A program made the translations under genes and the position numbers. Under the pieces are notes generated by a model, which had not been told where the DNA came from, made no database searches, and saw only the letters and a list, made by a program, of their open reading frames with translations. A DNA stretch of 39,370 nt from a virus. The DNA lies in the IMG/VR virus record IMGVR_UViG_3300048837_002250, positions 1 to 39,370 of that record. One strand, given 5' to 3'. Within the stretch, counting starts at the first letter, position 1. Every line of letters starts with the position of its first letter. This document shows positions 1-39,370 of this stretch, in pieces.

Positions 1-2793
1 GGCCGAGAAGAAGAGCTTGCACGTCCGATGATCGACAGGTGGCGGCAAGCTCCGATTCTTCAAGGCGCGATCTTTCACACGACGCTCAAGGGCATCCACA
101 TCATCCAGCCTCTTCAGTCCCCCATCCCGATCGGTGGAGCCCTTAGCTCCTACAGATGGTGGCTGGACATGATTCGCGAGGCCGGAGTGGAGTGGGATAA
201 GGCGACTGCCAAGGAAGTCGGACGGCTTTGGCGCATGCCTCGTGTGCGTCGCTCGCACAACGGCAAGATGATTGACTACAAGCCGAGCGTCCTGCTGCTC
301 GACGATGCCGTTCCACTCAAACTGCCAGCACGTCTCGCCGGTGCACCCGCGCAGCAGTCAGCCGGGACAGCCTCCGTCGCCCAATCGTCGTTGAGCGCTC
401 CACGCAAGACTGCGCGCATCCAACGTGCCGAACTTGGCGCTCAGCAAGTTCCCGATGTCGGCGAACCATGGTGCTTTCGCGCCAAGATCATCGCGGCTGC
501 CTGCAAGAGCGAGCCGCACGAGTGGCACCGCATGTTCATGCACCTAGCAGGCGCCCTTCTCGAGAAAGGGGCGCCGGCGAGCCGTCTCGTCGCCATATGC
601 CGCGCGATCTCCATCGAAACCGGAGCTGATGACCGCATCGCAGACCGCGAGCAGAGCGCGAAGACGACGCTGGATCGGATGCGTCTCGGAAACCCGGTGG
701 GTGGCTACCAAGGCCTTCTCAAGGAGTGGCGCAGCGTTGCACTCGCCTTGGAGGAGTCGTTCAGCATCCGCACCCAGGAGGACTTCGAACGGTACAATAC
801 CCCGACTGCGACCAAGTCGGCCCTCTCCGGAGCGGAAGTGAGTGCTCTGATTCGTGAGCAGATGCCCAAGGACGGCGACGGCGTAACCGCCTATCAGGTT
901 GGAGCAGGTGTGGGAAAGTCCGCCGCTGCGATCGACGAGGGTGCGTCCCGCGCGAGAGGGGTCGCTCGTTCTGCGAGCGGAAGGGCGCCGCGTGGCTCCA
1001 AGACCGCGTACTCGGTGGATAAGCATGAACTCGCCAAGCAGTACCAGCGTGACCTTGCCGCCAAGGGGATCGAAGCCAAACGGCTCTTCAGCCCGCTCAC
1101 CGTACTGCAGGACGACGGCACACCTGAGTGCATCCACCACGACAAAGCCAGCCATCTGGTCGAGGGCGGGCTTTCCATGCAGTGGGAACTCTGTCGTGGG
1201 CGCGACACTGAACGCTGCGAACGCTATGAAACTTGCCGCGCGCGCCTCGGGTTCGATGGACCCGAAGACGCCCTCATCACGATTGGTACGCACGCCCGAA
1301 TCGAGGCGTTGGCCGAGGAAGCGGGCTCGACGGGCACGCTCTACGCGGACGAGCCACCGTCGGTGTTCGAGAAGCACGTCATCAGCCCGGCTGAGCTGAA
1401 GATCGCGGTGGATTCGTTGCATGACTTTACTGTGCGCTTTGAATGCGCAATGCGGCCCGCACTTGAAGCCCTTCGCGCATGGCATCACTGCGAGATTCCG
1501 GGCCCACCGCGAGCGCCCGTCGACGTCGTGCGGGAGTACGGACACCAGGTGAGCGCAGCCGACATCCACTACGCGCAAGCACAAACGGGCGTCGAGAGCC
1601 GCGACCCGGTGGACTTTGCCGCGGCGGCTCTGGCACCCGACGAGCACCACGGCCGAGGGCAACTTCCTCTGCGACCCATCGGACGCCACATGGCCATCAT
1701 GAGCGTCACCCACGCAGCGCGCATCGGACAGGCCGCACGCACTCTGGGGGCCGTGCACCGTGCGCTCACCTCGACCCTACCAGGCGCCGCAATCTGGCTC
1801 GAGGAGTCAGGAAGTGATGCCGGTTCGATCGTTCTCTACCAACCGCGCGACAGCTACATCCAGGCTCTGCGCAGGCAGGGAAAGACGATCCTTCTCGACG
1901 CCAATGCCTCCTCGAGTGTCCCTCTGCTCGCACCACTGCTCGGCTACGAGCCCGTGGTCCGTCGCTTCGAGGCAACGGACGGTGCCCGCATCGAGCGCAC
2001 TTGGCGAATGGCGCCCGGCGCCAACCGTTCCGGGTGGTTCGACGGGCAACTTCCCGTGCCCTGTGACTCGCTCCTGCACGCGATTCACGCGGCGCTCGAA
2101 TGGGCGCACAACCTCGGCACAGCAAGGCCACTTGCAATCATAACCATGCGCGCCATCGAGCTCGGGTTGCGCCTCGCGCATCGGCCTGGCGACGAAGAGG
2201 CTATGCAGGCCTGGAGCCGCCTCAAGCCGCCGCCAAAGCTCCTCGAGCGCTTCCAGACCGAGTTCGGCCCGGCTCTCAAGGCGCGCTCCGGAGCGCTCCT
2301 TTGGGGCCACTACGGGGCCATCAAGGGCCTCAATCACATGGCTGACGTCGACGCCATCCTCACCATTGGCGACCCCTGGCCAAACGTCATGTGCGCCGAG
2401 CACGAGGCCAAGTTCGCTGCGCTCGATCAGACCGGCCGCGCGCGCGGAGAGCAGCTCTGCAAGGATGAGCTCGAGCAAGCGCATGGCCGTCTTCGCACCG
2501 TGCACCGCACGCGCCCTGGCTGGGCGCTGCACGTAGGCGCCGTGCGCCCAGGCGGCACAGCGTGGCTCTCCGAGGTGCAAGTGGTCCAGGCCGCGGGACG
2601 ACCCGTCAACGCCCGCGTGCTCACGCCCGACGAGATCAAACAGGCAGTCGACCAACTCGGTGGCGCCCGTGCCGCCGGGAAGTTCCTCCAATGCTCTGAG
2701 CGCACCGTACGCCGGTATGTGACGGGAGACCGAGCACCCGACGCAGCCATCGTCGAAGCGCTCCTACCACTCGTGCGTTGGCGCGCCGCGTAG
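1..2793 (+). CDS. Primase-helicase, N-terminus outside the window
   Basis: The frame is open from base 1, so the first ATG (28) is probably internal and the gene starts upstream. The first ~100 residues resemble the end of an archaeo-eukaryotic type primase domain, followed by a helical PriCT-like segment (about nt 460-760). A P-loop, GAGVGKS, lies at nt 901-921. After it come four cysteines (ECIHH at about nt 1129, then WELCRG, RCERYETC at about nt 1187-1232), then a THAR motif, a Walker B-like YADEPP at about nt 1342, and a late QAHGRLRT motif (about nt 2476) that could carry an arginine finger. The last ~40 residues look like a helix-turn-helix (CSERTVRRY). Inferred role: replication initiation, priming and unwinding of phage DNA. 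The cysteine cluster between Walker A and B resembles those of iron-sulfur or zinc-bearing helicases. It ends before a long non-coding gap that may be the origin. The product could instead be a plasmid-type primase-helicase. Confidence 0.75.
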   Translation, partial: GREEELARPMIDRWRQAPILQGAIFHTTLKGIHIIQPLQSPIPIGGALSSYRWWLDMIREAGVEWDKATAKEVGRLWRMPRVRRSHNGKMIDYKPSVLLLDDAVPLKLPARLAGAPAQQSAGTASVAQSSLSAPRKTARIQRAELGAQQVPDVGEPWCFRAKIIAAACKSEPHEWHRMFMHLAGALLEKGAPASRLVAICRAISIETGADDRIADREQSAKTTLDRMRLGNPVGGYQGLLKEWRSVALALEESFSIRTQEDFERYNTPTATKSALSGAEVSALIREQMPKDGDGVTAYQVGAGVGKSAAAIDEGASRARGVARSASGRAPRGSKTAYSVDKHELAKQYQRDLAAKGIEAKRLFSPLTVLQDDGTPECIHHDKASHLVEGGLSMQWELCRGRDTERCERYETCRARLGFDGPEDALITIGTHARIEALAEEAGSTGTLYADEPPSVFEKHVISPAELKIAVDSLHDFTVRFECAMRPALEALRAWHHCEIPGPPRAPVDVVREYGHQVSAADIHYAQAQTGVESRDPVDFAAAALAPDEHHGRGQLPLRPIGRHMAIMSVTHAARIGQAARTLGAVHRALTSTLPGAAIWLEESGSDAGSIVLYQPRDSYIQALRRQGKTILLDANASSSVPLLAPLLGYEPVVRRFEATDGARIERTWRMAPGANRSGWFDGQLPVPCDSLLHAIHAALEWAHNLGTARPLAIITMRAIELGLRLAHRPGDEEAMQAWSRLKPPPKLLERFQTEFGPALKARSGALLWGHYGAIKGLNHMADVDAILTIGDPWPNVMCAEHEAKFAALDQTGRARGEQLCKDELEQAHGRLRTVHRTRPGWALHVGAVRPGGTAWLSEVQVVQAAGRPVNARVLTPDEIKQAVDQLGGARAAGKFLQCSERTVRRYVTGDRAPDAAIVEALLPLVRWRAA

Positions 2794-2936
2794 CCATCGA
2801 CCCGACCCGTGCAGGCCACGTCACGTTGCGAGGCGCGCGCTGCGCACGGTTGGCCGCGTGGCGTGATCAAAATCGGCCAATGGCGAAGACTTGAAAGAGC
2901 TGGGCAAGCAGCACCGCGAACCTTGCTTGGGGGGTA

Positions 2937-3001
2937 GTGTGAAAAAATAAGACGGACCGAAATCCTTAAGCAGAATTTCGGTCCGTCTTATTTTTTCACA
3001 C
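2937..3001 (+). terminator. Perfect 27-bp inverted repeat, likely bidirectional terminator
   Basis: Arms 2937-2963 and 2975-3001 are exact reverse complements around an 11-nt loop. Each arm has an A-rich (or T-rich) outer part flanking a GC-richer inner stem (GACGGACCG), which gives a hairpin followed by a T-run on either strand. This is the usual form of a bidirectional intrinsic terminator. It is longer and more perfect than most, so the remains of a small inverted-repeat element is an alternative. It sits 143 bases after the primase-helicase stop. Confidence 0.65.
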
Positions 3002-3099
3002 CCCTCTTTTGAGCGACTTGCCGTCGCTCGCCCGTTCGCCGATGCGAACCCGGTACGCACCCCGCTTGCTGTGCGTGGCACTCCCTAGGCGGGCTCAGC

Positions 3100-3115
3100 G
3101 GCGCCGTACGGCGCC
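3100..3115. repeat. 16-bp perfect palindrome
   Basis: GGCGCCGTACGGCGCC reads identically on both strands. It lies in the non-coding region after the primase-helicase. It could be a protein binding site or a cruciform element of an origin; no second copy was seen. Confidence 0.5.
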
Positions 3116-3779
3116 CAACCTGTTGAGGCTCGCTCGAGAGGCAGGGACGCGAGCGTGGACGCCGGGAAGCCGCCTTCAGGGCCCGGGACCGGTGCCTAGT
3201 CCAGCGTTCGGGCGCGTCGAGTGTGCTGTGCTCCCAATACGCGGTGATCCCGATCCGTCCGTGTTCGCCACCGGCTCATGCCTTGCGCTGATCAGGCGGC
3301 ATGATCAACCCGGGCCGATCGCCAGAACATTCGACACCGCAGGCCAAGAATCGCTGTCACAAAAACGACCCTGGGTGGACCTCTTGAATGCAGGGAACGA
3401 CGAAGCGTGCACCCTGCACCTCGGAGCTGTTCCCGCCCGTGTGCCCCATGGAACGCTCCCCGATCATGCAAGGGTTCGAGACGCACGCGGCGAAAGGCGT
3501 CTCCGGGCGCCGTGACGCCGCCGCGGGCATGCGGACGCCTCCTTGATCGAGCTGGCGCGCAAGGCGCCTCCTGGGCCCTACCAGGGCCGCGCAACGGGGC
3601 GTTGCTGCAACACGCCTGGCCGCTGAAATCTCCTAGCCACGACCATTCGGCCCAGGCCTGACTCAACTCGATCACCGTCCCCCCTAACGCCTGATCATCG
3701 TGGGCCCGTCGCACCTCGTTCCGACCTTCGTGTTCGCGCGCGCGAACGCCCCCCTTTTCCCTTTCGAGAGGAGAACTGT

Positions 3780-4958
3780 GTGACGACATTTCAGAACAAG
3801 CACCTGAGTTTCTCGCGTCTCAGCCGCTACGGGCAGTGTCCCCGAAGCTTCAAACTTCAGTACATCGACAAGCTCCCCAGCGGAGCTGGCATGCCAGCGC
3901 GCTTTGGCAACGTCGTGCACAAAGTGCTGGAAAGGCTCCTGCGCGAGCACGTGCAGACTGAGCAGGTAGGTCCCCTGTCGGAGGAGCGCGCACTTGAGCT
4001 CTTGCAAGAGCAATGGACCGCCGACGAGATGGTAGGAACTCAGGAGTATCGCGAAGCCGTCGACATCCTGCGCACCTTCGTACGTGACGAGGGCATCGTG
4101 GACCCGGGCGACGTGCTCGGCATCGAGCAGCCGTTCGAGATCCAGGTCGGGCGCTTCACAGTGGTTGGGTACATCGACCGCGCAAGTCGTCTCGACGGCG
4201 ACGGGGTGCTGATCACAGATTTCAAGACCTACCGAATGCTTCCCGACCAACAGGAGGTCGATGACAGCTTGCAGCTCAGCCTCTACGCTGTTGCCGCGCA
4301 GAAGCTGTGGCCTTGGGCAAGGTTCGTGCAGCTCGAGTTGCACATGCTGCGTCAAGGGATCCGGATGCGCACGGAGCGGTCCGAGGAGGAGTTAGGGACC
4401 GCGCTCGCGTACGCCGAGTCCCTTGGCGAGCAGACCGAGAGTCCGACCGCAACATTTGCACCCAGGCTGAATGCCTACTGCTCCACCTGCGACTTCCGCG
4501 GCGATTGCCCTGCCTACAGCCAGGCACTTACGGGCACCCGATCCGTCGTGTGTGAGGAACCCGCTGACCTCGAACGGGTTGCACAGGAGCGCGAAGAAGT
4601 CGCCGTTCTTGCGAAGATCCTCTACGCGAGGCGCGATCAGCTCGACGACATCCTGAAGGCGGAGCTGGAAGCCAAGGGCGAGCTGACACTTGCCGGCATG
4701 AAGTACCGCCTCGGCCAAGTCGCACGTCGAGACTTCCCGGTGGCCAAGACACTCAGCCTCCTGTCAAAGGCGTCAGGCAAGTCCGAGGCCGAGCTGCTCG
4801 AGAAGATCGCCGGCATCGAGAACGGCGAGCTGGATGCGCTCGTGAAGAGCCTCGGGCCAAAGGTCGGCAAGCCCAAGCTCAACATGCTCAAGGCGGAGCT
4901 CGAGGCGGTCGTCGAGAAGAACTTCAGCACGCGGCTCTTCGCGACGCGCGCTGCGTAA
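3780..4958 (+). CDS. RecB/Cas4-type PD-(D/E)XK nuclease with Fe-S cysteines
   Basis: A 392-residue protein starting at GTG 3780 after a strong GAGAGGAG site. It shows the RecB-family nuclease pattern: His47, then GYID with Asp133, ITDFK with Asp147 and Lys149, and the QxxxY motif Gln165-Tyr169. Cys20, Cys234, Cys237 and Cys243 have the C...CxxC-x5-C layout that holds a 4Fe-4S cluster in AddB and Cas4-like nucleases. Known role of the family: metal-dependent exonuclease or single-strand-specific nuclease in recombination. The C-terminal ~140 residues (after about 255) are helical and unassigned; they could be a partner or DNA-binding part. It is first in the early operon 3780-6448. Inferred role: processing DNA ends for phage recombination or replication. 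Confidence 0.85.
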   Translation: MTTFQNKHLSFSRLSRYGQCPRSFKLQYIDKLPSGAGMPARFGNVVHKVLERLLREHVQTEQVGPLSEERALELLQEQWTADEMVGTQEYREAVDILRTFVRDEGIVDPGDVLGIEQPFEIQVGRFTVVGYIDRASRLDGDGVLITDFKTYRMLPDQQEVDDSLQLSLYAVAAQKLWPWARFVQLELHMLRQGIRMRTERSEEELGTALAYAESLGEQTESPTATFAPRLNAYCSTCDFRGDCPAYSQALTGTRSVVCEEPADLERVAQEREEVAVLAKILYARRDQLDDILKAELEAKGELTLAGMKYRLGQVARRDFPVAKTLSLLSKASGKSEAELLEKIAGIENGELDALVKSLGPKVGKPKLNMLKAELEAVVEKNFSTRLFATRAA

Positions 4959-5040
4959 GCGTCGCAAGCCCCCTCACGAACATCGGCGATGCGCGTGCTG
5001 CGCTTCGTCTGCGATAGCCCACCGTAAGGAGCCATTTGAT

Positions 5041-5610
5041 ATGCAAGGAACGATGCCAGAGTGTCGCGCAAACAAGCCCACCATCAGCTCACTCGGACCC
5101 ATGGAGAAGGAAATTGCCCATCTGGTGATTGCACGCTTGCTCCAGGGCGCCGAAGACTATGGCGATTGGCCCGCCGATGATCCTCGCGACAACCTGGAAG
5201 AGGCACTCGAGGAGCTGATCGACGGCATGCACTACCTGGCCGCCGAAGTCGTGCGGATTCGTGACCACAAGCAGCGAGCCGGGGGGCGGGCACGCATGCT
5301 CCGAATCTATACTTGCCACCGATTTGCGGCTGACCAGGTCGGGGCGGCGAAGTCGCTTAGACGCATCTGCCGAGAAATCGTGCAGGAAGGCTGCGTGCCG
5401 GTTTGCCCGCAGCTCTTGCTCCCAGAGTTCGTCCACGAGGACACCGAGCGCGACCTTGCGATGCGTTTGTGCCAAGAGATGGTGCGCGGGTGCGACGAGG
5501 TTCGCGTCTACGGTCGTGAGCTGACGCCTGGAATGCGGATCGAGATCAGTTTTGCCGAGCTGCTCGGTATTCCGGTGCGCTTCATGGACAGCATCGCGGA
5601 GATCTCGTGA
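5041..5610 (+). CDS. MazG-like helical segment plus DUF7768-like domain
   Basis: A 189-residue protein; ATG 5041 follows a good AAGGAG, though ATG 5101 is an in-frame alternative. Residues ~20-70 form an acidic helical region (EALEELIDGMHYLAAEVV) like MazG-type or dATP/dGTP pyrophosphohydrolase phage proteins. From about residue 86 the sequence RIYTCHRFA...VPVCPQLLLP...CDEVRVYG matches my memory of the DUF7768/DUF4406 group, relatives of nucleoside 2-deoxyribosyltransferases found in phages. Inferred role: nucleotide metabolism or a sensor of nucleotides; no activity is proven. Its stop overlaps the start of the next gene, so the two are translationally coupled. Confidence 0.6.
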   Translation: MQGTMPECRANKPTISSLGPMEKEIAHLVIARLLQGAEDYGDWPADDPRDNLEEALEELIDGMHYLAAEVVRIRDHKQRAGGRARMLRIYTCHRFAADQVGAAKSLRRICREIVQEGCVPVCPQLLLPEFVHEDTERDLAMRLCQEMVRGCDEVRVYGRELTPGMRIEISFAELLGIPVRFMDSIAEIS

Positions 5611-5945
5611 GCGGTCGTTCGTCCAGACGGAAGGGGCACGACTTTGAGCGTGCCACGGCTCGCGAGCTTCGCGACGTGTTCGGCGATGACGTTCGGCGTG
5701 GTCTTCAGTTCCGCGACGGCGCCGAAGCTCCCGATGTCGTGACACCTTGTTTCTGGGTCGAATGCAAGCGCGGCAAGCGCACCAATCCCATCGCCGCTCT
5801 CAAGCAAGCGACCGAGGCATCGAACAGTAAGGGACTGTGGCCCATTGCCATCTGCAAAAACGATAACGACCCAGCCATCGTGACGATGTCGTTCGAGGAC
5901 TTCCTCGATCTCGTTCGCGAGTGGTGGTCCACACGCAAGAGCTGA
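5607..5945 (+). CDS. Small Holliday-junction-resolvase-like PDDEXK nuclease
   Basis: A 112-residue protein starting at GTG 5607 in a GTGA overlap with the preceding stop. It carries RRKGHDFER with Glu14, APDVV with Asp43, and WVECK with Glu52 and Lys54, which is the E...D...ExK layout of archaeal Hjc-like and phage resolvase nucleases. The tail KNDNDPAIVTMSFEDF fits a strand after the active site as in Hjc. Family role: cutting branched DNA before packaging. It forms a recombination set with the RecB-type nuclease at 3780. A restriction-like or VRR-NUC-like function is the alternative. Confidence 0.75.
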   Translation: MSGRSSRRKGHDFERATARELRDVFGDDVRRGLQFRDGAEAPDVVTPCFWVECKRGKRTNPIAALKQATEASNSKGLWPIAICKNDNDPAIVTMSFEDFLDLVREWWSTRKS

Positions 5946-5956
5946 GAGGAGTTCGC

Positions 5957-6448
5957 ATGCAAGCGCTTGTTGCCGCCATCCTGGCGGTGGTCACCATTAC
6001 GTCCACGCCGGCAGGTGTTCCGGTCTACGCACCTCACTTCCGCGATGCGCCGGGGGGCGCTCAACACCGAGCAGAACAACTCGCCTCGACATTTCTGTTT
6101 GCAGAGGAGGTGTATGGCGTTGATGCGTACCTCCTAGCTGCGCTCGCCTTTCGCGAGTCAAGCCTCAACGCTGACGCAGTGGGAGCACAAGGAGAGTTCA
6201 GCATCCTGCAGCTTCATCCAAAATCGCGTTGGGGCCGAGCCGCTTACACGCTGTGCAGAGGCGAGCCTTCCTCCTGCGAGCGGGCCGCCGTGCTCGAAGC
6301 CGCGAGGCTCCTCGCTCTCGGCGTGAAGGAGTGCGGGAGTGAAGCGCGTGCGGTCGGGTTTTATCGAACCGGACACTGCACAGAGAACATCGGAGCCGAG
6401 CAAGTCCTGAGTGTGCGCGCCCGAATGCTTGCTCACATCGAACAGTAA
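5957..6448 (+). CDS. Secreted lytic transglycosylase-like protein
   Basis: I choose ATG 5957 (163 residues) because GAGAGGAG lies just upstream; an ATG at 5921 would run through the preceding gene's end. Residues 1-20 are a hydrophobic signal-like segment ending in TPAG. The core AFRESSLNADAVGAQGEF matches the SLT/goose-lysozyme fold motif, with Glu67 the expected catalytic acid, and FSILQLHP resembles the following GLMQLxP motif. Two cysteine pairs (TLCRG, SSCERA, KECGS, HCTEN) suit an exported protein. Family role: cleaving the glycan backbone of peptidoglycan. It lies far from the lysis gene at the other end of the window. Confidence 0.75.
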   Translation: MQALVAAILAVVTITSTPAGVPVYAPHFRDAPGGAQHRAEQLASTFLFAEEVYGVDAYLLAALAFRESSLNADAVGAQGEFSILQLHPKSRWGRAAYTLCRGEPSSCERAAVLEAARLLALGVKECGSEARAVGFYRTGHCTENIGAEQVLSVRARMLAHIEQ

Positions 6449-6465
6449 GAAGAAGGAGCAAACCA

Positions 6466-7191
6466 GTGACAGCCAAGACCACGAAGAAGGCGGGACGCCC
6501 TGCCAAAGGCGATGAACCGCCCTACAACGTAGAAGAGCTCGATCGCCTGCTCGTACACGGTGAGCATGTGGAGGTCGACAAGGGGGAGATCAAAGTCGTC
6601 TACCCAACCTTCAGGGAGCTCGCCCTGCGCTATGGTTGTAGCCTCAGCACGATCTCCGACTACGCGAAGGCGCACAACACGGCGCGACGACGCAAGGCCG
6701 CTGGCGATCGCCTGCGCATTCTCAGCGATGCAAAGCTCACCGAGCTGCGTGCGGACGCGGTCGCGATCACGCGTGACGACGAGATCCGCATCATCGACAC
6801 CTTCATCGCGCAGTTCGAGAAGGCGCTCGCCGAAGGTCGCGTGCGATGCGACAACATTGCCGACTTCAACACCGCACTTCGCCTGAAACAGCTCCTGATG
6901 GGCGACGCCGACTCCCGCTCGGAGTTGAATGTCACGGTTTCGCTACAGGCTCTGCAAGCGCGACACCTCGAGTCGATGCGACGGGTGGAGGTCGTGCACG
7001 CAGCCGAGACAGGGGAGGCCGCAAGAGCGCGTGAGCCGGAGACGCCTGCACTTCCTGCGGACGCGCAGGTAATCGACTGGATGTCCGGCATGCAGGTGGA
7101 AGGTGAGGCGCCGGTTCTCGTCGGCATCACGCCTCCTCGGAGCGAGCTTGAGCGCCGTACGACAGAGTTCGGTCGAGAGGACTCTTACTAA
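6466..7191 (+). CDS. terS: Probable small terminase subunit (HTH protein)
   Basis: A 241-residue protein starting at GTG 6466 after AAGGAG. An N-terminal basic stretch (KKAGRPAKG) precedes a helix-turn-helix around residues 46-70 (TFRELALRYGCSLSTISDYAK), then a long helical region with many charged residues (about 75-145), and a less ordered tail. Small terminases have this layout: DNA-binding HTH plus oligomerising helices. The large terminase is the next + strand gene, separated only by the integrase block, which supports the call. A generic phage HTH regulator is the alternative. Confidence 0.6.
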   Translation: MTAKTTKKAGRPAKGDEPPYNVEELDRLLVHGEHVEVDKGEIKVVYPTFRELALRYGCSLSTISDYAKAHNTARRRKAAGDRLRILSDAKLTELRADAVAITRDDEIRIIDTFIAQFEKALAEGRVRCDNIADFNTALRLKQLLMGDADSRSELNVTVSLQALQARHLESMRRVEVVHAAETGEAARAREPETPALPADAQVIDWMSGMQVEGEAPVLVGITPPRSELERRTTEFGREDSY

Positions 7192-7401
7192 GTAGAGCCC
7201 CGACGCACTTTGCCTGCGACCACGGGGCAAACGAACGCGTCTTAGGCCATGAATTCACGAGCGAATCGGCTCCGCAGACATGGCCGACTTCGGCACAACC
7301 CGGACATCCTCGAGCTACCCCATGCCGAAACCATTACGGAACTGCCGAAAGCTGATCGCTTTCACGCACTTACAGGATTGCCGCTTTCCGCAATTTCGGC
7401 C

Positions 7402-7440
7402 GGGTTGGGGGGCGGAACGGGGGCCTGGGTGGGTGGGGGG
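7402..7440 (+). other. G-quadruplex-forming motif
   Basis: Six runs of three or more guanines are separated by loops of 1-6 bases (runs start at 7402, 7407, 7419, 7427, 7431 and 7435). This fits the usual G3+N1-7 pattern on the + strand. It lies in non-coding DNA downstream of the minus-strand integrase, so it could affect replication, recombination or transcription ending. Confidence 0.55.
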
Positions 7441-7543
7441 TAGTCGAATTTTCGGGGTTCCGCGCCCCCAGCGGAGCACTCCCTACCGGCCCTCGGCAAA
7501 ACCCCAATTTGGCAAAGCGAACAGGGCTCCCGGACCGCGACCC

Positions 7544-7564
7544 GACGTCTAGCTACTAGCAGTC
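7544..7564. repeat. Imperfect 9-bp dyad, possible attachment-site core
   Basis: The arms GACGTCTAG and CTAGCAGTC flank the 3-bp centre CTA and match at 7 of 9 positions. Tyrosine recombinases bind inverted ~9-11-bp arms around a short crossover region. The site is ~140 bp past the integrase stop. The spacer is shorter than the usual 6-8 bp, which weakens the idea. Confidence 0.2.
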
Positions 7565-7705
7565 AAAGGCGACTTCGCATGATCAAGATGGACCGGCTGG
7601 AATCACAAGTGATCCGTCGTTGCGCCCCGTTCAGCCCTCCAACGTGCGGGGCACGCGTGCCTCGGGGGATGATCACAATGAGCAAGATCAAGAATGATCC
7701 CCAGC

Positions 7706-8323
7706 TCAACAAGGTTGGTCGCGAAGCGCCCGCATCACTTCCTCGTCGCCCGCGTGCATGTAGATCGATGTGGTGCGTAGGCTCGTGTGCCGCGCGAACC
7801 GCTGCACGAGGAGCGGGTCCTTGTGTCGATGGTACACGGCGCTCGCCGCGGTGTGCCTCAAAGTGTGAAACCCGAGCTTGCGCTCGAAGTGCGCGCGCTC
7901 CTGCCAGCGTGCGAACACGTGACGCAGGCTACGTAGGGCGATGCGTGCACCGCGCTGACTCAGGAACATCGGAGCCTCCGGCTCGAGCAACTCCGCGCGG
8001 CGATGCTTGTACTTGTAGAACTTCGCGAGCTTCGCAAAGAGAGCGTCCGGGATGATTACCTCCTGGCGCGCAGGCCGCTTCGCGCTGCGTTTGTAGACCC
8101 GTAGCTGCACTCGGCGTCTCGGCGTCCCGTCCGCGTGGAACACATCCCCCACGTTGAGCGCGGCGATCTCGTGACAGCGAAGTCCGGTCCCAAGCGCCAC
8201 CGAGAACATCACGTGGTCACGGTATCCGCGGGCGTGTTCTCCACTGACCTTCAGTAAGGCCTTCTGCTCAGAGACGGTAAGTGTTCTCGGTGGCCGGGCA
8301 AGTTCGCTCGCGTAGCTGCTCAT
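7706..8323 (-). CDS. int: Tyrosine recombinase/integrase, catalytic domain only
   Basis: This is the only convincing minus-strand gene. I choose ATG 8323 (205 residues) because AGGAG lies 8 bases upstream; a GTG at 8332 overlaps that site. The catalytic set is complete: Arg49 (TGLRCHE), a Lys near 78-82, His153 and Arg156 (HTLRH), His179 (ARHTSLR) and Tyr188 (SIYMHA). This is the XerC/D-like tyrosine recombinase domain, which cuts and rejoins DNA at att sites. The usual N-terminal SAM-like core-binding and arm-binding domains (~100-180 residues) are missing, so the protein is shorter than most phage integrases. It interrupts the terminase gene pair. It could serve integration, excision or dimer resolution. 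Confidence 0.85.
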   Translation of the reverse strand: MSSYASELARPPRTLTVSEQKALLKVSGEHARGYRDHVMFSVALGTGLRCHEIAALNVGDVFHADGTPRRRVQLRVYKRSAKRPARQEVIIPDALFAKLAKFYKYKHRRAELLEPEAPMFLSQRGARIALRSLRHVFARWQERAHFERKLGFHTLRHTAASAVYHRHKDPLLVQRFARHTSLRTTSIYMHAGDEEVMRALRDQPC

Positions 8324-8425
8324 GATGGGCACTCCTGATTACGTTGTTCCCGCACTCACGCTTCCTTCACCCCCCAAAGCAAGGCGAAAAGCGGCCTTGT
8401 TGGCGACAAACAAGAGGTTCAGATC

Positions 8426-9853
8426 GTGAATACATGTCTGCCGAACGCGAACGTGACGCGCTGGCTCGCGACGGAAGCAGGCTTCATCGAGGGGGTGTTT
8501 CACTGGGAAGGACAGCCGATACAGCTTGAGGCCTACCAGTTGGCCTTCCTGCGGAACAGTAAGCGCTTCCGTTGGGTCACAAAGAGCCGCCAGGTGGGCT
8601 TCTCGTTCCTGTTCGCGCTCGAGGCGCTTGCACGCTGCCACCTGCGACAGGGACATACCTCCATCTTCGTCAGCTATAACCAAGCGGACGCGACGGAGAA
8701 GATTGTCACCGCGAGACAGCTCTACGAGGAGATGCCGAACGCGTACAAGAAGCGGCTCGTCATCGACTCGCGTACGGAGCTGGCGTTCGAGTCGAACCGT
8801 CCTCACGGAGGGCTCTCACGCATTATCTCGGTGCCTTCAAAGCCGCCCCGCGGTAGGCGCGGAGACCTCTATCTGGACGAGCTTGCACACTACGTAGACG
8901 CGTATTCTGTCTACTCCGGTTCCACCGCGCTCATTCTGCGAACCAACGGTCAGCTCACTGGGTGCTCAACCCCACTCGGTCGTCGCGGTATCTTCTGGGA
9001 GATTGCGAAGGAGGAACTGCGCAAGTACCCGCACCACAGCAAGCAGGTGGTGCCCTGGTGGCTGTGCCGATTCTTCTGCACCGATGTGCCGCGTGCAGCG
9101 ATTGAAGCACCAAGGATGCCGTCAGCGGAGGCCGTTGAGCGCTTTGGGACCGAGGGGATTCGCGAGCAGTTCGAGACGCTTCCGCTCGACGACTTCCGGC
9201 AGGAGTTCGAGGCGGATTTCGTCGACTCGACCTACAGCTACTTCCCTCATGAAGTCATCTTACCTTGCACCGACCCCGACCTAGACACTGCAGAGGACTT
9301 TACCGACATTCCCATCCCGGAGGGCCGGATTGTCGCCGGCTTCGACGTAGGACGCACGCGCGATCACTCTGAGCTCGCTGTCTTTGAGGAGCGCGGGCAA
9401 CGGCGCATTTGCCGCATGCTGCGTCGCTACGAGCAGGTTCCGTTCGCCGAGCAGGAGACGGATCTGAGGCGGCTGCTCGAGCTCATGCCTGTTGCCCGCT
9501 TGTCCATCGACGCGAGCGGCATCGGCATGAACCTCGCCGAGAACCTCAGCCGCGACTACCCGCAGGTTGTCTCGGAGACCTTCAGCAGCGAGAGCAAAGA
9601 GCGCTGGTGCACCGACTTCAAGATCCTGCTGCAACACCGCGACGTCTTACTTCCGCGACGCCGCGATCTCGTGGGGCAGATCCACAGCATCAAGCGGCGC
9701 GTGACACCTTCGGGCAAGGTCGCCTTTGAGGCAGAGCGTACCCTGCGCGAGGGGCACGCAGACCGGTTCTGGGCGATCGCGCTCGCTTGTCAGAAGGAGC
9801 GCGAGCTTCGCAACAGCGGGGGCGTACAGATTGGCGCGCGGATACTCGGGTAG
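8426..9853 (+). CDS. terL: Terminase large subunit
   Basis: A 475-residue packaging motor starting at GTG 8426 with a modest AAGAGG site. The ATPase half has a variant Walker A, KSRQVGFS (residues 53-60), and Walker B LYLDEL with Asp151 and Glu152, followed by a coupling-like GCSTPLG. The nuclease half has the RNase H-like acidic residues Asp307 (GFDVGRT), Asp362 (SIDASGIG) and Asp446 (HADRFW). The protein moves DNA into the prohead through the portal and cuts concatemers. It begins the long + strand structural operon. The ~100 bases before it are shared with the integrase start, so divergent promoters are likely there. Confidence 0.95.
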
Positions 9854-9913
9854 CGATACGCGACGAGGCTACTTGGCAGTGGGACGCAGCAGATAGGCAG
9901 GAGGGTACAAGGT

Positions 9914-10219
9914 ATGAAGGGTACAAAGCGCTCGGCCGTGCCGGCACGGGCAGTTTGTGAGGAGCGCATTGTGGCTCGGAACGCAGCTGCGTTCGACTGC
10001 GACGAACGGGCCCTGCGGGAGCTCCATCGAACACTTGATTCGACCCTTTCGCGCCGACCCCTACTCTCGGTTGCTGATCCAAGTCAGCGCACGCGGTACC
10101 TGAGTGTGCTGCGCGAAGTGTCCCTGCGCGCTTGGAGCGAGGTTGAGTCGTTCGAGAGCGACACTGGAGAAGCAACGGGTCATGACCTTTCATCTCCGGC
10201 CTTGCGAGAAGCAGAATGA
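9914..10219 (+). CDS. Small unknown protein coupled to portal
   Basis: A 101-residue protein. AGGAGG sits 9 bases before ATG 9914, and its stop overlaps the portal start (ATGA at 10216), so it is probably a real translated gene. It has a central helical region (about 29-85, ELHRTLDSTL...YLSVLREVSLRAWSEVESF) with no motif I recognise. Position between large terminase and portal suggests a packaging or portal-associated helper, but nothing in the sequence proves this. Confidence 0.6.
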   Translation: MKGTKRSAVPARAVCEERIVARNAAAFDCDERALRELHRTLDSTLSRRPLLSVADPSQRTRYLSVLREVSLRAWSEVESFESDTGEATGHDLSSPALREAE

Positions 10220-12054
10220 TCGAAGATGCACCGGCGATCGCGCACCGCGTCGAAGCACTGTTCAAAGCCCACGTGGTCGGCGACGCCGTACAGCGCGCGA
10301 CTGCGCTCGCCTCTGGCGAAGACGGCACAGGTCCTTTCTCAAGCGCAGGCGCCATCACGCCGCCCTACGAGCCCGACGTGCTTTGCCACCTGTTCGAGCA
10401 CTCGAGCAGCCTGCGTCCTAACGTCGACGCGTACGTCACGAACATCGACGGATTCGGCCACCGCTACGAGCCCGCCATCGAGCTCGAAGGGGACGACGTC
10501 GACCAGCGTGTAGCGGACTCCATGCTGCTCGAGCGCGCCGCGGCACGCGAGGCGGAAGCCGACAGCGAAGATGGCGCAGAGAATATCAGCGCAGACGTGG
10601 CGGAGCCCACGGCCGAGGAAATCGCTGCACGGCGCCACGAGCTGCAGCGCCTCTCGCGCATCGAAAAGGCACGGCTCGAGACCTTCTTCGGTTTCTGCTG
10701 CCACGAGCACAGCTTCGTCGACCTGCGTCGGCGCACGCGCCAGGACCTGGAGGTCACCGGCAACGCCTACTGGGAGGTCCTGCGCGACGCGCGTGGGCGG
10801 ATTGCGCGCTTCGTATACGTACCAGCACACACCGTAAGGTTGCTCCCGCTCGATGCTGAGCCAGTTGAAGTCGAAGAGCGTGTTCGCGTGTCGCCCGTCA
10901 GCTACGAGACCGTCACCGTCGCGCGCCGCCTGCGTCGGTACGTGCAGCTCGAAGGCACCGCGTGCGTGTTCTTTCGCTCGTTCGGCGATCCGCGAATCGT
11001 GTCGCGTCGCACAGGGGCCGTCGTAGACTCGGAAGCAGCGCTCGCCGAACAGGACGGCCCCGCGCACGAACTCATCCACTTTGCGATCCACTCGCCGCGC
11101 TCGCCTTACGGTGTGCCGCGTTGGGTTGGCAACCTGCTCAGCGTGCTCGGCTCGCGATCGTCCGAAGAGGTCAACTACCTGTACTTCGAGTCGAAGTCGG
11201 TGCCGCCGCTCGCGCTCCTCGTGTCGGGCGGCAAGCTCTCCGAGTCATCGGTGCCACGCATCGAGCGGTTCATCGAGGAGAACATCAAAGGCAAGCGCAA
11301 CTTCCACCGCATTCTGATCCTCGAAGCCGAGGGTGCTGCCAACGCAAGCGAGACTGCCAAAGCGAAAATCGAGATCGTTCCCCTCACGCAGGTGCAGCAG
11401 AAAGACGGACTCTTTCAGGCGTACGACGAGCGCAACATCGACAAGGTGGGCAGCTCGTTCCGCGTGCCACGCCTTCTGCGCGGAGACAGCCGCGATCTGA
11501 ATCGCTCGACGGCGGAGGCTGCACTTCGATTTGCGGAAGATCAGGTGTTCGCGCCAGAACGTGACGAGTTCGACTTCATGATCAACCGGCGGATTTTGCC
11601 TGACATGGGGATTCGCTTCTGGCGCTTCCGCTCGCAGACACCCGTCACCCGAGATCCCGAGCGCACGAGCGACATGGTCACGCAGCTCGTCCGCGTCGGA
11701 GTGCTCACACCCGAGGAGGGGCGCATGCTTGCGAGCGACATCTTCAACCGTGAGCTTGCCAAGATCGGGGACGACTGGGTCAAACGCCCCATCACTTTGA
11801 CACTGGCGGGGGTCCAAACCCAGAGCGTTGATCTCTGGCCCGGCAGCGGACAGGGCGACGATGCGGTGACGCAGGCCAAGCGTCTCATGGCGCTGCGTGC
11901 AGCGCTCGAGAACGAAGAGCAACTGCTTGCGAAACGCCGCCTAGCGCTCGCGCGCGAGTACTCACGCGAAGAACCTGAGCGAGTCGTCGTGCCCAGCTCC
12001 GAGTTCAAAGAGTGGTTCGCGGCTGACCAAGAGCAGGGGGGCGCCCATGTGTGA
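10216..12054 (+). CDS. Portal protein, PBSX/HK97-like
   Basis: A 612-residue protein, longer than the usual 400-550. The N-terminus includes a PPYEPDVL segment and a highly charged insert (about residues 100-150). The core has the portal patterns LEVTGNAYWEVLRD, FVYVPAHTVRLLP, ELIHFAIHSPRSPYGVPRW, then the long helix region NYLYFESKSVPPLALLVSGG and the stem-like helix that follows. The portal is a 12-mer ring at one head vertex through which DNA enters and leaves. It overlaps its upstream neighbour by ATGA and its downstream neighbour by 8 bases. The C-terminal ~100 residues are helical and charged. Confidence 0.92.
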   Translation: MIEDAPAIAHRVEALFKAHVVGDAVQRATALASGEDGTGPFSSAGAITPPYEPDVLCHLFEHSSSLRPNVDAYVTNIDGFGHRYEPAIELEGDDVDQRVADSMLLERAAAREAEADSEDGAENISADVAEPTAEEIAARRHELQRLSRIEKARLETFFGFCCHEHSFVDLRRRTRQDLEVTGNAYWEVLRDARGRIARFVYVPAHTVRLLPLDAEPVEVEERVRVSPVSYETVTVARRLRRYVQLEGTACVFFRSFGDPRIVSRRTGAVVDSEAALAEQDGPAHELIHFAIHSPRSPYGVPRWVGNLLSVLGSRSSEEVNYLYFESKSVPPLALLVSGGKLSESSVPRIERFIEENIKGKRNFHRILILEAEGAANASETAKAKIEIVPLTQVQQKDGLFQAYDERNIDKVGSSFRVPRLLRGDSRDLNRSTAEAALRFAEDQVFAPERDEFDFMINRRILPDMGIRFWRFRSQTPVTRDPERTSDMVTQLVRVGVLTPEEGRMLASDIFNRELAKIGDDWVKRPITLTLAGVQTQSVDLWPGSGQGDDAVTQAKRLMALRAALENEEQLLAKRRLALAREYSREEPERVVVPSSEFKEWFAADQEQGGAHV

Positions 12055-13096
12055 TCGCCTGGTACATCTCCACGCCGCTCGAAGCGCCGCGGATGCCTTG
12101 CTCGAAAGCTACCTCTGCCTACCCGTTCGCAAGGCCATCGACACTGCAACGCCGGCTGGATTCGACCGTGCCGTGGCGCGGCTCTCCGCTGAGTTGCGAA
12201 CAGCGTCTGCGCCGACCGAGGACCAAGCCTTCCGGCGAGCGGTGGCCGCGCTCGATGTTGACTGGGGACGCACCACGCGTGAACAGCGCTCGGCCCTCGT
12301 GCGTCGTGCAGTGCAAGAAGCTGGAGCTGTGCTGCAAGCCGGCGTTGGCCCCGTCGAGGCGAAGCTCGCACCCGCCGCGCGGCAGGTCCTTCGGGCGACG
12401 AGAGACGGAGCACGCAGGTCCGGCCTGACGGTCTCCGCCGACTTCAACGCGCTCGACCGACGCATGCTCGACTACCTGCGCACCAGCGAAACAGGCTCTG
12501 TGCGGGATGCGTTCGGCAGACGGGCACAAGCACTCTCCGAGCGTGCGCGGGCGGTTGTCGCGAGCGGTCTCGAACAAGGGCTTGGTCGAGCCGAGATCGC
12601 ATCGGCGCTTGAGCGGGCAGCGACCGACACACTAAAGCAGCCGAGTCGGTTCTACTGGGAGACGGTGGCGGGCGCGTTCACCGGTCGCGCGCGCTCCTAC
12701 GGTCAGCTCTCGTCATTCGCCGAGGCCGGCATCACACGGTACCGGATCGAGGCCGTGCTCGATGAGCACACCACGCCGACGTGCAGGTTCCTCCACGGCC
12801 GGGAGTTCACGATTGCCAGCGCACTTGCGAGCTTCCGCGAAGCAGAAGAACGACCGGAGGATCTGAAGGTCATCCATCCCTGGGTGCGCGAGCGTCTCGA
12901 TGCGGAGACGGGACGTCGCCAGCTCTACGTGCGACGCGGTGAGGAGCGCGTTCCGTTAGCAGAGGAGTTGCGCTCGGGACTCGGTCGTCGCGATGATGTC
13001 GGAGAGTTTCGCGGTCTCGGCGACCCGGCTGTGCTTGGCGTGATCGCACCGCCTTTTCATGGGCTATGTCGGTCGACTCTCGTCTCAGCCGGCTGA
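12047..13096 (+). CDS. Head morphogenesis protein, SPP1 gp7/Mu gpF-like
   Basis: A 349-residue protein overlapping the portal gene by 8 bases. The first two thirds are helical. The family signature is in the C-terminal part: AVLDEHTTPTCRFLHGREF (about 237-255) and PPFHGLCRST (about 337-346), which matches the D-xTxxxC...G...PP-H-xxCR pattern of SPP1 gp7/Mu gpF minor head proteins. These bind the portal, enter the procapsid and influence DNA ejection. The conserved Cys and His could bind a metal. About 100 bases separate it from the next gene, so the operon may pause or have a new promoter there. Confidence 0.88.
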   Translation: MCDRLVHLHAARSAADALLESYLCLPVRKAIDTATPAGFDRAVARLSAELRTASAPTEDQAFRRAVAALDVDWGRTTREQRSALVRRAVQEAGAVLQAGVGPVEAKLAPAARQVLRATRDGARRSGLTVSADFNALDRRMLDYLRTSETGSVRDAFGRRAQALSERARAVVASGLEQGLGRAEIASALERAATDTLKQPSRFYWETVAGAFTGRARSYGQLSSFAEAGITRYRIEAVLDEHTTPTCRFLHGREFTIASALASFREAEERPEDLKVIHPWVRERLDAETGRRQLYVRRGEERVPLAEELRSGLGRRDDVGEFRGLGDPAVLGVIAPPFHGLCRSTLVSAG

Positions 13097-13165
13097 CTTC
13101 CCCTTCGATCGGACCTTGAAGAGACCGCCGCATGTCGGCTCGGCCGATGTCTCTGCGTGGCGAAT

Positions 13166-13178
13166 GTGACGTTATCAC
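13166..13178. promoter_or_regulatory. Operator-like dyad before the XRE-type regulator
   Basis: GTGACGTTATCAC has GTGA/TCAC arms around 5 bases and lies 20 bases before the start of the regulator at 13199, in the 102-base gap after the gp7-like gene. XRE proteins often bind such dyads to control themselves. Only one copy was seen, so this is weak. Confidence 0.25.
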
Positions 13179-13198
13179 TTTCTGGAGGATAGAGGAAC

Positions 13199-13816
13199 AT
13201 GCACGCTCTGGTGAATCCGGCCTTCGACCAGGAGAACGCGACCTCAATGGGATGCGCTGCCCCGGGGCTTGGCGAGCACGACACCAACGCCTCATCGTTC
13301 GGCGCCTATGTTCGCGCCGTGCGAACACGCGCAGGCGTAGGGCTTACTGAGATGGCGTCGCGCGTCGGTGTGAGCCTCGGCCACTACTATCGTATTGAGT
13401 TCGACGAGAAGGCTCCCCTGGACTCGACACGCTGGGGTCCCCTGATCGAGATGGGCGCAGACGCAGCCGCGCTTGCCCGATTCGAGCAGCGTGATCGTGC
13501 AAAGCGTAAGCCGCGGGGACGTCCGCGCTCGCGCGTCGCGGGAGTCTCTCCTGGCGAACCGGGCAGCCCCAGTTGGGACACGCTCTCGTGGGAGCAAGAC
13601 GACTGGTGCTGGTACGCGGTGACTTGCCACCCCAACGGTCTGTCGCTCGAGCAGGTGGGGGCACTGCTAGGATGCGGGCCCGAACTCGTTCGTAAGATCG
13701 AACTCGAAGCGCTCGCCAAGCTCGCACTCGAACCAGGCGCTGTCGAAGCGATGGAGATCGTCGACGATCGAGACACTGAGCTCGCAATCTGGACAGTCGC
13801 GGCAAGCGAAGGCTGA
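13199..13816 (+). CDS. Hybrid regulator: XRE helix-turn-helix plus sigma-70 region-4-like domain
   Basis: A 205-residue protein with TGGAGG and AGAGG upstream of ATG 13199. Residues ~34-95 form an XRE (Cro/C1-type) HTH (FGAYVRAVRTRAG...MASRVGVSLGHYYRIE). A basic linker (KRKPRGRPRSR, about 100-113) follows. Residues ~136-177 read WYAVTCHP...LSLEQVGALLGCGPELVRKIELEALAKL, very like sigma-70 region 4, which binds the -35 element. Sigma regions 2 and 3 are absent, so it is not a complete sigma factor. Inferred role: a regulator that binds phage promoters or touches RNA polymerase, perhaps activating late genes. It is placed inside the head operon, so it would be made late or from its own promoter. 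Confidence 0.75.
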   Translation: MHALVNPAFDQENATSMGCAAPGLGEHDTNASSFGAYVRAVRTRAGVGLTEMASRVGVSLGHYYRIEFDEKAPLDSTRWGPLIEMGADAAALARFEQRDRAKRKPRGRPRSRVAGVSPGEPGSPSWDTLSWEQDDWCWYAVTCHPNGLSLEQVGALLGCGPELVRKIELEALAKLALEPGAVEAMEIVDDRDTELAIWTVAASEG

Positions 13817-14008
13817 CGGCGGACCAAGAGCGGTGGAGGGACTGCTCCCCTGGACGAAGCGAGCCTCCCTGACGGGACGTCTCGATAAAAAAGTTGAGGC
13901 CATAAATCGGACAAGCTCACCGAATGTGCGATGATTGGAAAGTCAGAACACGCACGGGCGAGTGACCTCGCAGCGATGACTGACACCTGACGTACCGAGG
14001 TTTTCCAT

Positions 14009-15295
14009 TTGGCCACGCCTGCTGTCGAACGCGCACGCGCCCTGTTGACGCGCCTGCCGCTGCCAGTTGAGAAGACTCTCTTCGCGTCGCCCGCGGGGAA
14101 GAAGCGGCTTGCAAAGCGCCTCGTGGCAATGCTCCCCGCGCACGGTACTTACGTCGAGCCCTTTGCTGGGTCCGCTGCTGTGCTCTTCGCGAAGGAGCCC
14201 GCTGCACAGGAAGTCATCAGCGATGCCGATGCGGAGATTGCCGAGGCGTACAAGATTCTCAAGCGCCTCAAGCCCGAGGATATCCAGAAGCTGAACAAGC
14301 TCGACTGGCGCGGCGACAAGGCGACGTACGACAGGCTCAAGAAGATCGCGCCAACCAGTGACGTCGCGAAGCTGCACAAGTTCCTCTACTTGTCGCACTT
14401 CAGTTACGGCAAGATGCGCGGAAAGAGCTTCAGCCCGACTGCGCAGGGGGTCGAAGCGCAGATGCCTGCGCGCCTTGAGAAGCATCTGTCCCGCCTCAAG
14501 AACGTGCGCGTCTTCAGCGGAGACTACGAGCCCGTGGTGCGGAAGTTCGATGGTAAGGATACCGTCTTCTTTCTCGACCCTCCTTACACTGGCTATGACG
14601 TCAACGTCGGCGAGAAGAAGTTCGACGAGCAGCGCTTCTTCAAGATGCTGAAGTCGCTCAAGGGCAAGTTCCTCATCACCTACGGGATCCGCGGTGAGCT
14701 GCCGAAGCTCGTCAAGGACGCCGGCTTCGTGGTGAAGCAGATTCGCGTGCCCCGCACGATCGCCTCCATGCGTGGTGTCGGCGGGCCGAGCGTGCTCACG
14801 CAACTTCTGGTGTCGAACTACGACATCGCGCAAAAGGCGTATGGACCGGATGCTGACGACCTGGAGATGGTCGACTGGCCCTCCCAGGACGCGCACCGAG
14901 ATGCGTTCGCGACCACCTCCACGTTGATCAAGGGGATTGACCCCGGTGACGAGCGCTTCGTGCTCGGCGTAGTCCTAGAACCGGAGGTCGTGGATGCGCA
15001 GGGAGACATCTACTCCGCCGAGGAGATTCGCAGCGCGGCCCATCGCTTCATGGAGGACTTCCAGGGCCTTGGGCTTCAGCACCGAGAGCGCGTCAACGGC
15101 GACGTGAAGATCCTCGAGAGCTACTTGGCGCCGGATGACCTGAGCGTTGGTGGCACCGCGATCAAGAAGGGGACGTGGCTCTTCGGCGTGCGCGTGTTGT
15201 CTGATGAGCTGTGGAGCATGGTGAAGGACGGCGCCTTGTCGGGCTTCAGTATCGGCGGTACGGCGCGCAAAGTCCCTGAATCGAGCGCGGCGTAG
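14009..15295 (+). CDS. DNA adenine methylase fused to XkdF-like prohead protease
   Basis: A 428-residue protein. No ATG precedes the conserved N-terminus, so I take TTG 14009, with CGAGG about 8 bases upstream. Residues ~29-285 are a class D12 (Dam-type) N6-adenine methyltransferase: YVEPFAGSAAV (AdoMet site, 48-58) and DPPY at 190-193 (catalytic motif IV). Residues ~305-425 match the PBSX XkdF putative serine protease: FVLGVVLEPEVVDAQGD, LQHRER with His358, KKGTWLFGVRV and SGFSIGG with Ser414, the likely catalytic His and Ser. The protease normally matures the prohead, and here it sits where that gene is expected, before scaffold and capsid. One open frame covers both, with no stop or frameshift. 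A 192-base AT-richer gap precedes it and may hold a promoter. Confidence 0.85.
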   Translation: MATPAVERARALLTRLPLPVEKTLFASPAGKKRLAKRLVAMLPAHGTYVEPFAGSAAVLFAKEPAAQEVISDADAEIAEAYKILKRLKPEDIQKLNKLDWRGDKATYDRLKKIAPTSDVAKLHKFLYLSHFSYGKMRGKSFSPTAQGVEAQMPARLEKHLSRLKNVRVFSGDYEPVVRKFDGKDTVFFLDPPYTGYDVNVGEKKFDEQRFFKMLKSLKGKFLITYGIRGELPKLVKDAGFVVKQIRVPRTIASMRGVGGPSVLTQLLVSNYDIAQKAYGPDADDLEMVDWPSQDAHRDAFATTSTLIKGIDPGDERFVLGVVLEPEVVDAQGDIYSAEEIRSAAHRFMEDFQGLGLQHRERVNGDVKILESYLAPDDLSVGGTAIKKGTWLFGVRVLSDELWSMVKDGALSGFSIGGTARKVPESSAA

Positions 15296-15309
15296 CCGCC
15301 CCAGCGCTC

Positions 15310-16104
15310 ATGCACGGAGTCGGTATGGCGCAGGCGTCAGGCCAGGTTCATCGCCTGGTCGATATGGAAGTTCAAGAAGTAAGTCTGGTGGACCGCGCAG
15401 CCAACAAGCGCCGGTTTCTCATCGTCAAACGGAGTGAGGGAATGGGCGACAAAGGCACGAGCGATGCAGCAGACGGTCAAAGCGAGCAGGACGCCCAGCG
15501 CGACGCCGACGAAGGCGACACCGGCGACGCCGAGGGAGGTGATACGGCCGGAGCGGTCGCAGTAGCGTGTGACGCCCTCGAAGGCCTCACGCGGGCCGTG
15601 GAGCAGCTCCAAGCAGGTACCGGGCAAGGCAAGGTCATCGGCGACGTGGTGCAGGAGCTCCGCGCAGCTGCCGACCTCCTCCAGGAGCAGCTCGGCGGTG
15701 ACACGGCACCCGATGCGCCTGCGGCGGCGCCTGGCGCCACGCGTGCCGATGCGCTGGTCGCTGTTGTGGGCCAGCTCGTGTCTGAGCTACGCGCCTCACG
15801 CAAGGCAGCGCGGAGCAGGGCCGACGGCGAGGACGACGAACCTCCCGATGGCGGCAAGCCTAAGGGCAAGAGCAAGAAGGCGGATGAGCCCGAGGCACCC
15901 GCTACGGGGCTCGCGGCCATCCACGGTGAGCTGAAGAAGATCAGCTCGCATGTGGAGCAACAGGTGCGTCGCATCGACCGCCTTGAAAAGCGCGCGGGCG
16001 TCCCGAGCAGTCAGCCCGCGGGCGAGCGGCCGGGGCGTGCCCCCGCCAGCGCCTCCGACGATGTGTCGTGGCCGCTCGATCTCAATAGTCCTCGGAGCCG
16101 CTGA
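15310..16104 (+). CDS. Scaffold-like protein with XkdF-type N-terminal motif
   Basis: A protein of 264 residues from ATG 15310, or 259 from ATG 15325, which has the better GGAG spacing. Near the N-terminus VQEVSLVDRAANKRRFLIVKR-like sequence (about 22-41) resembles a segment I recall from XkdF proteins that accompanies the protease domain. The rest is acidic, alanine- and glycine-rich, with coiled-coil-like helices (about 85-130 and 200-230) and a lysine-rich KPKGKSKK patch, which suits a scaffold. Directly upstream of the major capsid gene, it is the expected position for a scaffolding protein that shapes the prohead and is removed by the protease. Confidence 0.65.
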   Translation: MHGVGMAQASGQVHRLVDMEVQEVSLVDRAANKRRFLIVKRSEGMGDKGTSDAADGQSEQDAQRDADEGDTGDAEGGDTAGAVAVACDALEGLTRAVEQLQAGTGQGKVIGDVVQELRAAADLLQEQLGGDTAPDAPAAAPGATRADALVAVVGQLVSELRASRKAARSRADGEDDEPPDGGKPKGKSKKADEPEAPATGLAAIHGELKKISSHVEQQVRRIDRLEKRAGVPSSQPAGERPGRAPASASDDVSWPLDLNSPRSR

Positions 16105-16136
16105 GGGCCTTCGCCCCGCAAAGGAGCTTTGAACCG

Positions 16137-17075
16137 ATGGCCCACATGTCCAATCGCAGCATCCTGGAGAAAGCCGACCTCGCGCTCAGCGATCTCGTCC
16201 AGGGTGGTGGCCTGCTCAAGCCCGCCCAAGCGCAGGCTTTTCTCGAGATGGTCACCAAGCAGTCGACCTTGCTCAGGCAGGTGACGGCTGTGCCCATGAA
16301 GGCGCCCAAGCAGGAGATCCCCTTCATTGGGTTCCGCGACCGCATCTTGCGCCCGCGCCAGGAGAGCGTTGCACTCACGCAAGCGCAGCGCGTCAAGCCG
16401 AGCCTCAGCATGGTGGAGCTCGATGCGAAGGCGTTCATCGGCGAGGTGCACCTCTCCGATGAGCAGCTCGAGGATAACCTCGAAGGCGATAACCTCCGGC
16501 AGACGGTCCTACGCCTGATCGCTCAGCGCGTTGCGGTCGATATGGAGGAGATCGCGATCAACGGCGACACGCAGAGCGCCGACCCCACGCTCGCGACGCT
16601 GGATGGCATCCTGGTGCAGGCGAGAAGCCACGTCGTGGACGCAGCCGGAGCTCGCATCGACAACAACATCCTGCACGATTTACTGCGTGTCTTGCCCCAG
16701 GAGTATCGCCGCAACAAGACGGAGATGCGCTTCTACACCGGTTCGGACGCCGAGTTGCGCTACCGACGCACGCTTGCGGAGCGCCTTACCAACGTGGGCG
16801 ACAAGTTTCTGGAAGGGAACACGCCGATCACGTTCAGCGGAGTTCCGCTTGAGGAGGTTCCGCTGTTCGCCGAGAACACCGGACCTGCCAACAACCTGAC
16901 GAACATCTTACTGACTCATCCCAAGAACATTCATCTGGGTATCTGGCGTGACGTGAAGATCGAGTGGGCGCGCGACATCCGCCAGCAGGTGCTACAGATC
17001 GTGGTGAGCCTCCGGTTCGACGTCCGCCTCGCTGATGAATTGGGGACGGCCAAAGCACTTCGCGTCAGTGCGTGA
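16137..17075 (+). CDS. Major capsid protein, HK97 fold
   Basis: A 312-residue protein after a strong AAGGAG. N-terminal helices (SILEKADLALSDL...AQAFLEMV) lead to the HK97-type arm and spine patterns: LRQVTAVPMKAPKQEIPFIG, LDAKAFIGEVHLSDEQLEDN, and the long spine helix RQTVLRLIAQRVAVDMEEIAINGD. The later part contains a loop TPITFSGVPLEEVP and the closing strand IRQQVLQIVVSLRFDVRLAD, typical of prophage HK97-like shells. The protein forms the icosahedral head. Its position after protease and scaffold agrees. Confidence 0.9.
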   Translation: MAHMSNRSILEKADLALSDLVQGGGLLKPAQAQAFLEMVTKQSTLLRQVTAVPMKAPKQEIPFIGFRDRILRPRQESVALTQAQRVKPSLSMVELDAKAFIGEVHLSDEQLEDNLEGDNLRQTVLRLIAQRVAVDMEEIAINGDTQSADPTLATLDGILVQARSHVVDAAGARIDNNILHDLLRVLPQEYRRNKTEMRFYTGSDAELRYRRTLAERLTNVGDKFLEGNTPITFSGVPLEEVPLFAENTGPANNLTNILLTHPKNIHLGIWRDVKIEWARDIRQQVLQIVVSLRFDVRLADELGTAKALRVSA

Positions 17076-17088
17076 GCGAGAGGAACTC

Positions 17089-17478
17089 ATGAGCGAAAAC
17101 GTGATCTATGTAAGATTGAAATCGCACCTCCCGCGTGCTGGCCAGGTGCTTCGTCACTTCGCGTTCCGCGGCATCATCTTCAAGGCCGGGGCTGGCTGGG
17201 TCAAGGTCGCAGAGAACGTGGCCGAGCACCTGCGCACCGTGCGTCAGCAGGAGCGCGATCCCTACTCGCCCCTCGCCTTCGACGTGTGCACCGAAGAAGA
17301 GGCACGACGCCTCGACGACAAGGACACCGAGCTCAACACGGTAGCGGTGCCTGTCGAGAAGGCGCGCGTGCAAGTTGCTCGCGACGAAGGAACGGCAACC
17401 AGTACCTCCTCGACCCCGGCCGCCGTCGCGCCCACTGATGTGAACAAAGACCGCCCTGCAGCCCGCGCAAAGCACTGA
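17089..17478 (+). CDS. Unknown head protein after the capsid gene
   Basis: A 129-residue protein; I choose ATG 17089 because AGAGGAA lies just upstream, and a longer frame from 17035 would run through the capsid end. The first half (VIYVRLKSHLPRAGQVLRHF, FRGIIFKAGAGWVKV) looks like a compact beta fold, and the tail is Thr/Ser/Ala/Pro-rich and likely disordered. Genes at this position often encode capsid decoration or head-tail joining proteins, but I recognise no family. Confidence 0.6.
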   Translation: MSENVIYVRLKSHLPRAGQVLRHFAFRGIIFKAGAGWVKVAENVAEHLRTVRQQERDPYSPLAFDVCTEEEARRLDDKDTELNTVAVPVEKARVQVARDEGTATSTSSTPAAVAPTDVNKDRPAARAKH

Positions 17479-17487
17479 CGGCTCTCC

Positions 17488-18117
17488 ATGTATGCAACCG
17501 CGCAAGACCTCCGCGATGAGGGTGTAACCGCAGCCGAAGTCTCAGACGCTCGGCTCATCGCCCTCATCGCGGAGGCGACCGACACCATCGACCGGGTGAC
17601 CGGATGGTTCTTCGAGCCGCGTGTGCGAGCGCTGCGTCTCGACGGTCGCGGCACGCCTAACCTGAGTGTTCCATGGGTGCCTATCATCATCGACCGCGTG
17701 AGCATCGACGATGAGGTGTTGGACGATGCTGATGTGCGTTGGGCGGGTGCGCCCGTGGAGCCCGGATTTGTCGAGCCGCGGGTCGAGCTCGGCTCCGGCC
17801 GCTTTCCGCGGGGCGAGAGCAACGTCAAGTTGCAGGGCACGTGGGGTTACACGGAACCTGATGGTTCCCGCCTCGGTCGCACGCCGCTCGCGATTCGCCG
17901 CGCGTGCATGTTGCTCGTCATGCGCACGCTTCCAAAGCTTGCTGATAGCGACCTCGTAGGAGACGCGCGCTCCGCTTGGAGGATCATCGAGCAGCGCACA
18001 CGCGATCAATCCTTCTCGCTCAGCAAGCCTGTGCAGCGCGCCGACTTCACGGGCGACCCCGAGGTCGACATGATCCTCTCGCGCTATGCGCGACCTCTTA
18101 CCCTTGGCGCCGCATGA
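17488..18117 (+). CDS. Head-tail connector, gp6/gp15-like
   Basis: A 209-residue protein. The N-terminus YATAQDLRDEGVTAAEVSDARLIALIAEATDTIDRVTGWFFEPR is typical of the gp6/SPP1 gp15 connector family: 'YATxxDL..EG....sD..L..lI..As..Id..tG..F'. A central beta region (IIIDRVSIDDEVL) and late helices follow. Connectors bind below the portal to close the packaged head. It is directly followed, 0 bases apart, by the next gene. Its ribosome binding site is weak, so coupling from upstream is likely. Confidence 0.75.
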   Translation: MYATAQDLRDEGVTAAEVSDARLIALIAEATDTIDRVTGWFFEPRVRALRLDGRGTPNLSVPWVPIIIDRVSIDDEVLDDADVRWAGAPVEPGFVEPRVELGSGRFPRGESNVKLQGTWGYTEPDGSRLGRTPLAIRRACMLLVMRTLPKLADSDLVGDARSAWRIIEQRTRDQSFSLSKPVQRADFTGDPEVDMILSRYARPLTLGAA

Positions 18118-18615
18118 ATGCGGGGCAGGCTCATTTACCGGTTCCTCGCGGCCCTCCATAGGCTTGAGCAGACTCGGGGCGACACGACGCCCCTGATGGA
18201 TCCCGACTTTCGCGAACCCATCGCGCTTGACCTCGATGAAGACGGCATCGGTGAGGTCGCCCGCAGCGAGCTGCCCGAAGTACGCATCCCCTGTCAGGTC
18301 GAACCTCAGACGTTCGAGCAGCTACGCATGCTGCCCTCGGGTCGAGCACCACGAACTTCGCTCGACGTGGTGATGCACTTCAGAGACCTCGAGCGGATTG
18401 GGCTCGTCGACCGTGACGGACGAGCTCGCATCGGCTCGGGAGATCGGCTCTCGGGAATCTACACGCTCGATGGGGAGCTGGTGCTCCCTGTGCGTACGCC
18501 GCCTGGCCTGTTTGTAACCGAGGCACGCCCGACTGGCTTTGGTCTCGGCCTTGGGCGTGCGCGTCGAAATCTCTTGCTGGTGACGTTTTCAGATCGCGCC
18601 GCGAGCGCGTCGTAG
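18118..18615 (+). CDS. Probable head-closure protein
   Basis: A 165-residue protein whose ATG follows the preceding stop TGA with no gap. It is mostly beta-like (VRIPCQVEPQTFEQLRMLPSGRAPRTSLDVVMHFRDLERIGLVD) and ends in a less ordered basic stretch. The sequence around 'QLRMLPSGRAP...DVVMHF..LE' resembles neck proteins that act as head-closure stopper. Assignment rests mainly on position between the connector and tail completion genes; it could be another neck protein. Confidence 0.55.
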   Translation: MRGRLIYRFLAALHRLEQTRGDTTPLMDPDFREPIALDLDEDGIGEVARSELPEVRIPCQVEPQTFEQLRMLPSGRAPRTSLDVVMHFRDLERIGLVDRDGRARIGSGDRLSGIYTLDGELVLPVRTPPGLFVTEARPTGFGLGLGRARRNLLLVTFSDRAASAS

Positions 18616-18625
18616 GGAGCAACGA

Positions 18626-18895
18626 ATGGGATGGTTGGTGCTGGTCATGCTGGCGTTCCTTGGAGCGGTGGGCTGCAAAGGTGAAGATTGCAGCGTCGGG
18701 CAAACGCGCTGCAGCGATGTGGGGGTCGAGGTGTGCGATGGCGCAGGACACTGGGCCGAGATCGCTGACTGCCGTGAGGTGAGCGCCGAACAGCATGCAC
18801 CTTGGGCCTGCTGCGCAGTGGCTGTCGGCGACGCCAGCGACAAAGCGCTCCATGCGTGCCTGCCCGCGGACGAGTGCGTGGAGGTTGACCGATGA
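18626..18895 (+). CDS. Small cysteine-rich lipoprotein
   Basis: An 89-residue protein with GGGAG before ATG 18626. A hydrophobic signal segment (LVLVMLAFLGAVGC) ends at Cys17, an acceptable lipobox though with Ala at -3. Eight more cysteines (22, 29, 37, 49, 62, 63, 78, 84) allow four disulfides, so the product probably lies in the periplasm or on a membrane. The spacing C-x6-C-x7-C-x11-C with G..RC...GVEVC..AGHW resembles cysteine-rich segments in secreted proteins of Myxococcota. Its stop overlaps the next gene's start. Possible roles: superinfection exclusion, host surface change or a spanin-like part; no proof. Confidence 0.75.
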   Translation: MGWLVLVMLAFLGAVGCKGEDCSVGQTRCSDVGVEVCDGAGHWAEIADCREVSAEQHAPWACCAVAVGDASDKALHACLPADECVEVDR

Positions 18896-19500
18896 GCTTG
18901 AAGCACCCCAACGCTGCGTTGGTTCGCGACTTCTGGGCATTCATGACAAGGCGCTTTCGCACGCGCGCCGTCGTCAAGGCGGACGCCGTCGAGATGCGAG
19001 CCATCGGCGCCGCGCTCGATGCCATGGGCGTGGCGGACAAGCGCGATTTTATGAACCGCTTCGCCACGACCGTTGGTCGCCGAATCTACCTTCCCTTTAC
19101 ACCTGGTGAGGACACTTCGACCTGGGACTTGGCGGAACAACTGAATACCTGCGCCCACGAACACCAGCATGTGGTGCAGTACGATCGCGACGGCGCCCTG
19201 CGCTACGGCTACCGCTACCTTCGGAACGACGCCGCGCGCGCCCAGTATGAAGCCGAGGCGCGCACCACGGAGCTTGAGATTCACTTCTGGCGCTTTGGTT
19301 CCATCCCGCGCCTGGAGCTCGCCATCCAAGGGCTTGCAAGCTACTCGCTCGGTAAGAGCGATATCGCTGCGGCTCTCGCTACCCTGCGGTCGAACGCCGA
19401 GGCCGTGAAGCGAGGTGCCGTGCTCACGGAAGCCGGGCGCGTCGCCATCGACTGGCTCAACGACCACGCCCCTGAGCTTCGTCGCGTCGGCCAAGCGTAA
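18892..19500 (+). CDS. Putative zinc metallopeptidase (HExxH)
   Basis: A 202-residue protein starting in an ATGA overlap with the lipoprotein gene. NTCAHEHQHVVQY gives an HExxH zinc site: His89, Glu90, His93. A later YEAEA (about 119-123) offers Glu120 or Glu122 as third ligand, as in gluzincins. The HEHQHVVQY pattern is reminiscent of DUF4157-type zincin segments, which are common with contractile injection systems. There is no signal peptide. Together with the lipoprotein it interrupts the neck genes and looks like an inserted accessory pair. Possible roles: virion cargo, maturation protease or toxin-like effector; unproven. Confidence 0.65.
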   Translation: MSLKHPNAALVRDFWAFMTRRFRTRAVVKADAVEMRAIGAALDAMGVADKRDFMNRFATTVGRRIYLPFTPGEDTSTWDLAEQLNTCAHEHQHVVQYDRDGALRYGYRYLRNDAARAQYEAEARTTELEIHFWRFGSIPRLELAIQGLASYSLGKSDIAAALATLRSNAEAVKRGAVLTEAGRVAIDWLNDHAPELRRVGQA

Positions 19501-19504
19501 GTCC

Positions 19505-20104
19505 GTGCCCGTCAAGCGCACGGGCGATTGGCAGCTCGCACGCGAGCTACTCCGGGGAGCACCCGCGCGACTCAAGGCCGCCACCGACCGCGCGCTCCGG
19601 CAGGAGGCGGAGCAATTGCGCAGCGAGGTGGTCGAGGGCATCACGAAGCAAGCGCCCGCCGGACAAGCCTTCAGCCCCCTCGCTCGCTTCACGGTCGCCA
19701 AGCGACGATTGCGCAAGTTCTCAGGCTCCAAGGCGCTCATTCAGAACGCGGACCTGCGCAATGCGATCACCGCCACGGTGAAGAACGGCGAGGCCTTCGT
19801 CGGCGTACCTCGCAAGGCCAGGGGGCGAGACGGCTCTCAGCTCGCGGACGTAGCGAAGCTCAACGAGTTCGGCAGCGACCCCATCATCATCCCGGTCACG
19901 CCCAAGATGCGCAGGTTCCTGCACGTGCTCAGGCGTGAAGCGGGGGACGCACCACCTGCTGCAGGCGGCACATCGACGCCAGGCGTGATTGTCACCCGCA
20001 TCCCCGCGCGGCCGTTTCTGCGGCCCGTGTTCGACAAGTTTCGCCGCGACGCCGGCAAGCGCTTTCTCAGCCGCGTCGCAGCCCAGTGGAAGGTCCTCGG
20101 ATAG
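19505..20104 (+). CDS. Tail completion / virion morphogenesis protein
   Basis: A 199-residue protein; I choose GTG 19505 since the preceding gene ends at 19500 and a longer frame from 19415 would overlap it. The N-terminal helices (QLARELLRGAPARLKAATDRALRQEAEQLRSEVV) and the C-terminal motif IPARPFLRPVFDKFRRD fit the Mu gpG / HK97 gp10-like group that completes tails. KLNEFGSDPI is also typical of gp10-like 'E.G....IPARPF' architecture. Expected role: joining neck to tail or capping the tail tube. Its ribosome binding site is weak. Confidence 0.7.
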   Translation: MPVKRTGDWQLARELLRGAPARLKAATDRALRQEAEQLRSEVVEGITKQAPAGQAFSPLARFTVAKRRLRKFSGSKALIQNADLRNAITATVKNGEAFVGVPRKARGRDGSQLADVAKLNEFGSDPIIIPVTPKMRRFLHVLRREAGDAPPAAGGTSTPGVIVTRIPARPFLRPVFDKFRRDAGKRFLSRVAAQWKVLG

Positions 20105-20108
20105 GCAC

Positions 20109-21011
20109 ATGGCAACACCGAACCTCATTCGCATCTCGCAAGACCGCGGTCCAACCTCCGGCGGCGACCTTGTGCGGCTCAACGGAACCGACTTCAGCGA
20201 CCGCGTTGCCGTTTGGTTCGGTGGGGCCGAGGCCGACGTCCAGCGCGTCGTACGCATCTCAAGCACAGCGTTCGTAGACGTACGCACCCCGGCTCACGTT
20301 CCTGCGCTCGTCGATGTCGTGGTGTGGAACCTCGATGCCGACGGACTCCCGATCGCAGGCGAGCGCTCGACGCTCACTCAGGCCTATCGCTACCTTCGCA
20401 CGCCGCTGACGAGCGAAGCCACGCTCACGCGTGTCGTACGTGCGATGCTGCAGGCGCTCAAGCGCGACGTGCTCGACAACACCACTATTACGGTCTCGGT
20501 CGACTACCAGGAGCCTGTCGATGATGAAGGCGCTGCAGCGGTCGTCGCGCGTGTACCGTCGCTTGTGCTCTCGGGCCCGACGCTGCGTGAGAACCGCTTC
20601 TATCGAACCGTCGAGCCGAAGGAAGAGGTCGTGCTCGGGGAGCATGGTCCGGAGCTCCGCAAGCGTCGACCTCCCTTTACGGCGGACCTTACGTTCACCA
20701 TCACGGGCACAAGCGCGAGCACCATCGAGCTCTTGAATCTGATGAGCGCGGTGGTCACCTTCATCTCGCGCAACCGTTGGCTTTCCGTACCTCGAGACCC
20801 CGAGGACCCGAGTGCACTCGTCCGGTGGGAGCTTCATCCCGATGGCGAGATGCGCACCAAGCTTGCGTCGGGCGATGGCACCCGCGCATTCACGGCGCAG
20901 GTGATCGTGCGCGGCGTGGACATCGAAGAGGGCCTGCCGCTCTCGCTCACCAAGACTGTCGAAAGCACGTCGGTGCTCGCCGAGTCGCTGCGTTTTGAGG
21001 CGAGCGCATGA
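20109..21011 (+). CDS. Tail protein with N-terminal IPT/TIG (Ig-like) domain
   Basis: A 300-residue protein from ATG 20109; an upstream ATG at 19989 would overlap the preceding gene by 116 bases. Residues ~5-95 are an IPT/TIG immunoglobulin-like domain: ISQDRGPTSGGDLVRLNGTDF, VWFGGAEADVQRV, DVRTPAHVPALVDVVVWN. The rest (about 100-300) is beta-rich with no motif I know, including FTADLTFTITGTSAS. Position between tail completion and sheath suggests a tail terminator or neck collar protein. Ig-like domains on virions are often sugar-binding. The stop overlaps the next start (ATGA). Confidence 0.65.
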   Translation: MATPNLIRISQDRGPTSGGDLVRLNGTDFSDRVAVWFGGAEADVQRVVRISSTAFVDVRTPAHVPALVDVVVWNLDADGLPIAGERSTLTQAYRYLRTPLTSEATLTRVVRAMLQALKRDVLDNTTITVSVDYQEPVDDEGAAAVVARVPSLVLSGPTLRENRFYRTVEPKEEVVLGEHGPELRKRRPPFTADLTFTITGTSASTIELLNLMSAVVTFISRNRWLSVPRDPEDPSALVRWELHPDGEMRTKLASGDGTRAFTAQVIVRGVDIEEGLPLSLTKTVESTSVLAESLRFEASA

Positions 21012-21259
21012 GCATCTCGATCATCAACCTGCGAAGGCGCCTTGTCACCATCCTCGTCCCTGAGGGGTCGGGCACACGCGCGGTGCGCATCGCCTCCATG
21101 CAGACCGCCACCGGACTTAGCGACTCGGTCCTCGATCTCCCGGTGGTGCAGGCTGCGCTCCGAGCAGGTGAGCTCGAAGCCCGGCGAGAGGTGCCTGCCT
21201 CAGTCCCACCGGTAGCCGCGACGACTCCGCGCACCCGAAAGGCCAAGTCCGATGGCTGA
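21008..21259 (+). CDS. Small unknown protein before the tail sheath
   Basis: An 83-residue protein starting in an ATGA overlap and ending in an overlap with the sheath start (21252). The first ~55 residues are a compact-looking fold (MSISIINLRRRLVTILVPEG, SVLDLPVVQAALRAGELE); the tail is Pro/Thr/Arg-rich. Small genes at this position occur in PBSX-like phages ahead of the sheath, but I recognise no family. Its overlaps on both sides show that it is translated with the sheath. Confidence 0.65.
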   Translation: MSISIINLRRRLVTILVPEGSGTRAVRIASMQTATGLSDSVLDLPVVQAALRAGELEARREVPASVPPVAATTPRTRKAKSDG

Positions 21260-23462
21260 GTTGCTTTCGAGTAAGGTTGCCGTCGTTGAGGAACCGCCTC
21301 CTGTCCGAGGCATCCCCTCGCTGTCTACCAGCGTCGCGGGCGCAGTAGGCGTCACGGAGCGCGGGCCCGTGGGCGAAGCGGTTCGGGTGACCTCATTCCC
21401 CGCGTTCGTGGAACGCTTCGGCGGCTTCACGCCAGACTCGGACCTCGCCTTGGCAGCGATGGGGTTCTTTGGCGAGGGCGGCACGCAGCTCTATGTCGTG
21501 CGCACCGCCCACTACGAGCGCTCGCTCGACCCGCAGAGCCTCACTGCGCGTTCCGCGCGCGCTGCATTCGTGGCGGGCCAGGTTCCCACTCCCGCGATGA
21601 TCGAGGGGTCCGCTCGTGCACCGTTTCGTTTGACTCAGAATACCGACCTTCAGCTTCGGCTTCTCGAGGGGCCGCCTCGCACCATTCGATTCACAGGGGA
21701 ACCGGCCGCCGCGCGGATCGCAGCAACGGAGCCCATCGTGCTTGCAGACGCGATGACGCTTCAAGTGCGCATCGACAGTGGCTCCGTGCAGACCGTGCTC
21801 TTTCGCGCAGAAGACTTCGAGAACATCGCCGCTGCGTCTCTCGGCGATGTGGAGCGAGTCCTCTCAGCTCAGCTCACCGGGGTTCGCTTCGTCCAAGCTG
21901 AAACGGGCCTCCTCATGGAGAGCCTGACACTCGGGCGTCGCAGCCGGGTAGAGGTCCTTGGAGGCCGTGCGGCCCCGCTGCTTCGCTTCCAGCCTGCGCG
22001 CGAAGGCAGTGGCACCGTCGCGGACCTCAGCGCTGTGACCGGCGAGGAAGTGAAGTTGCTCGTCGAGTCTGAGGTGCGCGAGGTGCTTGCATCGGTGCTG
22101 CCGGATCAGACCGTCACGCTCCGCACACGCGCCATGGGAGAGAGCGCGCTGCTTCAGGTCGTCGGCGAAGTTCGCGGACCATTCGGCTTCGACGTCGACG
22201 AGCACCGCGGCAGCGACGCGGGCGACCTTACGCTCCTGGATGTTCGAGGTCGTGACCCCGGAACCTACGGCAACCAGCTTGCCGTCTCCGCACAGCCGAG
22301 CGCAAATGGTCGAGAGCCCTTTGCGTTTGACCTCCGGGTCTACGAGCGCTCGCTGCTGCGAGAGACATGGCCTTCGATCTCGCTCGAACCGACCTCGCTT
22401 CGATACGCGCCGAACATCGTCAACGACCGCGTAAGCGGCTCGAAGCTCGTCCGCGTCACGCCCGCGCCAGGCGCGCGTGGTCGCTCGATCCCCGCACAGA
22501 CGCAGCCCCTGCTCGGCGGCGATGACGGCCTGACGAACCTCTCCGACATCGACTTCCTCGGCACGGCTCCCGCGCGCAGCGGGCTTCGCGCGCTCGACCG
22601 TGTTCAAGATCTGTCGATCTTACTCGTGCCAGGCCAGGCCACACCCGCGGTGCACCAAGGGATGGTTCAGTACTGCGAGATCGTTCGTGGCGGGAGCTGC
22701 TTTCCTGTGCTCGATCCGCCAGAGCGCATGAGCGGCACCGAGATCGTGGAGTACGTCGACAACGCGGCTGCGCTTGGCGGCCTGAGCGAGTTCGGCGCGG
22801 TCTACTGGCCGCGCGTCGAAGTGCTCAATCCAGACCGGAGCGTATTCGGCTCCGACACCCGGCTCGTCGTGGCGCCGTCAGGGATCGTCGCAGGTGTCTA
22901 CGCGCGGACGGACGGCGCGCGACCTGGCGGCGTGTATGACCCGCCTGCGGGCATCGAGAAGGGTCGCATGCTGACGGTGCTCGGTTTCGAGACCGACGAG
23001 GTGCTCGAAGAGCCCACGCGCGACCTCGTATACCCACGACGCATCAACCCTCTGACCACGGCTCCTGGATTTCCTCGCTACATCGACGGCTCGCGCACGC
23101 TCAAGGGTGACGGGAACTTCCCCTTCGTGTCCGAGCGTAGGGGCGTTAGCTTCATCGCTAGGTCGTTGAAGACTGGATTGGAGTTCGCCCGCCACCGTGC
23201 GAATGATTCCCGCCTGCGTGCAGAAGTGAAGCGTACGATCACTGCGTTCCTGATTCAGCAGATGAACCAGGGTGCATTTCGAACACGGGACCCCAAAACC
23301 GCGTTCTTCGTGGACGTTAGTGAGCAGCTCAACACGCCGAGCGTAATTTTTAGCGGTCGACTCCTCGTGCGTGTCGGCCTCGCGACGCAACGCCCTGCCG
23401 AATGGGTGATCGTGGCGTTGAGCCAGGATGTTCGCAGCTTGGATGCAGAACTCGCCGCGTAG
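21252..23462 (+). CDS. Contractile tail sheath protein
   Basis: A 736-residue protein, large for the family. The N-terminus [41 protein letters not shown] is the classic sheath start, and [12 protein letters not shown] matches the family. The middle (about 120-400) is variable and beta-rich, probably surface-exposed decoration. The C-terminal sheath core has [52 protein letters not shown], and FISVRR-like [16 protein letters not shown], and ends [14 protein letters not shown]. Sheath subunits contract to drive the tube into the host. This shows the phage is a myovirus type. Confidence 0.95.
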
Positions 23463-23525
23463 CGCGCCAGCTTCGAACTCCCTTCGTTCCATTTCTCCAC
23501 CTTACCAGGTGGGCAGGAGGTTTGT

Positions 23526-24635
23526 GTGCGTTTCAACGTGATGAAGAAGGCGCGCGGCATGATGTGCGCGTTCTGGCTGTTTCTATTCCGACAGTGGACC
23601 CTGTGCCGCACGTGCGATGCGTGTTGGGATGGCCCCTCGCCCAGTCCCGAACCGTCTTCACCGCATCCGAATCCATCAAGACCTCCGAAGCTGCGCGTGG
23701 TGCCCGCGTTCGAAGAGAGGCCCTCTCTCTCGAAGGGTAAGGACACAGCCCCTACGTCGTTGAAGCAAACTGTTCGCAAGCCTCTTGCCACGCTGGTCGC
23801 AACGCTGAGCGGCATTATCGACTGGAGTAAGCAGCTCTCCATGCGCACGCTGCTCGAGAAGATCGATTCGCCGATCTTCCTGAAGTCGCTCTCGACCTCC
23901 GGCGTCGTACGCTTTGCCCTTTGGCAACGCATCGACTCAGCGCCTCCCACCACTTGGGAGCAGCGCCCCAAGGACTCCGACCAAGAAGTCGACGCGAATC
24001 AGGGTGTGCCCATCGAGGTGATGATCGAAGTCGCAAATCAAACCGGGCTCGATCCCTGGTTCTGTATGCCCCACTGGGCCGATGACGCCTACGTCAAGAG
24101 CTTCGCAGAGCTCGTGAAAGGTAAGCTCGATCCCGAGCGGGTCGTGTACCTCGAGCACTCGAACGACGTCGCCAACAGCGAGCTTCCCCAGCATCACTAC
24201 CTGCGGGCCATGGCACGTTCCTCGGTCGCTCAGTTTGGAGAGGACTGCGTAGGCGCGGCGATCAAGTGTCACGCGGCGCGCTCGCTCGATATCTTCCGAA
24301 TCTGGCGCGAGGTGTTCGAAGATCGCGAACGGGTAGTCGGCGTTCTTGGCGCGAGTGCTGCGGAGCAGAAAACCCTCAGCGATATCTTCAGCCTCGAGGC
24401 GGTTCGCGAGTCGGTCGACGCAGTAGTGCTCGCTCCCGTCATAGAAGGCGTGGTCGGCGAAGTCGCGGATGCCCTTGTCGCTGTAGCGGCGCCCATCGAG
24501 ACGATGTCTGAAGTCGTAGGCGATGCTGTTACTGCGCTGGCCTCCATGGTGAGCGACGCAGCCAAGGTCGTAACCTCCTGCGACAAGCGCCTGTTCGTGT
24601 GCAGTGTCGAGACGGCATTGCAAGAACCGGAGTGA
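23526..24635 (+). CDS. Glycoside-hydrolase-like protein between sheath and tube
   Basis: A 369-residue protein starting at GTG 23526, five bases after AGGAGG. Residues 1-35 contain a hydrophobic, cysteine-rich segment ([16 protein letters not shown]), then a proline-rich linker. Residues ~105-285 resemble a bacterial carbohydrate-active family I recall as cellulose-binding/GH-like: [53 protein letters not shown], and [11 protein letters not shown]. In that family the motif is usually EYSNEVWN; here it reads LEHSNDVAN (Glu210, Asp214), so a possible catalytic Glu is replaced. The C-terminal ~80 residues are hydrophobic helices. It could degrade or bind host exopolysaccharide, or be a non-enzymatic tail part. 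Sheath-tube is an unusual place for such a gene. Confidence 0.6.
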
Positions 24636-24638
24636 TCT

Positions 24639-25100
24639 ATGCCGATCATTGGCTCCCCGCGTTCGTTCCACCATAAGAGTTGCTTCGTAGTAGAAATTCC
24701 AGGCGTGGGCTCTGCCTCGTTCGCTTCGTGCGGCGAGCTCTCGGTCGAGGCCGCGGTCGTAACTCATTGGGAGGGCGGCGCCCTCGTGGCATACAAGGCC
24801 CCTGGCAGATTGACGTTTTCGGACGTTGATCTGCAACGCGGCGCAACGAAGGACCGCGACCTCTACGATTGGTTTCTGGAAGTTGCGAACGCCGCAAGTG
24901 GACGAGGGCTCGTCGACGCTGCCTACAAGCGCTCGGTAGACATCGTGCAGCTCGATCGCGACGGCGAGACACTTAGGCGCTGGACCCTGTTCAACGCCTG
25001 GCCGTCGAAGTTTGTGGCTGGCGAATGGGACAACGACTCGGACGACGTGGTGATCGAGTCAGTGACGCTCGTTTACGACTACTTCACGCTGGAGCAGTGA
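24639..25100 (+). CDS. Tail tube protein, T4 gp19-like
   Basis: A 153-residue protein with GGAG six bases before ATG 24639. [38 protein letters not shown] and [33 protein letters not shown] follow the gp19 / phage tail region protein pattern, ending with the C-terminal beta strands [18 protein letters not shown]. Stacked rings form the inner tube beneath the sheath. Size and position (after sheath, before tail chaperones) fit. Confidence 0.92.
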
Positions 25101-25102
25101 CG

Positions 25103-25888
25103 ATGGAAATCACGTGCCCTTCGGGGCTAGCTGGACGCATCCGCGGCATGAAGGCGCGCGAAGAGCGCATTCTCGCAGACCGTAAGCTCGCCAAGAGCGG
25201 CGGGCAGGTGGAGCAGATCCTCAGCGCCTGCTGGGAAGAGACGCTCGAGCCTGGCCCGTACAGTTTCGGACTCTCCGCACCCAACTGGTCAGAGGTGTTG
25301 GTCGGTGACCGGTTGTATGCGCTGCTGCAAGTACGCACGGTGTCTTACGGTCCGACGTATGAGTTTGCGGTCACGTGCTCAAACCGCGAGTGTCGCTCTC
25401 GCATTGACTGGGAGCTCGACCTTGGTGACCTTCCCATCACCGCACTGTCTGACGAGAGTCGCTCCGCGCTGCTCGCGGGTCGCACGTTTCACACCGCGCT
25501 GCCGCGGGCAGGCCGCGCCGTGGAGTTCCGGCTTCTCCGAGGCGCAGACGAGCGCCGCATGAGCGCACAGCGTCGCACCTCCGGCGAGCGCCCACTGACC
25601 ACCATGCTCGCGATGCGTATCGAGAGCATCGAGGGCGTCGAGACCAAGGACAAGCTGCGCTTTCTCGAAGACCTCGAGATGGCTGACGTGTCGTTCCTGC
25701 TTGGCGAGTTCGATCGAGTCGACTGCGGCGTCGAGACGGAGATCGAGGTCGAGTGCCCCGACTGCATGAGCCTGACCGCGGTCGAGCTCCCTTTCGAGAA
25801 GGGCTTCTTCCTGCCGCAGAGGAAGAGGCCGAACGCGGCATCGAGCGACTCTTCCCAGTCCCGGAGCTCGACGGCTGGCGCGAGGTGA
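25103..25888 (+). CDS. Tail assembly/baseplate-hub chaperone, frame 0
   Basis: A 261-residue protein from ATG 25103 with GGAG upstream. Residues 1-200 contain EQILSACWEETLEPGPYSFG and a zinc-ribbon-like pair, TCSNRECRSR (about 93) and ECPDC (about 217). This resembles T4 baseplate-hub assembly chaperones (gp26-like family) found between tube and tape measure. Such genes commonly make a second, longer product by -1 frameshifting. After VELPF the frame-0 sequence becomes Ser/Arg-rich and low in character, while the -1 frame stays protein-like to 26052. See the slippery site at 25789-25795. Confidence 0.75.
   Translation: MEITCPSGLAGRIRGMKAREERILADRKLAKSGGQVEQILSACWEETLEPGPYSFGLSAPNWSEVLVGDRLYALLQVRTVSYGPTYEFAVTCSNRECRSRIDWELDLGDLPITALSDESRSALLAGRTFHTALPRAGRAVEFRLLRGADERRMSAQRRTSGERPLTTMLAMRIESIEGVETKDKLRFLEDLEMADVSFLLGEFDRVDCGVETEIEVECPDCMSLTAVELPFEKGFFLPQRKRPNAASSDSSQSRSSTAGAR
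25789..25795 (+). promoter_or_regulatory. Candidate -1 ribosomal frameshift site CCCTTTC
   Basis: In frame 0 the bases read C CCT TTC, the X XXY YYZ layout of a -1 slippery heptamer. Slipping here joins the chaperone through ...ELPF to the -1 frame ...REGLLPAAEEEAERGIE..., ending at 26052. The -1 frame is open from before 25753. The downstream GC-rich stretch (25810-25880) could form a stimulating hairpin. A TGATG stop-start overlap at 25886-25890 is an alternative way to express the second frame. Confidence 0.6.
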
Positions 25889-26052
25889 TGTTCCGCCTGT
25901 GCTGGCACGAGCACGGCGGCTCAGGTCTCGGCATGCCGTGGTCTGACGCGCTCGAGCTCGAGCTCGCAGATCGGAACTGGCTCTACGAGCGCGTGAATAA
26001 ACAACGCGGGGAAGAGGCGCGCGCCCTCGAGAAGGCCGCGAAGAGGAAGTAG
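25888..26052 (+). CDS. Second tail chaperone part (-1 frame), standalone or fused
   Basis: If translated alone from ATG 25888, this is a 54-residue helical protein (FRLCWHEHGGSGLGMPWSDALELELADRNWLYERVNKQRGEEARALEKAAKRK is its content, shown here only by description beyond the first part). The pattern W...ALELELADRNWLYERV resembles small proteins of the DUF6760/gp51-like kind beside tube genes in contractile systems. The -1 frame also has a good-looking upstream part (IERLFPVPELDGW), which favours fusion to the chaperone through CCCTTTC over a separate start. Either way it belongs to tail assembly, just before the tape measure. Confidence 0.6.
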   Translation: MFRLCWHEHGGSGLGMPWSDALELELADRNWLYERVNKQRGEEARALEKAAKRK

Positions 26053-26058
26053 GCACCT

Positions 26059-28368
26059 TTGCTCAACGGGTCTCTCGGCATGGGCTTCGTGTTTACCGCG
26101 CGCGATCTCGCGTCCGGCACGATGGCCCGCGTCGAGCGACACTTCCGCAGCCTTGACGACGCGGTGACCGGCGGCGAAGAACGAATGCGCTCGGCCTTCG
26201 GTGAGATGGGTGCAGGCCTTGCGATCGCCACGGCGGGGGCCGTCACGCTTGCAGCGAGCTTCGCCTTGGCCAATGTCGCGGGGAAGTTCGAGAGCGCCAT
26301 CGCAGCGGTGGGCGCCATCTCGGGCGCTTCCGCGGCGGAGCTCGACGCGCTGCGCAACGCCGCGATCCAAGCGGGCATCGCAACTCAGTTCTCGCCCACA
26401 GAGGCGACCCTGGGCCTCCGTGAGCTCGCCCAGGCGGGCTTTACGGCCAAGGAGTCGATCGCGCTCCTGATGCCCGTCCTGGACCTGGCAGGCGGCTCCC
26501 TCGGCGAGCTGTCGCCCCAAGCGGCGGCAGGCCTCGCCGCACAGGCGATGAAGGCCTTTGGGATCTCCGCCGACGGTGCAGGCATGGCGGTCGATCAAAT
26601 GCTGCAGGCCGTCAACGTCTTCGCCCTCAATGCGAGCGAGCTGCCGCTTGCTCTGGGCACTGCTTCGCGTGGCGCGCAGACCTTGGGGCAGTCGTTGTCC
26701 GAGACGCTGGTCTCGCTCGGCCTCGTGAAGAACATCATCCCGGGCGTCGAGCGCGCCTCCACCGCAGTCGCAGTCGCCATGGAGCGCATGGCAGATCCGG
26801 CGGCGCAGAAGCGGCTCAAGGGCCTTGGCGTCGAGGTGGTCAACACACAGGGTCAGTTTCGGAACTTCCTCGATGTGCTTGGAGACCTCGCGCCGCGCCT
26901 GGCGAGCATGAGCGAAGCGCAGCGCTCGGCGTTTCTGCTGAAGGCCTTCGGGCGGGAAGCCTTGGGCGGCGTGAACGCGATCCTGACGCAGATCAACAAC
27001 GGGATGCCGGGCAGCACGGGAGAGATCTTGCGCGGCGCCGACGCCATCGCCTACCTCCGCACCCAGTTCGAGCAGGCCGGAGGCACAGCAGGTGGTTTTC
27101 GCGAGAAGATGCTCGACACCTTCGAGGGGCAGAAGAAGCTGCTCTCCGGCTCCTTGCAGACCCTGGCTATCACGCTGGGCGAGCCGTTTGCGGCACTGCT
27201 CAAACCGGTGGTCGGTGCCATCACAGCTGCCATCAACGTGGTGCTCGAGGTCTTTCGGTCGATGCCCGCGCCACTCAAGAAGGCGTTCGCAGCGGCGACC
27301 CTGTTCATCGGCACGCTCCTTACGATCGTTGGCGGGGTCATCGCGGCGAAAGCGTCGATCGCACTCGCCATCATCGGCATGAAGGCACTGGGCCTTACGC
27401 TTGCCGGCATCGCAGCCACCGCTTGGCCTGTCATTGCGGTGATTGGCCTCCTGACTGCAGTCGGCGCTACTCTCTACTTCGCGTACCAGAAGAACCTTGG
27501 CGGATTCGGCGACTTTGTCGACCGTGTCATGCAGCGCGTGTCCCTCGCGTTCCGCGGCCTCGCACAGCTTCTGCAGGACGGCGTGCTCAGTGGCGCCGTG
27601 ATGGACGAGCTCGGCCGCGCCGAGAACGAAGGGGTGCTCTCGTTCGTCACGCGCATGTGGCAGCTCTTTCACCGCGTTGGCGCGGTGTGGGATGGATTCA
27701 AGGCAGGCGTGGCAGAGGCCCTTACGTTTGCAGCGCCAGCGTTCGCAGCACTTTCGGCAAGCGTCGCGCAACTCGGGCTCTCCTTCGGTGCCGCGGGTGG
27801 CTCAATAGGAACCGCGGTAGCCAACCTGCCCAGCGAGGGATTTCGAACCTTTGGCCTTGTGGTCGGTCGAGTGGTCGGCGGCATCGCGGCGGTGCTGAGC
27901 ACGCTCGTCACGATCGTAGTCGGCGTGTACGCGCAGACCTCCCGTGTTCTGAGCTTGTGGTGGTCGGTGGTCTCGTCGATTGTGTCGGCGGTCGGTAGCG
28001 CAATCAGCTGGCTGTCCGAGAAGCTCGGCATCGCGGCGGCCGCAGTGGGCGAAGCCCTTCGCTACGTTCCGCCGTGGCTGAGGTCTTCGTACGAGGTCGC
28101 AGTAGCGCACACGGCGTCGCGTGCTCCTTCCTCGTCTGCGTCCGAGCCCATGAGCGTGATGCCCGCCGCCACTGACGTCGAGCTCCGAACCGGCGCCATG
28201 AGCCAGCTCGAAGGCGCGCTGATGTCGCTGCCAGAGTCAACGGCGCGAAGAGAAGACATCTACGTGTCCGCAACGCTCGTCGCCGATGGCGAGACGCTCG
28301 CGCGGGTCACGCGGCAGGGCGCGCGCTCGGATGCCACCCGATCGTTCTCACCCCTACCTGCGTTTTGA
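26059..28368 (+). CDS. Tail tape measure protein, TP901-like
   Basis: A 769-residue protein. The start appears to be TTG 26059, with AGAGGA upstream; ATG 26080 is an alternative. The early part ATQFSPTEATLGLRELAQAGFTAKE, LMPVLDLAGGSLGELSPQAAAGLAAQAMKAFG and VAVAMERMADPAAQKRLKGLGVEVV is the TP901-type tape measure domain. Hydrophobic segments occur near residues 52-80, ~395-475 and ~600-630, probably membrane or pore-forming stretches released at infection. The protein sets tail length and enters the host with DNA. At about 0.15 nm per residue, the family rule gives a tail near 110 nm; this is an estimate. Confidence 0.92.
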   Translation: MLNGSLGMGFVFTARDLASGTMARVERHFRSLDDAVTGGEERMRSAFGEMGAGLAIATAGAVTLAASFALANVAGKFESAIAAVGAISGASAAELDALRNAAIQAGIATQFSPTEATLGLRELAQAGFTAKESIALLMPVLDLAGGSLGELSPQAAAGLAAQAMKAFGISADGAGMAVDQMLQAVNVFALNASELPLALGTASRGAQTLGQSLSETLVSLGLVKNIIPGVERASTAVAVAMERMADPAAQKRLKGLGVEVVNTQGQFRNFLDVLGDLAPRLASMSEAQRSAFLLKAFGREALGGVNAILTQINNGMPGSTGEILRGADAIAYLRTQFEQAGGTAGGFREKMLDTFEGQKKLLSGSLQTLAITLGEPFAALLKPVVGAITAAINVVLEVFRSMPAPLKKAFAAATLFIGTLLTIVGGVIAAKASIALAIIGMKALGLTLAGIAATAWPVIAVIGLLTAVGATLYFAYQKNLGGFGDFVDRVMQRVSLAFRGLAQLLQDGVLSGAVMDELGRAENEGVLSFVTRMWQLFHRVGAVWDGFKAGVAEALTFAAPAFAALSASVAQLGLSFGAAGGSIGTAVANLPSEGFRTFGLVVGRVVGGIAAVLSTLVTIVVGVYAQTSRVLSLWWSVVSSIVSAVGSAISWLSEKLGIAAAAVGEALRYVPPWLRSSYEVAVAHTASRAPSSSASEPMSVMPAATDVELRTGAMSQLEGALMSLPESTARREDIYVSATLVADGETLARVTRQGARSDATRSFSPLPAF

Positions 28369-28376
28369 AGTGAACG

Positions 28377-28856
28377 ATGGACTTCCTCGCGACTCGGCCG
28401 CCGCGCGTCACGCTCGTCAACCTCGACACGCAACAGCGCATGGAGTGTCTCATCAATCCGGAGACGCTCACGGAAAAGCTCTCGGTGATCTACCGCCGGC
28501 TCTCCGTGCCTGGCGTGGGGCACCAGATGCTTCAGTACGACTCCACGTCAAACCGTATGGTTCCAAGCCTTGACCTCGTCCTCGACAAGAGACTCGGAAG
28601 GATGTCAGCAGGCGACCCGGACATCCTGGCTTTCCGCGACTTCTTGCGCACGGTTGCGCGGCCGGCGCAGGTGGACCTGCCGAGCGCTCCTCCCACGGTT
28701 CTGTTCGTGTGGCCCAAGGTCCTCTCCATCGAGTGTGTGCTCTCGGAGCTTGAGTTTCGATACCAGGCGTTCGGCGCGGACGGAGACCTCCTCATGTACA
28801 CCGCGACGTGCACTCTCGAGGAGGTCGTGCTCCCGACTCTTGGAGGAGTCGTCTGA
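28377..28856 (+). CDS. CIS-tube-like baseplate protein
   Basis: A 159-residue protein 8 bases after the tape measure. CLINPETLTEKLSVIYRRLSVPGVGHQMLQY (about residues 24-54) and LDLVLDKRLG are the pattern of the N-terminal domain of contractile-injection-system tube-initiator proteins (Afp7/PVC7-like), where a 'NPe..' motif opens a beta fold. Expected role: connecting the tube to the hub. Its stop shares bases with the next start (TGATG). Confidence 0.7.
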   Translation: MDFLATRPPRVTLVNLDTQQRMECLINPETLTEKLSVIYRRLSVPGVGHQMLQYDSTSNRMVPSLDLVLDKRLGRMSAGDPDILAFRDFLRTVARPAQVDLPSAPPTVLFVWPKVLSIECVLSELEFRYQAFGADGDLLMYTATCTLEEVVLPTLGGVV

Positions 28857-29194
28857 TGCCGCCCCACGTAGGCTCACGCTACAGCTTCTGCGACGCCCTG
28901 ACGGACGAGCTCGACCGGGTGTACCTCACGGACCGAGAGCCTTACGGTTACATCGCGCATCCCGACAACCGCGAGCACATGGTGGTGCTTGGCGACACTC
29001 TGTTTTCGCTCGCCGGCCAGTACTTCGCTCCCCTGCCGCGCGCGTGTGGCTACTGGTGGGCCATCGCGGATTTCCAACCCGACCCAGTGATCGATCCTAC
29101 GATCCCGCCAAGCGTCGCATCGATCGTGACTATTCCCTCCTTGCGCGTTCTAACCGACGTCATCCTGCGAGACCCACGCGGAGCCAGAGCATGA
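28856..29194 (+). CDS. LysM-like baseplate hub-associated protein
   Basis: A 112-residue protein from ATG 28856 in a TGATG overlap; a longer frame from 28808 would overlap the previous gene. VVLGDTLFSLAGQYFAPLPRACGYWWAIADFQP and VASIVTIPSLRVL match the short LysM-like/gpX-like proteins between tube-initiator and hub in contractile tails ('GDtL..lA..yf...WW.IAdfNp...iPs'). It likely fixes the hub to the tube. The following gene starts in an ATGA overlap. Confidence 0.75.
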   Translation: MPPHVGSRYSFCDALTDELDRVYLTDREPYGYIAHPDNREHMVVLGDTLFSLAGQYFAPLPRACGYWWAIADFQPDPVIDPTIPPSVASIVTIPSLRVLTDVILRDPRGARA

Positions 29195-30456
29195 CCCCCA
29201 ACTCCCGCGCAGCCGGTGTGCGCATCAGCCTGCTTGACGACGCAAAGGACCGCGATGCACGCCCGGCCGGTCTTGACGGTCGCATCCTTGCGGTGCGCTA
29301 CGAGGACACCGAAGAGCGCGCGGACAAGGTGGAGATTGATCTCGACAACCGCGACATGTCGCTCTTCGCCCGCGAGGATCTGCTCGGCGGCGCTCTGCTT
29401 GAGCTCTCGTGGGGCTATCGCGGACGCATGACTCCACCAAGGCGCGTAGTGGTGCAGCGCGTGAAGGGGTTCGAGGTTCTTACCCTTGAGGCGTACGCGC
29501 TGAGCCTCCTCATGCACCGCCACGAGCGCACGCGCCGCTTCGAGAACACCCGCGCCAGCGACATCGCTCTTACGATCGCAGCCGAGCATGGCTTTGAAGC
29601 ATTGGCCGATGTCGAGCCCACGCGCACGACGCTCGAGCTCGTAAGCCAAGCAGCCGAGACAGACGCGGCGCTCTTGCGGCGGCTCGCCAAGCGCGAGGGC
29701 TATGTCTTCTACGTCGACGATACCGGCTTTCACTTCCATCGTGAGCGCCTCGAAGCAGCGCCGACGCACATTCTCGGCTGGCGCACCGCGGCTGATGTGC
29801 GCGTCCTATCTGTCCGCGTGGAAAGCGACGTCATGCGCCGCGTCGGCAAGGTGTCCGTGCGTGCGCGCGATCCAATGACGCGCACGACCACCGAGGCCTC
29901 TGCCACCAGTGACAGCGCTAAGCGAACCACCCTCGGCGAGGGCGTGGCTGTGGTGGACCCGGAGACTGGCGCGATCTCCATGGAGCTACGCAACGCAAGC
30001 GAAGCCGTGCGGGTAGGGACTGAGCGCGACGCCACAACGGAGGCCGAAGACCGGTTCAAACGCGCAGAACGCCCTACGGCGAAGCTGAGTGCTCAGGTGG
30101 TGGGCGATCCCACGCTGCGCGCGAAGACCCTTGTGGAGCTTCGAGGGCTGCCTGCGCTGTTCGCGGGTAAGTACTACGTACGCGAGGTTCGCCACTCGCT
30201 CGGGGACAGCGGCTACGTGTGTGACCTAAAGCTCGAACGGGACGCGCTAGGCCGACGCGCTGGCTCCGCTCTCAGGCCCCAGGGCGGCGACCCCAATCGT
30301 GCTGAGAAGCGTAAGGACGGCGAGCTCGCACAAGTACGAGTGGTCGACCCCGAGACCGGCGCAACCCGCGTGGAGTTCAGGCGCGAGGGCCGCGCCCTCG
30401 GCGGAGAAGACCCGGAGGCTCGGATGAGCACGAGTGCCGCTGGAGGTGCCTCGTGA
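29191..30456 (+). CDS. Baseplate hub protein, gpD/gp27-like (late control D)
   Basis: A 421-residue protein. A longer open frame from 28570 exists, but the coding start is ATG 29191, in an ATGA overlap. [75 protein letters not shown] and [27 protein letters not shown] all match the gpD / phage late control hub family. The protein is the gp27-like part under the spike. The last ~50 residues are low-complexity. The next start lies in a GTGA overlap with its stop. Confidence 0.9.
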
Positions 30457-31034
30457 GCAGCTCGCACTTCGACGACGATGATGGAGGACCCGACCCCCGC
30501 TTCATGGGTATGCAGCTCGGGTACGTCACGCACCGTGACGACCCGGAAGGCCTCGGACGTGTGCGCGTCTGCATCCCTGGGCTCATCGAGCCGCACAGTG
30601 AGTGGGCGTGGCCGCTTGGAACGGTGGGCGGAGGAGCCAAGGATTGCGGGTTTCACGCTGTCCCGGTGCTCGGTGCTGAAGTCGCTGTTTGGTTCCGCGC
30701 GGCGCGTCCAGAAGCTCCCCATTTTCTTTCAGCTCATGCCGGCAAGCCCGGGGGCCAGAGCGAGCTGCCGGAAGAAGCGCACGGCCAGCCTGACAATCGC
30801 GTGCTCTCCACGCCAAGCTTTCGCATCGAGCTCGATGAGACGCCTGGCAAGCGCAAGCTCAAGCTCACGAGCAAGAAAACCGGCGACCACCTGCTCTTCG
30901 ATGCCGAGGACAACACGGTCACGCTGAGCGCGACGACGGCTCTCTTGATTCACGCGGTCGGGGCGATTGAGATCGACGCTCCGCAAGTAACCATTCGCGG
31001 TCGCATCGTTCGTCCGATCGAAGGGGCGATCTGA
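30453..31034 (+). CDS. Baseplate spike protein, gpV/gp5-like
   Basis: A 193-residue protein starting at GTG 30453. An OB-fold is shown by [54 protein letters not shown], typical of gp5 and VgrG spikes. The C-terminal part ([47 protein letters not shown]) has repeating beta strands that would form a trimeric beta-helix. The protein pierces the host envelope. No lysozyme domain is seen in it. Confidence 0.85.
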
Positions 31035-31036
31035 GT

Positions 31037-31711
31037 ATGACGCAGGCCCTGTGTATACACGTCCCTGCGCTGCGGGACCCGCTGGAGATCACGCTCCCTG
31101 GCGGCATCGCGCTCAAGCACATCGAGCTAGCGGATTTGATCCAGCCCGCGCTCGCTCCTCTCGTTCCGATTTTCAACATCGTCGACTGCATCGCAGCCCT
31201 GTACGCATGTTCGAAGGCCGTAGTCGACGCCCTCGGTCCACCTCCTGACCCGTCCAAGCTCGCCGCTTGCGTTCCGGAGCTTGCAGAGAAGGTGTCAAAG
31301 CTCCTCGGCATGGTGCCGGCTCTGTCGATCCCGCTCCTCGTCCTTGGTCTCATCGACTTGCTCATCGCGGTGCTCTCCGACGTGCGCGCGCAGCTCATCC
31401 ACCTCCAGGTGGAGCTCGAGCAGATGGCCCGCATCATTGAGCGCGCGCGGGAGTTGAACGACCCGAACCTCGAGAAGATCTGGGGCTGCGTGCGCGAGAG
31501 CGTCGACCAGGAGGCCGCAAACCTCGGCAAGCAACTCGCGTCGCTCGGCAAGCTCATCGGGCTCATCAACGTCTTCATGGACCTCATCGGAGGACCGAAG
31601 ATTCCCGACTTCTCCGCGCTCGAAGACCAGCCCCTTGAAGATGCCATCGCGCCGATCGACGCGATGGTCACCACCCTCAGAACCGTTCGCTCGCAGGTGC
31701 CTGTACCGTGA
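31037..31711 (+). CDS. Hydrophobic protein in the PAAR position, unknown
   Basis: A 224-residue protein after a 2-base gap. After a short beta-like start (LEITLPGGIALKHIEL), residues ~35-65 and ~90-120 are hydrophobic helices (APLVPIFNIVDCIAALYAC; ALSIPLLVLGLIDLLIAVLSDVRAQL), followed by long amphipathic helices (VELEQMARIIERARELN...). In contractile systems the gene between spike and gp25 usually codes for the PAAR tip; this is not PAAR. Possible roles: membrane-interacting tip, pore or a spike-associated chaperone. No family recognised. Confidence 0.65.
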   Translation: MTQALCIHVPALRDPLEITLPGGIALKHIELADLIQPALAPLVPIFNIVDCIAALYACSKAVVDALGPPPDPSKLAACVPELAEKVSKLLGMVPALSIPLLVLGLIDLLIAVLSDVRAQLIHLQVELEQMARIIERARELNDPNLEKIWGCVRESVDQEAANLGKQLASLGKLIGLINVFMDLIGGPKIPDFSALEDQPLEDAIAPIDAMVTTLRTVRSQVPVP

Positions 31712-32064
31712 CCCGACCTTACGGTCTCATCGCACCAATGCGTCGCGGCCCGGTCGACTTTGTCGCGGGTTCGGGCGCAGAGCTGTTCTCGTCGAAGCTG
31801 CGCCACGTGCTGCTCACCGAGCCAGGTGAACTGCCCTGGCGGACGACCTTTGGCGCAGGCCTCTCTCGCTTGCGGCACCAGAACAACGATGCCGTGCTCG
31901 GAGAGATCGCAAAGGCAAGCGTTCGTCGCGCGCTTGCCGCGTGGCTGCCCAGCGCTGACCTCAAGGCCGCTGAAACGCGAGGTCAGGACGGTGCCTTGGT
32001 TGTGGCTGCGTCGGCGCACGAGCGTACAACGCAGGCTACTGCCAGCACGGAGGTGGTGCCGTGA
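31708..32064 (+). CDS. Baseplate wedge protein, gp25/gpW-like
   Basis: A 118-residue protein starting in a GTGA overlap. [48 protein letters not shown] matches the GPW/gp25 family, where the 'PGe.p.....G..l......' pattern and basic helix are conserved. This subunit links sheath to baseplate wedges. Its stop overlaps the next start. Confidence 0.88.
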
Positions 32065-33572
32065 CGGCAGCGCTGCTCGCCGCTTCTCCTGACTACACAT
32101 CGCGCGACTTCGATGCGCTGCGGGCCAGGCTGTACGCACTCATCGAGAGCGTGTTCCCCGAGTGGACCGACCATGAAGTGGCGGGCTTTGGAAACCTGCT
32201 CGTCGAGATGTTCGCCTTCGTGGGGGACGTGCTCGGGTACTACGTGGACCAACAGGGTCGCGAATCGCATCTCACCACAGCGACGCAACGTAAGAATGTG
32301 ATCGCTCTTGCGAGGATGCTTGGCTACCGCATGTCGGGCGCCACGGCCGCGACCGCTCAGCTTGAGTTGCGTCTGGGCTCCCCCGCTCGCGCTCCAGTGA
32401 CGCTGACACAAGGCAGCGTGGTTCGAACCCGCGAGGCGCAGAACCCCGCCCGCTTTCAGCTGTTGAGTGACGTCGTGATCCCCACCGGTCAATCTCTCGT
32501 TGCTGCCACCGCGGAGCACTCCACGAGTCACCGACAGCTATTCGACGCGCGAAGCCTGCGAGGGTCTGACCTTGCGCTCGACCGCACGCCCTTCCTCGAT
32601 CGATCCGCACGCGTGACCGCCACCAACGGTGACTACCTCGAGGTGGAGAGCTTGCTCAGCTCGGGTCCAAACGAACGACACTTCGCTGTGCTTTTGGATC
32701 AGAACGATCGTGCAATCTTACGCTTCGGCAACGGCCGTAACGGCGCGGCACCGACGGGCTCGATTGAGGTGAGGTACAAGACCGGGGGCGGTGCGCGAGG
32801 TAACGTCGATCCAGGGCAACTGACTGTCTTCGATGGGGTGCCGAAAGATGCTGAGGGAACACCCGTCGCATTGCAGGTGAACAACCCCGTGCGCGCTTCA
32901 GGCGGAGCCGATCGACAAAGCGTGGCATCGGCCAAGCTGCTCGCTCCGCTCAGCTTGCGCGCAACGACGCGCTCGGTGTGTCGTGAAGACTTCGAGATCC
33001 ACGCGCTCGAGCTACCCCAAGTTGCCCGTGCTCTGATGCTCACCTCGAATGAAGATCCCGCCATCCGAGAGAACAGCGGAGTGCTGTACGTCATCCCTCG
33101 AGGCGGCGGGTTGCCCACGCCCGCCCTCAAGAACCTGGTCAAGCTCCAGGTCACCGAAACCTACCCGTCGACTCTTACCTTCCAAGTCGAGGTGCGTGAC
33201 CCGGTTTACCGGCGCATCGACATCCGGGTGCGCGTGTTCTTGCTGCCGGGGCAGCGGCCTGACGTCGTGCGAGATCGGATACGCACCCGGCTCGCGGAGT
33301 TCTTCCGAGTGAGCCTTGAGGACGGCACGCCGAACCCCACGGTGAGCTTTGGCTTCGCAGTGCGCGATGCCCAGGGCAACCCACGCCCCGAGGTCGCGTA
33401 CAGCGACGTCTTCAACGTGATTCGTGACACCCAAGGAGTTCGTAAGGTCGGAGACCACAGCGCGGACCTTCTCCTCAACGGCCTGCCCGCTGACGTGAAG
33501 CTCCGCATCGAGCAGTTTCCCGTACTTGGCAATGTCGAGATCGTCGATGGCGAGTCTGGACTCACCCTGTAA
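32061..33572 (+). CDS. Baseplate protein J-like (gp47-type wedge)
   Basis: A 503-residue protein starting in a GTGA overlap. [87 protein letters not shown] is a clear N-terminus of baseplate J. Mid-protein [31 protein letters not shown] is also typical. Wedge protein J joins gp25 and gpI in the baseplate. The next gene follows immediately. Confidence 0.92.
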
Positions 33573-34124
33573 ATGCTCATCCGCAATCCCACTTTCTCGG
33601 AAGCTGGCTCTTCACCGGGCATCCCGCGCCATTGGACGCTGACCTCATTCGTGCGTGCCGAGCGCGTGGCAGGTTTCGGAGCGACCCCGGAGAGGGGCGT
33701 CGAAGACTTCGAGCGGTGGTCCATGTTCCGCGCGGCGCTCGAGCAGACCGAGCGCGCGTTCTTTGACGCGCGACCGGAGGGCTTCGAAGACTTCTCCGAT
33801 GGCTTCGGAACCGACACCTTTGCGTGGCGCTTTGAAGACACCGAAAACGCCCGCGCATCGTTTGGTTCTGAGCCGATAGAAGCGTTCGAGCGAGGCTTTA
33901 GCAACGACGCGTTCCTCGTTCGATGGGAAGACGTCGCGGCAGTGCCAGCACTGTTCATTGGCGCGCCGAGCGAGCGGTTCGAGCGCGGATTCAGAAACAA
34001 CGTGTTCGCCTGGATGATCTCCGATGTCCTGATCGCTCCCGCCCGCTTTGGCGGACGCATCGCCGAGACGTTCGAAGCAACGTGGCCGGAGCACGACGCG
34101 CGCGAAGGAGACCTGCATGGCTAG
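33573..34124 (+). CDS. 31-residue repeat protein beside the baseplate, unknown
   Basis: A 183-residue protein starting directly after the J gene's stop. Residues 1-35 read LIRNPTFSEAGSSPGIPRHWTL, like the start of a carbohydrate-binding domain. From residue 74 the anchors FSDGF, FERGF, FERGF and FEATW begin at 74, 105, 136 and 167, an exact 31-residue period, with aromatic residues at the same places (F83/F114/F145, F97/F128/F159). The repeats are acidic and Phe-rich. An adhesin-like or baseplate decoration role is likely; no family recognised. It overlaps the next gene slightly. Confidence 0.7.
   Translation: MLIRNPTFSEAGSSPGIPRHWTLTSFVRAERVAGFGATPERGVEDFERWSMFRAALEQTERAFFDARPEGFEDFSDGFGTDTFAWRFEDTENARASFGSEPIEAFERGFSNDAFLVRWEDVAAVPALFIGAPSERFERGFRNNVFAWMISDVLIAPARFGGRIAETFEATWPEHDAREGDLHG
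33768..34085 (+). repeat. Coding tandem repeats of 93 bp
   Basis: These bases encode residues 66-171 of the preceding gene product, including four anchor points spaced by exactly 31 codons. The DNA copies differ a good deal, so the repeat is old and kept at the protein level. Confidence 0.55.
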
Positions 34125-34812
34125 CACCGACTGGAGTTACCTGAGTGATGGGCTCGACATCAACATGGTCGATCGTGGAGCTACTGCAGGCGTAGCCACT
34201 CCACCGGGGGGCGAGCAGTTTGTCTTCGGCTTCAACTCCCTGCTCGTGACCCAAGGCGCCGTGGGCTTGTTCGTCAATCAAGCGAACTTTGCTCCCATGC
34301 CGAAAGGTGGATCGGTGCGTGGCGCTTTGCAGCGCGGCCCTTCGGGAGGCGCAACCGGCTTCTCGCCATTTCTCTACCTCTGCGCACGCGGCCCCTCGGT
34401 GCGCGACAGCGCGTACATGCTCGGCCTGTCCGACGAAGACCCGCACCGCATCGTGCTCAAGAAGGGTGCGATCATTGGCGGCATCGGTGAATCGGACGGT
34501 CCTGGCGCGCTGCTTCGCTCTGGCCAGAGCTTCGCTCAGGCCGCCTGGGTGCACCTGAGGCTCGACGCGATCGTGAATGACAATGGCGACGTGGTGCTGC
34601 AGGCCTTCATGAATGAGCTGACTTTGCATCCGCTAGGCACCACGCCCGATTGGCGGGAGATCGACGGGATGCCACGGTTCATCGACGATCAGCTTGCCAT
34701 CAACACCGGCACCCAGCCCTTCACCTCCGGACGCGCGGGGTTTGGCTTGTCCGTGCGCGACGTGACGCGGCGCGCGTACTTCGATCACATCGAAGTCATG
34801 CGTCAGGTCTGA
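34117..34812 (+). CDS. Lectin-like tail protein, unknown ligand
   Basis: A 231-residue protein; ATG 34117 has AAGGAG six bases upstream. MASTDWSYLSDGLDINMVDRG, FVFGFNSLLVTQGAVGLFV, FLYLCARGPSVRDSAYMLGLSDEDPHRIVLKKG, AWVHLRLDAIVNDNGDVVLQAF and FGLSVRDVTRRAYFDHIEV follow a LamG/concanavalin-like beta-sandwich pattern, including the common 'W.H.RLD.i.N..GDv.lq....' strands. It probably binds host sugars or decorates the baseplate. No catalytic residues are visible. Confidence 0.6.
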   Translation: MASTDWSYLSDGLDINMVDRGATAGVATPPGGEQFVFGFNSLLVTQGAVGLFVNQANFAPMPKGGSVRGALQRGPSGGATGFSPFLYLCARGPSVRDSAYMLGLSDEDPHRIVLKKGAIIGGIGESDGPGALLRSGQSFAQAAWVHLRLDAIVNDNGDVVLQAFMNELTLHPLGTTPDWREIDGMPRFIDDQLAINTGTQPFTSGRAGFGLSVRDVTRRAYFDHIEVMRQV

Positions 34813-34814
34813 TC

Positions 34815-35201
34815 ATGGAGGTTGATGCATTCACGACGGATCTCGGACGTTCCCAAGGACGCGTATCCCCGACTGATGGGAGCGCAGTGCTTGTGCTCGG
34901 AAACCTTCAGCTTCGACAAGCTGCTGAACTCACCTCCGGTGACTTTGTCGAGGCTCAGCAGCTTGTCGACCTTACGGACGAGCGCATCGTCCGCGCGCGA
35001 GGGAGCATCCATGTTCCTGACGATCTTCCATCGGCGTTCGCGTGGGAGGTGTCGCTCTCGGTGGATGGCGACAAGCGTGCACGCTTGATCGTGCGTGGTG
35101 GGCAAACGAAGAGCATCGACGACCTTGCCGCAAATGTGACTGGGGATCGGGGCCTGCACATGGTGGCCATTCGCCTGGAGATCATCGCGAACGGTGTCTG
35201 A
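34815..35201 (+). CDS. Unknown small tail protein
   Basis: A 128-residue protein from ATG 34815, two bases after the previous stop. It is beta-rich (FAWEVSLSVDGDKRARLIVRGGQTKSIDDLAANV, LHMVAIRLEIIANG) and has no motif I know. Position between lectin-like and tail I-like proteins suggests baseplate or tail fibre adaptor. The next gene overlaps its end by 8 bases. Confidence 0.6.
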   Translation: MEVDAFTTDLGRSQGRVSPTDGSAVLVLGNLQLRQAAELTSGDFVEAQQLVDLTDERIVRARGSIHVPDDLPSAFAWEVSLSVDGDKRARLIVRGGQTKSIDDLAANVTGDRGLHMVAIRLEIIANGV

Positions 35202-36516
35202 GGTCTCCCTACCGACCTTGATGGTTGAGGAGGTGTCTGCTTCGCGGGCGACCGCAGAGTGGCTTGTCGCCAATCGTGACCCCGCTCCGCGGGCGGTTGG
35301 CGTCGAACGTCAGTCGACCATCTCGCTCGAGGTGTTGGACCTGAGCGGGCAGCTCGGCGAGCAAGTCGGCCTGCACGTGACGGTTGGAGGCGTCGACGCG
35401 TACGACGGGTCTCGCGTCCCGGGCATCGCGCCTGGGTTTGACGGACCACGCGCCAAGGTCGAGTTCGCTCCCGGTGCGGCAAGGATCACACTTGACCCCC
35501 TGCAGCCCTTCACCAGCGAATCCTGGGTTGAGGTCCGTGCCTCCATAGGTGAGGGGGCCAGCACGGTCGAGGAAGTGTGGACCTTTCAGATCGAGGACTT
35601 CACCGCTACGACCTTACTTGCTGCCGAAGCGATGTCACCGACTCAGGTCTCCCTCAGCTTCGACGAGGCCGTCATCGCCGAAAACCTGACCGCAACCTTC
35701 ACTGCACTTGAGCGACCTGCCGTCCCACTTACCTTTGTGCGTGCCGAGGGCGCAGGCCCTCGAATCGAGCTGACGGTTCAGCCTGAGATGACGCCGGGCG
35801 TCCTCTACGAACTGCGCGCTCGAGGCGCACGCGACCGAGCGGGCAACGAATCGCCCGAGAGCGTGGTGGTCTTTCGCGGATACCGACCGCCCGTCCCGAC
35901 CGAGCGCAGGTTTGACCTGTGGAAGATGCTTCCCCTCTACGCACGCAGGTCCGATCAAACCACGGACCTCTCGCGCTTCATTCAGTGCCTTCAGGAGGTG
36001 GTCGACCTTCTCCTCGTCGACATCGATCGCATGAGCGAAAGGCTGGACATCGAGCGTGCCTCCGAGCAAACGGTCGAGCTTTGGCTGCGTGAGCTCGGCA
36101 ATCCCTTCGATCTGGTGCTTACCGACATAGAGAAGAGACGCTTGGCGTCGTCCCTCGTCGAGCTGTACCGGCTGAAGGGAACGGAGAAGGGGCTTCGCAG
36201 CGCAGCTCGATTCCTGCTCGGCATCGAGATCGAGGAGATCACGACGTTCTCCGGAACGCCGCTTGTGCTTGGCGAGTCTTTGCTCGGCGTCGACTGGGAG
36301 CTTGGCCCCTCGAACCGCTTCGCTTTGTATGCTTTCAGCGTGCGCGTTCCCCGTGTGTTGACGCCCAAGGAGCGACAGCGCCTGCGCACTCTGATTTCAT
36401 GGATTCGCCCAGCGCACACGCACCTCGTCGAGGTGCTGGAGCCCGCAGCCCCTGTGGTCATCGACCACTGGGAGCTTGGTGAAGCGGAGCTGGGTCTCTC
36501 CACGATCCTCGGCTGA
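35194..36516 (+). CDS. Tail protein I-like, with N-terminal Ig-like domains
   Basis: A 440-residue protein starting at GTG 35194. Residues ~10-225 contain two beta-sandwich, Ig-like stretches (ISLEVLDLSGQLGEQ...; AEAMSPTQVSLSFDEAV...LYELRARGARDRAGNESP), the second of the Big_5-like type. From about 240 the gpI-like part follows: LWKMLPLYARRSDQTTDLSRFIQCLQEVVDLLLVDIDRMSERLDI and LASSLVELYRLKGTEKGLRSAARFLLGI, as in TIGR02242-type tail proteins. It joins the baseplate to tail fibres. The N-terminal extension is longer than plain gpI proteins. Confidence 0.85.
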   Translation: MSEVSLPTLMVEEVSASRATAEWLVANRDPAPRAVGVERQSTISLEVLDLSGQLGEQVGLHVTVGGVDAYDGSRVPGIAPGFDGPRAKVEFAPGAARITLDPLQPFTSESWVEVRASIGEGASTVEEVWTFQIEDFTATTLLAAEAMSPTQVSLSFDEAVIAENLTATFTALERPAVPLTFVRAEGAGPRIELTVQPEMTPGVLYELRARGARDRAGNESPESVVVFRGYRPPVPTERRFDLWKMLPLYARRSDQTTDLSRFIQCLQEVVDLLLVDIDRMSERLDIERASEQTVELWLRELGNPFDLVLTDIEKRRLASSLVELYRLKGTEKGLRSAARFLLGIEIEEITTFSGTPLVLGESLLGVDWELGPSNRFALYAFSVRVPRVLTPKERQRLRTLISWIRPAHTHLVEVLEPAAPVVIDHWELGEAELGLSTILG

Positions 36517-36582
36517 ATTTCTTTCTTCTCGACATCCCCATCTCCCTCGTTCGCGTGGCGCCCGTCGCCCGCAGGAGCGTCC

Positions 36583-38130
36583 ATGGCTGATCGCGTCCAA
36601 TACTTCTTTCGTCAGCGCGTCTCTGAACAGGAACTCAACCTCGCTTCAGAGTTGCTCGAGAAAGCCGATCGCAATCTCGCGGCTGACCTCGGTGTCTTCG
36701 GCATCGTGAGCGGTGCGGTCCCCGCTCCGCACCAGCCAGTGCCTAATCTATCCCTCGACTTCACAGCCCCCGCGCGCGCCTACGACCATCTGGGACAGCG
36801 CATCTTCTTCGGCACGGGCCAAACGGTCGGTGTTGCGCGCGACGTGAGCGGCGTTTCGACCGAGGTCATGCTGCCGCAGGGTGAGCGGTGGCTTGCCGTA
36901 TTTCTCAGGTTCGATCGCCTGCTCTCCGATGAGCGCACGGACGGCAACAACCAGCGGGTGTTCTTCCGCCAGGATGAGTCGTTCGAGATTGTTGTAAGAC
37001 AAGGTGCCGAAGCGCCAGCCGGACAGGCCGTTCGTGTGCCCCTTCAGGAAGACGAGCTTCTCCTTTGCGATGTGAAGCGCATGGGAGGCGTAGACCGCGT
37101 GCTCGCCGAGCACATCGACGTGTCGCGGCGTCAAGCCTTCGTGTTTGCGCGCGGCGACTCGGTCGGAGTCTTTGCCGAGCTATGGCGCATTCTCAAGCCC
37201 GCGACGCCGCAGTTGCAGGCGACACTCGACGACATCGATGCTCTCTTCGCACGCCACTTCGCAGGCGAAGCACGACGGCATCGTTCGCGCGACGTCGACC
37301 ACACGCCCAGCGGGTTCGTGACCGCCACGACGGTGCAAGGCGCGATCGACGAAACCGCCGCGAAGCTCTCAAGCGCAGCCGACGGTGCTCCAGGCGCATC
37401 TCTCGTCGGCGCGGACGCAGTCGTTGGCCTCCCGCGCGCGCTCGCTGCAGGCTCAGTCGATGCGCAGCTCTCGACCCTCCTCGGCTACCTGAACGCGCAT
37501 CTCTCAGCCGCATCGGCGGCTCACAACGCCGCTGCGATCCGCGCCCTGCCGCACAACTGGCTCGTCAGCGAAAGCGTCCAGGCCCAGCTTCAGGAACTTG
37601 TTCAGGGCCTGCGTGCGGATCGCATCGCTGCAAGTGCGTACCGAAGCCTCACGACTACCAATGTGCAAGCGCAGCTTCGAGAGCTGCTCGACGACCTTGC
37701 TTCGAATGGAGACACCGAAGGTACGGCGCTCATCGGCGGGGCCTCGCTCGGCGGCTCACCGCGAGGCGTGGGGGCGGGCACCTTGCTCGTGCAGCTGAGA
37801 GAGATCGTAAGGGAGCTCAACGCGCACTTGGGTTCGGGCGACCACGACGGACGCTACGCGAGGCGCGTGTTCCTGCAGAGCCAGAACGTCGAGCCGAATA
37901 CCACGTTCGACTTCGACGTGCTCAACACGGTCCCCGATGTCTTGATCTACTCCTACGACACCTACAACGCAGACTTTACTAACGCCAAGCGCTGGTTCAA
38001 CGGACCTTACACTTCCAACATCCGGGTCTGGTTCGACAAGCTTTCGGGCAATCAGAGCGTGCGCATTCACGTTCAGAATCGCAACTCGCTCGCGCTGTTC
38101 ATCACGGTCTACGGCTACGAGGTCGGGTGA
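36583..38130 (+). CDS. Tail fibre protein
   Basis: A 515-residue protein with GGAG before ATG 36583. The N-terminus (about 1-200, RVQYFFRQRVSEQELNLASELLEKADRNLAADLGVFGIVSG) resembles baseplate-attachment parts of long tail fibres. From ~245 fibre-like repeats appear: TTVQGAIDETAAKL, SVDAQLSTLLGYLNAHL, SVQAQLQELVQGLRA, NVQAQLRELLDDLAS, TLLVQLREIVRELNAHL. These repeats fit trimeric coiled-coil shafts. The end (DHDGRYARRVF ... beta-rich) is a likely receptor-binding tip. A 66-base gap precedes it. Confidence 0.8.
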   Translation: MADRVQYFFRQRVSEQELNLASELLEKADRNLAADLGVFGIVSGAVPAPHQPVPNLSLDFTAPARAYDHLGQRIFFGTGQTVGVARDVSGVSTEVMLPQGERWLAVFLRFDRLLSDERTDGNNQRVFFRQDESFEIVVRQGAEAPAGQAVRVPLQEDELLLCDVKRMGGVDRVLAEHIDVSRRQAFVFARGDSVGVFAELWRILKPATPQLQATLDDIDALFARHFAGEARRHRSRDVDHTPSGFVTATTVQGAIDETAAKLSSAADGAPGASLVGADAVVGLPRALAAGSVDAQLSTLLGYLNAHLSAASAAHNAAAIRALPHNWLVSESVQAQLQELVQGLRADRIAASAYRSLTTTNVQAQLRELLDDLASNGDTEGTALIGGASLGGSPRGVGAGTLLVQLREIVRELNAHLGSGDHDGRYARRVFLQSQNVEPNTTFDFDVLNTVPDVLIYSYDTYNADFTNAKRWFNGPYTSNIRVWFDKLSGNQSVRIHVQNRNSLALFITVYGYEVG

Positions 38131-38609
38131 GCATGGAGACGAACGCACTTCGCACCTCTCTGTCCCTCGCCCTACGCCAGTGCAAGAGTTCAAGCCTCCT
38201 CAAGCTTGGTGATGCAATCTCGAGCGAGGCGTGCTGGGGAACGCTTGTCGAAACGCTCGAGCAGCTCTGCACAGCCGACGCGGACTACCTTGCCCTCTTC
38301 GACATCTTGCTGAAGCTCGAGGATGCGCGCGCGCTCATCTTGTTCATGAGCGCCGTGCGTGCGCGCGAAGGAGTGCTTCGTCACATGCTCGAGCGAGCAG
38401 GCGAGCTGCCGCGTTCGGTGCAGTGTGCGCTCGTGACGATGCCTGAGTGCGAGACGCTGCTCGCCGCGCTTGCGCCGAGTGCGTGCGCCGCGGCCGTCGA
38501 GCTTGCAAGCGATGCGGAAAAGCGCCGGGTGTCGCAGCCGGTCTACGCGTCACACATGGGGGCGCTGCGGTCCATGCGCTGGGGCCGAGCCACGGAGGGG
38601 ACGCCATGA
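38127..38609 (+). CDS. Unknown helical protein between fibre and endolysin
   Basis: A 160-residue protein starting at GTG 38127 (or ATG 38133) in a GTGA overlap with the fibre stop. It is almost all helical (LRTSLSLALRQCKSSSLLKLGDAI, TLVETLEQLCTADADYLALFDILLKLEDARALILFMSAVRAREG) with six cysteines and no recognised motif. No transmembrane segment is clear, so it is probably not a holin. A tail fibre assembly chaperone is a position-based guess. Confidence 0.55.
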   Translation: MSMETNALRTSLSLALRQCKSSSLLKLGDAISSEACWGTLVETLEQLCTADADYLALFDILLKLEDARALILFMSAVRAREGVLRHMLERAGELPRSVQCALVTMPECETLLAALAPSACAAAVELASDAEKRRVSQPVYASHMGALRSMRWGRATEGTP

Positions 38610-39370
38610 GCACCCTGCTCTTGGATAGCGCGAGCACAGAGGTCCCGAACCTTCGCGTTCGCTCGTTCGTGGACGACCCGACTCTGAGGTTCGTCGGCAC
38701 CAAGCGTAAGGCCCCGGTTACGGAGATCATTGTGCATGAGACCGTGACACGCGACGTCCAGACAACGCTGCGCGTGCTGCGTCGTCGCAAGCTCGGGGCT
38801 CACTTCATCGTCGCGCCCGACGGTGAGGTGCTTCAGCTCGCCGACCCAGTCACAACGCGCCTCGAGCACGCCGCGCCCCACAACGTAAGGTCGGTGGGGA
38901 TTGAGATCGTAAGCCCCGTCGAAACTCGCTTCTTGCGCAAGGGCCTGCCCTGGACCCGAACCCTTCGCGGGGCATGGGCGCCCCAAGGTCACTACGTGCT
39001 GCCTACCCTGGCGCAGGCCGAGACATGCGCGGGGCTCCTCGAGGCGCTCACGCGGGCGCACACGGCGCGCCTGGCGGTCTGCCGGACGTGGCGAGGACTC
39101 AGGGGTACGCGCCTCGCCATGGGGCGTGTGAGGGGCTCCGAGCGGCGCGCACCCGGCATCTACGCCCACGGCTACTTCCGCCACCAGGATGGCGCCTGGC
39201 CGGTCCTGTACGCCTGGCTGCGCCTCGAAGCATGTCTCGCGCCCGAGGAGGCCTTCGAGCGAGCAGCAGAGCTTGCGTCCGGCAACGTGCGCCATGTCGA
39301 GCTGGGTTCTCTTCTAAATGACCTCGGGCCAGAGGAGGAGCGATGGACCTTGAAGTCACCACGGTCATGA
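38606..39370 (+). CDS. N-acetylmuramoyl-L-alanine amidase (endolysin)
   Basis: A 254-residue protein starting at ATG 38606 in an ATGA overlap; a longer frame from 38447 would overlap the preceding gene. EIIVHETVTRDVQTTLRVLRRRKLGAHFIVAPDGEVLQLADP and SVGIEIVSP match the Amidase_2/PGRP fold, with His44 the first likely zinc ligand; the later His residues in HAAPHN and GIYAHGYFRHQDGAWP are candidates for the others. The enzyme cuts the bond between muramic acid and the peptide. No signal peptide is seen, so a holin is expected to help it reach the wall. The stop lies at the window end. Confidence 0.85.
   Translation: MSTLLLDSASTEVPNLRVRSFVDDPTLRFVGTKRKAPVTEIIVHETVTRDVQTTLRVLRRRKLGAHFIVAPDGEVLQLADPVTTRLEHAAPHNVRSVGIEIVSPVETRFLRKGLPWTRTLRGAWAPQGHYVLPTLAQAETCAGLLEALTRAHTARLAVCRTWRGLRGTRLAMGRVRGSERRAPGIYAHGYFRHQDGAWPVLYAWLRLEACLAPEEAFERAAELASGNVRHVELGSLLNDLGPEEERWTLKSPRS
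39343..39370 (+). CDS. Start of the next gene, cut by the window end
   Basis: ATG 39343 follows AGAGGAGGAG, the strongest ribosome binding site in the area, and gives MDLEVTTVM in the +1 frame before the window ends. It overlaps the end of the amidase gene. A lysis partner such as a holin is a plausible identity, based only on its place. Confidence 0.5.

Follow-up and report, generated by a model that had tools for sequence, protein, structure and literature searches.

The window analyzed here, a viral record, is 39,370 bases long and contains a run of head genes on the plus strand. These encode the terminase large subunit (8426–9853; PF17289/PF03237), a portal protein (10216–12054; PF04860, E = 4e-17), a MuF-like head protein (12047–13096; phrog_13868 and the minor head protein family phrog_115, with a sub-threshold match to PF04233), a D12 adenine methylase joined to an XkdF protease (14009–15295), a scaffold-like protein (15310–16104), and the major capsid protein (16137–17075; PF05065, E = 5.6e-6; phrog_1623, E = 8.4e-94). 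The fusion gene is a single open frame that starts with TTG and encodes 428 aa. A preliminary description had placed a methylase and a protease in this frame, assigned their motifs and candidate catalytic residues, and noted that the gene stands where a maturation protease is expected; each of these features was found as described, and the gene does lie between the portal/MuF and scaffold/major capsid genes. A helix-turn-helix protein is encoded at 13199–13816, between the MuF-like gene and the fusion, and its counterpart at a related locus (L002) is 58% identical. The Pfam match to a contractile-tail sheath in the window is weak. Within the head-tail gene run, positions 18892–19500 encode 202 aa; the product contains an HEHQH motif, has a sub-threshold match to eCIS_core (8e-4), and is possibly a zincin-like peptidase.

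Both domains of the fusion scored far above the Pfam cut-offs. The D12 class N6-adenine methyltransferase domain occupies residues 30–226 (14096–14686, plus strand; PF02086, E = 1.6e-18). Motif I, YVEPFAGSAAV, lies at residues 48–58 and DPPY at residues 190–193, and the presence of both in a Dam-type domain places the protein among the D12/Dam enzymes. E50, P51, F52, G54, S55, and the DPPY residues are invariant across 13 homologues, and in structure comparison this half matched E. coli Dam, T4 Dam, DpnM, and Mcbe1. The Dam-type adenine methylase is probably active. We looked for depletion of GATC in the window as a clue to site specificity and found 221 sites against 248 expected, which is no clear depletion. 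The window contains one TTAA against 9 expected and 17 CTAG against 34 expected.

The XkdF (Peptidase_S78_2) capsid protease domain spans residues 311–421 (14939–15271, plus strand; PF14550, E = 2.7e-29, 102 bits against a cut-off of 24). Across 60 diverse XkdF domains, P325, D329, H358, G412, and S414 do not vary; this supports the assignment of His358 and Ser414 as catalytic residues and makes Asp329 a possible third member. The PF14550 match and the catalytic residues place the domain in Peptidase_S78_2, and the location of the gene between the portal and the scaffold/major capsid genes is that of an XkdF protein; the best reading of the fusion gene is that it encodes the putative capsid maturation protease of this phage. 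A model of the protease domain built from 48 sequences had a mean pLDDT of 84.5. When it was compared by VIA-align, the best solved match among 999 aligned chains was T4 gp21 (5jbl), with an rmsd of 3.5 Å over 108 residues and a Z score of 6.9, too low to be relied on by itself; the next row had a Z score of 4.2. A search of solved structures by sequence with the protease profile gave no match, and the weak Foldseek matches to the model were led by ribosomal S6-like chains. It is likely that the protease shares the gp21 fold, which we do not regard as settled because Foldseek gave no match at E ≤ 0.001. Two BFVD entries annotated as “Zeta toxin domain containing” (A0A6J5PIT0, 700 aa, and A0A6J5KKZ6, 480 aa) also match the protease model, which suggests that they are zeta toxin-XkdF fusions.

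The methylase-protease fusion is real and is a single gene. PHROG 13242, a family that has no functional label, spans residues 4–428 (E = 1.9e-189), and this near end-to-end match indicates that a sequence family for the fused form is already established. The fusion recurs in independent records and contigs: the L002 protein is nearly equal in length, is 90% identical across the whole chain, and also starts with TTG; the L003 protein is about 60% identical and has a longer linker; and 13 full-length homologues with a single methylase align with the window fusion. These full-length homologues exclude the assembly error or hidden stop that the preliminary description had named as grounds for refuting the fusion. 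In a comparison of the window with L002, dN/dS was 0.054 in the methylase, 0.351 in the linker, and 0.055 in the protease. Both halves are thus under strong purifying selection whereas the linker drifts, and both activities appear to be kept. Conservation and the dN/dS values also exclude a chance join of two genes. Among phage and plasmid records we found no match to the whole fusion covering 80% of the query, and a scan of genome contigs found only a distant D12 gene. A structure model of the full chain was of low confidence (mean pLDDT 60).

The scaffold-like protein carries an N-terminal motif, EVSLVDRAANKRRFLIVKR (residues 23–41), that is common to most downstream genes of XkdF loci and that is matched by positions 4–32 of phrog_3017 (head maturation protease). 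A VSLVD-type motif (EVSLVDRAANKRRFL in the window) was present at the N terminus of the next gene in 67 of 79 called cases. A similar motif starts the protease protein itself in Lactococcus phage 28201, whereas here it lies on the next gene, and PHROG 3017 unites both parts, the VSLVD-type motif and the protease. The scaffold-like protein is a probable substrate of the protease.

The linker (14834–14932, plus strand) is flanked by K276 and K308, both of which are invariant in the 13 homologues. In the protease model, K308 lies in a low-confidence, disordered, strandless stretch before the first strand of the protease. It fits the pattern [VLI]-x-K-[A/S], with G309 as the following residue, and we predict K308-G309 to be an auto-cleavage site. 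Visual inspection of linkers and scaffolds first drew attention to the lysine motif, which was tested afterwards. In 30 cargo proteins, phi-x-K-[AS] was present at 1.1 times expectation inside recognized domains, which is the chance level, and at 2.6 times between them. Enrichment was 2.8-fold in 31 scaffold representatives and 3.4-fold in the next downstream ORFs, which are mostly major capsid genes; controls with R, E, or the reversed motif in the scaffold and downstream sets were nearer 1. We then placed each of the 20 residues at the K position in held-out inter-domain sequence that omitted the 60 residues before the protease: K alone was clearly enriched (2.44-fold; z = 8.6, a value inflated by related sequences), and V/L/I/T were favored at P3 and A/G at P2. 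Because upstream portal/MuF-type ORFs were also enriched (2.2-fold), the signal may in part reflect a general property of these virion proteins. The major capsid protein of the window has a candidate cleavage site at SILEK12-A13, and no strict match to phi-x-K-[AGST] was found in the scaffold-like protein of the window. Overall, the predicted specificity of cleavage is [VLI]-x-K↓A/S. T4 gp21 cuts after glutamate, in contrast to this predicted lysine code, and to our knowledge it carries no enzyme cargo.

We scanned viral contigs with an XkdF alignment, which gave at least 567 relatives, and examined the best 80. At least 100 aa of other sequence preceded the protease in 76 of these 80 closest loci, and at least one D12 domain was present in 39 of the 77 distinct XkdF proteins; because the loci were chosen as the nearest to the protease of the window, these cargo fractions are not prevalences. 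The preceding sequence ranged from 100 to more than 1300 aa, with some lengths being upper bounds (where start codons are uncertain) and others lower bounds (where frames run off the contig), and in 77 of 80 no more than 34 aa followed the protease. Cargo recognized by Pfam before XkdF comprised one to four D12 stretches, ATP-dependent DNA ligase, InPase, and Tad3, among others, and some relatives had up to five detected domain stretches in addition to the protease. The rest of the 77 carried ligase, InPase, or Tad3, had none of the four modeled cargo types, or had almost no extension; 24 distinct proteins had an extension of at least 100 aa with none of the four. InPase has further matches in PHROG, to families labeled DarB-like antirestriction and minor head protein. 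Tad3, a Thoeris inhibitor, scored above the Pfam cut-off at two loci. At L055 (2–4348) it is found with four D12 stretches, and at L085 (2090–4330) with InPase, in each case within a polyprotein that ends in the XkdF protease. Most of the cultured XkdF genes that we inspected are stand-alone, and the isolated Arthrobacter phages Ottawa and Shrooms encode a 2H phosphoesterase-XkdF fusion. The 542-aa “prohead protease” of HHTV-2, considered as a cultured cargo fusion, instead resembles a protease joined to a scaffold.

The surroundings of the gene are also conserved. A portal or MuF homologue lay upstream in 46 of the 57 loci with enough flanking sequence, and a major capsid homologue lay downstream in 65 of 68; at 26 loci the stop codon of the protease gene overlapped the next start by 4 nt. 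The order across loci is portal-MuF, cargo-protease, scaffold, major capsid. At L006 (1691–3384), the portal gene is followed immediately by two separate genes for D12 methylases, and an XkdF match is absent. Such adjacency, and the fact that both genes are common in phages, would allow neighboring genes to become joined by loss of a stop codon with no functional linkage. We regard an incidental fusion of this kind as highly improbable, since the fused form persists in homologues with about 60% identity and with many kinds of cargo, the protease is usually the last domain of the chain, and invariant lysines flank the linker. It is also doubtful that the methylase half serves the protease as a DNA-binding or gating module, for example by keeping it close to where packaging occurs or by delaying its activation, with methyl transfer being secondary. 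A single chain in a single head slot would suit such a role, and D12 proteins bind DNA. However, the cargo varies (methylase, ligase, Tad3) while the protease stays constant, the protease is alone in many phages, and the active-site motifs of the methylase are invariant; we therefore give gating only a small chance.

The reading that we favor, with a probability of about 0.6, is that the capsid protease loads its fused cargo into the head and frees it in the prohead, and that the cargo is then packaged and injected. The fusion would enter the prohead by way of its protease, together with scaffold and capsid proteins. After activation, the protease would cut after lysine ([VLI]-x-K↓A/S/G) in the scaffold, in the N termini of the capsid proteins, and in its own linker (here K308↓G309), and the last of these cuts would free a methylase of about 33 kDa inside the head. 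The free enzyme would be packaged together with the genome and, after ejection into the next host, would most likely modify the incoming DNA against restriction. The strongest argument for this route is that Tad3 or a 2H enzyme would be of little gain to late head-module genes unless it served the next infection, and Tad3 in this slot seems useful mainly at the start of that infection. An obstacle to this reading is that a globular enzyme of 33 kDa would have to travel through the tail tube. The preliminary description had tentatively proposed this route for the methylase, and the comparative evidence (varied cargo in the slot, including Tad3; the head module; conserved domains around a drifting linker; and the candidate motif) lends the route partial support and favors it, while catalysis, prohead entry, cleavage, packaging, injection, and protection are steps that we infer. 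We consider the odds even that the scheme holds more broadly, with XkdF proteases being a modular cargo-loading device in which Dam methylases, Tad3, 2H phosphoesterase, and DNA ligase are exchanged in one N-terminal slot, carried into the prohead, and each freed at [VLI]-x-K↓A/S between domains.

Two other explanations keep the methylase as a working enzyme. It may act in the producing cell or the prohead, marking progeny DNA before or during packaging, in which case the fusion would only tie late expression and location to head assembly and injection would be unneeded. The methylase motifs are intact, and an enzyme expressed late would mark progeny genomes. Marking of the genome is not a role that suits Tad3, 2H phosphoesterase, InPase, or ligase in the same slot, nor would it need fusion to a self-cleaving capsid protease, and many phages keep a separate dam gene; we consider this explanation unlikely, though worth keeping in view. 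Alternatively, the injected methylase may act mainly on the host chromosome, through epigenetic takeover or toxicity, and not in protection of phage DNA. Injected enzymes such as T4 Alt do hit host targets (PMC5512222), but cargo such as Tad3 and a repair-type ligase points to surviving host defenses and not to takeover, which leaves a primary role on the chromosome improbable. Loading of the methylase for protection of the incoming DNA thus remains our preferred interpretation.

Polyvalent proteins with a C-terminal assemblin-like peptidase have been known since 2017, and the methylase-XkdF fusion is a variant of them. Iyer et al. (2017; PMC5512222) reported that the assemblin-like peptidase of a polyvalent protein is always C-terminal and is probably what processes the chain. 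The proteins described there resemble the XkdF fusions in combining disparate enzyme domains with a C-terminal virion-assembly peptidase, in their late gene contexts in phages, and in their predicted injection; the fusion in the window has two functionally disparate domains in a phage late-gene context and in this respect falls within the class. It differs in that the XkdF proteins are often compact two-domain methylase-protease chains, occupy a fixed slot between the portal-MuF and scaffold genes, and have a predicted K↓A/S code. A later survey (PMC9503650) describes Nudix domains fused to a capsid-processing serine peptidase and reads them as packaged and injected. There, as here, fusion to a head protein (MuF, portal, or capsid peptidase, joined to Nudix, ART, or 2H domains) would be a loading route; the differences are that the cargo here is a Dam methylase and that the carrier protease could also release it. 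The accessible parts of these two papers (PMC5512222 and PMC9503650) make no mention that we could find of a methylase paired with XkdF, of the fixed slot, of Tad3 as cargo, or of a cleavage code based on lysine, and a search of the literature available to us for papers on XkdF-methylase fusions or Tad3 found none.

A precedent for the packaging of antirestriction proteins is phage P1, in which DarB is packaged in the virion and DarA is cleaved by the prohead protease (PMC9024508, PMC12810830). P1 also ties a methylase-domain protein to head assembly, but there the genes are separate, DarB has a targeting signal at its N terminus, and an SNF2-type helicase is present, whereas in the fusion the protease itself would be the carrier. 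Pfam finds only D12 and XkdF in the 428-aa chain, and no SNF2-type helicase of the DarB kind. The giant phage SPN3US is a further precedent, in that its head proteins are matured by proteolysis and some of them are ejection proteins (PMC10052503). Stand-alone XkdF proteases (Lactococcus 28201, PAK_P3, ICP1, and others) belong to the same family as the protease of the window and share its position before the scaffold and capsid genes, but have no N-terminal cargo.

The fusion suggests that a phage may have a built-in route for placing protective proteins, along with its DNA, in the virus particle, and related phages put other counter-defense enzymes in the same spot. If this is true, the N-terminal extensions of XkdF proteins would be a readable catalogue of the proteins injected at the first moment of infection, so that the unrecognized cargo domains would become candidates for counter-defense functions, and the loading and release of head proteins by phages would follow a simple rule that can be tested. 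The fusions also bear on annotation, which is misled by XkdF proteases that are mislabeled: many stand-alone members are recorded as “DNA methyltransferase” in public phage records, a label that has probably spread from true fusions. We considered the matches with this label in cultured phages as further fusions, and those inspected were proteases of 134–210 aa or a 349-aa protease-scaffold protein, without a methylase. KC862299.1, MF893340.1, NC_018088.1, NC_052662.1, and KX456206.1 (L008, L011, L014, L016, and L010, respectively) each contain a stand-alone XkdF protein that lacks a methylase domain and is labeled “DNA methyltransferase” or “similar to putative methyltransferase.”

Follow-up and report, generated by a model that had tools for sequence, protein, structure and literature searches.

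Gene order and local signals at the sheath–tube junction

The window, i.e., the whole stretch of DNA analysed here (39,370 nt of virus record IMGVR_UViG_3300048837_002250), carries terminase, portal and head genes upstream of its tail genes. The tail tube gene is followed by a T4-type baseplate gene and by tape measure, hub and baseplate J genes. Since head and tail genes occur together in a virus record, the window is part of the genome of a contractile-tailed phage. An ORF of 369 codons with a GTG start is found on the + strand between the tail sheath and tail tube genes (Table 1), and its stop codon lies 3 bases upstream of the tail tube ATG. A first-pass annotation had placed a 369-residue protein between sheath and tube. 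The ORF is present, both neighbours are identified by PHROG and Pfam matches, and all the peptides quoted in that annotation are found in the translation.

The inserted gene has its own Shine-Dalgarno sequence, whereas the GGAG within its last codons is likely the ribosome-binding site of the tail tube gene. The tight spacing between this GGAG and the tube ATG suggests coupled translation of insert and tube. No promoter or terminator of the inserted gene was found on the + strand around it; this and the GGAG in its last codons suggest transcription of the insert along with the late tail genes.

Table 1. Features of the inserted gene, its neighbours and related loci. Locations are positions in the window unless a contig is named.
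Feature	Location	Strand	Basis
Tail sheath, 736 aa	21252..23462	+	phrog_23 4e-39, phrog_17610 1.5e-62, phrog_15814 1e-221; PF17482 weak
Shine-Dalgarno AGGAGG of inserted gene, 5 nt before GTG	23515..23520	+	sequence; identical AGGAGG in sister phage
Predicted pseudo-glycosidase-like gene, 369 aa	23526..24635	+	sequence; sister copy 78% identical
Residues 1-34: basic start, a stretch of 11 hydrophobic residues, CxxCxxC	23526..23627	+	sequence
Residues 36-84: Pro/Ser-rich linker, low model confidence	23631..23777	+	model, dN
Residues 89-105: candidate strand 1, joined directly to strand 2	23790..23840	+	weak profile match
Residues 113-356: barrel strands 2-7	23862..24593	+	family profile 200 bits; pLDDT mostly >80
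Asp214, replacing Glu of SNE (predicted acid/base)	24165..24167	+	Glu in 62/62 homologues, Asp in both phages
Ser360, replacing Glu of YEGG (predicted nucleophile)	24603..24605	+	YEGG in 62/62 homologues, Ser in both phages
GGAG within last codons of insert, 6 nt before tube ATG	24629..24632	+	sequence
Tail tube (T4 gp19-type), 153 aa	24639..25100	+	PF06841 5e-32; phrog_4542 3e-36
HNH-endonuclease-like gene, sheath–tube junction	L178:807-1487	-	by eye
Group II intron reverse-transcriptase-like ORF, tube–baseplate junction	L097:11104-12840		by eye
MFS-transporter-like ORF, tube–baseplate junction	L096:3853-5121		by eye
Intact family member in phage contig	L104:7425-8978		
Intact family member in phage contig	L134:7479-8972		

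Elsewhere in the window, a TIG-domain protein (PF01833, phrog_16236; 19989-21011) is encoded upstream of the sheath and is conserved in relatives. A 428-aa fusion (14009-15295) joins a D12 class adenine DNA methyltransferase (PF02086) to an XkdF-type head maturation protease (PF14550); phrog_13242 matches its full length, and no record in the phage collection covers 80% of it by tblastn. The 921-aa ORF at the start of the window (28-2793) has no PHROG match and no significant Pfam match.

Occurrence of the insertion in related tail modules

Sheath and tube genes had been described in the first-pass annotation as normally adjacent, and this is true of the relatives compared. Both genes were readable in 15 related tail modules, some of them near-identical, found in viral contigs and Myxococcota genomes, and in these no more than about 18 nt separates sheath from tube. 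One exception is the sister phage IMGVR_UViG_3300048838_001812, in which a homologue with 78% identity occupies the same position. The other is a related Myxococcota element (L178), whose junction holds a gene that looks HNH-endonuclease-like on visual inspection of its Cys/His motifs. The tube–baseplate junction of relatives carries other cargo, identified by eye as a group II intron protein and an MFS transporter. The HNH-like gene of L178 and this other cargo indicate that the sheath–tube junction tolerates insertions, and since sheath and tube are adjacent in most relatives, the 369-aa gene is accessory, a moron-like addition to the tail operon in one small lineage.

Sheath relatives with E values below 1e-60 were found in 12 of 377 sampled Myxococcota genomes, as well as in viral contigs. 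Their presence in these genomes points to Myxococcota as hosts, and the phage probably infects myxobacteria-like bacteria of this phylum. In the known-phage collection, no homologue of the 369-aa protein was found even at an E value of 1, and literature searches returned no report of a gene arrangement like this one.

An unnamed cellular family of glycoside-hydrolase-like proteins

A profile search for carbohydrate-active families, which the first-pass annotation had proposed as a check, returned no Pfam or NCBIfam match to the 369-aa protein, not even a weak one at an E limit of 10. PHROGs gave no significant match, and a search of the PDB with the single sequence gave nothing significant. 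Residues ~113-356 are nevertheless homologous to a widespread bacterial family, mostly at 27-45% identity (tblastn, E down to 5e-47 among fetched loci). The plasmid collection contributed 25 records in tblastn with the phage protein (E to 1e-30, the best being 1e-29 to 1e-30), and scans of genomes and viral contigs yielded at least 570 confirmed homologous stretches. Of the glycoside-hydrolase- and cellulose-binding-like core suggested earlier, the first part stands as homology to a glycoside-hydrolase-like TIM-barrel family, while the cellulose-binding part is unsupported by any search.

Members of this family are mostly 500-600 residues long, some with RTX or cadherin-like additions, and occur in Planctomycetota, Alphaproteobacteria, Cyanobacteriota, Myxococcota, Verrucomicrobiota and other groups. 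A class-level search with the phage protein found the family in 44 of 240 sampled Myxococcota genomes. Examples are WP_306035508.1 of Shinella zoogloeoides, WP_322346294.1 of Sulfitobacter and a planctomycete protein (L012). Several cellular homologues adjoin exopolysaccharide biosynthesis or glycosyltransferase genes. The family core has no Pfam match and no PDB relative by sequence, including a search with the family profile, and NCBIfam does not know the family either. A large cellular GH-A-like family of ~500 aa, often beside exopolysaccharide genes, thus lacks a name in general family libraries.

The planctomycete homologue L012 is modelled (pLDDT 91.7, pTM 0.87) as a TIM barrel whose first two strands are separated by a beta domain. 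Its strongest match among solved structures is to GH51 arabinofuranosidases (Z 25.3 over 305 residues, 3.1 A), followed by matches to a bacterial heparanase of GH79 (Z 24.0) and to GH39 (Z 21.5), all of which belong to clan GH-A. Enzymes of this clan have Asn-Glu at the end of strand 4, where the Glu is the acid/base, and a second Glu, the nucleophile, at the end of strand 7. All 62 aligned homologues carry SNE after strand 4 and YEGG after strand 7. Patterns built from the SNE motif and a DPWF motif had been used in the contig scans, and 22 homologues found without motif patterns in the plasmid and genome searches were therefore checked separately; E-x-SNE and YEGG were each present in 21 of them. 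From this conservation and the fold, we infer that the Glu of SNE (acid/base) and the Glu of YEGG (nucleophile) form the catalytic pair.

Degeneration of the phage protein

The model of the 369-aa protein has pLDDT values mostly above 80 across residues 110-360, whereas the part preceding residue 96 is of low confidence. Foldseek with this model alone gave no match below an E value of 0.001 in the PDB or BFVD, and the fold becomes clear only through a second look with VIA-align and through the cellular model. With VIA-align, phage residues 89-369 match target residues 22-327 of a GH51 barrel (Z 13.2; 237 residues), and a GH79 match follows at Z 12.7. As modelled, the likeness to GH51 and GH79 would be one of fold only. 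The TIM-barrel-like fold anticipated in the first-pass annotation is predicted in the cellular homologue and, in the phage protein, for strands 2-7, which are well predicted. Strand 1 is weak and strand 8 is absent.

MAFFT aligned the N-terminus of the phage protein to unrelated columns, so the strand 1 call rests on a separate profile test, in which one of 3000 shuffles and one of 197 decoys scored equally well. The VIA alignments to GH51 likewise begin at residue 89. At the other end, the profile alignment extends to L356, and Ser360, which lies beyond that end, is placed by aligning the YEGG of the family with CSVE in the phage protein. The protein terminates 9 residues past Ser360. The beta-domain insert of the family, some 120 residues long, is missing as well.

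The change from EYSNE to EHSND reported earlier is real. The clan GH-A acid/base Glu after Asn is absent from the phage protein, which has SND instead, and the strand-7 nucleophile Glu is absent, with Ser360 at its place. The earlier suggestion that the changed Glu argues for a loss of cutting is strengthened, as the phage protein also lacks the other predicted catalytic Glu and the final barrel strand. Further invariant or near-invariant positions are changed, namely the W of SNEVWN (A216), an F (L220), a Y (V305) and the N of the strand-2 motif (D137). The family residues R129, N171, W178, P182, H183, E210, N213, N217 and Q222 are kept. An active glycoside hydrolase cutting host exopolysaccharide would agree with a family fold shared with clan GH-A enzymes, and Asp can stand in for Glu in rare enzymes. 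However, both predicted catalytic Glu residues are absent, each phage has Ser where the nucleophile would be, and strand 8 is missing, so continued activity is very unlikely. Judged from its sequence, the 369-aa protein is a pseudo-glycosidase, a degenerate derivative of the cellular family. Its branch in a quick tree is very long (1.88 changes per site), as might be seen after a change of function.

Selection on the inserted gene

Comparison of the two phages gives a dS of about 1.0 for the 369-aa gene, a value shared by the sheath and other neighbours. The dN/dS ratio is 0.15 over the whole gene and ~0.06 over core residues 113-280, the latter at the level of the sheath (0.063). Constraint is looser at the C-terminus (dN 0.17) and loosest over the N-terminal 84 residues (dN 0.30). 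A homologue in the sister phage and a low dN/dS show that the gene is no chance ORF, and a core ratio of ~0.06 with a dS like that of its neighbours indicates that it was already present, and functional, in the common ancestor. The core has thus been kept by strong purifying selection, even though the usual retaining mechanism is impossible. A decaying remnant without function would account for a protein shorter than all its homologues and for the very long branch. It is nevertheless most improbable and largely refuted by dN/dS, as the frame has stayed open in two phages at a dS of ~1 with a core dN/dS of ~0.06.

Selection alone leaves the function of the protein unspecified. The degenerate barrel might be a structural or protein-binding part without sugar binding, such as a tail assembly factor, a sheath or tube accessory or a decoration protein. 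A location flanked by sheath and tube, in what appears to be a single transcription unit, would suit such a part, as would a conserved core in which cleft-type residues are replaced and strand 8 is lost. However, the 369-aa gene is missing from relatives whose sheath, tube and baseplate genes are clearly homologous. Tail assembly in general thus does not require it, and a structural role seems unlikely, though it is a serious rival to glycan binding.

Possible function of the pseudo-glycosidase

The reading that we tentatively favour, at somewhat less than an even chance, is that of a domesticated, catalytically dead clan GH-A-like barrel, made with the late tail genes, which acts as a putative non-catalytic binder of host surface or matrix polysaccharide. 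The 369-aa protein would be made late, jointly with sheath and tube, and its barrel (strands 2-7, probably with strand 1), devoid of the beta-domain insert and of strand 8, would stand behind a Cys-containing N-terminus, serving as a tether, and a Pro-rich linker. The pseudo-barrel could then bind polysaccharide either as a lectin-like adsorption helper or as a protein retained at the cell surface. Three points suggest glycan binding. Most of the glycosidase-like barrel is kept, the gene position of family members ties them to surface polysaccharides, and a phage that adsorbs to hosts covered in polysaccharide would have an obvious use for such a binder. The location of several cellular homologues in polysaccharide biosynthesis loci makes a role towards host exopolysaccharide plausible. 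Against glycan binding, the family residues at positions N137, W216 and Y305, which likely line the cleft, are replaced, and this may reduce binding. In the model, the barrel would be incomplete without strand 8 unless oligomerised.

The N-terminus could also send the protein elsewhere. Residues 1-34, for which no relative was found outside the sister phage, possibly form a short signal or anchor. Such a basic and hydrophobic segment might serve a protein that acts in or on the infected cell, e.g., in superinfection exclusion or surface modification, encoded by a moron merely located in the tail operon. The variable cargo seen by eye at the sheath–tube and tube–baseplate junctions (HNH nuclease, group II intron protein, MFS transporter) fits this explanation, but the gene has no detected promoter or terminator of its own and the hydrophobic stretch is only 11 residues long. 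An intracellular or envelope role is likewise unlikely, yet also a serious rival to glycan binding.

A fuller history for the putative polysaccharide binder would have the phage lineage capture a host-type matrix glycosidase that was then stripped of its catalytic pair, insert domain and final strand, the truncated pseudo-barrel now being a putative sugar-binding part co-produced with the contractile tail; taken as a whole, this is doubtful. If true, an enzyme would have been turned into a receptor- or matrix-binding module. A tail operon that maintains, under strong selection, a glycosidase fold without either catalytic residue would offer a clear natural example of an enzyme converted into a binder.

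Comparison with known systems

Phages are known for active depolymerases. PslG-type matrix glycosidases, which belong to GH39, offer an analogy, as the fold matches of the cellular model include GH39 enzymes. The PslG-type enzyme is a glycosidase of the Psl exopolysaccharide system (PMC11912335). This tie resembles that of several cellular homologues by gene position. The PslG-type enzyme differs in being active, and it is taken here as an analogue, not as a demonstrated member of the same family.

The best structural matches of both the cellular and the phage models are GH51 arabinofuranosidases and the GH79 heparanase and beta-glucuronidase group. Identity to the present family is about 10%, and no PDB sequence-profile match links them. 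The C-terminal beta-sandwich domain of GH51 and GH79 is absent here, and their catalytic pair is missing from the phage protein. Strand 8, E-x-SNE, YEGG and the beta domain that follows strand 1 distinguish cellular family members from the phage protein. Intact members of the same family are also encoded in two other phage contigs, one with head-tail adaptor and major head genes (L104) and one with DNA polymerase and ribonucleotide reductase genes (L134). In contrast to the 369-aa protein, these are full length, contain both motifs and lie outside a contractile-tail operon in the regions examined.
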